From: Planctomycetia bacterium
GTDB lineage: Bacteria > Planctomycetota > Planctomycetia > Pirellulales > JALHLM01
Assembly (NCBI GenBank): GCA_034440135.1
Contig: JAWXBP010000072.1
Span: 1-64,000 of the forward strand
Reading direction: 5' to 3'
DNA: 64,000 bases
Shown here: positions 1-64,000 of the stretch, one piece after another
Layout of the letters: the number at the start of each line of letters is the position of its first letter
Position numbering within the stretch: the stretch's first letter is position 1
Notes under the pieces: model-generated
What the model saw: only the letters and a program-made list of their open reading frames with translations
The model's database searches: none
Told to the model about the DNA's origin: nothing
Translations under genes and position numbers: made by a program

Positions 1-70
1 CGCTCAGCTAGCGAGTTTGACGCGTCGGTCGACCGTATACCGGTCGTCAGACGTGTGGTATTCTCGAATT

Positions 71-520
71 ATGGGGAAAATGAAGCCTAGGGCGGTCGCG
101 GGCGTTGACGAATATCGCCAAGCGTTGCGCGGAGCCGGGCTGCGCAGCACCGCCGCCCGAATTGCCGTGCTGGAGCATCTCAGTCAGGCGCGAGCACCGA
201 GAAGCCACGCCGAGATCGCGGAGATCCTGGAACCGATGGGCTTCGATCGGGCCACCGCCTATCGCAACCTGATCGATTTGACCGAAGCCGGGTTGGTTTC
301 GCGCACCGAACTGGGCGACCATGTCTGGCGCTTCGAGATGCGCCGACCCGGCCACGATCACGACAACGAGCACCCGCATTTCGTGTGCGTCGATTGCGGC
401 GAGGTCTCCTGCCTCCCGGACGTGCAGGTGAATATTTCTCCGTCGCCCGGCACCAAGCGTTCAGGGATCAGCGACGTGACGGAAGTTCTCCTCCGCGGGC
501 ACTGCGGGCGCTGCTCGTAG
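71..520 (+). CDS. Fur-family metal-responsive transcriptional regulator
   Basis: The product (149 aa from the ATG at 71) has the Fur layout: a winged-helix DNA-binding half (about residues 12-85, with the helix segment FDRATAYRNLIDL) and a C-terminal metal/dimerisation half. The hinge holds a His/Asp-rich stretch (HDHDNEHPHF) followed by two CxxC pairs, at residues 106/109 and 145/148, the usual structural zinc site. An upstream TTG at 17 is in frame, but the added 18 residues do not resemble Fur, so the ATG is preferred. The family includes Fur, Zur and PerR; the sequence alone does not tell which metal or oxidant is sensed. No metal-transport gene lies next to it. Confidence 0.85.
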   Translation: MGKMKPRAVAGVDEYRQALRGAGLRSTAARIAVLEHLSQARAPRSHAEIAEILEPMGFDRATAYRNLIDLTEAGLVSRTELGDHVWRFEMRRPGHDHDNEHPHFVCVDCGEVSCLPDVQVNISPSPGTKRSGISDVTEVLLRGHCGRCS

Positions 521-656
521 AATTTCTGAAGGAACGGCCGAATCTCGAATCCGGCCGTGGCTGGCAACCGTAATTTTGGCGATAGCGCTGCGCCTTGAAA
601 GGCGCTCCCGCCACTGGTTTGGCGAACTGCCCCCTCTATTCACCAGGAGTTGCCCC

Positions 657-1160
657 ATGAAACGCATGATGTCGCTGGCGTGCGCCGTCGTAGCGTTGTT
701 GACTTGGTCGACCCACGGCCAGGCCGCCATTGTGAAATATGAGGTGCTGCTCGACGGCCATCAGGAAGTCGACTCCAGCGGCAATCCGGACAAAGGCGAT
801 CTCGACGGCACCGGTTTCGCGCAACTGTGGGTCGATTCCGAAGCGCTGTCGATCGATTGGAACATCACTGCCGAAAACATCGAGTTCCCGCTGATCGGAG
901 CCCACATCCACGAATCTCCGGCTGGCACAAATGGCTCGGTGAAGATCGATTTCGATGCACAGCTGACTGGCAGCGGAAAAGTTGATGCTGACCTGGCGAA
1001 CCTGTTGGCCAACCCGACCGGGTTCTACGTCAACCTGCACAACAACTCCTTCACCGGCGGCGCGATTCGCGGGCAAATCGGCCAGCCTGTGCCGGAACCA
1101 ACCTCGCTTGTCTTAGCTGGTTTAGGCTTCGTGGCGCTCGCGCTCTGGCGCAGGAAATAG
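657..1160 (+). CDS. Secreted CHRD-domain protein with PEP-CTERM sorting signal
   Basis: The 167-aa product has a signal peptide (about residues 1-25, cleavage after GQAA), then a CHRD-like beta domain (about 26-143) with the typical features: VLLDGHQEV near the start, GAHIHESPAGTNG in the middle and the closing GGAIRGQIG. It ends with a PEP-CTERM signal: VPEPTS, a hydrophobic segment and the basic tail WRRK. CHRD domains are named after chordin; their role in bacteria is unknown. The protein is probably exported and processed by an exosortase/archaeosortase-type system. The ATG at 657 is chosen because CAGGAG lies just upstream and the signal peptide starts there. Confidence 0.85.
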   Translation: MKRMMSLACAVVALLTWSTHGQAAIVKYEVLLDGHQEVDSSGNPDKGDLDGTGFAQLWVDSEALSIDWNITAENIEFPLIGAHIHESPAGTNGSVKIDFDAQLTGSGKVDADLANLLANPTGFYVNLHNNSFTGGAIRGQIGQPVPEPTSLVLAGLGFVALALWRRK

Positions 1161-1176
1161 CGATCCTGCGCTGTGA

Positions 1177-1494
1177 CTACCTGCTGGTCACTTTCAGACC
1201 AACCACGGCGACGACCAGCAGGCCGAGGAAGAGAAACCGCAGCGCGTGGCGCGGCTCGTCGAACAGGAACATCCCGAGGATCGACGCGCCGAGCGCGCCG
1301 ATGCCGACCCAGGCGACGTAGGCCGTGCCGATCGGAATCTCGCGCGTCGCGAGCGACAGCAGGACCATGCTTGTGGCAATGCCCGCGATCGTGAGCAGAC
1401 TGGGGATCGGCCGGGTGAAGCCGTCGGTGAACTTGAGACCGACCGCCCAACCAGCCTCCAACAATCCGGCGATGATCAAGAGAATCCAGGCCAT
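1177..1494 (-). CDS. sugE: SugE/Gdx-type small multidrug resistance exporter, probably guanidinium exporter
   Basis: A 105-aa four-helix membrane protein of the SMR family: MAWILLIIAGLLEAGWAVGLK contains the essential membrane glutamate (E13) in helix 1, and the G-T-A-Y-V-A-W-V-G-I-G-A motif in helix 3 is typical of the SugE/Gdx subgroup. Gdx proteins are proton-coupled guanidinium exporters working as antiparallel dimers. This subtype assignment is strongly supported by the guanidine-III riboswitch immediately upstream (1529-1569). AGGAG lies 10 bases before the ATG and can be hidden by the riboswitch expression platform. It lies alone on the minus strand, converging on the CHRD gene. Confidence 0.92.
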   Translation of the reverse strand: MAWILLIIAGLLEAGWAVGLKFTDGFTRPIPSLLTIAGIATSMVLLSLATREIPIGTAYVAWVGIGALGASILGMFLFDEPRHALRFLFLGLLVVAVVGLKVTSR

Positions 1495-1528
1495 ACCACG
1501 ACACTCCTAAAGCAAGGAAGCTTGGGGA

Positions 1529-1569
1529 GCGTCGTCTTCGCATCACCGGGTACGGCGCATCTCGTCCGG
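1529..1569 (-). promoter_or_regulatory. Guanidine-III (ykkC-III) riboswitch controlling sugE
   Basis: Read on the minus strand, the 41 bases match the guanidine-III consensus over nearly all positions: the first stem (CCGG at the 5' end with CCGG after the GTAC segment), the ACGAGATGCGCCGTAC core, and the 3' pseudoknot strand ACGACGC that pairs with GCGCCGT (6 of 7 pairs, one C-A mismatch). It sits 35 bases upstream of the sugE ATG. The same ACGACGC plus the next three bases (TCC) can instead form a 10-bp stem with GGAGTGTCGT, which holds the sugE ribosome binding site. Ligand-stabilised pseudoknot and RBS-hiding stem therefore exclude each other, which predicts that guanidine turns translation on. 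The class assignment is by recognition from memory of the consensus. Confidence 0.9.
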
Positions 1570-1631
1570 GGCCGATGAGTTCGACCGCGAGAATCTTAGC
1601 GTACGAACGGTTCAGGTCAACCGCACGGCGT

Positions 1632-2993
1632 TTATTTTGCCGCAGCCTGCACTTGAGCGGTCTCTGTGACGAAACCCGGCGCGGCGATGAACGATGTCAC
1701 TTGCGTGCCGTCGGCCGTGTTCCAAACGCGCACTTCGCCGTTGATCGATCCCGTCACGAGCCGATTCGCGGCCGGGTCAAACGCCGCCGATTGCAGCCGG
1801 TCGCTGTGGCCCGCATAGGTCCGCACCGCGGCGCGATCGTCGGCCTTGAACTGCCGCGCGTGCGAGTCGGAGGCCACGGTGAAAATCTGACCGCCGGCAG
1901 CCAGGATGCGTTGAATCTCCCCTCCGACAGCAACCTCGGCGGCGCGCACGCCGTCCGCGGCGTTCCAGAAATCCATCCTTCCGGCGCGCCCGCCGGCAAT
2001 CACCTGAGCGCCGTCGGCGCTGAATGCCACGCCGTAAACCGCGTCGCCGTAGTTCGGGTACGTCGCCAGCGCATCGCCGGTCGCGACGTCGAACAACTTC
2101 GAGGTCTTATCTCGACTGCCCGAGGCGATCCGCGCTCCGTCGGGGCTAAAGGCAATCGCCGTCACCCAATCGGCGTGGTCCTCGATGGTCGTCGCTTCGC
2201 TCCAATCGGCGACTTGATACACACGGATCGCGCGATCCGCGCCGGACACGGCGAGTTTCGTGCCGTCCGGATTGAACGTCACGGCGAAGGCGGTGTCCGC
2301 GAAACGGCCGACTTCGCGCACCAGCGCGCCATCTGCCGGATTGTAGACACGCAGCTCTCCGGAAACGCCCGGCGCGCCGCCGGCAGCGGCCAACATCGCA
2401 CCGTCGGCGGAATAGGCCAGGCCCAGCGTGCGCTCGGCGACATTCGGGATCCGTCGTAACAGTTTGCCGTCCGCCGCGTTCCAGATCGTGATTTCATGGT
2501 AGCCGCTGGCTGCGACTTCCTGACCATTGGGAGAGATGGCCACGGCGGTAATCGGCAAGGCAAAGCGATACGCTTCCGGTGGCGCGGCGTGCGTCACTTG
2601 GGGTAGATACGATTGCAGCGCGGCCTTGGCGTCGGGCCCATCGAACTTCGCCCCTTCCTCGATCCAGCGCCGAATCAGCGCCCGCTGCTCGGCCGGCAGC
2701 GCCTCGGCTTCCTTCGGCATGCGCGCGTCTGCGTCATCGCTTTCGATCAATTCCAGTAAGTAGCTCGCGTCGGGATCGCCAGCTGTCAAAGGATCGGATT
2801 CCGTCTCGCCGGGCGAGAGCATCGCGGTGAAGGAGTTCACTCGATATCCCGCCTTCGCCTCGGCCCCGCCGTGACAGCCGGCGCACCGCGCGGCCAGAAT
2901 CGGCGCAATCTCATTCTTAAACGAGACGTCGGCCGCGAAGGACGGCGAAACCCAGAGCGCCGCAACGGGAATCAAGCAAAGGAAGTGGCGCAT
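1632..2993 (-). CDS. Planctomycete cytochrome c domain protein with WD40 propeller
   Basis: The 453-aa product starts with a signal peptide (about 1-20), followed by a planctomycete-type cytochrome c domain containing one heme motif CAGCH (AARCAGCHGG, near residue 39) and the PKEAEALPAEQRALIRRWIEEGA segment seen at the end of these domains. From about residue 140 on there are WD40 repeats (ITAVAISPNG, VTAIAFSPDGARIASGSRDKT, DRLQSAAFDPAANRLVTGSINGEVRVWN), enough for one propeller. Such proteins are common in planctomycetes next to DUF1549/DUF1553 genes; their electron partner is not known. It lies downstream of the DUF1549/DUF1553 gene on the same strand and could be co-transcribed with it, although a palindromic repeat lies between. 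Confidence 0.85.
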   Translation of the reverse strand: MRHFLCLIPVAALWVSPSFAADVSFKNEIAPILAARCAGCHGGAEAKAGYRVNSFTAMLSPGETESDPLTAGDPDASYLLELIESDDADARMPKEAEALPAEQRALIRRWIEEGAKFDGPDAKAALQSYLPQVTHAAPPEAYRFALPITAVAISPNGQEVAASGYHEITIWNAADGKLLRRIPNVAERTLGLAYSADGAMLAAAGGAPGVSGELRVYNPADGALVREVGRFADTAFAVTFNPDGTKLAVSGADRAIRVYQVADWSEATTIEDHADWVTAIAFSPDGARIASGSRDKTSKLFDVATGDALATYPNYGDAVYGVAFSADGAQVIAGGRAGRMDFWNAADGVRAAEVAVGGEIQRILAAGGQIFTVASDSHARQFKADDRAAVRTYAGHSDRLQSAAFDPAANRLVTGSINGEVRVWNTADGTQVTSFIAAPGFVTETAQVQAAAK

Positions 2994-3012
2994 GGAATCG
3001 GAATGGCAGTGG

Positions 3013-3100
3013 GGGGAGTAGGTGAAGTAGTTGGTAGGTAAAGTAGTTGGTAGAAGGCCGAGTGAAAACTACTCCACCTACTACCTACTCCACCTACTTC
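3013..3100. repeat. Inverted/tandem repeat built of GTAGGTG-AAGTAGTTGG units
   Basis: The left part repeats GTAGGTGAAGTAGTTGG-like units, and the right part carries the complement (ACTACTCCACCTAC, CTACTCCACCTACTT), so the whole folds as one hairpin of imperfect, purine-rich against pyrimidine-rich arms. The right arm ends directly at the stop codon of the neighbouring minus-strand gene. It fills most of the 107-base gap between two minus-strand genes. Confidence 0.75.
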
Positions 3101-5575
3101 CTAGTGCTGAAATAAAAACTCATTCGCGTTGATCACCGCCCAACAAAGATCTTCCAGAGCGGCAAGGCGATCTCCACTGGCGGCGATGTGCCGGTCGGCG
3201 ACGGCCAATTCCTGTTCGCTGGGCGGACGACTGAACGCGGACAGATACAACTCGGTGACGATGGCGCGATCGCTCTTGCCAGCGGCCACGAGGGTCCGGA
3301 AACGATTGTGCTCGTCCTTCAACTTCGCGTGGACCAACGGGCCGTTAATGAGTTGCAATGCCTGCGAGAGATTCGAATCGGCGCCGCGCTCGCATTGGCA
3401 GGCGGTCTCTCGGGCGGGCTGGCCAAAGGTTTTCAGGAACGGATGATCGACGTCCGGGCTGGGCAATTGCGTAGCGCGGATGCCAGCGGGCAACCCAGGG
3501 TATTTTTCCGGTACGCCGGTTACCTGGCAGATGGCGTCGAGCAATTGCTCCGCGGTTTGCAGGCGCGTCGCGGTGTGGGACGAGTACTTCACGTCTTGCG
3601 CGTTGAAAGAGTTCGTCCGCGAGCTGAGTTGGTACGTGCGGCTGTTGAGAATCGTCCGCAGCGTGTGCTTCCAGTCGAAACCGTGGGCGGCGAAATCCTC
3701 GGCCAGCGCATCCAGCAGCGGTGCGTTGGCCGGCGGATTCGAGTCGCGGAAATCGTCGACCGGCTCCACGATGCCGCGCCCCATCAGGTGTCCCCAGATG
3801 CGATTCACCGCCACGCGGGCAAAGAACGGATTCTCTGGGCGCGTCAACCATTCGGCGAACGCCTGGCGGCGATCCTCGTCGTCCGGCACTTGCGCGTCGC
3901 CGACGAGCGGCAACCACGGCGGCATCTGCTTGCCGGTCCGCGGCTGCACGATCTCACCGCTGCGCGAAGCGAAGACCACCAACTCGTCCGGCACGGAACC
4001 GGACTTGCGCGCGACGCGATGAAAGAACGCGCCGATGCCGTAGTAGTTGTCCTGCGTCCACCGCTCGAACGGATGGTTGTGGCACTTGGCGCATTGGATA
4101 CGCACGCCCAAGAAAACTTGCGAAGTGGTTTCAGTGCATTCGTTGGTGTCCGTCGCCGTGCGATAGTAATTCGCAGCAGGGTTGGCGAATGTGCTGCCGG
4201 ACGCAGTCAGCAACTCGCGGGCGAATTCATCGTACGGCATGTTCCGCGCGACGGCGCTCACGAGCCAATGATGGAACTTGTGTACGCCCGCCTGGGAAAC
4301 TCGCTTGTTGCCGAGCTTGAGCAGGTCTCCCCATTTCAGTGCCCAGAACTGCGAGTATTCTGGACGCTCCAGGAGCGCGTCGATCAAGTGGCTGCGCTTC
4401 CAAGGATTGGGATCGGACAAGAACGCGCGGGTTTCCTCCGGCGTGGGCAATTCGCCGACCACGTCCAGATGGGCGCGGCGGATGAACTCGTCGTCGGTGC
4501 AAAGATCGGACGGCAGAATCTGCATCAGGCGCAGCTTGTCGAACACATGCTGGTCGACAAAGTTGTTTTCCTTGGGATCGTTCCAGGCGAAGCCTTCCAC
4601 GTCCCGCAGGAACGTCATCCGCGACGTTTCCATGTGCTCCAAATAGCGAACGAGAATCGCCGCTTCGCCGCGATCCTTGGCTTGCACCTGGCCGCGGACG
4701 TCGGCCGAAGCCACCGCTTCGTCGGAGCTGGAATACACGGCCACGTCGGTGATATCGCGGACCGAGCCATCCGAAAAATGGGCCAGCGCGATGATTTGTT
4801 GCGTCGTCGCCGGATAGTGCAGCGTGCGGGCGGGCGGATAGACTTCGATTCGCACGCAGCGCGGGCGTTCTGGAGTATCGACGCGTCCGCCTTCGGCAAT
4901 CCAATCATGCAGCAACGCATAGGCCGGATCGCTTGGCTGAAGCTTTTGCCCGCCGCCATGCGTGACGGCCATCGTCGGTTTTTGCAGGACGAGGCTATTC
5001 GACGGTTCCAGCAGATTCACGCGACGCTGATGATCTTCCTGCGTCAATGTGTAGATATCGAGCGCCGCGTCGTAGGCTCGCAGGGACAGCCGAAAGCCCC
5101 CCTTGCCGCTGGGAGATCCATGGCAAGCGCCGGAGTTGCAGCCTTGCTTGGAGAGCGCGACTAAGGCGCCGTATTGAAAAGAAACTGGCTCCCGGGCGGC
5201 CTGCCCCAGCACCTCGACGGGAACCAGTGTTTCTTGGCCATTGACGGTAACTCGGATATCCGCGACGCCATCCGCAACCGGACGGACGATGCCCTGATCA
5301 ATCGTCGCAATCGCGGGGTTCGTGGATTCGAACGTGGCGACGTCCGTGAGATCGCGCGTTTGTCCCGCGGCGTTCACGCCGGTGACCACGAGATGCATCG
5401 CACGCCGCGCGGATTCCAGCTTAATTTGTGGCGGAAAAACCTCAATCCGCGCCACGTCGTCCAGCGTCGCCGCCGTTTCGTCGGCATGCGTCGTCGCCAC
5501 GAGCGCCAGCGACAGCATGGCGCCGCAGCAGGCAATCGCAGTGACCTTCAGGACGGAACGCGTGCATCGTCGCAT
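3101..5575 (-). CDS. DUF1549/DUF1553 planctomycete cytochrome-type protein with Ig-like domains
   Basis: The 824-aa product has a signal peptide (1-31), a bacterial Ig-like (Big_2) domain at about 40-120, a region with the atypical heme-like motif CNSGACH near residue 147, a second Ig-like stretch (about 240-320), then the DUF1549 domain (about 340-550, including CAKCHNHPFERWTQDNYYGIGAFF with a CxxCH motif) and the C-terminal DUF1553 domain (about 575-815, with NRIWGHLMGRGIVEPVDDFR and the NANEFLFQH end). These domains are abundant in planctomycetes and lack a proven function; an extracytoplasmic redox or glycan-degradation role has been suggested. Likely in one transcription unit with the cytochrome/WD40 and PPC-domain genes on the same strand. 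Confidence 0.88.
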   Translation of the reverse strand: MRRCTRSVLKVTAIACCGAMLSLALVATTHADETAATLDDVARIEVFPPQIKLESARRAMHLVVTGVNAAGQTRDLTDVATFESTNPAIATIDQGIVRPVADGVADIRVTVNGQETLVPVEVLGQAAREPVSFQYGALVALSKQGCNSGACHGSPSGKGGFRLSLRAYDAALDIYTLTQEDHQRRVNLLEPSNSLVLQKPTMAVTHGGGQKLQPSDPAYALLHDWIAEGGRVDTPERPRCVRIEVYPPARTLHYPATTQQIIALAHFSDGSVRDITDVAVYSSSDEAVASADVRGQVQAKDRGEAAILVRYLEHMETSRMTFLRDVEGFAWNDPKENNFVDQHVFDKLRLMQILPSDLCTDDEFIRRAHLDVVGELPTPEETRAFLSDPNPWKRSHLIDALLERPEYSQFWALKWGDLLKLGNKRVSQAGVHKFHHWLVSAVARNMPYDEFARELLTASGSTFANPAANYYRTATDTNECTETTSQVFLGVRIQCAKCHNHPFERWTQDNYYGIGAFFHRVARKSGSVPDELVVFASRSGEIVQPRTGKQMPPWLPLVGDAQVPDDEDRRQAFAEWLTRPENPFFARVAVNRIWGHLMGRGIVEPVDDFRDSNPPANAPLLDALAEDFAAHGFDWKHTLRTILNSRTYQLSSRTNSFNAQDVKYSSHTATRLQTAEQLLDAICQVTGVPEKYPGLPAGIRATQLPSPDVDHPFLKTFGQPARETACQCERGADSNLSQALQLINGPLVHAKLKDEHNRFRTLVAAGKSDRAIVTELYLSAFSRPPSEQELAVADRHIAASGDRLAALEDLCWAVINANEFLFQH

Positions 5576-5638
5576 GTGGGCATCCTTCGATTCTGGCGGA
5601 CAGGCCCGAAAACATTCGAGCAGGACGAAGCGGACGAA

Positions 5639-7939
5639 CTATTCTGTTTTCGCAGCTACGGTGATCGTGATTGGCGTACGTGTGACAACCGCCTGGCCTT
5701 TGACTTCACTGGCGGCGATCAGCGCTACGCCGTCGAAGGCGCCGGCCGCAGCCTCGTCCGTGGCCGTTAACGGCAACTCGATTTCTTGCTGATCAGCGGC
5801 AACGGTTACCTCACCCGAAGATGTCACGCCTGGCGGCAAGTTGGTGAGCGAAACGCGCACCGGCGCGGCGTCGCCAAAGCGCGTGATCTGCACCTTCAAG
5901 GGAGACGATGCGCCAGCCGTCAACGGCGCGGCCTGTTCTCCACGGGCTTGCAACGGATCGACCACCTGGAACGGCACGTCGGCCAGCACAATTCTCTGCG
6001 GCTGATTGCGGAACGTGGCCTGACCCACGAGTTGCAGCGGATAGGGCGTATCACTCAGCAGCGCGGGTCCGGTGAGCACGACGGCAACCTCGCTCTGTCC
6101 CTTTTCCAGCGGCTTGATATCGGCGGTCACGCCCGGCGGCAGCCCTTCCAACGATAACGCGATGCCATCCTCGAATCCGTTCAGCCGCTCGCTCTTGATC
6201 GTGAACGTGCTCGCGCCGACCAAGCGCGGGAAGGCGATGCTTTCGCGGTCGAGCGCGAGTTTGAAAAAGTCGGGAAACACCGGCCCGACGCCCAAGCCCA
6301 GCACGCCGTTGAGCGCCGCGGGCGGATAGGCCAGTCCATTAAAGGCGGCGGTCAGCAGCGGCCGCGTCTGCGCGACGACGGCCAGCGCCTTACCGCCCAG
6401 TTCCGCGCGGCCCACGATCTGCGCCGGCGTAAACCGGCCCGGTTCGATGGACGGGGGCAGTGTGATTTGCAAATTTGTTTCGTTCTGACCCTCAGCGATC
6501 ACGTTACCGGCAAGCTGCACGCCATCCCCGAGACCTTCAAGCGCTAGCGTGATCGGACCGTTGTATTCCTTGCGCGCGGACGTGACCTTCGTGACCAGCA
6601 CTCCGCCGCGCGGGACATCCCATTTATCGGCTTCGGCCGTCAGCGTGAAGCCGGGCTCGAACGGAATGACTTCCACGCGGTACGTAAACTCCGGCCCAGC
6701 GCGACGATAGAGCTCGTCAACGACGATGCGATAGTCGCCATCCGCCGGCGACTGAAATTCCAATTCCCGATCGCCGCCACCGGAGTTTTCCAGTTCCGCG
6801 ATCGTCCCGCCGTCGGCGTTCAGAATCCGCACCGATAAATCGGCGGGCGAGCCGAGACTCCGCGTTTGGAGCCTTAAGGTGTAGCGCGTTCCGGCGGCGG
6901 CATGAAACATGAACCGGTCGCGATCGCGCGCGGAATTCATGCGGCCGTTGATCGCGCCGGGCAATGCCACCGCGTTCGAAGCGTCGAGCGCATCGTTCGG
7001 CTCGGTCTCGACGAACTCATCCCAATCGCTCGACGCCACCATGACAGCCGTCGAACCGGCGCCGTCCGGAAGCTTCACGCCCATCGGCACGGCGGAGTTG
7101 GAACAATCGGCCGCGAGCGCCAAGGTCATTGGGCCCATCCCGGCGATGGAATTCCCGGCTGCTTCGAGTTGCGATTCACGACCTTTGCGAGCGGCGAGCG
7201 GAAACGTGGTCGACACCAGCGGGAAATTACCAATCCGCAAGCGGTAGCGATGCGCGTCGCCCCCTTGGTAGCGAATGTCGCGAATCTCCAGCGTGTAATC
7301 CCCTTCGGCCGGCACATCGAACGCGAACCGACAATCTGGACCCAGGCTGGGGTCGTCGTCGGCGTAAACCAATTCGCGTCCCGCGGCATCTAAAAGTCGA
7401 ACGACTGGATCGAGCGCGAAGCCAAGCCGTCGCGCCACGGCTTCGACGGTGATCCGGGCGCCAGCTGTCGCATGGATGCGATAGTAGTCCGATTGTTCCG
7501 CGTCGATCTTGCCATCCACGGCGATGGGGAACGAGAGCGTTTGCGCGACGTCAAAGGTATTGTTCTGATTGTTCTCGGCGACGCTCGGCAAATCATCGAC
7601 CATGATCAGCCGCAGGTTGGAAATCCCCTCGGTGGTCCCGATTCGTAGGCCCGCGATTCCGACCGGCGTTTCCGGCGGGACGTCCAAGCGGTACGAAACT
7701 TGCGCAGGTTGCGTGCCATTCTCCGCGACGTCGGGCGTTAGCGTCTGCGTAGCCGCGAAGCTCGTCCAAACCCCAGTGCTGCCGGCGAGTGCGCCGCCGT
7801 GGAGCGTGACATCGGTCGTGACGCCCGGCTGGACCGCCAGCGGCATCGTGTGCGTCAGCGTCGGCGGATCGCCGAACGCCGCCCCGCACACGAGCGATAA
7901 GCCGACGATAGCGCAGCAGAAAGGGCGCGCGAGGCTCAT
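5639..7939 (-). CDS. Secreted protein with two PPC (pre-peptidase C-terminal) domains
   Basis: The 766-aa product has a signal peptide (1-23) and two PPC-type beta-sandwich domains, at about 135-245 (starting NTFDVAQTL, with DYYRIHATAGARITVEA and GDYTLEIRD) and about 310-430 (DRDRFMFHAAAGTRYTLRL, GDYRIVVDE). The remaining C-terminal half is Ig-like beta structure, rich in LPPGV motifs, ending in KVQITRFG...VTVAAKTE. No catalytic domain is visible. It starts the minus-strand group that continues with the DUF1549/DUF1553 gene 63 bases downstream; proteins like this commonly accompany those genes in planctomycetes, which suggests a shared extracytoplasmic role (inference). Confidence 0.8.
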   Translation of the reverse strand: MSLARPFCCAIVGLSLVCGAAFGDPPTLTHTMPLAVQPGVTTDVTLHGGALAGSTGVWTSFAATQTLTPDVAENGTQPAQVSYRLDVPPETPVGIAGLRIGTTEGISNLRLIMVDDLPSVAENNQNNTFDVAQTLSFPIAVDGKIDAEQSDYYRIHATAGARITVEAVARRLGFALDPVVRLLDAAGRELVYADDDPSLGPDCRFAFDVPAEGDYTLEIRDIRYQGGDAHRYRLRIGNFPLVSTTFPLAARKGRESQLEAAGNSIAGMGPMTLALAADCSNSAVPMGVKLPDGAGSTAVMVASSDWDEFVETEPNDALDASNAVALPGAINGRMNSARDRDRFMFHAAAGTRYTLRLQTRSLGSPADLSVRILNADGGTIAELENSGGGDRELEFQSPADGDYRIVVDELYRRAGPEFTYRVEVIPFEPGFTLTAEADKWDVPRGGVLVTKVTSARKEYNGPITLALEGLGDGVQLAGNVIAEGQNETNLQITLPPSIEPGRFTPAQIVGRAELGGKALAVVAQTRPLLTAAFNGLAYPPAALNGVLGLGVGPVFPDFFKLALDRESIAFPRLVGASTFTIKSERLNGFEDGIALSLEGLPPGVTADIKPLEKGQSEVAVVLTGPALLSDTPYPLQLVGQATFRNQPQRIVLADVPFQVVDPLQARGEQAAPLTAGASSPLKVQITRFGDAAPVRVSLTNLPPGVTSSGEVTVAADQQEIELPLTATDEAAAGAFDGVALIAASEVKGQAVVTRTPITITVAAKTE

Positions 7940-8393
7940 CAGGCACTCCGATCGAAAAACGGTCAGGGCGGGCGCGAAAAAACGACGGAACAGTCAGGTA
8001 GGCGTTCAGGCGGGTGGGAGAAGTTGTCGCCCGGCGACAATCGTTCGTCTCTCGGCAGCTGTTCCGCAAACTCAGCCAAGGGACGCCGACGGGCGAAATC
8101 TCCTCCAGGTAGCCCTGACGGTAACCGTGATATCAACGAAAGTCAATGCAATGCCCCCTCTGGAGGGTTGTTCGGCGGGCCGCGGCCGTTAAGCAATAAG
8201 CCCAGGGAAGGCCTCGGAGACTTCTCTATCACCAACGACATCGGTGGCCTTCCCTGGGCTTGGCGAAATCGGTGTCAATTCCAAGGTTCCCCCACGAACT
8301 CGACTTAACGCCGGCTGACGGACATAATCGAAGGGCGTGGCGTCGAGATCCGCTCAGCCGCGTGTTTTGATCCTCACGATGGATGAACGCGTG
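7940..8393. other. Gene-free divergent intergenic region
   Basis: The stretch separates the divergent PPC-domain and DUF1549/DUF1553 genes, so promoters for both should lie here, though I could not pick convincing boxes. It contains a short palindrome at 8024-8040 (TTGTCGCC-C-GGCGACAA), a possible operator, and the dispersed CCCAGGGAAGGCC repeat at 8198-8261. No credible coding frame was seen. Confidence 0.6.
8198..8261. repeat. Dispersed palindromic repeat, AAGCCCAGGGAAGGCC family, copy 1
   Basis: The arms AAGCCCAGGGAAGGCC (8198-8213) and its exact complement (8246-8261) flank a 32-base loop. A second copy with the identical 16-base arms but an unrelated loop lies at 36666-36730. Conserved arms with free loops point to selection or spread of the palindrome itself. 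Confidence 0.9.
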
Positions 8394-10613
8394 ATGCGAA
8401 AACTGCAGACTGGCGCAGTGTTCTGTTGGGTGTTACTCGGCGCTGGGTGCGCGCCAGTAATGGCCTGGGCAGCCGACGAGATCGATCGCGCCGCGCTGGA
8501 ACAGGCGTTCACCGGCGACATCGCCCCAATTCTGGAACGGCACTGCGCGGATTGCCACAACGCCGACGCCCCGGAACACGAGTTGGACCTCTCCAGCCTG
8601 GCCGGCGCGTTGAAAGGAGGCGTCTCCGGGCCGGCCGTCGCTCCGGGCCGCGCCGCCGAGAGTATGGTGCATCGCTTCGTCCAGCTGGACGGCGACCCGC
8701 ACATGCCGCCCGAAGGACAATTGAATGCGACCGAAATCGCCACGCTCGCCAAATGGATCGACAGCCTGCCGGCGTCGCTCGCCTCGGCGGAAAAAAAAAT
8801 CCGCGATGAAGATCGCGCTCATTGGTCCTATCTGCCCGTCGTGCGTCACGAGCCGCCCAGCGTTTCCAACCCCGACTGGGTGCGCAATGCGATCGACGCC
8901 TTCGTCTTGGCCGGTTTGGACCAAGCCGAACTAAGCCCGTCGCCGGAAGCGACGAAGTTAGCCCTCGTTCGCCGCGCCACGTTCGACTTGATCGGCCTGC
9001 CGCCGACGCCGGAGGAAGTGCAATCATTCCTAGCGGATGAATCGCCGGACGCCTACGAAAAACTGATCGATCGACTCCTGGCGAGCGAGCACTACGGCGA
9101 ACGTTGGGGTCGGCACTGGCTGGATGTCGCGCGGTACGCCGACTCGGACGGCTTCGAGTTCGATATGGACCGGCCGCAGGCGTACAAGTATCGCGACTAC
9201 GTGATTCGCTCCTTCAACGAAGACAAGCCCTACGATCGGTTCATCGAAGAACAGATCGCCGGCGATGAAATCGCGCCGGGCAATCAAGACGCGCTCATCG
9301 CTACGGCGTTCCTGCGAAACGGGCCGACGATCGACAACCAGAAGAACGAAAAGATTCGCCTCGACGAGTTGGACGACGTCGTCTCGACAACGAGCGCCGT
9401 CGTCATGGGGCTGACCGTCGGTTGCGCTCGCTGCCACGACCATAAGTACGACGCCATCCCGCAGCGCGACTATTACCGCATGCTGGCCGTGTTCAACAGC
9501 ATGGAACGGGAGATGGTCGACGACGTGATGTGCGTTCAGGATATCGGCCGCAACCCGCGCGAGACGCACGTGTTGTTGCGCGGCGAGCCGCACATGAAAG
9601 GCGACGTCGTCGAGCCAGGCGTGTTGAGCGTGCTGGAAACGCTGCCGGTGCAATTCCCCGAATCGCCGGAACACGCCGCTTCGACGGGTCGACGCGCAAC
9701 ATTGGCGCATTGGCTTGCGCGGCCGGAGAACCCACTCACCGCGCGGGTGATGGCCAACCGCATCTGGCACTATCACTTCGGCCAAGGGCTGGTCCGCACG
9801 CCCAGCGACTATGGCGTGCGTGGCGAGCGCCCCACGCATCCGGAGTTACTTGATTGGCTGGCTAGCGAGTTCGTCGCCGGCGGCTGGCGCATGAAGCCGC
9901 TGCATCGGCAGATCATGCTCTCGAGCACGTATCGCCAGGCCTCCGTGCAGGACGTGGAAAAGTCCAAGCACGATCCGCAGAACGTTTGGTTGTGGCGCTT
10001 CCCGCTCAAGCGCAACGAAGCCGAGGTGATTCGCGACACGATTCTCTCCGTTGCGGGCACGCTCAACACGCAAATGTTCGGCCCCGGCGTCCATCCGCGG
10101 ATCGACCCGAGCGTCATCGCCACGGGCTCGACGAGCAAATGGCCCGTCGTGGAAAAAGAAGGCCCCGAGCAATGGCGCCGCAGCGTGTACGTGTTCGTCA
10201 AACGCTCGGTGCTGGTGCCCATGCTCGAAGGCTTTGACGCCCCGAACGCGACCACGACCTGCGACCGTCGCTTAGTGACGACGGTGCCGACGCAGTCGCT
10301 GCAACTGATGAACAACGTCTTCGGTAACGACCAGGCGCTCTTGATGGCCCAGCGGCTGCGCCGCGAGGCCGGCGCGGAACTGCCAGCCCAAATCGACCGC
10401 GCCTACTGGCTCGCCTTCCAACGCCCCGTGACAGACGGGCAACGGGCCGCGGCCGTGGAATTCGTTCAAGCCGAGACCGAGCAGCACGTAGCTAGGCTAA
10501 AGGACGACGCCTCGGTTTACGAAGCCGACCGCGCGAACGTCGCGGCGGAACGAGCGCTGGCGGACTTTTGCCATGTGCTGCTCAATGCGAATGAGTTTGT
10601 GTATGTGGAGTAG
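8394..10613 (+). CDS. PSCyt1-DUF1549-DUF1553 planctomycete cytochrome protein
   Basis: The 739-aa product has a signal peptide (1-27), a planctomycete cytochrome c domain with heme motif CADCH (RHCADCHNADAPEHELDL) and DPHMPPEGQL, then DUF1549 (starting HWSYLPV; WGRHWLDVARYADSDGFEFD; second heme motif CARCHDHKYDAIPQRDYYRM) and DUF1553 (PLTARVMANRIWHYHFGQGLVRTPSDYG to the LLNANEFVYVE end). It is shorter than many relatives, with little sequence between the DUF1549 and DUF1553 parts. The ATG at 8394 directly precedes the signal peptide; ATG 8379 and GTG 8337 are in-frame alternatives. Such genes usually sit next to a DUF1501 gene, which here follows after a two-gene interruption. Confidence 0.88.
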   Translation: MRKLQTGAVFCWVLLGAGCAPVMAWAADEIDRAALEQAFTGDIAPILERHCADCHNADAPEHELDLSSLAGALKGGVSGPAVAPGRAAESMVHRFVQLDGDPHMPPEGQLNATEIATLAKWIDSLPASLASAEKKIRDEDRAHWSYLPVVRHEPPSVSNPDWVRNAIDAFVLAGLDQAELSPSPEATKLALVRRATFDLIGLPPTPEEVQSFLADESPDAYEKLIDRLLASEHYGERWGRHWLDVARYADSDGFEFDMDRPQAYKYRDYVIRSFNEDKPYDRFIEEQIAGDEIAPGNQDALIATAFLRNGPTIDNQKNEKIRLDELDDVVSTTSAVVMGLTVGCARCHDHKYDAIPQRDYYRMLAVFNSMEREMVDDVMCVQDIGRNPRETHVLLRGEPHMKGDVVEPGVLSVLETLPVQFPESPEHAASTGRRATLAHWLARPENPLTARVMANRIWHYHFGQGLVRTPSDYGVRGERPTHPELLDWLASEFVAGGWRMKPLHRQIMLSSTYRQASVQDVEKSKHDPQNVWLWRFPLKRNEAEVIRDTILSVAGTLNTQMFGPGVHPRIDPSVIATGSTSKWPVVEKEGPEQWRRSVYVFVKRSVLVPMLEGFDAPNATTTCDRRLVTTVPTQSLQLMNNVFGNDQALLMAQRLRREAGAELPAQIDRAYWLAFQRPVTDGQRAAAVEFVQAETEQHVARLKDDASVYEADRANVAAERALADFCHVLLNANEFVYVE

Positions 10614-10616
10614 CAA

Positions 10617-10958
10617 GTGGCCGAACAGGTTATGTTTCATTACACCGACGAGGCTGGTTTCAAGGCTATCTCGTCACAGATCGCCTGGACTTTCTTGGCC
10701 GGGCAGCCGCCGGGAGGGCGACCGATTGGCGCTTACTTTACTACGAAAAATCCGCAGTTTCCACGACTATTCAAGTTGGCCATACCGCGGTGGAAACGGG
10801 CGTACGTATTCGCTTTTGCCGACGTGAGTGATCTCAAGGGATTAAGTGGCGGACGCGGTGAGTACGTTTTTTATTCTCCAACCGACTACACTGTAGATGT
10901 GACGCGTCAACGATTTTGTGGGAGGGTCGAACTATGGAAATCGGCGGAACCGACGTGA
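10617..10958 (+). CDS. HYD1-like ADP-ribosyltransferase domain protein (small stand-alone)
   Basis: The 113-aa product looks like a single HYD1-signature ADP-ribosyltransferase domain, a fold known from bacterial polymorphic toxins. Visible landmarks are the N-terminal HYT (FHYTDEAGFKAI, H8), the GAYFTT motif (Y40) and the C-terminal GGRGEYVFYSPTDYTVD segment (Asp 90/94), which would be the H, Y and D of the signature. There is no signal peptide or toxin-delivery domain. The GTG at 10617 is chosen because GGAG lies 6 bases upstream, overlapping the end of the preceding gene; ATG 10632 is possible. The next gene overlaps by 25 bases. The family call is from motif recognition; toxicity or a target is not shown. 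Confidence 0.6.
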   Translation: MAEQVMFHYTDEAGFKAISSQIAWTFLAGQPPGGRPIGAYFTTKNPQFPRLFKLAIPRWKRAYVFAFADVSDLKGLSGGRGEYVFYSPTDYTVDVTRQRFCGRVELWKSAEPT

Positions 10959-11347
10959 TCTTTGCCGTTCCAGCGGAATTGGACGCCTTGTCCATAACCG
11001 TTGAGCGCTCAGTGGCTCTTTGGCCGCAGTGCGTGGTCGTGGACGACGCAGATGGATTCATGCACCGCGGACAACACTTTCATTTAATGATGCGGCGAGA
11101 TCGTGAAGAGCATCTTATCTTCCGCGACGTCAATGCTAAGACTTCCTGGGAAGATGAAGGCTGCACGGAAAGCAATGCTGCTGACATGCTGCAATTCATC
11201 TCACGCCCCGTAGCAGGTGACGCCGCACTACAAGAAGTCACTCTCGTCTACTTCAGCAATCGAGAGGCAATCCGCGAGTTGGTGGAAAACATCCGAGCAA
11301 ATCTAACGTCGCAGCCCCAATCGCCGTCAATGCGAACACGCACGTAG
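10934..11347 (+). CDS. Hypothetical protein, candidate partner/immunity protein of the HYD1-like gene
   Basis: I do not recognise the family of this 137-aa product. It is cytoplasmic by appearance (no signal peptide or membrane segment), moderately acidic, with an N-terminal beta-rich part (MEIGGTDVIFAVPAELDAL) and a helical end (NREAIRELVENIRANL). The strong ribosome binding site GGGAGGG lies inside the upstream gene and the two genes overlap by 25 bases in different frames, which points to translational coupling and matched production. That arrangement is usual for toxin/immunity or toxin/antitoxin pairs, but function is inferred only from position. Confidence 0.55.
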   Translation: MEIGGTDVIFAVPAELDALSITVERSVALWPQCVVVDDADGFMHRGQHFHLMMRRDREEHLIFRDVNAKTSWEDEGCTESNAADMLQFISRPVAGDAALQEVTLVYFSNREAIRELVENIRANLTSQPQSPSMRTRT

Positions 11348-11361
11348 AACAAATCGCCACA

Positions 11362-11411
11362 GTCGCCTTTCGCTCCGCGAAAGGGCGCTCTTTCGCGGAG
11401 CGAAAGGCGAC
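11362..11411. repeat. Perfect 22-bp palindrome with 6-base loop
   Basis: The arms at 11362-11383 and 11390-11411 are exact complements (GTCGCCTTTCGCTCCGCGAAAG and its reverse), with loop GGCGCT. There is no T-tract after it, so it is not a standard intrinsic terminator. It lies between the partner gene of the HYD1-like pair and the DUF1501 gene. Confidence 0.9.
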
Positions 11412-11455
11412 CATGACGAGCGACTACTCAAACGCAACGCAATTCCAGCATTTTC

Positions 11456-12925
11456 ATGTCAAACAATCAATCCAACTCCCAACGCTGCAACTGGGGCCAA
11501 TGGCCCACGATCTGGAACCGGCGCAAATTCCTGCAAACCACCGGCGGCGGCTTTGCCTCGCTGGGCTTGCAATATTTGCTCGGTCGAGAGGGCAAGCTCG
11601 CGGCCGATGACCGCGCAGCGCTCAATCCCCTCGCGCCGCGGCCGCCGCATCATGCGCCGAAGGCGAAGAGCGTGATCTTTCTTTTTCTTTACGGCGGGCC
11701 GAGCCAGGTCGATACGTTCGATCCCAAGCCGGAACTCGAAACCTGGCACGGGCAGCCAATCCCGGTCTTCAAGGCCGAGGACGCCTTCTTCGGTGACACC
11801 AAGCCGACCGCGTTCAAAACGCCGTACACGTTCGCCAAGTATGGCGAGTCTGGCCTGACCGTCTCGAACATGTTTCCCGAGATCGCCAAGTGCGCCGACG
11901 ATTTGTGCGTGATCCGTTCGATGTACTGCGAATCGAACAACCATGCCCCGGCGCTCTTCCAGATGAACACCGGGTTCCTGATTCCCGGGCGGCCCTCGAT
12001 GGGTTCCTGGGTTACGTATGGGCTCGGCGCGGAGACCGATCGCCTGCCGGCGTTCGTCGTGATGTGGGATCATCGTGGCGGTCCGATCGGCGGCGCGCAG
12101 AATTGGTCGTCCGGCTTCCTGCCAGCCGCGTACCAGGCCACGCCGCTCCGGAGCCAGGGCGATCCGATCGTCGATCTCAAACCGCCGAGCAACATCTCGC
12201 CGGAACAACAGCTTGCGCGATTGAAGCTGCTCGCGAAGCTCAATGAAGAACATCTCGCTGAACATCCCGGCGAATTGGATTTGGCGGCGCGGATCGCCAG
12301 CTACGAGTTGGCGTATCGAATGCAAATGGCCGCGCCGGAAGTGATCGACATCGAGCAAGAGACCGCGGAAACGCACCAGCTTTACGGCATCGACCAGCCG
12401 GTCAGCTCGTATTTCGGCAAGCAATGCCTGATGGCCCGGCGAATGGTCGAGCAAGGCGTGCGGTTCATCCAGCTTTACTCCGGCGGCGGGCATCAACAAG
12501 AAAGCTGGGACGCCCACTTCGGCATCAAGGAGAACATGGACCTGCATTGCCCGGAGATCGACCGGCCCATCTACGGGCTGCTCACGGATCTCAAACAGCG
12601 CGGGCTACTCGATGAGACGCTCGTCATCTGGGGCGGCGAGTTCGGTCGCATGCCGACGAACCAAGGCTCGGTGGGCCGGGACCACAACCCGCGCGGCTTC
12701 ACGATGTGGCTGGCCGGCGGCGGCGTGAAAGGCGGCATGACCTACGGCGCCACGGACGAATTCGGCTACGCGGCCGTCGAAAACCGCGTCTCATTGCCGG
12801 ACCTGCACGCGACGTGCCTGCACCTGCTGGGCCTCGATCATCTCCGCCTCACCTACCGCCACATGAGCCGCGACATGCGTTTGACGGATGTGAGCGGGAC
12901 GGTATTGCATGAGTTGCTGGCGTAG
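11456..12925 (+). CDS. DUF1501 domain protein with Tat-type signal
   Basis: The 489-aa product has an N-terminal Tat motif (NRRKFLQTTGGG, near residues 22-33), then the DUF1501 domain, related to the alkaline-phosphatase/sulfatase fold: VIFLFLYGGPSQVDTFDPKP near the start, the HAPALFQMNTG segment, SYFGKQCLMARRMVEQGVRFIQLYSGGG in the middle, and LVIWGGEFGRMPTNQGS...GRDHNPRGFTMWLAGGGVKGG near the end. DUF1501 genes normally pair with DUF1549/DUF1553 genes in planctomycetes, as here. Export of a folded, perhaps metal-containing protein by Tat is implied. The substrate is unknown. Confidence 0.88.
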   Translation: MSNNQSNSQRCNWGQWPTIWNRRKFLQTTGGGFASLGLQYLLGREGKLAADDRAALNPLAPRPPHHAPKAKSVIFLFLYGGPSQVDTFDPKPELETWHGQPIPVFKAEDAFFGDTKPTAFKTPYTFAKYGESGLTVSNMFPEIAKCADDLCVIRSMYCESNNHAPALFQMNTGFLIPGRPSMGSWVTYGLGAETDRLPAFVVMWDHRGGPIGGAQNWSSGFLPAAYQATPLRSQGDPIVDLKPPSNISPEQQLARLKLLAKLNEEHLAEHPGELDLAARIASYELAYRMQMAAPEVIDIEQETAETHQLYGIDQPVSSYFGKQCLMARRMVEQGVRFIQLYSGGGHQQESWDAHFGIKENMDLHCPEIDRPIYGLLTDLKQRGLLDETLVIWGGEFGRMPTNQGSVGRDHNPRGFTMWLAGGGVKGGMTYGATDEFGYAAVENRVSLPDLHATCLHLLGLDHLRLTYRHMSRDMRLTDVSGTVLHELLA

Positions 12926-12927
12926 TC

Positions 12928-13269
12928 ATGACTAAACCATTTCTTAAAGGCGCAATTCCTGCGTTGGCGGAGGAATTGCGAACTCTGCTTGTCGAGGAAG
13001 GAGAACCCGAACTCGCGGAGCAGGTGCCGCAGCTACAGATTGTTGACCGTTGCAGGTGCGGGTGTACTTCTTGCGCGACGATCTATACTGTGCTTCGTCC
13101 GACAAATGGTTGGAAAGAGCCGCACCGGAACGTCATGCTCTCTTGTTGCACGGGATATCTCATCCTCGATGTTGTGGAAGGAAACATTGTGTGCATCGAA
13201 GTGCTCGACAGGGATGACTATCGTCGGAAGCTGGATGAGGTGCTACCCTTAGCAGCCTCGTCTTCTTGA
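12928..13269 (+). CDS. Small hypothetical protein with CxCxxC cluster
   Basis: The 113-aa product begins two bases after the DUF1501 stop codon, so it is probably translated with it. It carries a cysteine cluster RCRCGCTSCATIYT (near residues 47-60) and a further CC pair (MLSCCTGYLILDVVEGN), which could bind a metal. No signal peptide is seen. I do not recognise a named family. The composition (AT-richer than its neighbours in part) and the unrelated function suggest a recent neighbour rather than a partner of DUF1501. Confidence 0.6.
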   Translation: MTKPFLKGAIPALAEELRTLLVEEGEPELAEQVPQLQIVDRCRCGCTSCATIYTVLRPTNGWKEPHRNVMLSCCTGYLILDVVEGNIVCIEVLDRDDYRRKLDEVLPLAASSS

Positions 13270-13301
13270 GTCGCCATCTTCTCGATTTCTAGTTCGACCA
13301 C

Positions 13302-14276
13302 GTGCAAAGAATCCTCATCACCGGCGGCGCCGGGTTTATTGGCAGTCACTTGGCCCAGGCGCTCGTCGCTCGGGGTGATCGCGTCACCGCCGTGGATGAC
13401 GAATCGACCGGCTCGGCCAGCAATCTCGCACCGCTCTTGGGGAATCCAACCTTCACCTACCATCGCGGGACGCTCGCCGATCGCGAGTTGACTCGACGCC
13501 TCGTGGCCGATGTCGACGAGGTTTATCACCTGGCCGCGGCGGTCGGCGTGCAACTCATCGCCAGCAGCCCGATTCATACGATCGAGGCCAACGTCTATCT
13601 GACGGAGATTTTGCTCGCGGAGCTGCGCCGGCGGCAGGAAGCCGGGGCGAAGGTCAAACTCTTCCTCGCCAGTACCAGCGAGGTTTACGGTAAAAATCCC
13701 AAGCCGGAGTGGAATGAGGAAGACGACCTGGTGTTCGGCCCCACGACCCGGGCTCGATGGTCGTACGGCGTCTCGAAGGCGATCGACGAGTTCCTGGCGC
13801 TCGCCTATTTTCGGCAACACGGCCTACCGGTCGTCGTGGCGCGGTTTTTCAACGTCGTCGGCCCGCGCCAGACGGGACAATACGGCATGGTGCTTCCGCG
13901 ACTCGTCGACGCCGCGCTCGCCGGCGGGCCGCTGATCGTCCACGACGACGGCCGGCAAACCCGTTGCTTCGCGCACGTGCGCGACGTCGTGCAAATGGTC
14001 TTGGCCTTAATGCGGGAACCCCGCGCCGTCGGCGAAGTGTTCAACTTGGGCAGCGACCAGCCGATCAGCATTCTGGATTTGGCGGAACGCGTGCGAGCAA
14101 TCGCCAACCCGGCGGCCGGCATCGCGTTCCAAAGCTACGCGGAAGCATTTCCGGCGGATTTTGAGGACGTCCGCGCACGGGTTCCGTGCCTCGACAAACT
14201 GCGCGGCGTGATTGGCCAACTCCCGGCGACGCCGCTCGACGAGATCATCCGCGAAGTCGTGGCGTCGAAGCGCTAA
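13302..14276 (+). CDS. NAD-dependent epimerase/dehydratase (UDP-sugar epimerase type)
   Basis: The 324-aa product is an extended short-chain dehydrogenase/reductase. It shows the nucleotide-binding TGGAGFIGSHLA motif at residues 7-18, D32 at the end of the second strand (NAD preference), the STSEVYG segment near 124-130, the catalytic Y155xxxK159 (SYGVSK) and the RFFNVVGPRQ motif typical of UDP-glucose 4-epimerase and UDP-glucuronate decarboxylase relatives. It starts with GTG. The exact sugar product cannot be decided from sequence. It could feed the polysaccharide locus a few kilobases further on. Confidence 0.85.
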   Translation: MQRILITGGAGFIGSHLAQALVARGDRVTAVDDESTGSASNLAPLLGNPTFTYHRGTLADRELTRRLVADVDEVYHLAAAVGVQLIASSPIHTIEANVYLTEILLAELRRRQEAGAKVKLFLASTSEVYGKNPKPEWNEEDDLVFGPTTRARWSYGVSKAIDEFLALAYFRQHGLPVVVARFFNVVGPRQTGQYGMVLPRLVDAALAGGPLIVHDDGRQTRCFAHVRDVVQMVLALMREPRAVGEVFNLGSDQPISILDLAERVRAIANPAAGIAFQSYAEAFPADFEDVRARVPCLDKLRGVIGQLPATPLDEIIREVVASKR

Positions 14277-14400
14277 AGCGTCGTGCCTCGGTAGCGGAGA
14301 GAACGACGCGTGCGCAACGACGGCGCGCGGCTTGGCAACGCCTTCTCCCCGAGGTCAAAGTCCTCGGCTACAGACGAGTGATCGAATCGACGCAAACGAA

Positions 14401-14739
14401 TTACACGTCAATCGCCGGTTGGCCGACGTAGAGCTGCAGCACCTGGCTTTGGACTTTGATCGCGCGGATCAAGACCCAGACTTGTTCCGGGGAGAATTTC
14501 TCCGGATCGGAACTGGCGAGGGTTTCCAGCTCTTCGGTCATGGCCGCATGTTGATCCGTCGCGGCTTGGAGACGGAGGCCCATCTCCTGCCAGGCTTGCG
14601 TGAGGCGGCCGCTGTCGCCGAGGTCGTCCAAGTTGCCGACATGATTCGCGAGCAGCAGACAGAGCCGCGCCACGTCCCGGGGCAACGCGTCCGGTTGCAG
14701 GTTCTCAATGCAATTGGCCAGGTCCTGGCAAGTCAACAT
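14401..14739 (-). CDS. Small helical hypothetical protein
   Basis: A 112-aa, mostly helical cytoplasmic protein that I do not recognise (begins MLTCQDLANCIENLQPD, ends VLQLYVGQPAIDV). A longer frame begins at 14895, but the ATG at 14739 has a purine-rich GAAGGGG upstream and the added N-terminal sequence looks random and Arg-rich. It stands alone between convergent or gene-free stretches. No motif suggests a function. Confidence 0.55.
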   Translation of the reverse strand: MLTCQDLANCIENLQPDALPRDVARLCLLLANHVGNLDDLGDSGRLTQAWQEMGLRLQAATDQHAAMTEELETLASSDPEKFSPEQVWVLIRAIKVQSQVLQLYVGQPAIDV

Positions 14740-15338
14740 GATGTTCCCCTTCTCAGCGGTAATAAGCCCTACAAGTTCTTCGCGGCCGGCCGACCTGGGG
14801 TCAGGTCTGAGCCCGTTTAGATCTGTTCCGAAATCTCGCCGCCTGCCTGACGCACGGGTTTGGCATTGGACAAGAACTGCCGCGAACGCGGTCATTCCAA
14901 TCCCGCTACGTCATCGGCCCTGGAAACTCCGACGCGGAAATCCGCGCTGTCGTTCCCGCCGATAAACAACTTTAGCTCAACTTCGCGCGTCGACCGAAAA
15001 TTATATTCAAGGCGATCAAGACGTGACGCGCATAGCGATTGTAGAAGTTGTGCCCCCGCCGGGGTACGCGTTACTCAACAGGCGTTTAACGTACGGCGCG
15101 TAAGTCGCCGGTGGCGCAATCGGCAGAAGTCGCATGAACAGAATGGTTATTCTTCGCTCACCACTCAGAGGATGGGGGCGGACACTTGGGGTCACGACTA
15201 GCCGAATCTCCGAAATACTAGCCCGACGCGCAAGCGAGGGGGAGTCGACGTTGTCCATGAGTACACGCTGTACTCAATTCAAAGCCCGCTCCCCCTCGCT
15301 GGCGCGTCGGGTTAGTAGGAGATTGACCGATGGACCGT
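14740..15338. other. Gene-free region with one LARRASEGE palindrome
   Basis: About 600 bases without a credible gene. It contains a LARRASEGE-family palindrome at 15218-15315. A CAGGTCTGAGCCCGTTT stretch near 14802 looks like a remnant of a REP-type sequence, but I saw no partner copy. The remaining frames are short and have low coding quality. Confidence 0.55.
15218..15315. repeat. LARRASEGE-family palindromic repeat, copy 1
   Basis: The 27-base arms at 15218-15244 (CTAGCCCGACGCGCAAGCGA onward, ending GGGGGAG) and 15289-15315 are almost exact complements around a 44-base loop. Translated, the left arm gives LARRASEGE, a string often seen in false planctomycete proteins. Other copies are at 15670-15760 and 47199-47300. 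Confidence 0.92.
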
Positions 15339-15614
15339 TTACTTCCGATCCGTCGCAATGGCCGTCACAGTCAGTACCGCCAGGAGGGCGATTTCGCCGG
15401 TCATGAGTTTGACGCCGTGCGCGTCGATGAAATCCATCAGCGCCGAACGCGCAGGTCCGGCCGAGGAATGCATCTCCACCGACCGCACATCGCGCAAGGC
15501 CAGCACGAAGTAGCAACACGCGGTGATGAAAAACGCCACGCCCACGACGAGCAGCAGGCCATAGGCCCAGTTGATATGCCGCAACGAGCTCGCGAAGTCC
15601 TTCACGTGATTCAT
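15339..15614 (-). CDS. Small two-helix membrane protein, unknown
   Basis: A 91-aa product (start at the ATG at 15614, MNHVKDFASSLRHINW) with two hydrophobic segments: about 15-38 (WAYGLLLVVGVAFFITACCYFVLAL) and about 70-88 (LMTGEIALLAVLTVTAIA), separated by a polar loop. The frame can be extended upstream to 15656 but without support. It sits between the two LARRASEGE palindromes. No family recognised. Confidence 0.5.
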   Translation of the reverse strand: MNHVKDFASSLRHINWAYGLLLVVGVAFFITACCYFVLALRDVRSVEMHSSAGPARSALMDFIDAHGVKLMTGEIALLAVLTVTAIATDRK

Positions 15615-15669
15615 CACACCGCCCGAAACGTGTCCATTTGCACGAACCAGCGCCACTATTTCAAAACAT

Positions 15670-15760
15670 GCACACTAGCCCGACGCGCAAGCGAGGGGGA
15701 GTACACGCGGACCATCGATCGACGTCTACTCCCCCTCGCTGGCGCTAAGGGCTAGTGTGC
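15670..15760. repeat. LARRASEGE-family palindromic repeat, copy 2
   Basis: The left arm starts GCACACTAGCCCGACGCGCA and the right arm ends GGGCTAGTGTGC, so the pairing extends a few bases further out than in copy 1. The inner arms hold AAGCGAGGGGGAGT against ACTCCCCCTCGCT. It lies 355 bases from copy 1, flanking the small membrane-protein gene. Confidence 0.92.
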
Positions 15761-15788
15761 CGAATTCTTGCCGACGTGCAACGGAGAC

Positions 15789-17876
15789 CTACTGCGAGAT
15801 CATCTCCTGCACCACGGTCACTTCACGAACTTGCCGCGAGTCCGGTTCGAAAACGCGAATCTTGATCTGAATAGCTTTCACTTCGGCATCGTACGGGGGC
15901 GGAGCTTCACGCTCCGAGGGGTCGTCGATGCCGCCAACGGCGACGAGTTGAGTATTGACGTTAGAATTGTCGAGACCGTCGGTCGCCGCGTCAGGTCCGC
16001 GCTCATCCCCTGAAGGCACTTGAACCGGCTTTACCGGGTTCAACCAACTATTCACTCGCCAATCGTAATATTGAGCTGGCCAGTGACGAGGTTGAACAAG
16101 AATCGGCCCTTGTGCAACTCCATCCTTCTCGTAGTGCGACGAACCAGTGTCGTAGACGCGTGCACGCAAGTCGGGGTCGGGGTCTGCCACGGACTGATCG
16201 GATGGAACGCCCCACAATGCTGACAACGGGTTGCCAGCGCGGTGAAATTGAGGATCTGGAAGATTGGGTTTCGTACCTGGTGGATTCGCTTCGTGAGGTG
16301 GAAACAGCAAATGCGCTTCAATGCTGTCGTTGGCGTTGAACAGTGTCCAGTTTGGATCAATTGCCCAGCCTAAATCGACAAATGCACCCGTTGAGATGGG
16401 CGCACTGTTGTTTACTCCGCTGAGGTAATCTCGCAAACACTGCACGAAGGCGGGATCACCCGGCCCGATTGTCGTGGAATCCGGTGGAGTACCGTCCTGC
16501 ACACCGATGCGTCGTGGCCGCTGAAAAATTGGCGCGCCCGGATCCCAGACCTTGACATCAAAGCTGACGACGTTCGTTAAAATCACGTCGTCGGAAAAGC
16601 GCGAACCATTGTAAATCAATGGCGGCTGCGCCTGCCCCGGTGCGCCGGTGCCGGAGGTAAGGCCACCCGTGGCAGGATCAATTCCTTCCCACTGGCGAGG
16701 TTCCAGCCACGGGTCGAACTTCAATCTTGGACGGCTGTTGTCATTGGTCGGGAAACGCACGACTGGTTGACGATCAAATAGGTTCTTGTTTCGATGGACG
16801 GGCACGCCTCTTGGAAGTACCACACCCGCCGATGTATGCACTGACGATTCGCCGGGAACGCCGTACGAATCAAAATTCGTCGAATTCGCCGGCAGCCACG
16901 CGTAAAAAGGAAGCGGCCACCTGGGATCGGAACACTCACGAAGCGTCGGTAATCTCAGGGCGCCCCACATCCTGGCATCGTGCGGCCAATTCGTTGTCAA
17001 TCCGGCTGGCGACATGATCAAGGGCGGATGGCCATATCGATTCTCTCGCTTAGTCAAATCTCCCAAACTGTTCGCGACGAGCCGGGGATAGCCCACTGGT
17101 TGCGACGTATCGGGGAATGCTTGAGGATCATATTGGCCGCCAGTCTGGCGGACTGAAACATCACTCATCTCGTAATAGCTGTGATTCGCATCGCCCCAAA
17201 CGCCGTTGTTGGTGAAGATGCTGGCGTCGTAGGTTGGGTCGACCAGCAACACGCGCCGATAAAGCGTGCGCCCGCGCAAGAACCAAGAAACTTCGGCGAC
17301 GTTCGACTGCGTCTCAACGAGTTGAATTCTTCCACCTGGCCTGAGGATTGGCCCACGCCCGGTGAAGGGCGTGTCCTCCGACCGCGTCGTGAATTGCAGG
17401 ATATCATCGTTGTCGCCAACGGTTGTGTCGGAACCGAATAACAAGCCCTTGTTGTTGGCCTCATCGATGTCCGATTGCGTCGGCAACGGCTTTCCAACCT
17501 CGGACGAAAACTCTGGAGGCGCTCCGTACACAACGGGAACGGTGTCCGCCGGTCCGCAAGGCCCGACCGGGCCTTCAATAATCTCCAGGTACCCCAAACC
17601 GTTCGCCGGATCGAGCGGCGGCGCCCCGCGGGCCGTTAGGCCGGCGAGGTCATTCTGGAGCGTGAACTGCGTGGCGCGCAGCGATTCGCTCATTTCGATC
17701 GTGGCGCGCGCGTCCGAGATGTTGTTGCTGACGAGCACGAAGATGCCGGCTACCGTGCTCATGAGCAGGAGCGTCAGGCCCGTCGCGACCAGGACTTCGA
17801 TCAGGGTGAATGCGTGCCGAACGCGCCGCGGACGAGTGCCTCTTCTCGCACCCAGCGCGGAGACAGCCCAAGACAT
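15789..17876 (-). CDS. Very large type II pseudopilin-like protein (prepilin N-methylation signal)
   Basis: The 695-aa product starts with a basic leader and the prepilin signal HAFTLIEVLVATGLTLLLMSTVAGIFVLV (F23 would be the mature first residue, with E27 at position +5), followed by the usual N-terminal helix (ARATIEMSESLRATQFTLQNDLAGL). The residue before the cleavage site is Ala, not the usual Gly. Pseudopilins are normally 150-250 aa; the rest here is a long Pro/Asp/Asn-rich region without recognised domains. The GAGGAG ribosome binding site 7 bases before the ATG supports the start. Probably part of a type II secretion or pilus-like apparatus, but no other such gene is nearby. Confidence 0.8.
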   Translation of the reverse strand: MSWAVSALGARRGTRPRRVRHAFTLIEVLVATGLTLLLMSTVAGIFVLVSNNISDARATIEMSESLRATQFTLQNDLAGLTARGAPPLDPANGLGYLEIIEGPVGPCGPADTVPVVYGAPPEFSSEVGKPLPTQSDIDEANNKGLLFGSDTTVGDNDDILQFTTRSEDTPFTGRGPILRPGGRIQLVETQSNVAEVSWFLRGRTLYRRVLLVDPTYDASIFTNNGVWGDANHSYYEMSDVSVRQTGGQYDPQAFPDTSQPVGYPRLVANSLGDLTKRENRYGHPPLIMSPAGLTTNWPHDARMWGALRLPTLRECSDPRWPLPFYAWLPANSTNFDSYGVPGESSVHTSAGVVLPRGVPVHRNKNLFDRQPVVRFPTNDNSRPRLKFDPWLEPRQWEGIDPATGGLTSGTGAPGQAQPPLIYNGSRFSDDVILTNVVSFDVKVWDPGAPIFQRPRRIGVQDGTPPDSTTIGPGDPAFVQCLRDYLSGVNNSAPISTGAFVDLGWAIDPNWTLFNANDSIEAHLLFPPHEANPPGTKPNLPDPQFHRAGNPLSALWGVPSDQSVADPDPDLRARVYDTGSSHYEKDGVAQGPILVQPRHWPAQYYDWRVNSWLNPVKPVQVPSGDERGPDAATDGLDNSNVNTQLVAVGGIDDPSEREAPPPYDAEVKAIQIKIRVFEPDSRQVREVTVVQEMISQ

Positions 17877-18036
17877 GGCGAATCTCCTCAGAATAGCTGG
17901 CGCCGCCCGCTTGCCCGCGGGAGCGTTCCGTTACCTCGCGAGGAATCGCCGCCAGAAAACCGGGCCCAGGCGCGCAACATCCCCGCAACTTCTATTGCAA
18001 CGAGGAGTTAGGGCCTTGTCAACGGTTTGAGGGGGA

Positions 18037-18066
18037 GTTTGAAGTTTTCAGTGTTCAGTTTTCAGT
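18037..18066. repeat. Short dispersed repeat AGTTTTCAGTGTTCAGTTTTCAG-type, copy 1
   Basis: An internally repeated TTCAGTG/TTCAGTT segment. The reverse complement occurs at 62681-62711 (CTGAAAACTGAACACTGAAA) and a degraded form near 36002-36020 (GTCAGTGTTCAG). It is short, AT-richer than its surroundings and found only between genes. Confidence 0.75.
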
Positions 18067-18090
18067 CGAAGAGCGACCGACCTGAACGTG

Positions 18091-18193
18091 TTGTAGCACG
18101 GTCTCCCGACCGTGCTACCGGGCCCGACCGAAGGTCTCCAGATCGGCACTCCATTGCGCCAAAGATGGCACGGTCGGGAGACCGTGCCATAAC
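18091..18193. repeat. GGCACGGTCTCCCGACCGTGCC dispersed palindromic element, copy 1
   Basis: The left part is itself a palindrome (TAGCACGGTCTCCCGACCGTGCTA), and the right part (GGCACGGTCGGGAGACCGTGCC) complements it, with an inner ACCGAAGGTCTCC. So the unit can fold as two small hairpins or one long one. Copies at 42961-43052 and 55332-55420 have the same plan. Confidence 0.9.
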
Positions 18194-18272
18194 AAAGGGA
18201 AACAGTGCCATAACACCTTCTCCCCCAATTCTCCGTGACTCCGTGCTCTCCGTGGTGAACCCCCGGAGTGGA

Positions 18273-19325
18273 CTACGCCGCCCGATTGCGGACTTTATGC
18301 CACCAGAGTTTCCAGGTCGGCAGCTTGAGCTGCCGGGGGAGGCGGCCCGCATCGCCGCAGACCAGGGGGTGCGTGTCGAGTTGCAACTTGGCCAGGACGT
18401 GCTGCATCCGTGGGTCGTCGGCGATCCGTTGCGGGGCGTCGCCCAGCGCCCGGGCGACATAGGCTCGGTGTTCGGCGGCCGGGCTCTTCGATTGCTCATA
18501 GAGAGCACGGATGACTTCTTCTTCGGTGTGCGGGCCGCGGAACGACCAGCCTGGCAGTTGCGGAGGCGTCCGCCGGGTGGCAAGGTAATCGAGGCAGACG
18601 CTCGGCTGGACGTCGAACGAGGTCGCTCGCAGCAAGATCTTGGGGCCGATCAGGTGGTGCTCGAAGCCGAGCCGCTCCATCGCCCGCATCAGCTCGCTGG
18701 GACGGCGGTTGTAGAAATTGAGCGTGTGGCCGTTGGATTCGTAGATCATAACGGGGGGCTCGCTGCCGCCGAGGAGCTTGCGCATGCCGTCGATGGCTTT
18801 GATTTCCGAGCCTTCCACGTCGAGCTTGATGAAATCGACGCGCTTGACGTTCAATTCGGCGAGCAAGTCGTCGACGGTCAGCGCGCGAACTTCGACGCTC
18901 TTCGCCTCGTTCTCGGCCGTGGCGACGTGGCCATAGGGGCCGTACGAGAAGAATTTCAAGACGCCGGGGCGATCACTGACCGCGGCATGCACCACCTGCA
19001 TATTGCGGAAATGATTCCGCTTGACGCTGGCGCGGAGAAGTGACACGTTCTCCGGCGAGGCTTCGACCGCGATCACGCGGCAGCCGGCCGCGGCGGCGGC
19101 GAGCGAAAATGTGCCAAGGTGAGCGCCCAAATCGAGCACCGTTTGACCAGGCTTGATCAGCGAGAGCATCAACTCGAGAGGCTTATTCTCGAACACTTGG
19201 CCGCCGGCAAAATGCTGCGTAACGGCATCTTCCGCCTGGGCGTTAATGACGATGTCGAATTCAACGCCTTCGGCCACGCGCACATGATGGCAGGCCGTCG
19301 GGCAAGCGGGGGTTTGAGCGGTCAT
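18273..19325 (-). CDS. FkbM-family methyltransferase
   Basis: The product (350 aa from ATG 19325) has an SAM-binding FkbM domain: VLDLGAHLGTFSLAAAAAGCRVIAVEA (motif I and the acidic end of strand 2), then VDFIKLDVEGSEIKAIDGM, the FkbM signature. The remaining C-terminal third is helical and unassigned. FkbM enzymes O-methylate sugars and other small hydroxyls; here, in a glycan locus, capping or decorating the polysaccharide is likely (inference). The start at 19325 has GGAGGAG just upstream; an ATG four codons earlier is less good. It is the last gene of the minus-strand polysaccharide run. Confidence 0.85.
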   Translation of the reverse strand: MTAQTPACPTACHHVRVAEGVEFDIVINAQAEDAVTQHFAGGQVFENKPLELMLSLIKPGQTVLDLGAHLGTFSLAAAAAGCRVIAVEASPENVSLLRASVKRNHFRNMQVVHAAVSDRPGVLKFFSYGPYGHVATAENEAKSVEVRALTVDDLLAELNVKRVDFIKLDVEGSEIKAIDGMRKLLGGSEPPVMIYESNGHTLNFYNRRPSELMRAMERLGFEHHLIGPKILLRATSFDVQPSVCLDYLATRRTPPQLPGWSFRGPHTEEEVIRALYEQSKSPAAEHRAYVARALGDAPQRIADDPRMQHVLAKLQLDTHPLVCGDAGRLPRQLKLPTWKLWWHKVRNRAA

Positions 19326-19441
19326 AGACTCCTCCATGAGTCAAGTGCCAATGCACTTCTGATGCCAAATGTCGGGCGTCCTTGCCCAGGTCGAATTCAG
19401 TTTTCACCACGGAGTCGAGGGGGCGAATCCTCTGGAATACG

Positions 19442-20200
19442 TCACGCCGCGAGTTTCGCGGCCTTATGCATGTGGTCGGCGTAGTGGCGGATGACTTCGT
19501 CCGGGCGGCCGACCATGCGGATCGTGCCGTGATCGAGCCAAATGACGTGGTTGCACAGGTTGCTGATCGATTTCAGGTCGTGGCTGACCATCACGATCAC
19601 CTTGGCTTTTTCCATCATCCCGTACATCCGCGCGCGCGCTTTGTCCTGAAATGCCAGATCGCCGGCGCTCAACACTTCGTCCACAAGCAGCACTTCGGGC
19701 TCGATCGACGTGGAAATCGAAAACGCCAGGCGGAGCAACATGCCGGAGGAGTAGTATCGCACGGGCATGTCGAGGAACTCGCCTAGCTCGCTGAACTCGG
19801 CGATCGATTCAATCTTGCTGCGCACCGTTTTCGGCGTGGCCCCTTGCAGGTAGCTGCGAAAGGCGATGTTTTCCCAACCGTTGGCTTCCATCTCGAAGCC
19901 GAGGGTCAATTCGAACAGCGAGCTGATCTGACCTTCGACGATTCTCGTGCCGGAGGTCGGAGGATAAATCCCGGCCAGCATTTTGAGCAGCGTGCTTTTG
20001 CCGGCGCCGTTGTGGCCGATCACGCCGACGCGGTCCCCTTCGTGGGCTTCCAGTTGAATGTTGCGGAGCGCGCGCACTTCGGTGATCGGGTTGCGCGACT
20101 TCCGAAACATCTGGCGCACGACGAATTCCTTGAACGGCACGCGCCCGCATTGCCGCAGGTGAAACGTGAGGGAGACGTTATCTAAGTGGACGCGCGACAT
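19442..20200 (-). CDS. Polysaccharide ABC exporter ATP-binding protein (Wzt/TagH type)
   Basis: The 252-aa product is an ABC ATPase with Walker A GHNGAGKST (near residues 62-70), the signature YYSSGMLLRLAFSIS and Walker B EVLLVDEVLSAGD, which is the form found in O-antigen and teichoic acid exporters. It ends soon after the ATPase domain, so it lacks the C-terminal carbohydrate-binding domain of longer Wzt proteins; glycan recognition would then need another cue. It pairs with the permease at 21210-21992, from which it is separated by a methyltransferase gene. Confidence 0.9.
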   Translation of the reverse strand: MSRVHLDNVSLTFHLRQCGRVPFKEFVVRQMFRKSRNPITEVRALRNIQLEAHEGDRVGVIGHNGAGKSTLLKMLAGIYPPTSGTRIVEGQISSLFELTLGFEMEANGWENIAFRSYLQGATPKTVRSKIESIAEFSELGEFLDMPVRYYSSGMLLRLAFSISTSIEPEVLLVDEVLSAGDLAFQDKARARMYGMMEKAKVIVMVSHDLKSISNLCNHVIWLDHGTIRMVGRPDEVIRHYADHMHKAAKLAA

Positions 20201-20250
20201 GCTGGGATTCGAATCAAGGTGAGGCGGAAGGCGATCAGTGTTGCTTGGGC

Positions 20251-21177
20251 CTAGGCTGCTTTCTGGGAGGACTCGTGGGATTTTAGACGCCGCGCCCAGT
20301 GCCCCAGCCGCGGATAACGACGCACCAGGCCGCGGAGCCTCGCGGCTACCGGGGCTAAGGGCGACAACGGCTGCAAGCGCAGGACTTCGGCGGTCAGTCG
20401 CTGGATGGCTTCGTGCTGCAATTGCATGACGGCCACCTGCTCCTCAATTCTTCGCTGGCATGTCGCACCGATGGCTTCGACCTGGGCAATATGTTCGTAG
20501 AGAATGTAGTCGTCGAAGACATTCGGGGGAACGTCAAAATGATGTTGAAGTGCGGCGTCTTCGGAGCGCAGGTAAAAGCGGTTGAGTCCGTCGAAATAGG
20601 CGAAGCGGTAATCCGCGTCGAGGAGCAGGTGCTCCCACTCAGAGTGCGTAGTCTCGGTGCGGTGCGGCCGGGTGGCCTCGATGAGAACGACCCTGGGACG
20701 GAAACGTCGCCAGTCGGCGCCGTTGAGCACCTGCCGCTCGTAGCCTTCGACGTCGATCGACATGAAATCGATCTGGCCGACGCCGTGGGCCTCGCAAATG
20801 CCTTTCAGCGTCCGAATCGGCACGCGGCGGACGTTGAACTCGAAGCCGAAACGAGCGCGATGATCTTCGGCCTCATGGCGCACGAACGTGGATAAGGCCG
20901 GCGAACTGGGAAACTCGTAGAACGTCTCCTCCCCGTCGCGGTCGGCCACGGCGACGTTCAGATTGACGTCGCGCGGACGATCTTGCGCCAATAGCGGAAA
21001 CTTCTCGTTCGGCTCGACGTTGATGCCGTGCCAGCCGAGTTCCGAGAAGTACTTCGTGACGGAACAGTTCTTAGGGTCGTTCGCGCCGACGTCGATATAG
21101 AATCCGTGCTGACGCCGCCCGAAGATGCGGGCAAGCAGCACGTCTTCGCGATTCTGAGCGTACGAGATCATCGGCAT
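20251..21177 (-). CDS. FkbM-family methyltransferase, second copy
   Basis: The 308-aa product has an N-terminal FkbM domain (ISYAQNREDVLLARIF, YIDVGANDPKNCSVTKYF as SAM-binding motif I, IDFMSIDVEGYERQVLNGADW as signature) and a C-terminal helical tail (about 225-305) rich in Gln/Glu that could form a coiled coil. It is only distantly similar to the gene at 18273-19325. Placement inside the ABC exporter gene pair suggests glycan methylation, perhaps at the chain end before export (inference). Confidence 0.87.
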   Translation of the reverse strand: MPMISYAQNREDVLLARIFGRRQHGFYIDVGANDPKNCSVTKYFSELGWHGINVEPNEKFPLLAQDRPRDVNLNVAVADRDGEETFYEFPSSPALSTFVRHEAEDHRARFGFEFNVRRVPIRTLKGICEAHGVGQIDFMSIDVEGYERQVLNGADWRRFRPRVVLIEATRPHRTETTHSEWEHLLLDADYRFAYFDGLNRFYLRSEDAALQHHFDVPPNVFDDYILYEHIAQVEAIGATCQRRIEEQVAVMQLQHEAIQRLTAEVLRLQPLSPLAPVAARLRGLVRRYPRLGHWARRLKSHESSQKAA

Positions 21178-21209
21178 GGCGCGGTCCCAGTGCGGTTATC
21201 GCAGGCAGA

Positions 21210-21992
21210 CTACATATGGAAAATCACACGGCGCTGCAGGCGATGCAAAGCGAAGGTTGCGACGGAGAACATCACCAGCACCGTGACACAGGCGACCAGG
21301 TAACTCGACATCGGCGGCGCTTCGCCGGAGATCAACGGGCGGCGCACCGTTTCCAACAACGCAGCCAGCGGGTTGTAATCCGCCATCCAGCCGAGCCCGC
21401 GCTGCCGGAGCAGGTCTTCTGGGATGATGATGGGCGTGGCGTAAAAGAGAATCTGTAGCCCGACTTCGAGGATGTGAAAGGTGTCGGGAAAATAGACGTT
21501 CGCCAGCCCCGTCAACGTGGCCAGCGACCAGCCAAATACCAGCAGCAGCAGCAGCACGGGAACAACCGTGGGCAGCATGGCGAGATTGTCGAAACCGCGC
21601 AGCGCCCACGTGAGCCCGATGACGACCGACAAAGCGATCAGCAAGTGAAAGCCTGCGCCAAGTACGACTCTGAGCGGGTAAATGGCCATCGGCGCGGGAT
21701 ATTGGCGGATGTAGGCCTCGCCCTGGTAAAGGCTTTGCGCCCCCTGCAACGCCGACGCGCTGACGAAGCCCCAGAACGCGAGCCCGCCGAGAATTTGCGG
21801 GCCGAGTTCTTTAAGATTCATGCCGAACAGGTTGCAATAGACGGTACAAAGCACTGTGGTCATGGCGATCGGGTTCAGCAGCGACCAGCCGATGCCGAGC
21901 ATCGATCGCCGGTAGCGCGTTCGCAAGTCCATTCTGACCAGCGAGAACCAGAAATGGCGGCAGCGCCAGATGGAAGTAACGTATGCGTTCAT
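21210..21992 (-). CDS. Polysaccharide ABC exporter permease (Wzm/TagG type)
   Basis: The 260-aa product is an ABC-2 type membrane protein with six predicted membrane segments (for example WSLLNPIAMTTVLCTVYCNLF and VVPVLLLLLVFGWSLATLTG). The N-terminal RMDLRTRYRRSMLGIGWSLLNP is the cytoplasmic interface segment typical of this family, and NPLAALLETVRRPL is near the C-terminus. Together with the ATPase at 19442-20200 it would form the inner-membrane exporter for the locus' glycan. Confidence 0.9.
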   Translation of the reverse strand: MNAYVTSIWRCRHFWFSLVRMDLRTRYRRSMLGIGWSLLNPIAMTTVLCTVYCNLFGMNLKELGPQILGGLAFWGFVSASALQGAQSLYQGEAYIRQYPAPMAIYPLRVVLGAGFHLLIALSVVIGLTWALRGFDNLAMLPTVVPVLLLLLVFGWSLATLTGLANVYFPDTFHILEVGLQILFYATPIIIPEDLLRQRGLGWMADYNPLAALLETVRRPLISGEAPPMSSYLVACVTVLVMFSVATFALHRLQRRVIFHM

Positions 21993-22048
21993 GGGAGTTT
22001 CGCCCGGTTTCGATGGCTTGATGAATTCAGTGTCGCAATCCGGCGTTG

Positions 22049-24445
22049 CTAGGCGGCCTTGGCGTGTGGGAGCGTCGAGGTTGATGAATATTTGCGGTGC
22101 AGGACTTCGTTGATGACCTGGCGGTATCCCAGTGCGGCGACCGGGTAGGTGGCATATTGGCGGACCCAGCGTTGCGCGTTGCGACCAAGTTGCGACCTCG
22201 CGGCTGGATTTCGCAGCAAGTGTTCCAGCAAGGCGACAAGCTGCGGCACTTCGTTTTCGTCGACGTCGGCCTTCCAGCAGACGTCGTCGGGAAAGTCCGC
22301 GAACTGCTGGTAGTTGCTCACGATCAGCGCTTTGCCTTCGCCCAGGGCGCGGATCATCGTCCCGGAGGACTCGCCCATGCTGGGGCCGCGTAGATTGAGA
22401 ACAACATCGCTCAAGCGAATCAGCGCGTCGAACTCGGCGTCGCTGAGATAGCCGGTGCGAATGACGTGTTCGTCGAGCTTCAGCGCTTGGATACGCTCCT
22501 CGATCCGCAATTCCGGATCGAGCGACTCGCCACCGACGACTAGGCGGACGGCGTAACCGCGATCGACCAGACCCCGGATGGCGGCCAGCACGCTGGGAAG
22601 TCGCTTGAGTCGATTCTGAAAGCCCATCGTGCTCACGACGAACATGTCCGGCGGAACGCCGAGGCGTTCACGCAGACCGCGTTGCGCCTGCTGATCCTCG
22701 TGCTGTGTGCCGGCCCGCGAACAGAGCGGCAACAAGCAAACGTGCGGAATACCCGCCAATTGATCGCCGGCCCAGCGGCTATGGACGATCGTCGCGAGAC
22801 TACGCTTGAGGATCGCCTGGCACATCGGATAGTCGAAGACATTCGTGTGGCCCGATTGATATTCCTCCGGCGACTTGCCATGGCTCTCGCGCCAAGCCTC
22901 GTAGAATAGATGTTCGTCCGGCGTTTTCAGGAAGGCGTGTTGCAGGAATGGATGGATGTTGAAATCGTGCAGCACAGTGACGCCGGGGCAGTGCCGCGCG
23001 ACGCGATAAATCTCCGTGTGCATCTCGCTGTTGTTGCCCAGGTGGTAGATGGCCGTATCGAAAGAGGCGTGCGCGGCCGTCAAATCCTGGATGGGCCGCA
23101 CGGGGAGGCCGTAAGTCTCCTGGGCGGAATCCGGCTGCGGTAGAAAAAGCGTGAGGTCGAGGAACTTGCGCAGTTCGTCGACGAGGCCCAGACTGTTATC
23201 GGCGATGCCGGAGCGTTGCGGGACCCACGGCGAGGCGTAGGCGACGCGCGGGCGCTGGTCGCCGACGGCTTGAACGGATACGGTTTGTTCGACGGCGATC
23301 CAGCGGAACGCGCGGCTGTAGGCCGCGGCCGCGTCAGCCCAATGAAACGTGCGCGCTCGTGCGACAGCGTTTTGTCGCAGCTTCGCGTCGTGTCGCGCGT
23401 GCAGGGCGTCGCTCAAGGCTCGGGCCATGTCGCGACGGTCATCAGGCGCGCAATAGAAGGCCAGTTCGCCGGCAACTTCGGGGATCGAAGAGACGCGCGT
23501 CGTGACGATCGGCAGGCCGCAGGCCATGGCTTCGAGCACAGGCAGCCCAAAGCCTTCGTAGCGCGACGGGAAAAAGAAAGCCGCCGCGCCGCGATAGAGG
23601 CGTGGTAATTCTTCGTCAGCTACGAAGCCCAGCATTTCCAGGCGATCGGCAACGCCCAGCCGCGCGGCCAACGCTTCGTATGCCGCTTTCGATTCCGGCG
23701 TGTACGCGCAGGCGACTACGAATCTCAGCGCGGCGTGCTCCTGCGGCGCACCCTGCACGAGCGTGGCGAACGCTTCGAGTGCGCCGTCCATGTTCTTGCG
23801 GACATCGAAGCCGCCCATCATCAAGACATAGGGCGACGCATCGTTGACGACCGGCGCACGTCGCGGCTGAAAGCGCGCCAGGTCCACGGCCAGCTGAATC
23901 ACGCTCGAGCGGTCGGCGACGGTGGAATCGAAGCGAAGGTAGTCCTGGCGGGCGCTTTCCGAGATAAACAGCAGTTGCTCCGCCCACCGAGGCAACGCGC
24001 GCAGGCGGCGTAGATATTCGTCGCGCGCGGCGCTCGGCCAGCGATCGAGATACGTCTCGCGCATCGTCCAGGGAATGAGATCGTACACCGTGGCCGCGAT
24101 CGCCGGTCCCTGGAGTTCGGTCGGCAGCACCACGTTCGGCATCAACGGATTGGCGCACCAATAGACGTCGATCCGGTGTTCGACGCAGGCCTTTTGCAAT
24201 GCTGCGCTGTAAGTGATGTGCGGGACCGGATCGCCGGCGCGGGGCGGCGCGACCTCGATCTGCCTGACGCGCCGTTGTGCGGCTGGTTTGAGAGGCAGCG
24301 GCGAGTGCGCATTCGGCGTCGTGACAAACCACTCAGTGGACGGATCGTGCGTGATCAAATGATTGGCAAGCTGCGTCAACACTACGCCGATGCCGCGCCG
24401 GGCTTCGTGCGTGTGGAACGTCTGGCCGTCGATCAAAACGCGCAT
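22049..24445 (-). CDS. Two-domain GT-B (GT4-type) glycosyltransferase
   Basis: The 798-aa product consists of two glycosyltransferase family 4-like domains in tandem. The first (about 1-375) shows GGFDVRKNMDGALEAFATL and the E-x7-E motif in SRYEGFGLPVLEAMACGLPIV. The second (about 392-790) begins RPRVAYASPWVPQRSGIAD and contains STMGFQNRLKRLPSVLAAI and GESSGTMIRALGEGKALIVSN, with the E-x7-E motif less regular. Fused GTs of this kind may add two sugars in succession. Its start lies two bases from the stop of the upstream glycosyltransferase gene, so translation is probably coupled. Confidence 0.88.
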   Translation of the reverse strand: MRVLIDGQTFHTHEARRGIGVVLTQLANHLITHDPSTEWFVTTPNAHSPLPLKPAAQRRVRQIEVAPPRAGDPVPHITYSAALQKACVEHRIDVYWCANPLMPNVVLPTELQGPAIAATVYDLIPWTMRETYLDRWPSAARDEYLRRLRALPRWAEQLLFISESARQDYLRFDSTVADRSSVIQLAVDLARFQPRRAPVVNDASPYVLMMGGFDVRKNMDGALEAFATLVQGAPQEHAALRFVVACAYTPESKAAYEALAARLGVADRLEMLGFVADEELPRLYRGAAAFFFPSRYEGFGLPVLEAMACGLPIVTTRVSSIPEVAGELAFYCAPDDRRDMARALSDALHARHDAKLRQNAVARARTFHWADAAAAYSRAFRWIAVEQTVSVQAVGDQRPRVAYASPWVPQRSGIADNSLGLVDELRKFLDLTLFLPQPDSAQETYGLPVRPIQDLTAAHASFDTAIYHLGNNSEMHTEIYRVARHCPGVTVLHDFNIHPFLQHAFLKTPDEHLFYEAWRESHGKSPEEYQSGHTNVFDYPMCQAILKRSLATIVHSRWAGDQLAGIPHVCLLPLCSRAGTQHEDQQAQRGLRERLGVPPDMFVVSTMGFQNRLKRLPSVLAAIRGLVDRGYAVRLVVGGESLDPELRIEERIQALKLDEHVIRTGYLSDAEFDALIRLSDVVLNLRGPSMGESSGTMIRALGEGKALIVSNYQQFADFPDDVCWKADVDENEVPQLVALLEHLLRNPAARSQLGRNAQRWVRQYATYPVAALGYRQVINEVLHRKYSSTSTLPHAKAA

Positions 24446-24447
24446 GA

Positions 24448-25647
24448 TTAGGCGGCTCCCTCGAGGAAGCGGTCGATCACGGCGTCCCAGGCGTATTCGC
24501 GTCGCACGAACTGGCGGCCGGCCTTGGCCATGCGCTGCCGGGCGGATTCGTGTTCCCCGATTTTCAGCACGGCGTGGAATTCTTCACTCGCGCCGACCGC
24601 CGCGCCGCCGCCACTGCGCCGGCAATGACCGCTGGTCACAGGCGAGCGGGCCGAGACGATGACCGGAATACCGGTCAGCCAAGCCTCCATCACGACGATC
24701 GAAAAACTCTCGTTGACGGAGAGATTCACCAGCCCGGCGGCCTGTGCCATGACGAGGTATTTGTCTTGTTCCGGCAGGAAGCCGAGGTCGCGAAAGCCGG
24801 ACTCTTGCGGCACGAGCGAGGCGTCGCCGCCGCCCAGGAACAACAATTCCTCGCGTCCGCCAGCGGCGCGGTGTTCGCGCATGTAACGGATAACTTCGTT
24901 GAGGTTCTTGCCGGGATCCTTGCGGCCGACGTAGACGACGTAGCGCTCGGGAAGTTGATAGCGCCTGCGGACGTCATCGAGCGCGGTTTGATTGTCGAGC
25001 GTCGGTTCCAAGCCGGAAGGAAGCTCGCAGCCGACGCCCGCGACCGGCGCTTCGACAAGCTTCCGGCCTAATCGATTGCCGAACAGCCGGATGGCGAGTG
25101 ACTTTTCCGCTTCACTCAAGAAGCAGTGGCCACTCGCCGCGGCGAACATTTCCGCCGTGGTTTCCCAAAACGCCTGCGGTTCGTCATGCAGGCAAGGCAG
25201 GAGCACGAATCGCCCCGCCGCGGCATGACAGGCGGCGTCGACCAAACCTTGCGTGAACGGCAGCCCGACGACGACCCGTCCGACGGAATGCACCCGCACA
25301 TGGTTCACGAGCGCATCGCTGTTGATCGTATGTGTGACGAACTGCCGCTGCTCTGTAGGCGAAAGTTCCTTGCGCTCGATTAAGCGGGCGTTCATCGCGT
25401 GATAACGGTCTTCGCCATCCGTGTTGACGGGAAAGCGGCGTACGGTGACGCCGTGGAGTTGTTCGGCGCCGACGGACAGCGTATTACGCCACCAGTTGTC
25501 GAAGGGGGCGCGGCAGCACGTGGTCAGCACTTCCACATCAAAGCCGCGTCGCGCGAGTTGTTCGGCCAACGTACGCGCCGCCACCTCCGCACCGCCAGCG
25601 AAGTGGCCGTACCAGGGTGTGACGAAAGTAAAACGTGGCGCTTCCAT
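24448..25647 (-). CDS. GT4-type glycosyltransferase
   Basis: The product (399 aa from ATG 25647, MEAPRFTFVTPWYGHFAGGAEV) has the N-terminal nucleotide-independent Rossmann half with GGAEVAARTLAEQLARRG and the C-terminal donor-binding half with VGRKDPGKNLNEVIRYM and the E-x7-E motif NESFSIVVMEAWLTGIPV. A longer frame exists but its added residues are Arg-rich and overlap the neighbouring gene. Retaining GT-B enzymes of this group transfer sugars from nucleotide donors on the cytoplasmic side. Confidence 0.85.
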   Translation of the reverse strand: MEAPRFTFVTPWYGHFAGGAEVAARTLAEQLARRGFDVEVLTTCCRAPFDNWWRNTLSVGAEQLHGVTVRRFPVNTDGEDRYHAMNARLIERKELSPTEQRQFVTHTINSDALVNHVRVHSVGRVVVGLPFTQGLVDAACHAAAGRFVLLPCLHDEPQAFWETTAEMFAAASGHCFLSEAEKSLAIRLFGNRLGRKLVEAPVAGVGCELPSGLEPTLDNQTALDDVRRRYQLPERYVVYVGRKDPGKNLNEVIRYMREHRAAGGREELLFLGGGDASLVPQESGFRDLGFLPEQDKYLVMAQAAGLVNLSVNESFSIVVMEAWLTGIPVIVSARSPVTSGHCRRSGGGAAVGASEEFHAVLKIGEHESARQRMAKAGRQFVRREYAWDAVIDRFLEGAA

Positions 25648-25666
25648 GCGCTGTGTGGTCGCCCTT

Positions 25667-26182
25667 TCAATGGCGTGTGGCAAAGACATGCGGCGAAAGC
25701 GTCGTACGGCCGCTCGGCGTCGGACCTTCCGTTTTGGAGCTCTCCTGAGTTGCTTGCGTTCGTAACGCGGCCACCGTGCGCTCCAAAAGCTGCACACGGG
25801 CTTGCAACTCCAACCGCGCGGCCTCCTCTTCCTTGAGACAGGTCACTGCCGTCCGCAGCGCTTGCAACAGTCCATAGTTGACCTGTCGCTGCGGCGCGGT
25901 GACGACGCGGGCGAGATACAAGACCACGCGCGACGTGAACCTCGCCAACCTGCGTTTGAATCGTCCGAAGCGGACGAACTCCGGCACCTGCGTGCCCACG
26001 AGCGAAGCGTTGCGTTCGACTTCGGTGAGCTGCGTGAGCACCGCGTCGCGCTTGGCGCTGCACGCACCCGGCGTCGGTCCGCCGAAGATGCCGTGCCGCG
26101 AAGCTTCGCCGGCGCCGGAACGAATCTCCAGCAGCAACGTCTCGACGTCGACTTCGGTCGGAATGGCGTCCAGCAAGTGCAT
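25667..26182 (-). CDS. Small coiled-coil protein of the polysaccharide locus, unknown
   Basis: A 171-aa product without signal peptide. The first half includes VPEFVRFGRFKRRLARFTSRVVLYLARVV, a basic amphipathic segment that could sit on the membrane, and the second half (about 115-150) is a coiled coil (LKEEEAARLELQARVQLLERTVAALRTQ). I do not recognise a named family; similar small proteins precede glycosyltransferases or methyltransferases in other glycan loci. The GAGGGG ribosome binding site before the ATG supports the start. A scaffold or membrane-tethering role would be a guess. Confidence 0.6.
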   Translation of the reverse strand: MHLLDAIPTEVDVETLLLEIRSGAGEASRHGIFGGPTPGACSAKRDAVLTQLTEVERNASLVGTQVPEFVRFGRFKRRLARFTSRVVLYLARVVTAPQRQVNYGLLQALRTAVTCLKEEEAARLELQARVQLLERTVAALRTQATQESSKTEGPTPSGRTTLSPHVFATRH

Positions 26183-26210
26183 GGCAACCGGCCCCTCGAC
26201 TCAGGATGGG

Positions 26211-27559
<1,349 letters not shown>

Positions 27560-28723
27560 ATGCGGGTATTGCTCAACGGCATGTCGATGCTGGGACGCCT
27601 GACGGGAGTCGGGCAATACGCCTGGCGCTTGGCGGAGTCGTTGGATCAGCTCCCTGCCGTCGAAGCGGTGGACGTGTTCGAAGGGCGGCGGATCGTGCCG
27701 TGGAAATCTTTTCACGCCGGCGCCCAAGCCACGGAACGCGTCGATCGCTATGAGCGTCTGAAGTGCTGGGTGCGCGAACACGCGCCGTTTGCCCGGAACC
27801 TGGTCGGCCGCCTGCGTGCCGCCAGCTTCGCGCGGCAGACCCGCGGGCCGCACTGGAACGTCTACCACGAACCCAACTACATTCCCCAGGAATTCGCCGG
27901 CGCCACGGTCACGACCGTCTGCGATATGTCGTACTTACGCTGCCCCGAATACTTGCCGCAGGACCGTCTCCGCTGGCTCCGTCAGCGTTTGGAAACCAGC
28001 GTGCGCGGCAGCGAGGCGGTGATTGCGATCAGTGAATTCACACGCAGCGAGTTGCTGGATTTGTTCCCGGGACTGGAACCGAAGAAAGTGCATGTCACGC
28101 CGCTGGGCGTCGACTTGGAACGGTTCGACGCAACGAGTGACGACGATCAACTCGTGGCGATTCGCGCGCGGCATCGGCTACCGCCGCAATTCATTCTGTA
28201 TCTCGGCACATTGGAACCGCGCAAAAACTTGCAGGGACTGGTGGCCGCATTCGGCCGTCTGCCGATGCGGTTGCAGCGCGAGTTCCCATTGGTGCTGGCC
28301 GGCATGTCCGGCTGGAAGCAACACTACTTTCGCCCGGCGCTCGACGCCCTGCGGCGGCGCGGTTTGGTGCATGAGTTGGGGTACGTGAGCGGAGCGGAGT
28401 TGCCGTCGCTGTTGCGCGCGGCGACCGTGTTTTGCTTTCCCAGTATTTACGAAGGGTTTGGGTTGCCGCCGCTGGAAGCGGCCGCGGTGGGCACGCCGGT
28501 CGTCGCGAGCAATTCGTCGAGCTTGCCGGAAGTACTGGGAAACGCCGCGGTATACGTCGACCCGTTGAGCGCGGACAGCATTGCCTCGGGACTGCGCGAA
28601 GTGTTGGAGAGCCATTCTTTACAGCTGAAACTGCGCGAAGCCGGGCCCGCCCGCGCTCAGCAGTTCACCTGGCGACGCTGCGCGGAGCGCACCGTCGCCG
28701 CCTACGAACATGCTGGAGCCTAG
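27560..28723 (+). CDS. GT4-type glycosyltransferase
   Basis: The 387-aa product starts MRVLLNGMSMLGRLTGVGQYAWRLAESL, typical for mannosyl- or rhamnosyl-type GT4 enzymes, followed by LYLGTLEPRKNLQGLVAAF (donor-site region) and the E-x7-E motif in FPSIYEGFGLPPLEAAAVGTPVVAS. It opens the plus-strand half of the polysaccharide locus. The donor and acceptor cannot be read from the sequence. Confidence 0.9.
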   Translation: MRVLLNGMSMLGRLTGVGQYAWRLAESLDQLPAVEAVDVFEGRRIVPWKSFHAGAQATERVDRYERLKCWVREHAPFARNLVGRLRAASFARQTRGPHWNVYHEPNYIPQEFAGATVTTVCDMSYLRCPEYLPQDRLRWLRQRLETSVRGSEAVIAISEFTRSELLDLFPGLEPKKVHVTPLGVDLERFDATSDDDQLVAIRARHRLPPQFILYLGTLEPRKNLQGLVAAFGRLPMRLQREFPLVLAGMSGWKQHYFRPALDALRRRGLVHELGYVSGAELPSLLRAATVFCFPSIYEGFGLPPLEAAAVGTPVVASNSSSLPEVLGNAAVYVDPLSADSIASGLREVLESHSLQLKLREAGPARAQQFTWRRCAERTVAAYEHAGA

Positions 28724-28762
28724 GCTTTGTCACAACGGAAATTCAAGAATCAAGATGCTCCT

Positions 28763-28844
28763 CTGTAGTCGAGGTCTGTGACCTCGGTAGTGCGGAATTC
28801 AGCGATTTTCGCCGCCCCACCGAGGTCACAGACCTAGGCTACAG
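28763..28844. repeat. CGAGGTCTGTGACCTCGG dispersed palindrome, full copy
   Basis: The left arm CTGTAGTCGAGGTCTGTGAC and the right arm GTCACAGACCTAGGCTACAG frame a short AT-richer loop; the left arm also contains the small palindrome GAGGTCTGTGACCTC. Half copies occur at 63607-63628 and as short GAGGTCTGTGAC and GAGGTCTGTCAC remnants near 37396 and 37625. Confidence 0.85.
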
Positions 28845-28896
28845 AAGATCGCGCCTCCGATCACTTCGCAAGGAAGCGAATCACGGAAGTTCAAGG

Positions 28897-29601
28897 ATGA
28901 ATGACAGTACAGTACGAATCGCAAATCCAGCGGTGATCCGGCCGCAGGTCGGGCAAGGAACCTGGCCGCAGCGCGGATCGTCCGCGGCGCGGACGGAATT
29001 GCCAGTGGCTGGCGGACAGGGTCGCGTGGTGTTCAAGCGCTGCGTGGACCTGGCGGCCGCTTCGCTGTTGTTGCTCGTGGCCGCGGTCCCCATGGCGCTC
29101 GTCGCGGCGTTGGTGCGGCTGACCAGCACCGGCCCTGTATTCTATCAGCAAGAGCGCGTCGGCTTGCACGGCCGCGTGTTTACGCTTTGGAAGTTTCGCA
29201 CGATGCGGATCGACGCGGAACGTGAAACCGGACCAGTCTGGGCGAAGCGGAACGACCCGCGCCGTACGTTGGTCGGCACGGTATTGCGTCGCTTGTGTAT
29301 CGACGAACTGCCGCAACTGTTCAACGTTTTGCGCGGCGAGATGAGTCTGATCGGCCCGCGTCCGGAACGGCCGTGCTTTGTCGAAAAGTTTTCGACCGAG
29401 ATGCCGGAATATCCGCGCCGCCACGCGGTGCTGCCGGGCTTGTCCGGTTGGGCGCAACTGAACGGGCTGCGCGGCGATACGTCGATCGCCGAGCGGTTGG
29501 AGTACGATTTGTATTACGTCCGCAATTGGAGTTGGACGTTCGACGTGTACATGATCTTGATGACGCCTTGGCGCGTATTGAACGACAAGAATTCTTGCTG
29601 A
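28897..29601 (+). CDS. Phosphoglycosyl transferase (bacterial sugar transferase, WcaJ/PglC-like core)
   Basis: The 234-aa product has a single N-terminal membrane segment (VFKRCVDLAAASLLLLVAAVPMALVAALV) and the conserved catalytic core: FYQQERVGLHGRVFTLWKFRTM, then IDELPQLFNVLRGEMSLIGPRPE, and LPGLSGWAQLNGLRG. Such enzymes move a sugar phosphate from a nucleotide sugar to undecaprenyl phosphate and start glycan assembly. It is of the short form without the extra membrane domain of WbaP. The ATG at 28897 has GGAAG 7 bases upstream. In the locus it is the obvious initiating enzyme. Confidence 0.92.
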   Translation: MNDSTVRIANPAVIRPQVGQGTWPQRGSSAARTELPVAGGQGRVVFKRCVDLAAASLLLLVAAVPMALVAALVRLTSTGPVFYQQERVGLHGRVFTLWKFRTMRIDAERETGPVWAKRNDPRRTLVGTVLRRLCIDELPQLFNVLRGEMSLIGPRPERPCFVEKFSTEMPEYPRRHAVLPGLSGWAQLNGLRGDTSIAERLEYDLYYVRNWSWTFDVYMILMTPWRVLNDKNSC

Positions 29602-29644
29602 GCGCCGGCCCAGGCCGCGGCTCGCGAGTGCGGAGATGGTTTCG

Positions 29645-31252
29645 ATGCCTCGCCACGGATGGCTGACGATTTCGTTACTCCTGACGCTGGCCGTCGACGT
29701 TTACGTGGCGGCCCGCTCGCCGGCGATTGCGCCGGACGGAGTGACTTTCATCGAAATGGCCCGTGAGCTGCAACGCGCTCCGCTCAACGTGATGCGCGCG
29801 CAGGATCAACATCCCGGCTATCCGGCGCTCGTGGTCGGCGCGCATGCGATGTTGGCGCTCGACGGCGCCGATGAGTCACTACGGCCGTCGGCCGGTAAAT
29901 GGATCGTCGCTGGCAAATTAGTGGCGATCGCCTGCGGTCTGGGTTGCGTCGCGCTCGTGTGGCTGATCGCGCGGCGGATGTACGATCGACACATCGCCGA
30001 TATTACCTCCCTTTTGGCCGCAGGACTGCCCGTTCTGCGCCAAAACGCCGCCGACGTGCTCAGTGACACGCCGCATCTATGCGCGTATTTGCTTGCCGCA
30101 TGGTGCCTGCAGGAAGGTTTCGCACGGTCATCGCGACGCTGGTTTCTGGCCGCCGGCATGGCGAGCGGCTGCGCCTTCTGGATTCGTCCCGAAGGACTCA
30201 GCGTGGCGATCGTCGGCGGATTTCTCGTTGCGGTGTCGTTCTGCCTGGGACGCCTGCCACGACGTCAGACCGCGCTGTACGGCATGACACTGCTGTGTGG
30301 CGTGGGCATGATCGCCGGACCGTACGTGGTGCTGACGGGCAAGTTGACCAGCAAGAAAGATCCACTGGCCGCATCGCAAAAGCCCGTAGCTTACGAGATG
30401 CCATTCGTCGATGCGCAGCCCACGCCGAGCGCGAGCGCCGCGCCAACGGTGCAGGTGGCGTCCGCCATCGAAGTGACGCCCGCACCCAGCGGCGACTGGT
30501 CCCCGCGCGTCGTCGCCGCCGCAAAAAAATACTTCGTCGAGCTAGGCTACGGCTTCGGCTACGTCGTGTGGATTCCCTGGGCGTTCGGGCATTTTGCTCC
30601 TGGGCGGAAGCGGCCGCTGGGTTCATCGCTCGGCCTGCTCGCATCGCTGGCGATGTTGCACTCAGTGCTGCTGATTTGGTTGGCCTTGATGGCCGGCTAC
30701 CTAGGGCACCGGCATGTGATGCCGATTGTCGGCGTCGCGTTTCCTGCAGCAGCGGCTGGGATTGAATGGTTGGGCCGGCGCGGCGGCGAGTTAGTGCGAC
30801 GTCCGCATTGGGCCCCGCAATGTGCCTTTGCGATCAGTCTGACGCTCGTGGCGGTCGCGATTCCGTTCAGCATTCGCCAGATTAATTCGGTCGCCAGCCC
30901 GATCGTCACGGCCGCGGACTGGATTCGCACGGAATCCTCGTCGCGCCAAACGCTGCTGGCGAACTCGCGCTATCCGCGGTTGTATGCCGAACTGAACGGT
31001 CCAATCTTCGGCGTCGACGTCACCGATCTCGGCGGCGCGCTGCAAACAGTGCAACCAGACTTTGTGCTGCTGGACGTCGATACACGCGCCTTTACGCCAC
31101 CCAGCGCGGCGGAACTGGGCGGCGCCTACGAACCGGCCTTCGAGACGCGCGGCGAGGGAAATCGCACCTGGCACCGCGTACTGGTGTTTCGCCGTGTCTC
31201 GCCGACGACTGCCCCGGAGCTACGCGCCTCCGGCCCGAATGGGCTCCGGTAA
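29645..31252 (+). CDS. GT-C type membrane glycosyltransferase (GT39/PMT-like)
   Basis: The product (535 aa) has about ten hydrophobic membrane segments and an early acidic loop, APDGVTFIEMARELQ, at the position of the catalytic Asp loop in polyprenyl-phosphate-sugar-dependent GT-C enzymes, followed by DQHPGYPALVVG. The C-terminal part (about 430-535) is soluble and probably periplasmic. GT-C enzymes use lipid-linked sugars on the outer face of the membrane, so it may add side sugars after export. GGAG lies 9 bases before ATG 29645; ATG 29636 is an alternative. The 3' end overlaps the convergent large gene by 33 bases. Confidence 0.75.
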   Translation: MPRHGWLTISLLLTLAVDVYVAARSPAIAPDGVTFIEMARELQRAPLNVMRAQDQHPGYPALVVGAHAMLALDGADESLRPSAGKWIVAGKLVAIACGLGCVALVWLIARRMYDRHIADITSLLAAGLPVLRQNAADVLSDTPHLCAYLLAAWCLQEGFARSSRRWFLAAGMASGCAFWIRPEGLSVAIVGGFLVAVSFCLGRLPRRQTALYGMTLLCGVGMIAGPYVVLTGKLTSKKDPLAASQKPVAYEMPFVDAQPTPSASAAPTVQVASAIEVTPAPSGDWSPRVVAAAKKYFVELGYGFGYVVWIPWAFGHFAPGRKRPLGSSLGLLASLAMLHSVLLIWLALMAGYLGHRHVMPIVGVAFPAAAAGIEWLGRRGGELVRRPHWAPQCAFAISLTLVAVAIPFSIRQINSVASPIVTAADWIRTESSSRQTLLANSRYPRLYAELNGPIFGVDVTDLGGALQTVQPDFVLLDVDTRAFTPPSAAELGGAYEPAFETRGEGNRTWHRVLVFRRVSPTTAPELRASGPNGLR

Positions 31253-34200
31253 CGGGTCAGCATCGCTTGCCGCGCGATCGACACTTCCGCCAAGCACCGC
31301 GAGCCAACGACCTGTTGTGTTCGCCAATGCATGCTTGCGACGCACATCCTCCGCGGCCGCCTTTGATAGCGCGCGCCGCAGTTCTTCATTCAGCACCAGC
31401 GTGCGGATGGCATCGAACCAGGAATCGGCGCTGTCGCCCGTGAGGATGCCGGTTTCCAACTGCCGCACCGTGCCGGAATACGCCGGCGCGTCCGAGTAAA
31501 CGCCCGCCAGGCCGAGCGCACTGTAGTCGAGAAACTTGATCGCACTCTTCGCCGCGTTGAATGGGCAATCGCGGAGCGGCGCGAGTCCGATCTGCCACCG
31601 CGCGCGACGCCGCAGCCAACGCACGAAAGCCGGGTACTCGCATCGCGCCGAAGGAATTCGCAGTTTTCGAAACCAGTCGCTGCGATGGCCGAGCGCCACA
31701 CAGCCAATAACCTCGAAGCGCACGCGATCGCCGAACTCGCGCAGCAACCGCCGCGCCGCTGGCGCCACAATTTCCAAATCCTCGGCGTGCGTGCGCGTGC
31801 CCATTAAGAGCATGCGCAGCGGAGAATGCGAGCCGACATCTCGATGATCGCGACCAGGCGTGAACCACAGTTGCTCGTCTACTGCGTTCGGAATGATCTC
31901 CACGCGCGACGTGCGCGACTCGAGTGACCTCGCCAATTCTTCGGTGGGGACGCTTACAGCGTCCGCGCTCTTTAGCAGATAATCCAGCGCCGGAAGCAGG
32001 CGACGATATCGCCGTCGCTCCGGATGCTGGGAGGGCATCGCCCATAGATCGTCGTCAAGTTCGACGACCAGTCGTTGCCCTCGCCGGCGACACGAGTCGA
32101 TAACAGCCTTCGCTTGCGAAAGGTCCGCAATGCCCGTGCGCTGAACTAGAACCACCTCTGCATCCGTGGGCGTGGACGCGGCCGCGGCGCCATACGAGAG
32201 TTCAATGCGATCCTGCAAAGTTGGATGGCGCAGCGGCAGCAAGACGCGTAGATAAGCAGAGCCGGGCCAGCCCGATGCCGATCGTGGCAAGACGGCGTGG
32301 ACGCGCAGCACGTCCGCTCGGCGCGTGGTTGGGATTGCGGGCCGCGTCGACATCACGGTGCGTGCCGCGGCGCGCGACGGCCGTTTGTCCAGCAGGCGCT
32401 CGAACAATGTCAACTCAGATCGTGCGGCCGATTCAATGGAATAGTTGCGTGCCGTGCGCACGCCGGCGGCCGACAGTTTTGCACGAAGCTCGTGATCTTC
32501 TAGCAAGCGTTCGACGACCGCGAGGCAGGCGGATTCATCGCGCGTATCGACAATCAGCGCGTTTTCCTCGGGAACCGCATATTCGCGAACGCCCCCCTCG
32601 CTGGGAAGCACGACCGCGGCGCCACAGGCCATCGCTTCCAAGCCTGTTCGGCCGAAGGCCTGGTAGTCGGAAAAGTCCACGCAGATGTCGCATCGCCGCA
32701 AGAGATCGGCAACCTGTTCGCGAGTCAATGGGCCATGCCAACGTTCGTTCGCATTGGATTGCGCGGCGAGGTTCGCACATTCCTCGGCCGAAGCGCCAAA
32801 ATAATGCATCTCAATGCGATCATTGCGCAATTGCAACCTGCGTAGTACGCGCAAGGTACGCACTGCGCCGCGATACGGCGTTCCGGGGCGAATCATCGCG
32901 GCAATGCGCAACGGGCCATCGCCCGTGGCGCGATCGGCGGGAAAATACACCGCATGGTCGAGGCTTGCCGACACCGGATGCACTTCGACGCCATGCCGGC
33001 GTTGAACCTCGTCGCGAATCCAGGAAGTCTTGGCGAAATGAACCAGACCGGGCAGGCAGCCGTAACTCCGGCGTGCTTCGCGCCAATGCCGCGAATATCG
33101 GGCGAAGAACCTGGGCTCGTAGTCCTGTACATAGTACGCCGGCAGAATTGCCGGATGTGCTTGCACAATGCGGCGCAAATCGCGGAGACTGAAATAGACG
33201 GTAGCGACCGCGACGTCGAACGCGCCGGCAAATTCAATCAGTTCAGATCGTTCGCGATAAGTAAAAAACAATCCGTCGGCGAACCAGCGCGGGTATTGTC
33301 GCCGGAACTCGTCCGCGAAGCGTTCCTCGATCGCCACGACGGCCCGCGCGCCGAGTTGACGCATGCCCATCGCCTCTTGCACGACGGAATGGGCGCCGCC
33401 GCCGCCGCCGCGCACGGGCAGAAGAAATAGCACGCTGGGCAGTCTTTTCGTTGCGAGCGAAGTACCGGCTGCGATGCGATTGGCAATCGCCTGACGTACA
33501 CGTTCTCGCAAGACAGCAAGCGTTGGCTCAATTCGAAGGTATTCGACGGCACTCGCGATAGCAGTCGCGCCATGTTTGCGGCGCAAGGCTACTTGCCCGC
33601 GCGCCGTCAATTCCCTGCGCTTCGCGTTACCGTAGCTTTGCGATTTCGCGTGATAGACGTAGGCGTCGTGGGCCACGGCGAGTTGAAAGCCGGCGGCCGC
33701 GGCGCGGAGGCAATAGTCAGTCTCCTCACCATAGCCGTCTGGGAACGCGGCGTCGTCGAAGTGTCCGATCGTTTCCCACACGGCGCGTTTCATCGCGAGG
33801 CAGAAGCCGTTCAGCAATGGAACGCGAGGATAGGCTCGCTCAGCGACACACGCGAGTGTTTCCGCCACGTCGTTTGCGTTCCAATGTTCTAGCAGCGCAT
33901 TCACGGCCCAATCGCCGTTGGCTGCGAACCGCTCAGGAACCGACTGCCAACTCGCCGCATTGGAGACCGGCCCCGCGAGGCCGATGTCCGGATGGCTTTC
34001 CAAACAGACCAGCAAGCGCCCCATCCAGCGGGGCGTGGCGACGGTATCACTGTTGAGCAGCACGACATAGTCGCCGCGCGCCGCGCGCCAGCCGCGATTC
34101 GCGGCGCGCGTGTAGCCTTGTCGTTCATCATTGCGGAGGAGAACCGTGTTGGCTCGTTGGGCCGCGAATTCGCTAAGCAAGGAAGCGCAGTCATCATCCG

Positions 34201-35968
34201 AGGCATCGTCGACGAGCAGCATCTCGTGCCGAGCATCCGTGTGCGTTGCGAGCGATTTCAGGCACTCCGCCACGCAGGATGCCGCGTTATGCACCGGAAT
34301 GACAATGCTGGCGAACTTACTTCGATCCAAGGCCGGCAACGCATCGCGCAATGTTGCCGAACTCGCGGCGTCGTGCCTCGATGCCCGCCATTGTTCATGC
34401 TGACGGAAGACATCGCGAAACAGTTCCGTCACCAGCGGCGCCGAGCGATCGCGCCGCCACACGGAGATCGCATTGCCGAGCAGGTTCCCCACCCGCCAAC
34501 GGCGCGTCGCCAGCAGAGCGTCGATACCGCATCTTAGTTGTTCCAGCCAGCAACTCAGAGCGTTCGCATCGCGTTCCGCGCGTTGCAGCTTGTGCTGCGT
34601 GTCGCGCAAACGCTGCGCGGCGAGCTGTTCCCTAGCCGTCAATTGCTTTAGTCGATGTTCGCGCTCCGCCAGGCGCGTCGTCAGACGCTGTTCGCGTTTC
34701 AGCGCCTTGGTAAGCGCCGCATCGCTCCGATCGAGCCGGCCTGCGCTTCGCGCCGCCATCTCGACTTGTGATCGCAGGATAGTAAGTTGCGCGTCGTTGG
34801 GTGTTGCTTCGCCGCAACACTGCGACGGAATGTCGATCTGCGCATTTGGATCGCGCTGATGCTTCGCCGTGAGCACTTCACCCACGCGGTTCCAGTGGGA
34901 CGCGAGCATCTCGCGTGCCGCGGTTAAGTCAACAGCCGTAGCGATCTTCGCCGCTGTACAGGCTGCTTTCCATGACGTTGCCAGGCAATGCTCCGCGCCG
35001 ATCTGCCGCAGGAAACCGGAGAATTTTCGCGGGCCGCTGCGTTCTTCGGTGGCCACGCACACGGCGGGGCGGCCGAAGGCGATGGCCGTGATCAAACCGT
35101 GCAGCGACGAGCCGAGGTAGCACTCGCACCGGGCGAGGGCCGCGACAATCGCCAGAAACTGATTCGGACCATCGACCACGATAGGCCTTGTACGCATCGA
35201 GCTCGCCACGCGACGCGCGAGTTCGTCGTCGCCGTGGCATGGACCAAGCGCCAGCAGTAACGCCGTTGCCTGACGGGCTTCGCAGAGTTGATCGAGCCGC
35301 GCGCCAAGTGACTCGATTGATTCACGCAGGTAGCGTTCTTTGACATGAACGGCAATGGTTCGCGTTGCCGGATCGCACTCTGCCAGCAAGGTGCGGTACG
35401 CGTCGTCGAGTTGAGCGTCGCTCCAGAGCGCATTCACATCGAGCGCCGTATCTGGGACGACATGAATCGTTGTCTTGACGCCCGATGCGCGTAAATGCAC
35501 TGCGCTCGTTTCGTCGCGGACCGCGAGGTAGTCGACGCGACCGGTCGCCCCGCGCAATAGTTCTGCGGCGCGGCCATCCAGCGGTCGTGGCACGCCCGGG
35601 GCATTCCAGATCAGCGGGGCGGCGTCCCTTGCGGCGAGTTGCGCGGCGCCGAGCCACAGTTCCGCATACGCAGTCTCCGCTAACCAAGGGCGCGATTGGT
35701 AAGCTGACAGTTGGGTCGGCAGGGCGTGAACCAGGTGCCCTCCGCCGAGAACAACGGCGTCGAACCGCCCATGTTCGAAGCGCTCGCGAACCGGAATCGT
35801 TCGCCGCGCGTCCATCCAGACAGGCTCACCGCCGAGCGGAGAGAAATGCACGAACTCAATCTCAGTCGGCGACGTAACCTGGGCGCGAACGCGCAGTTCG
35901 AGAATCAGCGGGAACAACAGGTCGCCGAAGTTGGCGACGTCGAACGTCCCGAAGTGTGCGATGCGCAC
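31220..35968 (-). CDS. Giant multidomain enzyme: polysaccharide pyruvyl transferase + GT2 + two GT4-like domains
   Basis: The 1582-aa product joins four domains: a polysaccharide pyruvyl-transferase domain (about 1-365; MRIAHFGTFDVANFGDLLFP and the CYLGSSLHGLITAIAFGRPAV motif), a coiled coil (about 405-470), a GT2 GT-A domain (about 550-800; SIVIPVHNAASCVAECLKSL, VLLNSDTVATPRWM, GYGEETDYCLRAAAAGF), a GT4-like domain (about 850-1200; AFGRTGLEAMACGAAVVLP) and a last GT4-like domain (about 1215-1570; QIGLAPLRDCPFNAAKSAIKFLDYSALGLAGVYS). It starts with GTG after GGAG. Pyruvylation plus addition of up to three sugars by a single chain is implied. The frame is unbroken over 4.7 kb. No membrane segment is evident. 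Confidence 0.88.
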   Translation of the reverse strand: MRIAHFGTFDVANFGDLLFPLILELRVRAQVTSPTEIEFVHFSPLGGEPVWMDARRTIPVRERFEHGRFDAVVLGGGHLVHALPTQLSAYQSRPWLAETAYAELWLGAAQLAARDAAPLIWNAPGVPRPLDGRAAELLRGATGRVDYLAVRDETSAVHLRASGVKTTIHVVPDTALDVNALWSDAQLDDAYRTLLAECDPATRTIAVHVKERYLRESIESLGARLDQLCEARQATALLLALGPCHGDDELARRVASSMRTRPIVVDGPNQFLAIVAALARCECYLGSSLHGLITAIAFGRPAVCVATEERSGPRKFSGFLRQIGAEHCLATSWKAACTAAKIATAVDLTAAREMLASHWNRVGEVLTAKHQRDPNAQIDIPSQCCGEATPNDAQLTILRSQVEMAARSAGRLDRSDAALTKALKREQRLTTRLAEREHRLKQLTAREQLAAQRLRDTQHKLQRAERDANALSCWLEQLRCGIDALLATRRWRVGNLLGNAISVWRRDRSAPLVTELFRDVFRQHEQWRASRHDAASSATLRDALPALDRSKFASIVIPVHNAASCVAECLKSLATHTDARHEMLLVDDASDDDCASLLSEFAAQRANTVLLRNDERQGYTRAANRGWRAARGDYVVLLNSDTVATPRWMGRLLVCLESHPDIGLAGPVSNAASWQSVPERFAANGDWAVNALLEHWNANDVAETLACVAERAYPRVPLLNGFCLAMKRAVWETIGHFDDAAFPDGYGEETDYCLRAAAAGFQLAVAHDAYVYHAKSQSYGNAKRRELTARGQVALRRKHGATAIASAVEYLRIEPTLAVLRERVRQAIANRIAAGTSLATKRLPSVLFLLPVRGGGGGAHSVVQEAMGMRQLGARAVVAIEERFADEFRRQYPRWFADGLFFTYRERSELIEFAGAFDVAVATVYFSLRDLRRIVQAHPAILPAYYVQDYEPRFFARYSRHWREARRSYGCLPGLVHFAKTSWIRDEVQRRHGVEVHPVSASLDHAVYFPADRATGDGPLRIAAMIRPGTPYRGAVRTLRVLRRLQLRNDRIEMHYFGASAEECANLAAQSNANERWHGPLTREQVADLLRRCDICVDFSDYQAFGRTGLEAMACGAAVVLPSEGGVREYAVPEENALIVDTRDESACLAVVERLLEDHELRAKLSAAGVRTARNYSIESAARSELTLFERLLDKRPSRAAARTVMSTRPAIPTTRRADVLRVHAVLPRSASGWPGSAYLRVLLPLRHPTLQDRIELSYGAAAASTPTDAEVVLVQRTGIADLSQAKAVIDSCRRRGQRLVVELDDDLWAMPSQHPERRRYRRLLPALDYLLKSADAVSVPTEELARSLESRTSRVEIIPNAVDEQLWFTPGRDHRDVGSHSPLRMLLMGTRTHAEDLEIVAPAARRLLREFGDRVRFEVIGCVALGHRSDWFRKLRIPSARCEYPAFVRWLRRRARWQIGLAPLRDCPFNAAKSAIKFLDYSALGLAGVYSDAPAYSGTVRQLETGILTGDSADSWFDAIRTLVLNEELRRALSKAAAEDVRRKHALANTTGRWLAVLGGSVDRAASDADPLPEPIRAGGA

Positions 35969-36024
35969 GTGGCGGCACTCCGTTGCGGCGCGAGTTGGAA
36001 GTCGTCAGTGTTCAGTAATTCAAT

Positions 36025-36573
36025 TCAATGTGCGGATTCTTGGCTCAGTGATTCGGTGAGGATTTCCCAGAGGGCGTCGAGGGATTGTGGGATCGATTTC
36101 ACCCCGGCGAGAGCCGGCATGAAGTTCACGTCGCCGTTCCAGCGCGGCACGATGTGCCAGTGCAGATGGCCCGGCAGGCCGGCGCCGGCGACTCGTCCCA
36201 AGTTAACGCCGATGTTGAAGCCCTCCGCGTTCATCAACTTTTCGATCAAGGAGACCATCGCCGTGATTTCTTGCATCAGGCCGAGATGTTCGGCCGCCGT
36301 CAATTGGTCGAGGCGGGCTTTGTGGGCCAGCGGCGCGACGAGCAGGTGGCCGTTGTTGTACGGATAGCGATTCAGAACGGTCACGACCGCCTCGCCGCGC
36401 CGCACGATCTGGTGTTCGCGATCCGCCCGATCGGCCACCCCGCGACAGATAAAACATTCCCGATCGGCGCCGGGCAACCAATTCAGCTCCGCGGTCGCCC
36501 GGGCGGGAGCTTCGGTTTCGCCTTTGATGTAGCCCAATCGCCAGGGGGCCCAAAGTTGTTCGAGACGGGTCAT
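36025..36573 (-). CDS. HIT-family nucleotide hydrolase/transferase
   Basis: The 182-aa product has the histidine triad motif H136-L-H138-W-H140-IVPRW and the N-terminal LWAPWRLGYIKG plus CFICR segment found in the ApaH/AP4A phosphorylase-like branch of the HIT family. NRYPYNNGHLLVAPLAHKA is the other conserved block. Members cleave or phosphorolyse dinucleoside polyphosphates and nucleoside phosphoramidates in the cytoplasm. CAGGAT lies 5 bases before the ATG. It stands between the polysaccharide locus and the pabA-like gene. Confidence 0.92.
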   Translation of the reverse strand: MTRLEQLWAPWRLGYIKGETEAPARATAELNWLPGADRECFICRGVADRADREHQIVRRGEAVVTVLNRYPYNNGHLLVAPLAHKARLDQLTAAEHLGLMQEITAMVSLIEKLMNAEGFNIGVNLGRVAGAGLPGHLHWHIVPRWNGDVNFMPALAGVKSIPQSLDALWEILTESLSQESAH

Positions 36574-36665
36574 GGGTATCCTGTCGACGGAATCAAGTTG
36601 TGCGCGAATCTACCCCCCGCCGCTTGGAGCGGCAAGGGTTGCGGCAATCCGCATTGATGGCCGCT

Positions 36666-36730
36666 AAGCCCAGGGAAGGCCACCGAAGATCGTTCCATCG
36701 CCCTCGATCTCTAGGGCCTTCCCTGGGCTT
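36666..36730. repeat. Dispersed palindromic repeat, AAGCCCAGGGAAGGCC family, copy 2
   Basis: Arms at 36666-36681 and 36715-36730 are identical to those of the copy at 8198-8261, with an unrelated 33-base loop. It lies about 80 bases upstream of the pabA/trpG-like start codon. Confidence 0.9.
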
Positions 36731-36812
36731 GGACGACGATTGATCTGTTCGCGACTCACCGCGTTCGCACCTTCCGCTTGAACCGATTTCACTCCCCGAT
36801 TAGCCTGAGACC

Positions 36813-37393
36813 ATGATTCTGCTCATCGATAACTACGACTCTTTACCTACAACCTCGTGCAGCGGTTGGGAGAAATCGACCCGGCGATCGAGCTCGAAGT
36901 GCATCGCAACGACCAGATCACCGTCGACGAGATCGCCGCCCGCAAACCGACCCATTTGATCGTTTCGCCTGGGCCTTGCACGCCGAAAGAGGCGGGCATT
37001 TCGTGCGCGGCGATCGAACGCTTCGCCCCACAACTGCCGATCCTGGGCGTTTGCCTGGGGCATCAATCGATCGGCGAAGCGTTTGGCGCGGAAATCGTCC
37101 GTGCGCCGAAACTGATGCACGGCAAGACCGACCTCGTACATCACGACAACCGTGGCCTCTACCAGGGCTTAGAAAACCCGTTCCGGGCCACGCGGTATCA
37201 CAGCCTGATTATTCGGCCTGAGACGCTGAGCGACGATTTCGAAGTCTGCGCCTGGTGCGATTCCCCAGATGTCGGCCGGGAAATCATGGGGGTCCGCCAT
37301 AAGCGGTATCCACTGCACGGCGTGCAATTTCACCCGGAAAGCTTCCTCACGGATTGCGGCATCGAACTCCTCCGCCGCTTCATCCTGCTTTAG
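36813..37393 (+). pseudogene. pabA: Aminodeoxychorismate/anthranilate synthase glutaminase subunit (pabA/trpG), frameshifted
   Basis: The start codon ATG at 36813 gives MILLIDNYDS, the standard beginning of a class I glutaminase subunit, but after TCTTT (36841-36844) one base is missing: adding a C would continue as F-T-Y-N-L-V-Q-R-L-G in the frame that runs to 37393. The rest is intact: the active-site Cys in GVCLGHQ (codon 37052-37054), and the His and Glu in HPESFLT (37331-37339), so it would be a working amidotransferase if the frame is restored. It supplies ammonia to a chorismate-using PabB or TrpE subunit; none is in the window. Real mutation or a single-base sequence error cannot be separated. 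An internal GTG at 36857 would leave out the first 15 residues. Confidence 0.88.
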
Positions 37394-37432
37394 CCGAGGT
37401 CTGTGACTGCGCGTTCCTCACATCTCGGAAGG

Positions 37433-37586
37433 AACCACGAAAGGCACGAAAGACACGAACGTCTTGGATATTTGGCACGGTTGTGGTGGCCAATCCATGG
37501 CCGACTTTCGAGCCGACATCTAGTCGGTTCTTTCGACGACGCCCCTGCTTTAAATCGCGTTCGTGCCTTTCGTATTTTTCGTGGTT
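37433..37586. repeat. ACCACGAAAGGCACGAAAGACACGAA inverted repeat
   Basis: Left arm (37434-37462, CCACGAAAGGCACGAAAGAC onward) and right arm (37557-37586, ending CTTTCGTATTTTTCGTGG) are near complements around a loop of about 95 bases. A related single arm (CCACGAAAGGGACGAAAAAA) lies at 61080-61099. The purine-rich arm is built of CACGAAAG units. Confidence 0.8.
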
Positions 37587-37850
37587 GCCTCCGGATTCCC
37601 GAATAAAGAGAAGATAGTCCGTCGAGGTCTGTCACATGGACTAAAGCGATTGCATCACTGTGCCCAGACAATGAACAGGGTCTGCTTAATCTCTTCGCGG
37701 CAGCCTTGGCATGGCACGGCGTTCTCAATGGCCTGCTGACTTGACGGCACGTCACAAGTCGTTAGCCAACAGCAACTTGAGAAAATGTTCCGAATCACTC
37801 TCAAGTTCGGCACATCGCTTGCTTTTCTGCTGTGCCGTGGGCGCGCGATG

Positions 37851-37889
37851 CGCGGATAGCGAGCGAGGCGCCTCGCTCGCTGATCCGCG
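37851..37889. repeat. Near-perfect 19-bp GC-rich palindrome
   Basis: CGCGGATAGCGAGCGAGGC is followed directly by its complement GCCTCGCTCGCT, one unpaired G, then ATCCGCG. The arms meet with no loop. It can form a cruciform or a very stable hairpin. Confidence 0.85.
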
Positions 37890-37996
37890 TCGCTCCTGGA
37901 AACAAGAAGACGAGACGAACGCATTCTCCCTACTCCGACCGCCGGGTGGTCCGGCGGTGTCTGACGAGGCTTGGCTCTTGCCTGGGCCAGAAGGTT

Positions 37997-38057
37997 GCCC
38001 CGTTGGCTTGGATGGACGCTCCGCCTAGTCCATCCAAGCCAGGGGCTTCTTTCTTTC
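37997..38057 (+). terminator. Strong hairpin followed by pyrimidine tract, terminator-like
   Basis: The inner stem GGCTTGGATGGAC (38005-38017) pairs exactly with GTCCATCCAAGCC (38028-38040); an outer GCCCC/GGGGC stem (37997-38001 with 38042-38046) closes it, and TTCTTTCTTTCT follows. No gene ends just upstream on the plus strand, so it would end either read-through from pabA or a separate short transcript. Confidence 0.55.
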
Positions 38058-38108
38058 TGGATGCCGCGTTGGTGCAGCGGATTGGACACCCGCTGCGGAG
38101 ACCGAACG

Positions 38109-38162
38109 ATGAACGCGGCCTGACGACTTGGGCATCCCAGCCATGCGTCAGGCCGCCTTCAT
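38109..38162. repeat. 17-bp hairpin upstream of the P-II gene
   Basis: ATGAACGCGGCCTGACG (38109-38125) pairs with CGTCAGGCCGCCTTCAT (38146-38162), with a single C-C mismatch and a 20-base loop. It ends 95 bases before the P-II start codon, so it could lie in the leader of that gene. Confidence 0.75.
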
Positions 38163-38256
38163 TACCACTTCGCCTTGAGCCTGCCGCGCTGGTGGGCTAC
38201 GATCAGTTAGACGCTTTGCCAAGTTCGCATTCCGCCGACAGGTTTCGCTCTTTGTC

Positions 38257-38604
38257 ATGAAGCTGATTATCGCCATCATCCAGCCGAGCCGTTTGGAAGC
38301 CGTGAAGGCCGCATTGACGGAAGTCGAGGTGTTCCGGCTCACGGTGATGGACGTGCAGGGCTTCGGCCGGCAAAAAGGGCACACCGAGGTCTACCGCGGC
38401 CACGAATTCACGGTCAACCTACTCCGCAAGGTACAGCTCCAGATCGCCGTCAACGACGATTTCGTCGAACCGACCGTAAACGCCATCATCAAGGGCGGCC
38501 GTTCAGGCGAAACCGGCAATATCGGCGACGGCAAGATCTTCGTGCTGCCGCTGGAGGATTGCATTCGCATCCGCACGGGCGAGCGCGGCAAAGAAGCCAT
38601 CTAG
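38257..38604 (+). CDS. glnB: P-II family nitrogen regulatory protein
   Basis: The 115-aa product has the full P-II length and signature regions: MKLIIAIIQPSRLEAVKAAL, the T-loop GFGRQKGHTEVYRGHEF (about 35-51) and the C-terminal VLPLEDCIRIRTGERGKEAI (ATP/ADP-binding). These trimeric proteins read ATP/ADP and 2-oxoglutarate and control glutamine synthetase, AmtB and others. The residue at position 51, the tyrosine uridylylated in enterobacterial P-II, is Phe here; Tyr 46 is kept. No amtB or glnA is adjacent, and its long hairpin-rich upstream region is unusual. Confidence 0.93.
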   Translation: MKLIIAIIQPSRLEAVKAALTEVEVFRLTVMDVQGFGRQKGHTEVYRGHEFTVNLLRKVQLQIAVNDDFVEPTVNAIIKGGRSGETGNIGDGKIFVLPLEDCIRIRTGERGKEAI

Positions 38605-38898
38605 CCGGTCGCATCGCGACCAGCCGATTTCGCTCCGCAATGGTTGCCGAACCTTCGCAACCCATACCGCCTGCGCAGCTTATCGCGTTATTCTCGGAAT
38701 CCGCGGCAAAATCGAATTCCGTCGCTTGATCGGCGACAGATCACGCGGATAATTCCACGAGATTTGGCCCAGAATTGGCTCAAGTTTCGCTTACCAATGA
38801 ACCGACAGCCATCGCCCTAACGTATGTTTGGGGAACGTCGGTGCGCGTGGCGCAAATTGGGGCACGCTGAGAACGGCTACTTGCGAGGAATTGCTACC

Positions 38899-39411
38899 AT
38901 GAAAAACACGCTTCTGTTGGCGGCCGTCTTGGGCCTGAGCTTCACGGGCGGCGCCGCTTCGGCGCAATCGGCGGTCGAGGTCTACAGTCCGATCGTCGAA
39001 TCGACCGTCACCACAGTCCCGTCGGAGACAGTCGTTACGTATTCGCCGATCCTCGAAGGAACGACCACGGCGACCACCGTCGAGGCTTGGCGTCCCGTGA
39101 CGAATTATAGCCCAGTCGTGACGGCATCGCCGACCTACACGACGACCTACAGCCCGGTGGTGAATTACGCCACGCCGGTGACGACCTATCGCGCGGCGAC
39201 CAGCTATGCCGTGCCCGTGACCGCTTACCGGCCCGTGACGACGTACAGCCCCGTCGTCAACTACGCTTACAGCCCGGTCGTCGCCTATAGCCCGGTGGTG
39301 TCGTACGCTCAGCCGGTCAGCGCGTACTACTATCCTGGCGCGGTGGTCAGCACGAAGGTGTACTACCCGGGCCAGCCGATCCGAAATTTCTTCCGCGCGA
39401 TCACGCCGTAA
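38899..39411 (+). CDS. Secreted repetitive YSPVV protein
   Basis: The 170-aa product has a signal peptide (MKNTLLLAAVLGLSFTGGAASA) and is then almost entirely low-complexity sequence made of YSP(V/I)V and (V/T)TxYxPVT units, repeated about ten times (NYSPVV, TTYSPVVNYATPVTTY, YSPVVAYSPVVSY), with many Tyr, Thr, Val and Pro. It ends in YYPGQPIRNFFRAITP. Proteins like this occur in planctomycetes without known role; a Tyr/Pro-rich surface or envelope-matrix protein is plausible. GAGGAA precedes the ATG at 38899, and a terminator follows. Confidence 0.75.
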   Translation: MKNTLLLAAVLGLSFTGGAASAQSAVEVYSPIVESTVTTVPSETVVTYSPILEGTTTATTVEAWRPVTNYSPVVTASPTYTTTYSPVVNYATPVTTYRAATSYAVPVTAYRPVTTYSPVVNYAYSPVVAYSPVVSYAQPVSAYYYPGAVVSTKVYYPGQPIRNFFRAITP

Positions 39412-39433
39412 GATCGCGGAGACCAACCGAATC

Positions 39434-39460
39434 AGCCCTGCCAAGCGCGGGGCTTTTTCT
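39434..39460 (+). terminator. Rho-independent terminator of the YSPVV protein gene
   Basis: AGCCC and GGGCT frame a loop (TGCCAAGCGCG) and are followed by TTTTTCTT. It lies 23 bases after the stop codon of the YSPVV gene. Confidence 0.7.
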
Positions 39461-39504
39461 TGCGCTGTTAGAACAACGCTCCCCTCACCAAGAAGTTGAC
39501 GGCT

Positions 39505-39993
39505 ATGTGGGAACAACTCGGAATTACGTCACCGGATTTCGCGCAGCTCGGGCAACTGTCAGTTCGCCTCGTCGTGGCGTGCGCTTTGGCGGCGATCCTG
39601 GGCTTGGAACGTGAAGCCCGCGGAAGACAGGCCGGACTTCGCACCCATATGTTGGTCGCGTTGGGCTCGGCGCTGTTCACGGCCATTCCGTTGCAATCCG
39701 GCGCGGCCAGCGTGGGCGAGATCGTGAAGGGGATTACCGCGGGCATTGGCTTTCTGGGCGCAGGTGCAATCCTCAAGCAAGAATCAGCCAAACGCATCAG
39801 CGGCATCACGACAGCGGCCGGCAGCTGGACGACAGCCGGGATCGGCTTCACCGCCGGCGCCGGCTTCATCGGCTCAGCGATCGTGGCGACCGTGTTGGCG
39901 TGGCTGATTCTTTATCCGCTCGACGGCGTCGCCGATCCATTACGGGACGACAATCTGCCGCCGGAAGAAACGAAGCCGAAGCAACACGCCTAA
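39505..39993 (+). CDS. MgtC/SapB-family membrane protein
   Basis: The product (162 aa) has four hydrophobic segments and the MgtC signature LAAILGLEREARGRQAGLRTHMLVALGSALFT, then GIGFLGAGAILKQ and GSWTTAGIGFTAGAGF. It is the short form without the C-terminal cytoplasmic domain of MgtC. Roles reported for the family include magnesium homeostasis and control of the F-type ATP synthase. ATG 39505 is preferred over TTG 39496. It converges on the DUF1003 gene, the stop codons being two bases apart. Confidence 0.88.
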   Translation: MWEQLGITSPDFAQLGQLSVRLVVACALAAILGLEREARGRQAGLRTHMLVALGSALFTAIPLQSGAASVGEIVKGITAGIGFLGAGAILKQESAKRISGITTAAGSWTTAGIGFTAGAGFIGSAIVATVLAWLILYPLDGVADPLRDDNLPPEETKPKQHA

Positions 39994-39995
39994 GT

Positions 39996-40700
39996 TCACT
40001 CCTTCCGCGGCGGTAATGCTCGTTGCACTTCCTGCAAGACGTCGAGTTGGATGCGCTGAATCTCCAACAGCCGTTGCCATTGGTGCGTGAGCAGCATATC
40101 GAGCTTGGCATGTAAATGGCGGATTTCGAGTTCCGCCTTGAGGTTCACGCGGTAGTCGTGTTCCGCCCGCATCCGGTCGCGGTCTTCCTGCCGTCGCTGG
40201 CTCATCAGGATCAACGGCGCTTGCACCGCCGCCAGGCACGATAGCGCCAGGTTCAGCAGAATGAACGGAAAGGGATCGAATGGCTTGGTCAAGAGCATCG
40301 CATTCACCGCCATCCAAGCCACACAAACCGCCGCGAACGAACTAATGAACCACCAACTGCCGCCAAAAGTGGCGACCTTGTCCGCGACGCGCTCGCCCAA
40401 CGTCAATTCACGATCAAATGCCTCGTTCAGATTCTGCGAAAGCAATTCCTGCTCGCGCAAACTGCGCAAGACTTCGCTCTCCAACGACGAAAGTTCGCCG
40501 CGCTCGCTTTCCAGGGTGTCGCGAATGTACTCGTGGCGAAATCGGTCCAGGTCCGTCTGGCAGATGTAGCCGGTTGCAGCCCAACGCGTGCCAGATTGCT
40601 CGATCAGTTTCACGACCGTCGGGCTGACCAGCGCGCCCGGCGTCAGCTCGCCGATTGGCTTGGCTTGCCCACAGACCTGGCACGTTTCAGTATTGGGCAT
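39996..40700 (-). CDS. DUF1003 membrane protein with N-terminal cysteine pair
   Basis: The 234-aa product has an N-terminal zinc-ribbon-like start (CQVCGQAKPIGEL) and a C at ICQTDLD, then the DUF1003 domain (about 95-200): ERVADKVATFGGSWWFISSFAAVCVAWMAVN and FPFILLNLALSCLAAVQAPLILMSQRRQEDRDR, two membrane helices with the typical flanking motifs, and a cytoplasmic coiled-coil end (KAELEIRHLHAKLDMLLTHQW). Function is unknown; a channel-like or stress role has been considered for the family. A long perfect palindrome lies upstream of it. Confidence 0.9.
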   Translation of the reverse strand: MPNTETCQVCGQAKPIGELTPGALVSPTVVKLIEQSGTRWAATGYICQTDLDRFRHEYIRDTLESERGELSSLESEVLRSLREQELLSQNLNEAFDRELTLGERVADKVATFGGSWWFISSFAAVCVAWMAVNAMLLTKPFDPFPFILLNLALSCLAAVQAPLILMSQRRQEDRDRMRAEHDYRVNLKAELEIRHLHAKLDMLLTHQWQRLLEIQRIQLDVLQEVQRALPPRKE

Positions 40701-40753
40701 TGCGACGTTCTTTTGCTCGGCGAGTCGGCGGTGCTTGGGTTGGCAATAACGGT

Positions 40754-40835
40754 GGGTGGCTGGGGTCGAATGTACTCGCTCGCCCCCAGCTCGCTAGACC
40801 TGGGGGCGAGCGAGTACATTCGACCCCAGCCACCC
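40754..40835. repeat. Perfect 36-bp palindrome in a divergent promoter region
   Basis: Bases 40754-40789 (GGGTGGCTGGGGTCGAATGT onward, ending CTCGCCCCCAG) are exactly complementary to 40800-40835, around a 10-base loop (40790-40799). There is no T-tract. It lies between the divergent DUF1003 and S9 peptidase genes, whose starts are 54 and 161 bases away, so it cannot act as a simple terminator for either. Confidence 0.95.
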
Positions 40836-40995
40836 AGGATTTCCAAGCACTTGCGATCGTAGTATCGGGCCCGACGTTCCTGCCTCGGCTGGTGCGAATG
40901 CGCGACTTGCCCGGCGGTGCGCGGCGAATTCTAATGCCTATCAAGTTGCCGGCCGGTTCCTGGTTTTCGCCGTCATTCATCAAGGTGCTCGCATC

Positions 40996-42954
40996 ATGCA
41001 GATCGCTCGTTCCGCGTTCGTCGCGCTCCTTTTTTTGGCCGGTTTCGCCTGGCAATCCCCCGCGCAGGACGCGGACCCCGCCCGTCCAGCCGCCGTGGAA
41101 ACGGCCGAAGTGCCGGTGATTCCCTCGGAGGTCTTCGAGCGGATGCGGCAATACCAGGACGTCCGCACGGCCACGTTCCAAGGCTGGTCGCCGGACGGCG
41201 CCGGCATGCTCGTCGCCACGCGGTTTGGCAACACGAATCAATTGCATCGCGTCTACACGCCGGGCGGACGGCGCGAGCAGATCACGTTTTTCCCCGAACC
41301 GGCCTCCGGCAAGATTCTGCCCGGCAAGTCGGATCAAGACGTGCTCGTGGTCATGAGCCAAGGGGGCAATGAAAACGACCAGTTCTATTGGCTCGATCGC
41401 CAGGCCAGCAAAGTTACGCTGCTCACTGACGGCAAATCGCGCAACGTGCCGGGGCCAGTGCAGGAAGACGGCGCGCTACTCGTCTACGGCAGCAATTTGC
41501 GAAATGGGCGCGACACCGATATCTACGTCGCCAATCCGCGCACGCCGGGCTCATCGCGCATGGTGATGCAAACCAACGGCGAATTCTACAACTTGAATTC
41601 ATTGTCGAAAGACGGCTCGAAGCTGCTGATCAATCACTACGTCTCAATCAACGAAACGCACCCAGCACTCTTGATCGTCAAGAGTGGCGAAAAGCAGCCG
41701 CTTCCTCTACCGAACGAGTCGAAAAACGCGCCTGGCGCCAAAGTAGCGTTCGGCAGTTTGGCGTTCAATCAGGACGCGACCAAGGCCTTCGTCACCTGCG
41801 ATGCGCGCGGCGAGTTTCAACAACTGGCGGAAGTTGATTTGACGACTGGCGAGTATCGTTGGCTTAGCGAGGATATCGCCTGGGATATCGACGCGCTCGA
41901 AGTCGATCCCGAGACCGGCGTGTTGGCGTTCACCGCGAACGTCGATGGCTCCAACGAATTGTATCTCTACGACGGCCAGCAGATTCGTAAGATCGAGACG
42001 CCGCTCGGGATCATCGCGGGATTGGAATTCTCCCCGGACGGCAGCCGGCTCGGCTTCACGCTCAGCAAGCCGACCGCGCCGAGCGACGCCTATTCGATCG
42101 ACCTGCAATCGGGCGATCTCGTGCAATGGACCTACAGCGAAGCCGGCGGATTGAATCCCGAACGCTTCATCGCCCCGTCGCGCATTCGCTTCAAAAGCTT
42201 CGACCAACGCGAGATTCCGGCATATTACTTCCGGCCGAAGCAAGAGGACGCCGCCGCCCGCGCTCCAGTCGTGATCTACATCCACGGCGGGCCGGAGGCG
42301 CAGTACACGCCGCTCTTCAACGGCCTGATTCAATATTTCGCCGTCGAACAAGGCATCGCTGTGCTGGCCCCGAACGTCCGCGGCTCGGCCGGGTATGGCA
42401 AGACCTACCTCACGCTCGACAACGCCGAGAAGCGCGAGGAAAGCGTCAAGGACATCGGCGCGCTGCTCGATTGGATCAAAGCCCAGCCGGAACTCGACGG
42501 CGAACGCGTCTCGGTGATGGGCGGCTCCTACGGCGGCTACATGGTGCTCGCCTCGCTGGTGAATTTCCCGGAACGCATCCGCGCCGGCGTCGACATCGTC
42601 GGCATCGGCAACTTCATCACCTTCCTGGAGCGCACGCAACCATATCGCCAGGACCTCCGCCGCGCCGAATACGGCGACGAACGCGACCCGGCGATGCGAG
42701 CCCACTTCGAAAAGATCAACCCCAGCAACCGCGTCGCCGACATCCGCTCGGCGCTACTAGTCGCGCACGGCAAAAACGACCCGCGCGTCCCATTCTTCGA
42801 AGCCGAACAAATGGCCGCCCAAGCCCGCACCCAAGGCCGCCCCGTCTGGACCGTCTACGCCAACAACGAAGGCCACGGCTTCCAGAAAAAAGACAACCGC
42901 GATTACCTGAACGCGGCGATCGCGCTGTTCCTGGAGGCGGAGTTGAAGAAGTAA
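40996..42954 (+). CDS. Prolyl oligopeptidase family (S9) serine peptidase, secreted
   Basis: The 652-aa product has a signal peptide (1-23), a beta-propeller-like region with SPDG repeats (about 45-390: GWSPDGAGMLVATRFG, LEFSPDGSRLGFTL) and a C-terminal alpha/beta hydrolase domain (about 400-652). The catalytic triad is visible: Ser511 in GGSYGGYM, Asp595 in GKNDPRVPF and His627 in NNEGHGF; the oxyanion region HGGPEAQYTP is also present. It resembles acylaminoacyl-peptidase/dipeptidyl-peptidase relatives, so cleavage of short peptides outside the cytoplasm is expected. Confidence 0.92.
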   Translation: MQIARSAFVALLFLAGFAWQSPAQDADPARPAAVETAEVPVIPSEVFERMRQYQDVRTATFQGWSPDGAGMLVATRFGNTNQLHRVYTPGGRREQITFFPEPASGKILPGKSDQDVLVVMSQGGNENDQFYWLDRQASKVTLLTDGKSRNVPGPVQEDGALLVYGSNLRNGRDTDIYVANPRTPGSSRMVMQTNGEFYNLNSLSKDGSKLLINHYVSINETHPALLIVKSGEKQPLPLPNESKNAPGAKVAFGSLAFNQDATKAFVTCDARGEFQQLAEVDLTTGEYRWLSEDIAWDIDALEVDPETGVLAFTANVDGSNELYLYDGQQIRKIETPLGIIAGLEFSPDGSRLGFTLSKPTAPSDAYSIDLQSGDLVQWTYSEAGGLNPERFIAPSRIRFKSFDQREIPAYYFRPKQEDAAARAPVVIYIHGGPEAQYTPLFNGLIQYFAVEQGIAVLAPNVRGSAGYGKTYLTLDNAEKREESVKDIGALLDWIKAQPELDGERVSVMGGSYGGYMVLASLVNFPERIRAGVDIVGIGNFITFLERTQPYRQDLRRAEYGDERDPAMRAHFEKINPSNRVADIRSALLVAHGKNDPRVPFFEAEQMAAQARTQGRPVWTVYANNEGHGFQKKDNRDYLNAAIALFLEAELKK

Positions 42955-42960
42955 GCCATT

Positions 42961-43052
42961 GTTGTGGCACGGTCTCCCGACCGTGCCACGGGGGCTGCGT
43001 TATGCGCGGAACGGGAGACCTTCGGTCGGGCAGATGACACGGTCGGGAGACT
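42961..43052. repeat. GGCACGGTCTCCCGACCGTGCC dispersed palindromic element, copy 2
   Basis: Begins TTGTGGCACGGTCTCCCGAC and contains the inner CGGGAGACCTTCGGTCGGG and a right part ACACGGTCGGGAGACTTGTC, more diverged than the other two copies. It starts seven bases after the peptidase stop codon. Confidence 0.85.
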
Positions 43053-43158
43053 TGTCAGCAGCGGTCGGGCGTGCTATCCCTGCGATTGGAACGGGCCGCG
43101 GCGGCGTGACGGTCAGGCAGCCTAGCGTCCCGCAACGTCAAACACCGTGGGGTACGCC

Positions 43159-43941
43159 ATGTTGGCTCGTGCGTTAGGTCTGTTGGTTATCATCTCGGTC
43201 CTGTCGACGCAGTCTGGCATTGCCGGCCAGATCAGCTTGGATCGCTCGTGGGCAGGACGACTCTCAATCACAATCGGTGGTTTGGGCGGACAATACGTCG
43301 ACGCTGTCCGCATTCCCGCCAGTCTGCATTCTGTACTCGATGACGTAAGCGACACGTTCACAATCCAGTCGCTCGTCTAAGACGAAATCGACATGGCGGG
43401 CAGCACAAGGGTCGATTACACACATGTTGAAACGTATCCGCCGTACGACTTTCCCAACAATGAGCCTGGATTGATCACATATCATGAGACGTTCAACTTG
43501 GACCGAATTGCGTGTCACATCTCGCGATACGAGGATCTCGAGCCATCCCAATTATTCTACTCCGAAGACGGGGTATGGACATCATCTCCGATTTTTCCGA
43601 ATTATGACGACAATCTTTTCGTTGAGGTCGGGTTCACGTATTCGGCGACGGTTTATGAGACGACCAATAGTTTTTCCGGTGTGATCGAATTTGTGTTCGG
43701 ACCTCCTCTGCTGCCGACATTCGAACTTTCTCCTGGCGATGACTATCCGTCGAGCCTGCAATTCGGTGCAATTCGGACAATTCGTTCGGAGAGCAAGACT
43801 ATTCTTCCTACCGTTGGCTTGCCATTCACCCTGACCGCAAGTTTCGCCAGCGTTCCAGAGCCGTCAACGCTGAGCATCGCGACCCTGGCGGCGGCGACGC
43901 TTGCAATTGTGCTACGAACGAAAATCGCGCGCCAGAGTTGA
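43159..43941 (+). pseudogene. PEP-CTERM protein gene broken by an in-frame stop
   Basis: The reading frame starts at ATG 43159 with a signal peptide (MLARALGLLVIISVLSTQSGIAGQ), meets TAA at 43378-43380, and continues in the same frame (DEIDMAGSTRVDYTHVETYPP onward) to 43941. The second part has a PEP-CTERM end: VPEPST, a hydrophobic run and a basic tail (RTKIARQS). Neither half alone would be a proper sorted protein: the first has no anchor, the second no signal peptide. A single substitution to TAA explains this. The middle part is an unrecognised beta-rich sequence. Confidence 0.75.
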
Positions 43942-43954
43942 CGCCGCCACCATG

Positions 43955-44037
43955 TCAGGCACGTCCCTGGCGATCATTTGGGACGTTGACGGAATACTCT
44001 TTCGGGCCGCGCCATCACCTTCGTCCACGGTGCCTGA
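43955..44037. repeat. TCAGGCAC ... GTGCCTGA dispersed inverted repeat, copy 1
   Basis: Short arms TCAGGCAC (43955-43962) and GTGCCTGA (44030-44037) frame about 67 bases. The same arms and spacing occur at 58264-58345, with different interiors. Confidence 0.65.
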
Positions 44038-44064
44038 CCTACCGCGTGGCCCCGACAAATCGAA

Positions 44065-44949
44065 CTACAACCTTATCTCCCCCAGCGCAAACCGCTCAAA
44101 CTCATCCGCTCCAATTAGCAAGCAACGCTGCGCCGTCGCCAACCGCGCCGCCGACGGATGAAACCGGGCGTTGGTGATGATCGCCGCGGCGTGGCATTGA
44201 CGTTGCTTTTGCGCGGCGACTACCGCGCGCACCGCCGTGTCGGGAATCGTGCGTTCCGAAGTGTTGGCCTGGATCGCCACGCGATGAGGCCCGAACTCGG
44301 CGATCAGGTCGATGCCCGACTCGGCGCTTTTACGCTGTAGTTGCACCACCGCGCCGAGGGCCAGGAGCATTTCGGCCAGATAGTCGACCCAATCCTGGCC
44401 GCGCAGCGCGCGCCAATCGCGGCGGAGGAGCTGCGTGCGGCGGGCTTTCGCCGCGGCCCGCAGGGCGTCGCGCTCGACGACGTATTTGCGCAGGTTTTCC
44501 GTCGTGGCCTGCAGCGCGCGTTCGATCGACGCGCTGGTTTCTTGCTCGGCGGCTTCCTCTTTGCGATGCGCGGCGAGCCGCCCCGGGTTCGGAAAAAAAA
44601 GCAGCGCAGCGCACGTCAGGCCCGCCAGGCCCGCCGCCACGGCGAACGCCACCAGGCCGATGAGCATGGAATCGCTGATCAGATGCGCGACAATCAGCAC
44701 GGGCGCCGCGCAGGTCGCCGGAACGACTAGCATCACGCCCCAGGGCCAAAGTTCATACTGCTCGCCCGGGGAGCGAAAGCGCTCGGCGGCGTGGAAGTAA
44801 CGCCTGCGCCAACGCGAAATCCAGCCGGGCTGGATGAGCTTCCGCTGCTGCTCGAAAATCTCATCCCGCTGGCGTTCGAGGCGCGCGATGGTCGCCTCGA
44901 CGAATTCGAGTTGCCGCTCCAGCTCGAAATCCTGGGGAACGACGTGCAT
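44065..44949 (-). CDS. Membrane-anchored Mrr-like restriction endonuclease-fold protein
   Basis: The 294-aa product has an N-terminal coiled coil (about 8-40), two membrane helices (about 66-120), a second coiled coil and a C-terminal Mrr-type nuclease domain (about 185-290: LRGQDWVDYLAEMLLALGAVVQLQ, SGIDLIAEFGPHRVAIQANTS, HAAAIITNARFHPSAARLAT). The catalytic Asp (GIDLIAEF) is present, but the Q-x-K motif reads QAN, so the essential lysine is replaced by Asn. That makes nuclease activity doubtful unless another lysine takes over. Membrane-anchored Mrr-like proteins are often suspected in defence or DNA uptake; here no defence genes are adjacent. Confidence 0.75.
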   Translation of the reverse strand: MHVVPQDFELERQLEFVEATIARLERQRDEIFEQQRKLIQPGWISRWRRRYFHAAERFRSPGEQYELWPWGVMLVVPATCAAPVLIVAHLISDSMLIGLVAFAVAAGLAGLTCAALLFFPNPGRLAAHRKEEAAEQETSASIERALQATTENLRKYVVERDALRAAAKARRTQLLRRDWRALRGQDWVDYLAEMLLALGAVVQLQRKSAESGIDLIAEFGPHRVAIQANTSERTIPDTAVRAVVAAQKQRQCHAAAIITNARFHPSAARLATAQRCLLIGADEFERFALGEIRL

Positions 44950-45180
44950 ATTCGACCTACGACGTGCGCAATTCCCGTAGCGAAACGAGCGTCCGCGAGG
45001 TGATACCGGGGGGTGCGTGCCTAGAACAGTTTAATTCCGCGACGCATGGCCGTCACCAGCGTTAATTGTGCCGGTTTCTGATCGCAAATTCATTGACACC
45101 TCATCCACCGGCAGGCAGAATCGCGGTATCCTTTTCACCTTGAATCGCATCGTCGATTTGGCAGCTGTTGGGGCAAGTAG

Positions 45181-47232
45181 ATGAGTGGCCGGGGAGCGGC
45201 ACGTCGCGGCCAGCGACTCGTCCGCTGGATCATTGGCGTCGCCGCAGCAACCTTTACCGGGGATTTGTCCGGCGGAGTGATCCGTCACGATCGTGCAGAC
45301 TCCGAGTACCGCGCTCTGGCAAATTTGCCGGAATATCAGGCGGTTGGCCAGGTGCGTTCCATGATCGGCGGCAGCGGCCGCCTTTGCTCCGGGACGTTGA
45401 TCGCCCCGAATTGGGTGCTCACCGCCGCCCATTGTTTGACGAACACGCCGACCGACAGCGTTTTTTACCGCAATTTCGGCGTCAGTCTGGACGCCAAGCG
45501 GTTGATTGTTCACCCGCAATTCAACGGTTCCGCCGCGAATGGCTACGACGTCGGGCTGATCGAACTCGCGGAGCCGAGCGAGCTGGTGACGCCTGCCCAA
45601 CGGATGCGGGACCTTGTGCCGTTGGGGGCCGAAGCGACGATCGTCGGCTACGGGCTGACCGGCACCGGATTGACCGGCTCCATCGTCGGTACGCACGGCA
45701 CAAAGCGGGCGGGGCGGAATATCGTCGATCGAAACGGCACAAGCATCTTGGATGAAAACGAACGCCCTTATCCGGAGTTCATGTTGTTCAGCGATTTCGA
45801 CAATCCTTTGGACGAGACGGATAGCCTCTGGGGAGACGCCGCGCCGCTGGACTTGGAATATCAGACCGCGGGGGGCGATAGCGGTGGCGGCTGGTACATC
45901 GACTATGACGGCCGCGCGCGATTGTACGCCGTGCATTCCGTGGGCCTCAGCTTCGATGAAGGCGTCGACAACAACTACGGCGACGCCGCCGGCGGCACGC
46001 GCGTCACGCGGTTCAATAGTTGGATCGACCAACAGCTGGTCGATACGTACTGGATGAATCCGACCGGCGGGGCCTATGAGGACCCGGAAAACTGGTCGAG
46101 CGCCGCCACGCCGAGCGCCGGCGCGAACCTGCGATTTGCCTTTCCGCACGACTACGCCGTGGCGCTGGCGGGGAACCAACAGGCGGAGCGCTGGACGCTC
46201 GACGCGGGCGACGTTGATTTCCAACTGGTGGAGGGCGATCTGCAACTTGGCGACTGGAGCATCGCCGCGGGCGCGAGCGCGAAGTTGGAAGTCGCGGCGA
46301 ATCACGTAGCAGCGGTTCATGGAGGCTTGAATGGCGCGGGGAAAGTGGCAAAGGCCGGCGCTGGCATGATGCTGCTGTCGGGCGCCGGGAACAGCGTCGG
46401 ACAGCTGGATATACAGGAAGGCGGCTTTCAACTTGCCGACGGAGCGTCGCTGATCACGGAGAATATCGCGTGGGGATCGGCCGGAGCGACAAGCGTTGAA
46501 TTGGGAACGAATGCATCGCTTGAATCGCCATCGCCGCTGTTTGTGGAGACCAACGTAGTGGTGACGCTAGGCGAGGGTGCGCTGTTGCGAACGCCGACGC
46601 TCACTCAGGCGGGACGATTGGCGATCGGGGCGAGTCAGACGGTGCTCGATGGCTCGCTCGTGCAGACGGAAACGGCAACTACCTCGATCGACGTGGCGGC
46701 GCTATTGCTGGAGGACGCCGGCGCGGCGCTCACGGTGGACGACGCGGCGACCATCGGCGGCACGCTGCGCCTGTCCCTGCCGAGGCGCTTCACGCTGCTG
46801 GACGATCGCGTGGTCACGCTGATGAGCGTTTCCGGTGAATTCAGCGGGCAGTTTTCCCATGTCGAATGGGACTATCTACCGTGGGGCCTGGATTACTCAC
46901 TGAAATACGAGGAGCATACCGTTTCGCTCACCCTCCTAGGACCGGGCGGCGTCTGGCGACTGGAAGGCGACGCAATCCGCGATTTCGACGTGGCCATATG
47001 GGACCTCAACGACGTCCGCAGTCACTTCGGCGAGGCGACGAGCCGCGGCGACATGAACGGCGACGGCCGCGTGGATCTGGCGGACTTGAATGCCGTGCGA
47101 AATAGCTTCGGGAGGCGGAGTGGCGGCGCTTTCAGACTGGTGCCGGAGCCGGGGAGTTGGCTGCTTGCGATCGTCGCCGCGACCGCGTGTCTGATACTTA
47201 CCCGACGCGTAAGCGCGGGGAAGACGACGTGA
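45181..47232 (+). CDS. Secreted trypsin-like (S1) protease with dockerin-like repeat and PEP-CTERM signal
   Basis: The 683-aa product has a signal peptide (about 1-31), a trypsin-like domain (about 55-285) with the triad His84 (TAAHC), Asp123 (YDVGLIEL) and Ser234 (GGDSGGG), then a beta-helix-like autotransporter-type region (about 290-600) with GAGKVAKAGAGMMLLSGAGN, a dockerin-like calcium repeat (DMNGDGRVDLADLNAVRNSFG, about 625-645) and a PEP-CTERM end (VPEPGSWLLAIVAATACLIL). The last ten residues (TRRVSAGKTT) are encoded by a LARRASEGE-family repeat. Likely anchored outside the inner membrane. Confidence 0.88.
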   Translation: MSGRGAARRGQRLVRWIIGVAAATFTGDLSGGVIRHDRADSEYRALANLPEYQAVGQVRSMIGGSGRLCSGTLIAPNWVLTAAHCLTNTPTDSVFYRNFGVSLDAKRLIVHPQFNGSAANGYDVGLIELAEPSELVTPAQRMRDLVPLGAEATIVGYGLTGTGLTGSIVGTHGTKRAGRNIVDRNGTSILDENERPYPEFMLFSDFDNPLDETDSLWGDAAPLDLEYQTAGGDSGGGWYIDYDGRARLYAVHSVGLSFDEGVDNNYGDAAGGTRVTRFNSWIDQQLVDTYWMNPTGGAYEDPENWSSAATPSAGANLRFAFPHDYAVALAGNQQAERWTLDAGDVDFQLVEGDLQLGDWSIAAGASAKLEVAANHVAAVHGGLNGAGKVAKAGAGMMLLSGAGNSVGQLDIQEGGFQLADGASLITENIAWGSAGATSVELGTNASLESPSPLFVETNVVVTLGEGALLRTPTLTQAGRLAIGASQTVLDGSLVQTETATTSIDVAALLLEDAGAALTVDDAATIGGTLRLSLPRRFTLLDDRVVTLMSVSGEFSGQFSHVEWDYLPWGLDYSLKYEEHTVSLTLLGPGGVWRLEGDAIRDFDVAIWDLNDVRSHFGEATSRGDMNGDGRVDLADLNAVRNSFGRRSGGAFRLVPEPGSWLLAIVAATACLILTRRVSAGKTT

Positions 47233-47300
47233 TTTTTAAGCGCGATGCGAAGCCGGGAATCATAGTCGTCTCCCCCTCGCTGGCGCTGCGGGTCGGTGTG
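47199..47300. repeat. LARRASEGE-family palindromic repeat, copy 3, overlapping a gene end
   Basis: The left arm (TACCCGACGCGTAAGCGCGG, from 47199) and the right arm (CTCCCCCTCGCTGGCGCTGC onward, to about 47300) match copies 1 and 2 with several changes; GACGAC/GTCGTC closes the inner stem. The left arm is read through by the protease gene, which stops inside the element at 47230-47232. Confidence 0.85.
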
Positions 47301-47400
47301 CGTGATTCCTCGGTTTGCCAATGGCTAAGCTCCGAGCGCGCTGAATAGCGTCCCGGAGCAAAGCGATGCAAACTGTAATCATGCGGCAGCGCTCGCGCCG

Positions 47401-49342
47401 CTAGTTGATTTGCAATACTTCATGCCAGTTTTTGTTTCCTTCCTGGTGCTTCGTGGCGGCCGATAGCTTGGCCTCGCAGCGCTTCAGCTCGATGGCGGCG
47501 CGCTTCACGGCCAGTTCGGCCAGTCGCATTCTGCTGGCCGAGTACCCGCCTTCCTTGGCGATTTTCCACTTCGGTCTGCTTCTCTTCCAAAGTGACCTTC
47601 GCCAATTCCACGTCGGACCGAAGCATCGCTAGGTCTTCGTCGCTCGCTCCGGCGAGGACATTGGGATCCCAATCTTTAACGATCTGCGTCGTATTGACGG
47701 CCACCGGCTGCGCGACTTCGATTCGCGTTCGGAGATCGTCCCCCAATACTTCGCGGGAGGTCGTTTGCGCCGGCTCGGCAAACATGACTTCAGACGTGTC
47801 CGCTGACTTAGTGAGAACCTTGTTCACAAGCATGTCGAATCCGAGTTGAATGGCTTGCGGCTGCTGACCGTTCTGATTGACGGTCAGCACGAGGTTGCCG
47901 TCGTCCGTGCGGCGGATTTCAATTGTCGAGCCGTCCTGCAGCTTGATCGTTTGCTCCGCCGCAGGGACTAGTTTCAGGGCCGCAGGGACTCGTTTCACGG
48001 CGTTGAATTGCGCCACGTCTTGCAAAACTGCCGTGGCGCCGCTGACTGCATCTGCGTTTTGATTGCCGTTCTGCGCGACGTTATCCGCCGAACCAGCTTG
48101 GCTGACCAGGAACAGTTCCTGGATGCCACGAATCTCGCTCAGCACGGGCACGACCGTTTGCAGGCCTTCGCCGACCGTGACTGTCGTCGTGGGAGTGCCT
48201 TCCGGGGCCGGGGGCGCGTCAGCACTGGTGGCGGCCGTGGAGGATTCCCTAGTCGCCGTTTCCGCGTTGTCAGCCCCTGGGTAGCCCCAAGTCAGGCCGG
48301 GCAGGGCCACGGTCGCCAACGTCGCGGCGAGCGCCAGCCCGCCGAGCGACAAGCGTCCGTTGGCGCGATTGTCAAAGACCATCGTCAATCTCCTCTCCAA
48401 AAAGCGTCGGGAAAACGTGCCTGCGCCGAACGCCGGCGCAAGCGACATCGGTTGCGCGGAAGTCGTCGACATCGTCAACAACCGCCGCGCGTAATCGGAG
48501 CGCGCCTGTTCCGCGCCGGAGAGTGCCATCGCGTCACAGGCCAACTCGCGGGTTTCGCGGAGTTGCCGGCGCAGATACCAGGCGAATGGATTCCACCAAT
48601 GCATCGCGAGCGCCAGGAGCTCCAGGTAGACCACGAGATGGTCGCGCCGCGCGACGTGCGCCAACTCATGGGCAATGATACCGTCGCTGGCCACGATGAT
48701 TTCCGGCGCGCGCAAGGCGTCCGGCCAAACGAGCCGAGGACGGCCCAGGCAGCAAATCAACGGCGACGCAACTCGCTGAGAAAACGCCGAGGCGACCGGC
48801 CGAACCCGCAGACGTTTCGCCGCTTGGCGTACCGCCACGACCAAAGTTGGCGATGGAGCGCCGGCGGTGCGCAGCACGTGCGATTGCCGCGCGATCGAGC
48901 GCAGCGCGAACGCGGCCACAGCCAAGGCGCCGACCGTCCAAAGTGCGAACGCGGATTGCATGTAGATCGACCAATCCGTCGGTCCTGGCCCGTGTACGGG
49001 TTCAATCTGAACTGCCGTGGGCTGCAAGGCCGCCAGTTCCGCGTCGGCCAGCAAATCAATCGCTTCCATCTCTACTGTGAATGGCGTGGCATCGTGAGAG
49101 GCGACCACCGCAATCTGCTGCGAATCGTCGCACCATGCGGAGCGCGCGGAACGGATGGCGTCTTGCGCCGACCAGGGCCAACGCACCAGCGGCGGCGCGA
49201 CGAGTTTCAACAGCAACAACATCCACAACAGATGTTGCACCGCCGGTCGCGAACGAAAAAGCCAACACGCCGCCCACACAAACGGCGTCAACAGTGCGAC
49301 GGAAACGGTGTTCTGCGCCAGCCACCAAAGCAGTGCGTTCAT
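47401..49342 (-). CDS. M56-family (BlaR1/MecR1-like) membrane metallopeptidase, frameshifted near its 3' end
   Basis: The product has four N-terminal membrane segments and the zinc-protease motif HELAH at residues 225-229, with the downstream RELACDAMAL (third zinc ligand), as in BlaR1. After a further membrane segment near residue 335 there is a periplasmic region, not a penicillin-binding sensor. The encoded end (ENRQGRRVLGQQNATGRTGR onward) is Arg/Gln-rich and unlike the rest; removing one base near 47557 gives a coiled-coil end (KEGGYSASRMRLAELAVKRA onward) stopping at 47401. The unaltered frame stops at 47420. It follows the BlaI-type gene by 36 bases and is its probable sensor partner. 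Confidence 0.82.
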
Positions 49343-49378
49343 GGTCGACCCGCGGTTTCGAACTTGAGTTGTGCCGCC

Positions 49379-49789
49379 CTAGCGTTTTTTCCGCTCTTCC
49401 GCCAAGCGCGCAGAAAGTTGTTCCACGAGCTTCTGCAATTCGGCGATCTCCTTCGGCTTCAGCTTCTGCCGCTCGGTGAACGCCAACAACAACGGGGCCC
49501 ATTGGCCGTCGCAGAGGTCGTCGGCCAGTTCGCCCATACGTTGTACGAGCAGTTCCTCGCGCGAGACCGAGGCGCGGAACACAAAGGCGAAACCGGACTT
49601 GTCGCTGGCGACGTAACCCTTCTTCTCCAGCCGCTGCAGCAGCGTAATCACGGTCGACCGCGCCCAATCCAGCGCCGCACCGGTCAACCGCTCATGCACC
49701 TCGCGCACAGAACCCGCCCCGTGGTCCCAAAGCGCAAGCATGACCTCGCGTTCGGCGTCGCTAATCGACGCCCTGGCATCGGGAGACAT
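49379..49789 (-). CDS. BlaI/MecI/CopY-family transcriptional repressor
   Basis: The 136-aa product has the BlaI winged helix (about 8-80: ISDAEREVMLALWDHGAGSVREVHERL, WARSTVITLLQRLEKKGYVASDK) and a C-terminal helical dimerisation part. In this family the membrane protease BlaR1/M56 induces cleavage of the repressor; both genes form an operon here. Two dyad sequences just upstream (49822-49866) look like its own operators, implying autorepression. The signal sensed is unknown and need not be a beta-lactam. Confidence 0.92.
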   Translation of the reverse strand: MSPDARASISDAEREVMLALWDHGAGSVREVHERLTGAALDWARSTVITLLQRLEKKGYVASDKSGFAFVFRASVSREELLVQRMGELADDLCDGQWAPLLLAFTERQKLKPKEIAELQKLVEQLSARLAEERKKR

Positions 49790-49821
49790 GGGGATAACCG
49801 CTCCTGAAACAGAAGGCCGCT

Positions 49822-49866
49822 TGTTTACATCATGTCAACAGCGGCATCTTATCTACGCGGTGTAGA
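49822..49866. promoter_or_regulatory. Two putative BlaI-type operators
   Basis: First dyad: TGTTTACA-TCA-TGTCAACA (49822-49840; 7 of 8 positions symmetric). Second: TCTAC-GCGGT-GTAGA (49852-49866, exact). Both resemble the TACA/TGTA-type dyads bound by BlaI-family repressors, are spaced about three helical turns apart (centre to centre 28 bases) and lie 33-77 bases upstream of the repressor start codon. Confidence 0.6.
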
Positions 49867-49910
49867 CAAGTCAAGAGCGGCGAAAAGAATTCTCAGGGTG
49901 AATCAGCTTT

Positions 49911-50025
49911 CGACTGTGGGAGGGGTCTCCGACGCCGATGAAACGGACGCGAGCGCTGCATTTCAGGGCGCTTTGCTTGTGAAAACAGGCAGCCCCGTCG
50001 GCGTCGGAGACGCCTCCCACAGTCG
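49911..50025. repeat. Palindromic element CGACTGTGGGAGG ... CCTCCCACAGTCG
   Basis: Left arm 49911-49939 (CGACTGTGGGAGGGGTCTCC onward, ending GACGCCGATG) and right arm 49997-50025 (GTCGGCGTCGGAGACGCCTC onward) are near-exact complements around a 57-base interior. Only one copy was seen in the window; structure is like the other planctomycete palindromes. Confidence 0.85.
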
Positions 50026-50094
50026 TTCCATTTACATAGGTTGAATCACTGGCCACACTTCAAGATGGGTTCGATACGGAACGTGGCACGATCT

Positions 50095-50841
50095 TCAACT
50101 GAACAGCTCCGGTTCAATTAGCTTCATGTATCGGTTCGCATAGAACAGGTCGGGCTGCTGGTAACGCGGACGCGACCGAATATCGAACTGCGGATCCTTT
50201 GGATTCTCCAAATCAAAGAGGACCAGGCCGAGGCCGAATACCTGACAAAGCGCGTCCAAACGAGCAATTTCATCGTCGGGCACCTTGTTTGACACGACAA
50301 GGTAAACTTTGTGGCTAAACAGGCAATAAGCGCATGCTTGGCCAAATGCCGTGACAAGTTCGTTGACGTCTGGCTTCACTTCCGCAGAAACGATCTCAAC
50401 CGGCGCCTGAATGATGTCGCTGCGTTTCGATTCTCGTTTTCCGATCACATCGAGTGTTCCCCATTTGTCACGGAATTTCTTTCCGCCAAGCGCAATTGCT
50501 TTGGTGCATTCCTCGACTTCGTTGACCAACCATTCCGCAAACGGTTCGTAGAATTCGTCTTCGCGAACTCTTTTGGGCTGAGGCGGAATCAGCTCTTCCT
50601 TAAGCTGGTCAGAATCGGGATCGCGAAACTTCGTTAGCCGGAATAAACCGCGCGACGGCTTGTAGACCTTTTCAGGGAATTGCTCGTCCAGGTTTCATAC
50701 TTTTCCGTGAACCGTGTTTTTCTTGAAGGTTCCGTCGTGCGTGAGAACCCATCGAACGAGTTCGGAATAGCGCAGTCCCTCAGGGTTGCCTTCAAGAGCT
50801 TCCAGTGCCGCGGCGACGATCCTGTTGGAGATGTTTGACAT
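50095..50841 (-). pseudogene. Hypothetical gene (winged-helix start, type I restriction-like middle) broken by an in-frame TGA
   Basis: From ATG 50841 (MSNISNRIVAAALEALEGNPEGLRYSELV, a helix-turn-helix-like start) the frame runs to a TGA at about 50695, directly after NTVHGKV, and continues in the same frame (NLDEQFPEKVYKPSRGLFRLTKF onward) to 50095. The second part includes DEFYEPFAEWLVNEVEECTKAIALGG and FRDKWGTLDVIG, with EIVSAEVKPDVNELVTAFGQACAYCLFSHKVYLVV, a pattern like a PD-(D/E)xK nuclease core (D, then E-x-K). A Trp codon (TGG) mutated to TGA would explain the break. I could not name the family firmly. Confidence 0.65.
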
Positions 50842-50976
50842 TTTGATGCCTGGTTCCAATCGGTTTCTGGCCTGCTTCGTATTCGAGTCCACTCAGCAAG
50901 CGCCGCAACCGGCGAGTCGGATGAGCTGCGTGCGAGCTGAATCGCCGCTTCCTCCGAGCGTTAACGCTCCGATTCG

Positions 50977-52116
50977 CTAAACCTTCTCCCAACTCCCCTC
51001 GCGCGCACTCTTCAGCACCGCGTCACAAACCTGTTGCGTCTCCAGCGCGTCGCGGAAGCTCGGCCCGGCTGGCTTGCCGGTGGCGAGTCCTTCGAGGAAG
51101 TCGGCTACTTGATGAACGAAGCTGTGCTCATAGCCGATTTGCAGGCCTGGCACCCACCAGTGGTCCATGTAGGGGTGTTCGCCGCCGTGGTCGGTGACGT
51201 GGATCGAGCGCCAGGCGCGGAGCTTGCTTTCGTCGTTGTGATCGAAGTAGCTCAAGCGGTGCAGGTCGTGCAGGTCCCAGGCGATCGACGCCTTTTCGCC
51301 GTTGATCTCGAACGTGTACAGCGCCTTGTGTCCGCGCGCGTATCGGGTCGACTCGAACGTCGCCAGCGAGCCGTTCTTGAACCGCGCGAGGAATGCGCAG
51401 GCGTCGTCGATGCCGACCTTTTCTACCTTGCCGGTGAGATTGTGTTTGCGCTCCTTGATGAACGTCTCGGTCATCGCGGAGACGGTGTCGATCGAACCGT
51501 TGAGCCACAGCGCCGTGTCGATGCAATGCGCGAGCAAATCGCCCGTCACGCCGGAGCCGGCCGCGTTGACGTCCAGTCGCCAGAGCGCCTCACCGCCTTG
51601 CGGCAAGTCGGTCGAGATCGTCCAGTCCTGCAAGAAGACCGCGCGGTAGTGAAAGATGCGGCCCAGGCGACCTTCGTCGATCAGCTGCTTGGCCATCGTC
51701 ACGGCCGGCACGCGGCGGTAGTTGTACCAGACGATGTTCGGCACGCCCGCCTTCTCGACGGCGGCCACCATCTCGGCCCCTTCCTCGGAGTTCATCGCCA
51801 GCGGCTTTTCGCAGAGGATCATCTTGCCCGCGGCGGCGGCGGCCAGGGCGATCTCCTTGTGGAGATTGTTCGGCGTGCAGATATCGACGGCGTCGATGTC
51901 CTTCCGCGCGATCAGCTTCTTCCAATCGGTCTCGACCGACTCGTACCCCCAGGTATCGGCGAACGCCTTGGCCTTCTCGGCATCCCGGGCACAGACGGCC
52001 TTCAGGACCGGCTGGTACTCCAGGTTGAAAAAGTTGTTGACTCGGCGATACGCATTCGAATGGGCCTTGCCCATGAAGCCATAGCCGATCATGCCAATAT
52101 TGAGAGGTTTGGGCAT
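50977..52116 (-). CDS. Gfo/Idh/MocA-family oxidoreductase
   Basis: The 379-aa product has the N-terminal NAD(P)-binding domain ([17 protein letters not shown], residues 7-23; [29 protein letters not shown] with the EKP motif) and the C-terminal alpha/beta domain with [14 protein letters not shown] (Asp/His of the active site). Members oxidise or reduce sugars, inositols or their derivatives; the substrate is not evident. The AAGGAAAT ribosome binding site supports the start. It belongs with the sugar isomerase/epimerase and cupin genes on the same strand further on, a combination common in planctomycete sugar catabolism. Confidence 0.92.
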
Positions 52117-52384
52117 GGAAGATTTCCTTGAAAGACAATTGCCTGGGAGAGCCTGGAATCACCGACGAACGGACGCTAGCTTAACGTCAATTCCAGCCGA
52201 GGGAAATGATGGGGATTGTCGCACGCGCCAGCCGATATCCAGCTGATTTTCGCGCCCAGACTTGGCCGGCGACGAGCCTATCATTCCGTTCGGCGCGATT
52301 GCCCTCCGTGACACGAGACCGGCTGAATCGCGCGCAAGAAATGTCTCAACGGACCGAATAGATTTTGAACCCAAACCGGAGAGT

Positions 52385-52597
52385 ATGATGGCGGACATTT
52401 CCACCAACAGCCAAGTCTCGCTCGGGTGCGGCACACTGATCATCATCGCCCTGATCGTAATGTTCTTCTCCGGCGGGCGCGACACGAAAGACATGCGCAC
52501 GCAGTTGGAGGCAATGAATCAGAAGCTGGATCGGCTGGAGAAGAAGATCGATGACCTGGCGGGGAAGGTAGGGCAAGAACGCGCCGAGAAGAGGTAG
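52385..52597 (+). CDS. Small single-span membrane protein with coiled coil
   Basis: A 70-aa product with one hydrophobic helix (about 14-31, LGCGTLIIIALIVMFFSG) and a C-terminal heptad coiled coil (MRTQLEAMNQKLDRLEKKIDDLAGKV). The GGAGAG just before ATG 52385 (followed by a second ATG) decides the start. It lies divergent to the Gfo/Idh/MocA gene. No family name. Confidence 0.65.
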   Translation: MMADISTNSQVSLGCGTLIIIALIVMFFSGGRDTKDMRTQLEAMNQKLDRLEKKIDDLAGKVGQERAEKR

Positions 52598-52839
52598 TGT
52601 TCCTAACTACGACCTTTTACATGTCGACAGGAACAGCGCGGGTGCCTGGGGCAGAGGTACAGCACGCGCGAAAGCCATGGTCCAAGAAGCTGGGGCTTCG
52701 TCTAACTCGTAAACAGAGCGCCACAATGCCCCAGCCGGTTTGACGTGGGTGCTTTAATCCTTCGCCTCAGCCCCAGGCGCCCCACTTAGCGGAAATGCAG
52801 AGCACGAGAGAACGCCAATGAGGCGATCGCAGTAGACGT
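52598..52839. other. Short gene-free stretch
   Basis: About 240 bases between convergent genes. An imperfect inverted repeat built on TGCCTGGGGCA and TGCCCCAGCC is visible (about 52650-52740); nothing else was recognised. Confidence 0.4.
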
Positions 52840-53892
<1,053 letters not shown>

Positions 53893-53970
53893 GGCGGTGG
53901 GAGGAGGTGTAAGGAGATTGGAGGAGTAAAGGAGTAAAGAATGTCTTGTTGGAGCCGGAAGCGTCAGCCG

Positions 53971-54705
53971 CTACTTCATGTTCGCGCGGACCCAATCCTG
54001 GAACTCGAGCACGATGGACGTGTCGTCAATCTGCCCGCGCTTTTTCAACAGATCGTTGATCACCTGCGAACTGAGCTTGGGAAACGACAGACTAAACGGA
54101 ATTGGCAGATACTCGGCATCATGGCGGCCAAGGAATGTGATCGCTCCGCTGGAGTGCCGCCAAATCTCCGGTACCATCATCGCCGCATACGTGGGCATGC
54201 GTTTCGACGAATTGCTTGTCACATCAATCTCAACGACCAAGTCCGGCGGCGGGTCACGCTGTGGATCGTAGTCTTCCTGTTCGCGAACTGCCCGCTCGTT
54301 GGCAATGTAGTACGCTTCGTCCGGCTCAACTCCGCAATCATCCGCTTCCGCAGTCAAAGTAGTGGAGCCAATCGCTTGGATTGGCATTCGCAATTCAAGC
54401 GACAACGCCCCGATCATGCGAGCAATCAAAGACTTCGTACGATCGTGCCGCTTGAGCGGGGCCATCATTTCTAAGGTTCCCTGCCAATAGGTATGGCGAA
54501 CGGAGAAATCCCCCAGCGCTTCGAGGAACCGCTCGTAGTCCTTCCACTCCAGCCCGTAAACCACGGCCCGCATCTCCAGCGTGCCGCGATCGTAGGTGTG
54601 CCGCAAATGGCATTCGCCGAGCGCGTCGGTGAGCTTCGTGTAGACGTCCCACGGAACGCCGTGAAGGACGACGAATTCGTCGGATGGGGCGTTTGTCGCG
54701 GACAT
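53971..54705 (-). CDS. Uma2-family (DUF820) restriction endonuclease-fold protein with duplicated N-terminal segment
   Basis: The product (244 aa from ATG 54705) has the Uma2 core: GVEPDEAYYIANE (Asp), PPPDLVVEIDVTSNSSKRMPTYAAMMVPEIWRH (E-x-D, Lys and the Tyr/Pro segment), then a C-terminal helix. Before this, the usual N-terminal strand is present twice: VYTKLTDALGECHLRHTYDRGTLEMRA and, 41 residues on, YERFLEALGDFSVRHTYWQGTLEMMA. Uma2 genes are strongly expanded in planctomycetes and cyanobacteria; function is unknown. AGGT before ATG 54705 supports this start rather than the frame's earlier ATG at 54774. Confidence 0.85.
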   Translation of the reverse strand: MSATNAPSDEFVVLHGVPWDVYTKLTDALGECHLRHTYDRGTLEMRAVVYGLEWKDYERFLEALGDFSVRHTYWQGTLEMMAPLKRHDRTKSLIARMIGALSLELRMPIQAIGSTTLTAEADDCGVEPDEAYYIANERAVREQEDYDPQRDPPPDLVVEIDVTSNSSKRMPTYAAMMVPEIWRHSSGAITFLGRHDAEYLPIPFSLSFPKLSSQVINDLLKKRGQIDDTSIVLEFQDWVRANMK

Positions 54706-54728
54706 ATCGACACCTATACCGTTTGCCG

Positions 54729-55001
54729 TCAAACTGCCGCGGCTGCTTCGTAGAGCGCGGAGTAGTTGATCCAAGCCAGCAGTCCGGTCAACGCGAATAT
54801 TATAGCGTAAACGTACGGGCGTTCCTTACTGATAATCGCCGCAATCGCCATGACCAAGAACAGCAACGGCGGGCCGTAAAGTGTAAAGAAGTAGAGGGCG
54901 TCAATCGGGCTCCAGGCATGAAAGCGATCTTGAAACGAGATGAACACGAGAATCACGTTTCCCGCAACGTACGCAAGTGCGACGTGATAAAATCGCGGCA
55001 T
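54729..55001 (-). CDS. Small membrane protein, paralogue of the next gene
   Basis: A 90-aa product with three or four hydrophobic segments (ALAYVAGNVILVFIS, LYFFTLYGPPLLFLVMAIAAII, YVYAIIFALTGLLAWINYSALYEA). It shares layout and several motifs with the 55035-55319 product (Y-V-A-x-N near the start, SP-DAL, F-T-x-x-G-P, a final N-x-x-x-L-Y-x-A-x-A), so the two arose by tandem duplication. GAGG precedes the ATG. No family name. Confidence 0.65.
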   Translation of the reverse strand: MPRFYHVALAYVAGNVILVFISFQDRFHAWSPIDALYFFTLYGPPLLFLVMAIAAIISKERPYVYAIIFALTGLLAWINYSALYEAAAAV

Positions 55002-55034
55002 GCTTCGCCTCGTTCAATTGTCTGCGACAACGGC

Positions 55035-55319
55035 CTAGATGCCGGCGTAGGCGTAGTACAGAAACACAAAGTTGAAGTAAGCAGTTGCTGCAAGGATGGC
55101 GCCCGCGATCGGCCATTCATACCATTTCGCCTGGTCAACGCGAAGTGCGACCAAGAGCCCGATTCCCAGCACGATTGGCCCGAACCACGTGAAAAATTCA
55201 ACCACATCCAACGCATCCGGCGGCGACAGTGCCCCCCGAGACGCCGCGATTGCGGCCAAACAAATGCCGCTAAAGTTGCACGCCACGTAAAGCAATGCAA
55301 AAACGACCCAGCGCCGCAT
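55035..55319 (-). CDS. Small membrane protein, paralogue of the preceding gene
   Basis: A 94-aa product with three or four hydrophobic segments (WVVFALLYVACNFSGICLAAIAA, VEFFTWFGPIVLGIGLLVAL, WPIAGAILAATAYFNFVFLYYAYAGI). It lies 33 bases upstream of its paralogue on the same strand, most likely in one transcript. An ATG two codons earlier is possible. Role unknown. Confidence 0.65.
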   Translation of the reverse strand: MRRWVVFALLYVACNFSGICLAAIAASRGALSPPDALDVVEFFTWFGPIVLGIGLLVALRVDQAKWYEWPIAGAILAATAYFNFVFLYYAYAGI

Positions 55320-55331
55320 GATCACACCCTA

Positions 55332-55420
55332 GTTGTGGCACGGTCTCCCGACCGTGACACTTTTGCGACCGTAGGTCTCCTCCTCTGAATCGTGGCACGG
55401 TCGGGAGACCGTGCCACAAC
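55332..55420. repeat. GGCACGGTCTCCCGACCGTGCC dispersed palindromic element, copy 3
   Basis: Starts GTTGTGGCACGGTCTCCCGA and ends GGTCGGGAGACCGTGCCACA-AC, with the inner GACCGTAGGTCTCC as in copy 1. Outer arms pair over about 22 bases, and each arm contains a shorter CGGTCTCCCGACCG palindrome. Confidence 0.92.
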
Positions 55421-55471
55421 GCGCTGCCTGACGCAACGACCCTGGCGGATTTTGACGACGCGCGCAACGCC

Positions 55472-56725
55472 CTATTTCCTCAAATAATCCCCCACCGACG
55501 GCAGCTTCCCATGCACATCCGGCCCGAAATACCGCAGGCCCACCAGCGGTTCGCTCCCGGTGTTTTCAATTTCCACGCCGCGCTTCGCTGCGGTGTGCGT
55601 GATGAACACTTCGTCCTCGGTTTCCTGGCCGAAGTGGATCATCGCCGGCGTTTGTAGCGCCAGCTTGCCCATCCGGCCGCGGCCTTGGACCGTGATCCAG
55701 CCGCTCGCGCCGGGGTCTTTGAGCGTGCATTTCGCGCCGGGCTCAATGGTCAGTTCCTTGGCGCTGAAGAGTTGTTCGCCGTCGACCTTGCCGTAGACGA
55801 TCCACTTGTCGGTGTAGCCTTGGCCCGAGGCCGTTTCATCGACGATCGGCTCCAGGTAGTTGTGGTCCTTGAAGTGCGTGTCGACGTTCTTGTCCCAGTC
55901 GAGTTGCTCGATGATGAAGTCGAGGTCCTGGTGCTTGTCCTTCGGCACGTCTTTCACGAGCAGCGACCACGGCACTTCGCGCCCTTCGACCAGCGACTGG
56001 AACATCCCGAACACGTCGGAGCCCCATTGCGGTTCGTAGGTGCAGAGCGAGCCCGGCGCGTGCAGCACGCCCGGCGGAATCAACCAGCCGGTGCCGCGCT
56101 TCAGGCGATACGCGCGGGAGAGATCAAGAATGCCGTTGTCGCCTTGCGCCCAGTTCTCCAGGCACTTGCGCAGTTGCGCCTTCGTGGTGCCTGGCTCCAG
56201 GCCCATGAAGGTGTACGCAAAATTGTTGTCGACGTTGTTGTACTGCGGCGGGAAGTAATAGCTCTCCGGCTTCCCTTCCTGGCCAGTCAGCGCGGCGTGC
56301 TCGAAGCCCTGGTGCATGTGATGGGGGATCGGCCCCATGTTGTCGAAGAATTTCGAGTAGACCGGCCACTTCTGGAAGCGATCGAACAAGTCGTCGCCGA
56401 TCAGCCGCACGCCGTCCTCGGCCACCGCGTCCTTGAGCAAGAACTGCTGCGCGCCGAACGTGACAAAGCTCAGCCCCTCGTGCCAGACGCGGCCGTCGTT
56501 GGCGGCCTCGGTTGTGCTGGCGAACCACCGCTCGTCGATCCCGCCGCGATGCGCCCCGTAGGCGTACCAATCATTCGGCGCCAGCTTGATCCGCTTCCCA
56601 GGATGCAAAAAGCTCCGGGGCACCCAGGTCGGCGTCAGCCGCAACAACCCGTCGCCGGCCTCCATGGCCTGAGCCAGCGGCTTGGCGACACTATCCCCTT
56701 TGACAACATTCGAACTGGCGGCCAT
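55472..56725 (-). CDS. Cupin-fold protein resembling mannose-6-phosphate isomerase
   Basis: The 417-aa product has a cupin metal site pattern in IPHHMHQGFEHAAL (His136, His138, Glu142/His143), YNNVDNNFAYTFMGLEPGTT and GTGWLIPPGVLHAPGSLCTYEPQ, which resembles the second half of a class I phosphomannose isomerase site, and a second cupin-like part at the C-terminus (about 315-410: LFSAKELTIEPGAKCTL). Isomerase activity on an unphosphorylated or unusual sugar is possible. Same strand as the Gfo/Idh/MocA and TIM-barrel genes, suggesting common use in sugar breakdown. Confidence 0.75.
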   Translation of the reverse strand: MAASSNVVKGDSVAKPLAQAMEAGDGLLRLTPTWVPRSFLHPGKRIKLAPNDWYAYGAHRGGIDERWFASTTEAANDGRVWHEGLSFVTFGAQQFLLKDAVAEDGVRLIGDDLFDRFQKWPVYSKFFDNMGPIPHHMHQGFEHAALTGQEGKPESYYFPPQYNNVDNNFAYTFMGLEPGTTKAQLRKCLENWAQGDNGILDLSRAYRLKRGTGWLIPPGVLHAPGSLCTYEPQWGSDVFGMFQSLVEGREVPWSLLVKDVPKDKHQDLDFIIEQLDWDKNVDTHFKDHNYLEPIVDETASGQGYTDKWIVYGKVDGEQLFSAKELTIEPGAKCTLKDPGASGWITVQGRGRMGKLALQTPAMIHFGQETEDEVFITHTAAKRGVEIENTGSEPLVGLRYFGPDVHGKLPSVGDYLRK

Positions 56726-57024
56726 GGGAGCGGATTCCTAATCGAAGCAAAGTCGAGTGGTGGGCGGAAGTTGCGGCGCAAGCGCCAAGGCCGGCGCACG
56801 CAAATGCCCGGCAGCACCCTGTTTTATTCCCCGGTCGGTGGCTTCGCAAGCGGCGGAGAATATGCGAGGCAGCCCATGGCACGACAGCGTGGCTCCCCAG
56901 CACTTCAACATTGCCTTGCTGGTGCGTTCGCTGGCTCGGGAATACCTCCAGCCGTCTGCGCATCTAAAGTGATGAATCGAAGTGTTGTTTCTAGTTCACA
57001 CTACTCGTGTTTGGAGACACGTCG
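56726..57024. other. Gene-free divergent region
   Basis: About 300 bases between the divergent cupin and DUF2330 genes. No repeat family or operator was recognised; both promoters must lie here. Confidence 0.5.
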
Positions 57025-58092
57025 ATGGTCGCCCGCATACTGGCAGCATTCCTGCTCATCCCGTCGCTACCTTCGTCCTCCGCGTCGGCCTGCGGCGCCG
57101 TTGGCCCTTCCGGCAAGCCCGTGGTGAACGCCGATCAAACTGTCATCCTCATTTGGGACGCCGCGACGAAGACCCAGCATTTCATTCGCCAGGCGTCGTT
57201 CAAGAGCGAGGCCGACGACTTCGGATTTCTGGTGCCGACGCCCAGCCTGCCCGAACTCGAAGAATCCGGCAACGATGCGTTTCCATTTCTGCTTAAACTG
57301 ACTGAGCCGGACAAGCGAAAAGTCTCACGCCCCAGCGGCGGCTTCGGGTGCGGCTGCGGAGGCGCATCGAACCCCGTAACGGCGACGACTGCCGCCGTCG
57401 AGGTTGTGGCCGAAAAGCTGGTTGCCGGTTTCCAGGCAGTCGTGCTCAAGGCGGATTCAGTCGACGCGCTCGTCGGCTGGCTCAAAGACCACGGCTACGC
57501 CTATTCGCCCGAGATCGAAGCTTGGGCGAAGCTGTATGTCGAGGCCGGGTGGAAGTTCACGACGCTCAAAGTTGCCAAGGACAATCATGGCGATGAGACG
57601 AACGTAGCCGCTTCGGCATTGCGCATAAGTTTCCAGACCGACCGACCGCTGTTTCCGTATCGCGAACCGGATTCAAGAGGTTCGGCCGAAGGCCTGGGGG
57701 CGCGACATCGCCTGTTGCGAATCTATTTTCTCGGCGAGGCCCGTTACCAAGGAGAACTCACCCAGGAAATCGCCTGGACAGGCAAGGTCGCCTGGGCGAA
57801 CAAGCTCAGCGCCGAGGATCGCAGTAAGACGCTGGAACTGCTGAAGCTGCCGGAATCGACAGGGCCCGCAGACTTTTGGCTGACGGAGTTTGAAGACAAC
57901 TGGCCCTATCGAGTGGCGCCCGCTGACCTCTATTTCGCCCGCGACGCTAACCAAGGGAATGTAGAGCGCGATCCGATTATCGAGTACGCATCTTCCTCCT
58001 CGCCCGTGGACGTCATGGCATACACGCTCGCCTTCGCCGTAGTCCTGACCCCTTGGCTCCGTCGCTTTCGCCGCGGCAATTGTGCGGCGTAG
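57025..58092 (+). CDS. DUF2330 secreted/membrane protein
   Basis: The 355-aa product has a signal peptide (about 1-23) with the mature part starting CGAVGPSGKPVVNADQTVILIWD, a typical DUF2330 beginning, then FIRQASFKSEADDFGFLVPTPSLPELEE, a Gly/Cys patch (GGFGCGCGGAS) and a C-terminal membrane segment (VDVMAYTLAFAVVLTPWLRRF). The Cys after the signal peptide could be lipid-modified, though a clear lipobox is not visible. Function of the family is unknown. GGAGA 8 bases before ATG 57025 decides the start. Confidence 0.85.
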   Translation: MVARILAAFLLIPSLPSSSASACGAVGPSGKPVVNADQTVILIWDAATKTQHFIRQASFKSEADDFGFLVPTPSLPELEESGNDAFPFLLKLTEPDKRKVSRPSGGFGCGCGGASNPVTATTAAVEVVAEKLVAGFQAVVLKADSVDALVGWLKDHGYAYSPEIEAWAKLYVEAGWKFTTLKVAKDNHGDETNVAASALRISFQTDRPLFPYREPDSRGSAEGLGARHRLLRIYFLGEARYQGELTQEIAWTGKVAWANKLSAEDRSKTLELLKLPESTGPADFWLTEFEDNWPYRVAPADLYFARDANQGNVERDPIIEYASSSSPVDVMAYTLAFAVVLTPWLRRFRRGNCAA

Positions 58093-58422
58093 GTGGCTCG
58101 CTATGAGCCATTCAAGTACTCGACGTCGCACTCAATCAGGCGATTCCATTCCAGTTCCGTACGTCAGGCGCCGCGTTTGAAACGCTTCGGCGATGGTTGC
58201 AAATGACCGTTGCAGCGTCCCGATCGAACCACTGAGGTTTGCCTGACAAAATGACGTCGCTTGTCAGGCACGATTTCGCGGAACCTCTAGGACGTCGCAT
58301 CGGTGATTCGCTTGCAACGCCGTCGACTTCGTCGGCGGTGCCTGACCGACGTATGGTGACCGCAAAGCCGCTGGTTAAGTGAGCAATTCAGACGTTCGCA
58401 TTGGCCCTATGGCGGAGGAGAC
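58093..58422. other. Gene-free convergent region with GCCTGAC hairpins
   Basis: About 330 bases between convergent genes. It holds a short hairpin GCCTGACAA ... TTGTCAGGC (58241-58269) and the TCAGGCAC ... GTGCCTGA element (58264-58345) that overlaps it, plus GTCGACTTCGTCGGC. No gene was seen. Confidence 0.55.
58264..58345. repeat. TCAGGCAC ... GTGCCTGA dispersed inverted repeat, copy 2
   Basis: Arms 58264-58271 and 58338-58345 match those of the element at 43955-44037, with nearly the same spacing (66 against 67 bases between arms). Confidence 0.65.
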
Positions 58423-60342
58423 CTACGGTTGGAAAACCGTCACGGTTCGGAGCCCGTGACACAGCAGAGATCGTGTTGCACAGCAACTGATGCCGAGCGC
58501 CATCAACACCCAGGCGGCTGGCTCCGGTACGGCCAGCGGTCCCGCCTCGCCAAAGTTGTTGCGCACCGCGTTGAGGTCGGCGATGTTAATGCGACCATCC
58601 CAATCCACGTCCCCAGTGAGGCCGATTCCGCTGGCCCCAAAGGAGTTTCGGACGGCATTCAGATCGGCCACGGTGACGCGACAATCGCCATTCGCATCTC
58701 CCGCGGGGCATTCGGTGAATGGCTCGTACACAACCAGTCCCGGGCGCATCAACGAGTCGTCCGCCATCAGGAACTCGAGCGCTAGGTCGCGCTTGGCGAG
58801 CGGATCGAACAGTATTCCCAGTCGAATCCGCGCGCCGGGGCCCAACACGTTCGCAGCCAGCGGATTCAGTTCGGCCAACATTTTCTCGCTGGGATTCGCT
58901 TCCATCCAGGAATCAAGATCACGGTCCGCGAAGCTGCTCCATGCGCCATCCTGCGGATTCAAGGACCCGTTTTTTGAAGAGATGCGATAGCCGTCGATCG
59001 GCACTTCCAACGACGACTGGTTCTCGAGGATCGCTGCTCCGGATTCTGGATCAATCACCAGCACCACGTCATTGCGCCAACCGTGGAATTCGACCGCGGC
59101 GCTCAGTGTTTGCTCGGACGGATCGAAATACCGAAATCGCAGATCCTGCACATACGCTTCACCGAGGGCGCCTGGCAGAAAATGATAAGCCTTGCCGAGT
59201 GTGAAGGTCTCGCTGGGCGCCAACGTCATCGTCCCGAGCGGATTCAATTCCGACAGCCGAGACGCGTTGGGATTCGCCTCCTGCCAATCCGCGAATCCTT
59301 GGTCAGCGAGACTTCGCCAGCCATTGTCTTCGAACGCCAAATGTCCGCCGGGCGAAGTCAGCGAGTAACCATCGAAATGGACGACCTCGGCCGAGGTATT
59401 TTGCACCACGACTTGGCCGTGCTGGCGGTCAACGCGCACCGTCAGCCCGCCCGATGCGGCCAGCGCGAAGCGACCCACGACGGCGCGATGATCGGAAGGG
59501 TAAGGCGTGACCACCAAATCGGCGAGGGCGTCGTTCTCTCCCACGACGATGGCGTCGATCGGATCGACCAACTCGCCGGCGTGATAGACAATATCAATCC
59601 GGTCATGGACTTCGTCCGGCCCGTCCAGAGGCGTCCACGTGTCTCCGCGACGTTCCACCGGATTTGAATGCACCGCGCGATAGGAATCCGTTAACCCAGC
59701 CTGCTCCGCCTTGATCGACGCGGGCCAGGCGACCTTCATGCCGAAGTTCATCCCCGCGTCGGCGGCCTCGGCCGTCCAATCCAAATGCGAAGGTTCGTTG
59801 AAATCGCCTACCAGGAACACGGGCGCGCCGTTCGTGAGATACGGCGACATCGTCTCCAGCGTTCGCGACATGGCGGCGCCCCGCGCGGCTTGAGCGGCCG
59901 CAATAACCTGCACTTCGGTCGAGATTAGGCCATCGCGAATGTCGTACGGCTGATACGGATAAGCCGCCAAATGCACGTTGAACAAATAAGCCGGCTCACC
60001 CGATGGCAAGGCAACTTCTACGCCGCTAGAGAGAGTTTGCGTGATCGGGTAGCGGCTGAGAACTGAAATGTCACCATCCTGCACGTGGTGATAGAAGCCA
60101 AGCATGTCGGCTAACGCCGCCGTCGAGCCACTCTGTTCTTGTAGGCCGATCAGATCGGCGCCCGACGTTTCGATCGCCTCGACGGTTTTCGTCAGCGGCT
60201 GCCCCAGCGCGGTGCCACCGTGCAGGATGTTGAAGGTCATAACTTTCAACTCCGCGCCATTCGCGACAGAGATTGACAACACTGCACAGATATACGCGCC
60301 GATCAGAATCGATTTCCACCGCCATCGAGACTCCACCGTCAT
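58423..60342 (-). CDS. Secreted endonuclease/exonuclease/phosphatase-fold protein with dockerin-like repeats and PEP-CTERM signal
   Basis: The product (639 aa from ATG 60342) has a signal peptide (about 1-29) and an EEP-fold domain (about 30-305): LKVMTFNILHGG, DLIGLQEQSG (metal Glu), VFLVGDFNEPSHLDW (Asp/Asn) and PSDHRAVVGRF (Asp-His). Two copies of a beta domain follow (GYSLTSPGGHLAFEDNGWRSLADQGF and GYRISSKNGSLNPQDGAWSSFADRDL, each ending NP...ELNPL), then two dockerin-like repeats (DANGDCRVTVADLNAVRNSFG, DVDWDGRINIADLNAVRNNFG) and a PEP-CTERM end (VPEPAAW). GAGGG before ATG 60342 supports the start. Likely a surface-exposed nuclease or phosphodiesterase. Confidence 0.85.
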   Translation of the reverse strand: MTVESRWRWKSILIGAYICAVLSISVANGAELKVMTFNILHGGTALGQPLTKTVEAIETSGADLIGLQEQSGSTAALADMLGFYHHVQDGDISVLSRYPITQTLSSGVEVALPSGEPAYLFNVHLAAYPYQPYDIRDGLISTEVQVIAAAQAARGAAMSRTLETMSPYLTNGAPVFLVGDFNEPSHLDWTAEAADAGMNFGMKVAWPASIKAEQAGLTDSYRAVHSNPVERRGDTWTPLDGPDEVHDRIDIVYHAGELVDPIDAIVVGENDALADLVVTPYPSDHRAVVGRFALAASGGLTVRVDRQHGQVVVQNTSAEVVHFDGYSLTSPGGHLAFEDNGWRSLADQGFADWQEANPNASRLSELNPLGTMTLAPSETFTLGKAYHFLPGALGEAYVQDLRFRYFDPSEQTLSAAVEFHGWRNDVVLVIDPESGAAILENQSSLEVPIDGYRISSKNGSLNPQDGAWSSFADRDLDSWMEANPSEKMLAELNPLAANVLGPGARIRLGILFDPLAKRDLALEFLMADDSLMRPGLVVYEPFTECPAGDANGDCRVTVADLNAVRNSFGASGIGLTGDVDWDGRINIADLNAVRNNFGEAGPLAVPEPAAWVLMALGISCCATRSLLCHGLRTVTVFQP

Positions 60343-60552
60343 GAGAACCCTCATCGCAGCCGGGTGCGCCTGGCATTCGAGAACCTGCAACAATGCCACG
60401 TCTATCGTAACACGCGGTGCCGAGCAGGTCTTTGGACGGCGCCCACGTGTCTTCCCGCGATTGTGCGTCAAGCTTGCTCCATTGCCTTCGCAGAACTGGG
60501 AAAAATGGCAAGCGGCTGCGGATCGATCGACGGAGCCAGATTGCGCATGCCG

Positions 60553-61056
60553 TTAACTCGATTCCGAGCCCCGCGCATCGGCGCCGGAAACGCCTCCGAC
60601 GAGCTGTCGCAGATGCCGCCCCACAGCCCGCTCCAATACGCGCGCAATCCCCCACAACACCAACCGCCCAAACCAAGACTTCGGCCACAGCGCAAACTCC
60701 CGCACCACCTCCGTTGTTTCCCCTTCGCGCCGAAACAGCCAAGTCTCGTCGAACCCAGTCGCCAACCGGCTGAGCGGCGGCGAGAAATCCCCGAAACGAA
60801 GCTGCACCCGGCGGTCCGGCACCCACTCCACGATCTCTTCCACGTGGCTGGACCCGTCGGTGTTGGTCACGCGAATCCGAGTGCCAACGACTTCCGGCGT
60901 GCGGACCTCGAATTCCGCCTGGCGGATGCCGGGCAGGAACGCATAGCCGGTGAACTCCGGCCACTTGGCCAGGTCCAGGATTTGAGCGGCGATCTCTTCG
61001 GGCGGCTGACGGAAGTTGGCCCGGCAAGCAAACGTCACGGGGCGGATTCCAGGCAT
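60553..61056 (-). CDS. SRPBCC-family (polyketide cyclase/START-like) protein
   Basis: The 167-aa product has the SRPBCC pattern: N-terminal strand and helix (FACRANFRQPPEEIAAQILDLAKWPEFTGYAFLPGI), then antiparallel strands (GTRIRVTNTDGSSHVEEIVEWVPDRRVQLRFGD; FDETWLFRREGETTEVVREFAL) and a long C-terminal helix (WFGRLVLWGIARVLERAVGRHLRQLV). These proteins bind hydrophobic ligands. No particular ligand is indicated; it stands alone between gene-free stretches. Confidence 0.8.
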   Translation of the reverse strand: MPGIRPVTFACRANFRQPPEEIAAQILDLAKWPEFTGYAFLPGIRQAEFEVRTPEVVGTRIRVTNTDGSSHVEEIVEWVPDRRVQLRFGDFSPPLSRLATGFDETWLFRREGETTEVVREFALWPKSWFGRLVLWGIARVLERAVGRHLRQLVGGVSGADARGSESS

Positions 61057-61374
61057 TTGGGCTCAGATTCGGATTCGAACCACGAAAGGGACGAAAAAAA
61101 CGTTCGCGTTGGACGGGCCGAACGCAGATCCTCGCCCCAGGCGAAGTGAAACGTGCAGTGGTGGATGTTCCACCTGCCGATGAGCGGCGTTCGATTCTAG
61201 CGCAATGAGTCGACAAGCGCGTAGCCGCCCAAGTTTGTGGCGAAGGCGTGGCAAGTGCCGGTCACATTGAAGTAGGCGACCACGTACGGCGCGAACCAGA
61301 ACAGCGGGCGGCGCGGGCCGCCCGCTGAATCGGCGCTTGGAGATGCATCCGCCCATTGGGCGGCGCGGGCCGGA
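61057..61374. other. Gene-free stretch
   Basis: About 320 bases. It contains a single CCACGAAAGGGACGAAAAAA arm (61080-61099) of the family at 37433 and a GC-rich palindrome GCGGGCGG-CGCG-CCGCCCGC near 61302-61324. A minus-strand frame translating as FAPYVVAYFNVTGTCHAF looks protein-like but has no start codon and an abrupt upstream stop. Confidence 0.45.
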
Positions 61375-61653
61375 TCAAGAACCGGTCAGGGGTTCTTTCT
61401 TTTCGGTGATCACCGGGCACTGCGTCGCCAGTTCGGCGTTCAGCGCGGTGAAGTCCTTCCACTCTTCCGGAACGTTATCTTCCATGAAGATCGCCTCGAC
61501 GGGGCATTCCGGAACGCAGGCCTCGCAGTCGATGCACTCGTCGGGGTGGATGTACAACATCTGTTCCCCTTCGTAGAAGCATTCGACTGGGCAAACCACG
61601 ACGCAGTCGGTGTACTTACAGCCAAAGCAGGGCTGGCAGACGACGTGGGTCAT
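61375..61653 (-). CDS. fdxA: 7Fe-type ferredoxin (FdxA-like)
   Basis: The product (92 aa from ATG 61653) has the two cluster motifs of 7Fe ferredoxins: Cys6, Cys9, Cys12, Cys17, Cys21 ([21 protein letters not shown]) and Cys40, Cys43, Cys46, Cys50 ([18 protein letters not shown]), as in FdxA with one [3Fe-4S] and one [4Fe-4S] cluster. An acidic C-terminal tail follows. AAGGAGAT just before the ATG at 61653 is a very good ribosome binding site, so the longer frame up to 61713 is rejected. It serves as a low-potential electron carrier. Confidence 0.95.
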
Positions 61654-62077
61654 GGGCAAGGATCTCCTTTGAAGTCGTGTCTTGCTGGCTGGGATCAAAA
61701 CTTGGGCGGACACTGGGAAGTGTCGGCTGGGCGGCGGTCGAAATCGCGTTAATCGCGAAATCTTGCGCCGTTTGCCTGAGCCTCCTCAGATTCCACACAT
61801 CCGCGGCCGAAGTGTCAAGTGCTTGTTTCACAAGCCTTTGGCGAGCCGAAAATGCGTTTCCCGGTGAATTACCGCCGGGTCGCCGTCGGGGAGCGGCCCC
61901 CGGGCGATTACACACGAAAATCGGCTTTCCCCCTGGTTTCACTTGTCTCGTTTTTTAGGTCCACCTAAAATCAGGAGGATATGGGGGCGAAATATCTGCT
62001 ACCCCGTGCGCAGTCGATGGTCTCCGTAGGCAAGGATTCGCCCGATTCCGCGACCACGGGGATAAGAGGGAGAAGCC
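61654..62077. other. Gene-free divergent region of ferredoxin and ECF sigma factor
   Basis: About 420 bases containing the promoters of both divergent genes. Features seen: an 8-bp palindrome TTTTAGGT-CC-ACCTAAAA (61953-61970) on an AT-rich background, and AGGAGGAT nearby (61972-61981) that is not followed by a gene of any length. Nothing coding. Confidence 0.5.
61953..61970. promoter_or_regulatory. Putative operator palindrome upstream of the ECF sigma gene
   Basis: TTTTAGGT and its exact complement ACCTAAAA, with CC between, 108 bases before the sigma factor start codon. It stands out from the GC-rich surroundings. A regulator-binding role is a guess. Confidence 0.4.
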
Positions 62078-62635
62078 GTGGCGCTTTCTGACGTCGACCG
62101 CAATTTATTGGAGCGCTGCCTGACCCGGCAGCCCCGTGCCTGGGAGGATTTTGTCGACCGGTTCACCGGCTTGGTGGTGCATGTCATCAACCACTCGGCC
62201 CAGTCACGGTCGATCCGCCTGGTCCGCGAAGATTTCGAGGACCTGGCCAGCGAAGTCTTTTTGACCGTCCTGCGCGAGGATTTCGCGATCTTGCGACGGT
62301 TCCGGGGGCAAAGCAGCCTGGCCACGTACCTGACGGTCATTGCCCGGCGGGTCGTCGTGAGGGAATTGTTGGCCCGCAAGCAGGCCACTTCCCTGGCCGC
62401 ATCGCATCCGGTCGCCAGCGCCGAGACGGAAGCCCGTATTCATGATCGCGAAGAAGTCGATCGGCTGCTGGAAGACCTCGAGCCGGGCGAGGCGCACATC
62501 GTGCGACTGTTTCACCTCGACGGCCTGAGCTATCACGAAATCAGTCAGTCGACCGGCATCAACGAAAACTCCATCGGGCCCCTCTTGGCCCGGGCCCGCG
62601 AGAAAATGCGCCGCGCCGGGGAAGCGGTCGGTTAG
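62078..62635 (+). CDS. ECF-type RNA polymerase sigma factor
   Basis: The 185-aa product has region 2 (RAWEDFVDRFTGLVVHVINHS, then EDFEDLASEVFLTVLREDFAILRRFRGQSSLATYLTVIARRVVVRELL) and region 4 (LEDLEPGEAHIVRLFHLDGLSYHEISQSTGINENSIGPLLARAREKMRR, a helix-turn-helix). It starts with GTG. There is no anti-sigma gene next to it, so control may be by its own transcription or by a partner elsewhere. Planctomycetes contain many such factors. Confidence 0.92.
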   Translation: MALSDVDRNLLERCLTRQPRAWEDFVDRFTGLVVHVINHSAQSRSIRLVREDFEDLASEVFLTVLREDFAILRRFRGQSSLATYLTVIARRVVVRELLARKQATSLAASHPVASAETEARIHDREEVDRLLEDLEPGEAHIVRLFHLDGLSYHEISQSTGINENSIGPLLARAREKMRRAGEAVG

Positions 62636-62680
62636 CGCAATCTGAACCGCGGGGGCGCTGAGAGGATCGTGTTCCGATCG

Positions 62681-62711
62681 CTGAAAACTGAACACTGAAA
62701 ACTTCCAACTC
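62681..62711. repeat. Short dispersed repeat (TTTTCAGTGTTCAG type), copy 2
   Basis: CTGAAAACTGAACACTGAAA followed by ACTTCCAACTC is the reverse complement of the element at 18037-18066. It lies between the convergent sigma factor and MBL-fold genes. Confidence 0.75.
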
Positions 62712-62722
62712 CCACCGCCTCA

Positions 62723-63502
62723 CTACGGAAACTTCCCCTCCGCAAGTTCTCGATCCCATTGGTCCATCAGCGGCCAATCGACGGCGCAGGTGCCGAAATC
62801 GGCCATGTGGAGGTAGCCTTCCACGCGGGCGATGGTGCGGTCCAAGAGCGCGTCGTCCTTGCGGAAAATCGGCCCGTGGCTGGGCAGCAGCCATTCCACG
62901 TCGCTGGCCCGAATGCGGCGCAACGAGCGGAGGAACGACGGGATGTCGCTGCCGTGATGGGCGTCGATCGCGCCGATGCAGCCGTCACGATAAATGTTGT
63001 CGCCGCTCATCAGCAAGTTGCCGAGGCGGAACGAAAGCTGGCTATCGGTGTGGCCGGGCGTATGCCAGACCTCGAGCGATTGCCCGCCGATCGCAATCCG
63101 GTCGCCGTCGTTGACGAGCGTATCGAGCTTCACCGGCGGCATCGCCATGTGAATGTCTTGCGCGGCGATCTCCGCAAAGGTGCGAATCACGTCGCCGGTG
63201 GCGAGCGGCTCGGCGGCGAGCGGATGACCGGTGACGGTCGTCTTCAGCAGTTGCTTGGCCTTGGCGAGCCCCTGGATGTGATCCACATCGGCATGCGTGG
63301 CGACGATCGTCTTGCAACTCGACAGCGGAAAATCCAGCTGTCGAATCGTTTCGATGATCTCGTCGACGGTTTCTTCGAAGCCAATGTCGATCAACGCCCA
63401 TTCCGGGCCGTCGTAGACCAGGTAGACGTTGCAACCGATTCGCTGGCCCAACTGATAGTTGATCTCAATTACATGCGGAAATACCGGCCTCCGCTCGATC
63501 AT
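62723..63502 (-). CDS. MBL-fold metallo-hydrolase
   Basis: The 259-aa product has the metallo-beta-lactamase fold motifs: [14 protein letters not shown] (strand before the metal motif), [10 protein letters not shown] (H70, D74, H75), [14 protein letters not shown] and [10 protein letters not shown] (bridging Asp), and SHGPIFR near the end. In the first motif the usual second His of HxHxDH is Asp72, so one metal ligand is changed; this occurs in some subfamilies. Substrate unknown; glyoxalase-II-like or lactonase-like hydrolysis is possible. Confidence 0.88.
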
Positions 63503-63745
63503 CGCGCTGATTCCTCGCTGTTGTGCCCCTGGAGCAATTCCTGGCGGCTAGCTGGGTGTACTCCACGAACGCTGAGCGCTGCAGTTCTCGGCGGCTTTCG
63601 TCTGGAGCCGAGGTCTGTGACCTCGGCCGCAAAGCCAAAATCGCCGTTGCCGACTCGCGCCGCACCGGATTCTAGGTCCGCCCACGAACAGCGACAAGTA
63701 ACTGCCCGCTAGCAAAATGCCGCTGCGGAGCAACGCGCGATAACC
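63503..63745. other. Short gene-free stretch with half of a palindrome
   Basis: Contains GCCGAGGTCTGTGACCTCGGC (63607-63627), the core of the family at 28763-28844, which is palindromic on its own. No gene was seen. Confidence 0.5.
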
Positions 63746-64000
63746 TCAAAATGCGCCGAACAGCGTCCCGAAGATTGCGAGCCAAAACGGCAGCGAACCC
63801 AGCAACGAATAGACGAACGCCGATTTGAGCCGGCCCTGATACCAGCCCCGGGCGCCGAGAAAACCGAACAGCGAGAACAGTATCAAGATCAGCGTGATGA
63901 CGATCCGCTCCGGCCAGCCCGGCGTGTACAAGGCGTGGCGATTGCCGCCGAAGAACAACATGCGAAATGCGCCCGCGCCGTACAACATCCCGAAGATGCA
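63746..64000 (-). CDS. Small membrane protein, 5' end outside the window
   Basis: At least 84 codons open to the window edge. Visible are two hydrophobic segments (WPERIVITLILILFSLFGFLGARG and SAFVYSLLGSLPFWLAIFGTLFGAF) after a soluble start (FRMLFFGGNRHALYTP). The frame continues beyond the ATG at 63988 to the edge (CIFG), so the true start is probably outside. No family recognised. Confidence 0.55.
   Translation of the reverse strand, partial: CIFGMLYGAGAFRMLFFGGNRHALYTPGWPERIVITLILILFSLFGFLGARGWYQGRLKSAFVYSLLGSLPFWLAIFGTLFGAF

What the first reader, a model, noticed from the sequence alone, without database searches (positions are those of the whole stretch)
10617..11347. HYD1-like ADP-ribosyltransferase with overlapping partner gene inserted into a DUF1549/DUF1553-DUF1501 unit
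A single 113-residue ADP-ribosyltransferase-like domain without any delivery domain, followed by an overlapping small gene with its own strong ribosome binding site inside the first, splits a gene pair that is normally adjacent in planctomycetes. HYD1 domains are known mostly as C-terminal toxin domains of polymorphic toxins. A free-standing pair could be a toxin-antitoxin or abortive-infection module, or a relic of a toxin cassette; the partner family appears undescribed to me.
Basis: partly seen in the sequence, partly recalled or inferred. Interest (0 to 1): 0.65.

Follow-up and report, generated by a model that had tools for sequence, protein, structure and literature searches.

The report
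Free-standing ADP-ribosylating toxin with antidote gene
A small two-gene cassette, foreign by its base composition, sits between two planctomycete genes and most likely encodes a poison enzyme of the HYD1 ADP-ribosyltransferase family with its antidote; related pairs occur as tips of E. coli Rhs weapons, so the kind is known but this free-standing form, its antidote family and a usual third gene appear undescribed.

Summary
Window 10617-10958 encodes a 113-aa HYD1-type ADP-ribosyltransferase (ART). It is followed, with a 25-bp overlap, by a 137-aa partner (P2) with its own strong ribosome binding site. The pair fills an 843-bp gap in a DUF1549/1553-DUF1501 unit whose genes are nearly contiguous in relatives; its GC3 is 0.56-0.58 against about 0.80 in the flanks.

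The ART match to Pfam PF15633 is sub-threshold alone, but three things secure it: 40% identity to E. coli Rhs tips that pass the cutoff, conserved H/Y/D residues, and a fold model whose confident matches are ART-fold proteins. All 16 related planctomycete loci carry P2 (or a remnant) next to the ART. P2 is linked, through an intermediate, to the gene following the HYD1 tip in E. coli Rhs loci. In five loci the ART is broken while P2 is intact; the reverse was never seen. Nine of 16 loci carry a third gene (P3) that this genome lacks.

Best reading: a laterally acquired toxin-immunity cassette; the ART poisons the cytoplasm, P2 neutralises it. Free-standing (YarT-YbiA) and Rhs-borne HYD1 toxins are known; this antidote family and three-gene form appear undescribed. 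Toxicity and neutralisation are inferred, not shown.

The parts
8337..10613 (+). Upstream gene: PSCyt1 + DUF1549 + DUF1553 planctomycete protein, the left half of the split unit
   Evidence: Pfam
10607..10610 (+). GGAG ribosome-binding-site-like motif for the ART gene, inside the last codons of the DUF1553 gene
   Evidence: sequence; start codon 6 nt downstream
10617..10958 (+). P1: HYD1-type ADP-ribosyltransferase, 113 aa (GTG start; alternative ATG at 10632). Predicted active-site residues H8 (10638-10640), Y40 (10734-10736), D90 (10884-10886)
   Evidence: PF15633 weak; hhalign to E. coli Rhs HYD1 tip E=3e-24; Foldseek to ART-fold proteins; residues conserved
10920..10926 (+). GGGAGGG ribosome binding site of P2, inside the ART gene
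   Evidence: sequence
10934..11347 (+). P2: predicted immunity/antitoxin protein, 137 aa, overlapping the ART gene by 25 bp
   Evidence: conserved neighbour of the ART; distant homology to the gene after the E. coli Rhs HYD1 tip via an intermediate; AF2 pLDDT 87, KA1-like fold
11354..11419 (.). Near-perfect palindrome directly after P2, a dispersed repeat of this genome (about 60 copies)
11456..12925 (+). Downstream gene: DUF1501 protein, the right half of the split unit
   Evidence: Pfam

Best explanation
A laterally acquired, free-standing toxin-immunity cassette. P1 is a minimal ADP-ribosyltransferase of the HYD1 (H-Y-D/E) clade that would use NAD+ to modify an essential cytoplasmic target, by analogy with relatives nucleic acid or the translation machinery. 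P2, translated from inside the P1 gene so that antidote is made wherever toxin is made, is the cognate immunity protein and blocks P1, most likely by binding it. The pair is the same toxin plus downstream-gene unit that sits at the end of E. coli Rhs genes, here without any delivery part. It therefore works as a TA-like addiction pair, or as an immunity cassette whose toxin is later lost. Shown by sequence: ART homology, conserved pairing, distant homology of P2 to the Rhs partner, foreign composition, preferential loss of the ART. Inferred: toxicity, neutralisation, target, mode of inhibition.
For: ART identity: PF15633 is the Pfam family that every scanned intact ART matches, sub-threshold; the E. 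coli Rhs tip scores 38 bits against a cutoff of 25 and aligns over 104 columns to the family profile, E=3e-24, 40% identical to the window protein. The AF2 model (pLDDT 78) has four PDB matches with probability 0.96 or more: CC0527 (two entries), Agrobacterium 6b and Tpt1; Tpt1 and, from my own knowledge, the other two are ART-fold. H8, Y40 and D90 are kept in all intact copies and in E. coli. Pairing: in 392 phylum genomes the ART and P2 profiles hit the same three genomes side by side, with no P2 elsewhere; in an ART-only scan of 189 genomes all five new loci have P2 or a remnant next to the ART. P2: an intermediate in genome G447 aligns to the E. coli partner (27% over 154 aa) and to the P2 profile (probability 89, E=2e-6). 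Decay: ART broken in 7 of 16 loci with P2 intact in 5 of those; ART intact with P2 broken in none. Composition: GC3 0.56-0.58 against about 0.80.
Against: No experiment. Window P1 alone does not reach the PF15633 cutoff. The link from P2 to the E. coli partner rests on one intermediate; directly it is weak (probability 16). ART and P2 distances do not correlate across nine pairs (r=-0.22), so co-evolution is not demonstrated. Five against zero discordant loci is suggestive only (one-sided sign test about 0.03), and some frameshifts in MAGs could be sequencing errors. The role of P3 is unexplained.
Confidence: 0.78

Rival explanations
1. The locus is kept for immunity alone: P2 (with P3 elsewhere) protects against HYD1 toxins delivered by neighbours, and the ART is a passenger on its way to loss. 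(This shares the toxin-immunity biochemistry of the best explanation and differs in what is selected.)
For: ART broken in 7 of 16 loci with P2 open in 5 of those 7, and P3 open in two of them; G692 keeps an open ART but has lost parts of its conserved motifs (HYT to HCT, GGRG to SGQG).
Against: The ART in this window is intact with all conserved residues, as in seven other loci; an unselected toxin should have decayed more widely.
Confidence: 0.35
2. P1 is a small cargo effector of the type VI secretion system, delivered to competitors, with P2 as self-immunity.
For: This genome has T6SS sheath genes (VipB, E=1e-137) and Rhs-repeat genes; G757 also has VipB.
Against: VipB was not found in four other genomes with an intact ART (G060, G258, G357; G764, which is only 74% complete), nor in G692 or G333. 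No T6SS gene was seen beside the loci.
Confidence: 0.08
3. An abortive-infection or anti-phage module, in which the ART is released from P2 on infection.
For: ART toxins of another family (DarTG) act in phage defence according to the literature (PMC11125620); a third gene P3 could be a sensor.
Against: No PADLOC match, no homologue found in viral contigs, no defence genes recognised near the loci.
Confidence: 0.12
4. A storage cassette for Rhs-type toxins: an orphan tip that recombines onto full-length polymorphic toxins.
For: Standalone toxin cassettes are part of the published polymorphic-toxin model (PMC3482391); the homologous pair is an Rhs tip in E. coli.
Against: No other HYD1 copy in this genome although Rhs genes exist; no Rhs core remnant recognised upstream of any planctomycete copy; the ART starts at its first motif with no linker.
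Confidence: 0.15

Closest known systems
Tox-ART-HYD1 (PF15633), Rhs C-terminal toxin domains of E. coli and others (Zhang et al. 2012, PMC3482391)
   Same: Homologous ART domain, same H/Y/D positions, downstream partner gene overlapping the toxin gene; partners distantly homologous through an intermediate
   Different: Here no Rhs core, PAAR or other delivery domain; window protein below the Pfam cutoff; third gene in many relatives; the 2012 survey lists no planctomycetes for HYD1 and names another immunity family (Imm-My6CBD)
YarT-YbiA toxin-antitoxin pair of myxobacteria (Chondromyces crocatus; PMC11125620)
   Same: Free-standing HYD1-clade ART of 114 aa with an adjacent antidote gene
   Different: The antidote there is a NADAR hydrolase encoded upstream; here it is an unrelated-looking downstream protein. 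In planctomycete G447 a NADAR gene does lie upstream of an ART remnant plus P2
Tre23-Tri23 (Photorhabdus Rhs1; PMC8636562)
   Same: According to PMC11125620 Tre23 structurally resembles the HYD1-clade toxin YarT; toxin plus immunity gene
   Different: Delivered by an Rhs/T6SS; modifies 23S rRNA; not compared by sequence here
DarT-DarG / DarT1-NADAR
   Same: Free-standing ART toxin with antidote gene
   Different: Different ART family; antidotes are ADP-ribose hydrolases, which P2 does not resemble

Membership tests
Tox-ART-HYD1 (PF15633) | Profile match above the curated cutoff | tested here: not met
   13 bits against 25 for the window protein; best planctomycete member E=0.0014. Met by the homologous E. 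coli domain (38 bits). I therefore call it HYD1-type by homology, not a Pfam-threshold member
Tox-ART-HYD1 (PF15633) | Homology to accepted members over the whole domain | tested here: met
   hhalign E=3e-24 over 104 columns; BLASTP 40% identity
Tox-ART-HYD1 (PF15633) | H, [FY], [DE] active-site residues | tested here: met
   H8, Y40, D90 conserved in intact planctomycete copies and in E. coli; their catalytic role is inferred
Tox-ART-HYD1 (PF15633) | ART fold | tested here: met
   AF2 pLDDT 78; PDB matches with probability 0.96 or more are ART-fold proteins, but E-values only 0.02-0.05
Polymorphic toxin (Rhs and others) | Toxin domain at the C-terminus of a protein with delivery domains | tested here: not met
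   ORF starts at the ART domain; no delivery domain here or in relatives
Polymorphic toxin (Rhs and others) | Immunity gene directly downstream | tested here: met
   P2 or a remnant directly downstream at all 16 loci; immunity function itself not tested
Protein toxin-antitoxin module | Toxin arrests growth, antidote protein neutralises it | not testable with these tools
   needs expression in a laboratory strain
YarT-YbiA | ART paired with a NADAR/YbiA antidote | tested here: not met
   no NADAR beside the window pair; P2 has no Pfam match. Present only upstream of the degraded G447 copy
Imm-My6CBD immunity family | Homology to the myosin VI cargo-binding-domain-like family | tested here: inconclusive
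   no credible Pfam match of P2 members; best fold matches are KA1 domains

The most novel reading that the evidence does not exclude
A three-gene planctomycete conflict system (ART, P2, P3), laterally spread, in which P3 is a regulator, sensor or second immunity factor of unknown fold and the ART acts inside its own cell (for instance in phage defence or island maintenance), with a tendency to settle beside DUF1549/1553-DUF1501 units.
Probability: 0.15. Interest if true: 0.7.

Novelty: new variant of a known kind. Interest (0 to 1): 0.45.

Why it matters
It extends HYD1 ADP-ribosyltransferase toxins to free-standing cassettes in planctomycetes and identifies an immunity-type protein family, unmodelled in Pfam, NCBIfam, PADLOC and PHROGs, that links them to the partner gene of E. 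coli Rhs HYD1 tips. The repeated loss of the ART with retention of P2 makes a testable case of how weapon genes turn into pure immunity genes, and P3 is a new gene to explain.

Tried and rejected
NCBIfam, PADLOC and PHROGs: nothing meaningful for P1, P2 or P3. Sequence search of the PDB with all three profiles: nothing credible. Viral contigs with the P1 and P3 profiles: none; the P2 profile was too divergent to scan. Phage records with the window ART: none. Viral fold library with the ART model: only marginal matches, mostly unnamed phage and giant-virus proteins. Mirror-tree test of ART against P2: no correlation. P2 and P3 are not related to each other. Promoter and terminator scans around the locus: no more than in shuffles. 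Short direct repeats at the insert ends (10 nt, 10582 and 11327) are no stronger than other chance repeats in the region, so no target-site duplication is claimed. That P2 is Imm-My6CBD was considered because the 2012 survey pairs that family with HYD1, but no match supports it. General T6SS delivery was considered and mostly rejected.

Full report
What is there. The ART gene starts 3 bp after the stop of a PSCyt1/DUF1549/DUF1553 gene and uses a GGAG inside that gene; P2 starts inside the ART gene behind GGGAGGG (10920-10926) with a 25-bp overlap. The DUF1501 gene follows at 11456. In six of nine fetched relative regions the DUF1553 and DUF1501 genes are both present and lie 1 to about 120 bp apart; here 843 bp separate them. 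These relatives are about 55-59% identical paralogues or orthologues, so they show the usual arrangement rather than the exact empty site. GC3 of the two small genes is 0.56-0.58 against 0.79-0.81 in the flanking genes. The same depression is seen in other hosts (G764: 0.49-0.56 against 0.78-0.79; L022: 0.51-0.55 against 0.69-0.72). The pair is foreign to its surroundings.

The ART. Pfam gives only a sub-threshold match to Tox-ART-HYD1 (13 bits against a cutoff of 25), but that is the one family matched by every intact planctomycete homologue scanned. A translated search of plasmids led to an 8.8-kb Shigella record and from there to E. coli chromosomes (45 of 5426 genomes), where the homologue is the C-terminal tip of an Rhs protein behind VgrG, annotated by NCBI as a HYD1 ART in some genomes. 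That tip passes the Pfam cutoff (E=2.5e-9) and aligns with the planctomycete profile at E=3e-24 and with the window protein at 40% identity. H8, Y40 and D90, the presumed H-Y-D residues, are conserved throughout the intact copies and in E. coli. An AlphaFold2 model from five sequences (pLDDT 78, pTM 0.71) matches only four PDB entries with probability 0.96 or more: CC0527 (two entries), Agrobacterium protein 6b and the RNA 2'-phosphotransferase Tpt1. Their E-values are modest (0.02-0.05), but Tpt1 is an ART-fold enzyme and, from my own knowledge, the other two are regarded as ART-like.

The partner and the third gene. Sixteen planctomycete loci were examined (and their follow-ups). P2 or a remnant lies next to the ART in every one. 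In a 392-genome phylum sample the ART profile and the P2 profile hit the same three genomes, side by side; 389 have neither. Because the P2 profile was built from ART neighbours, and includes two of these genomes, the informative parts are that no P2 was found without an ART, and that a separate ART-only search of 189 genomes gave five new loci, each with P2 or a remnant next to the ART. In nine loci a third gene, P3, follows P2, mostly with overlapping stop and start; in the 392 genomes P3 was found in two, both with ART-P2, and not in this genome. P2, at about 27% mean identity, is much more divergent than the ART at 48%.

Link to Rhs immunity. P2 and the E. coli partner (WP_023155272.1) resemble each other only at the N-terminus when compared directly (probability 16). 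A P2-like protein in genome G447 bridges them: 27% identity over 154 residues to the E. coli protein and probability 89, E=2e-6 to the P2 profile. So the pair, not only the ART, appears to be shared between planctomycete free-standing cassettes and E. coli Rhs tips. The P2 model is confident (pLDDT 87) and most like KA1 domains, with no sign of an ADP-ribose hydrolase; hence I favour inhibition by binding over reversal. That step is inference.

Decay pattern. The ART is broken by frameshift, stop or deletion in seven loci (G035, G023, G333, G710, G447, L026, L027) and damaged in its motifs in G692. P2 is open in five of the seven (G023, G333, G447, L026, L027) and a remnant in two (G035, G710). 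No locus has an intact ART and a broken P2. This asymmetry is what is expected if the ART is harmful and P2 protective. It is small (5 against 0), and errors in MAG assemblies may add some frameshifts.

Mechanism. Shown: homology, pairing, composition, decay. Inferred: P1 poisons the cell from inside using NAD+; P2 neutralises it. Relatives suggest the kind of target: Tre23 modifies 23S rRNA (PMC8636562) and the free-standing HYD1-clade toxin YarT is countered by the guanine-ADP-ribose hydrolase YbiA (PMC11125620). In G447 a NADAR/YbiA gene (PF08719, E=2.5e-40) lies just upstream of an ART remnant and P2, which recalls the YarT-YbiA order. General T6SS delivery is unlikely: the sheath gene is present here and in G757 but was not found in G060, G258, G357 or G764 (74% complete), which also carry intact ARTs.

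Novelty. Free-standing HYD1 ARTs with an antidote (YarT-YbiA) and Rhs-borne HYD1 toxins with associated immunity genes are both published. Apparently new here are the planctomycete free-standing cassettes, the P2 family and its link to the Rhs partner, the P3 gene, and the frequent loss of the toxin half. I rate it a new variant of a known kind.

Noticed in passing
window 11354-11419: Near-perfect palindrome (arms of 33 nt) directly after P2; its 20-nt core has 59 forward and 62 reverse matches in this genome and none for the reversed control: a REP-like dispersed repeat.
   Followed up: partly
L064 7140-10950; L014 930-5235 and beyond; window 8337-12925: Three of the 16 ART loci lie beside a DUF1549/1553-DUF1501 unit (after the unit in G764 and G035, inside it here); whether this is more than chance, given that many genomes hold 10-30 DUF1501 genes, was not tested.
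   Followed up: no
L062 15002-16345 (genome G447): NADAR/YbiA gene, an 82-aa ORF, the C-terminal half of an ART and an intact P2-like gene in a row.
   Followed up: partly
L023 1874-2542; L026 4464-5168: P2 with a C-terminal extension of about 80-90 aa (motif FPGWTxDELACHPHEAQ) and no separate P3 gene seen.
   Followed up: no
L023 and L063: In both genomes the cassette lies between genes that look like citrate synthase and seryl-tRNA synthetase (judged by eye), suggesting a shared older insertion.
   Followed up: no
L029 and L030 5065-10900: The Rhs tip, its partner and a XerC gene of the E. coli chromosomal locus also make up much of an 8.8-kb Shigella record filed as a plasmid; it may be an excised chromosomal island.
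   Followed up: no
window 12928-13269: 113-aa ORF directly after DUF1501 without any Pfam match.
   Followed up: no
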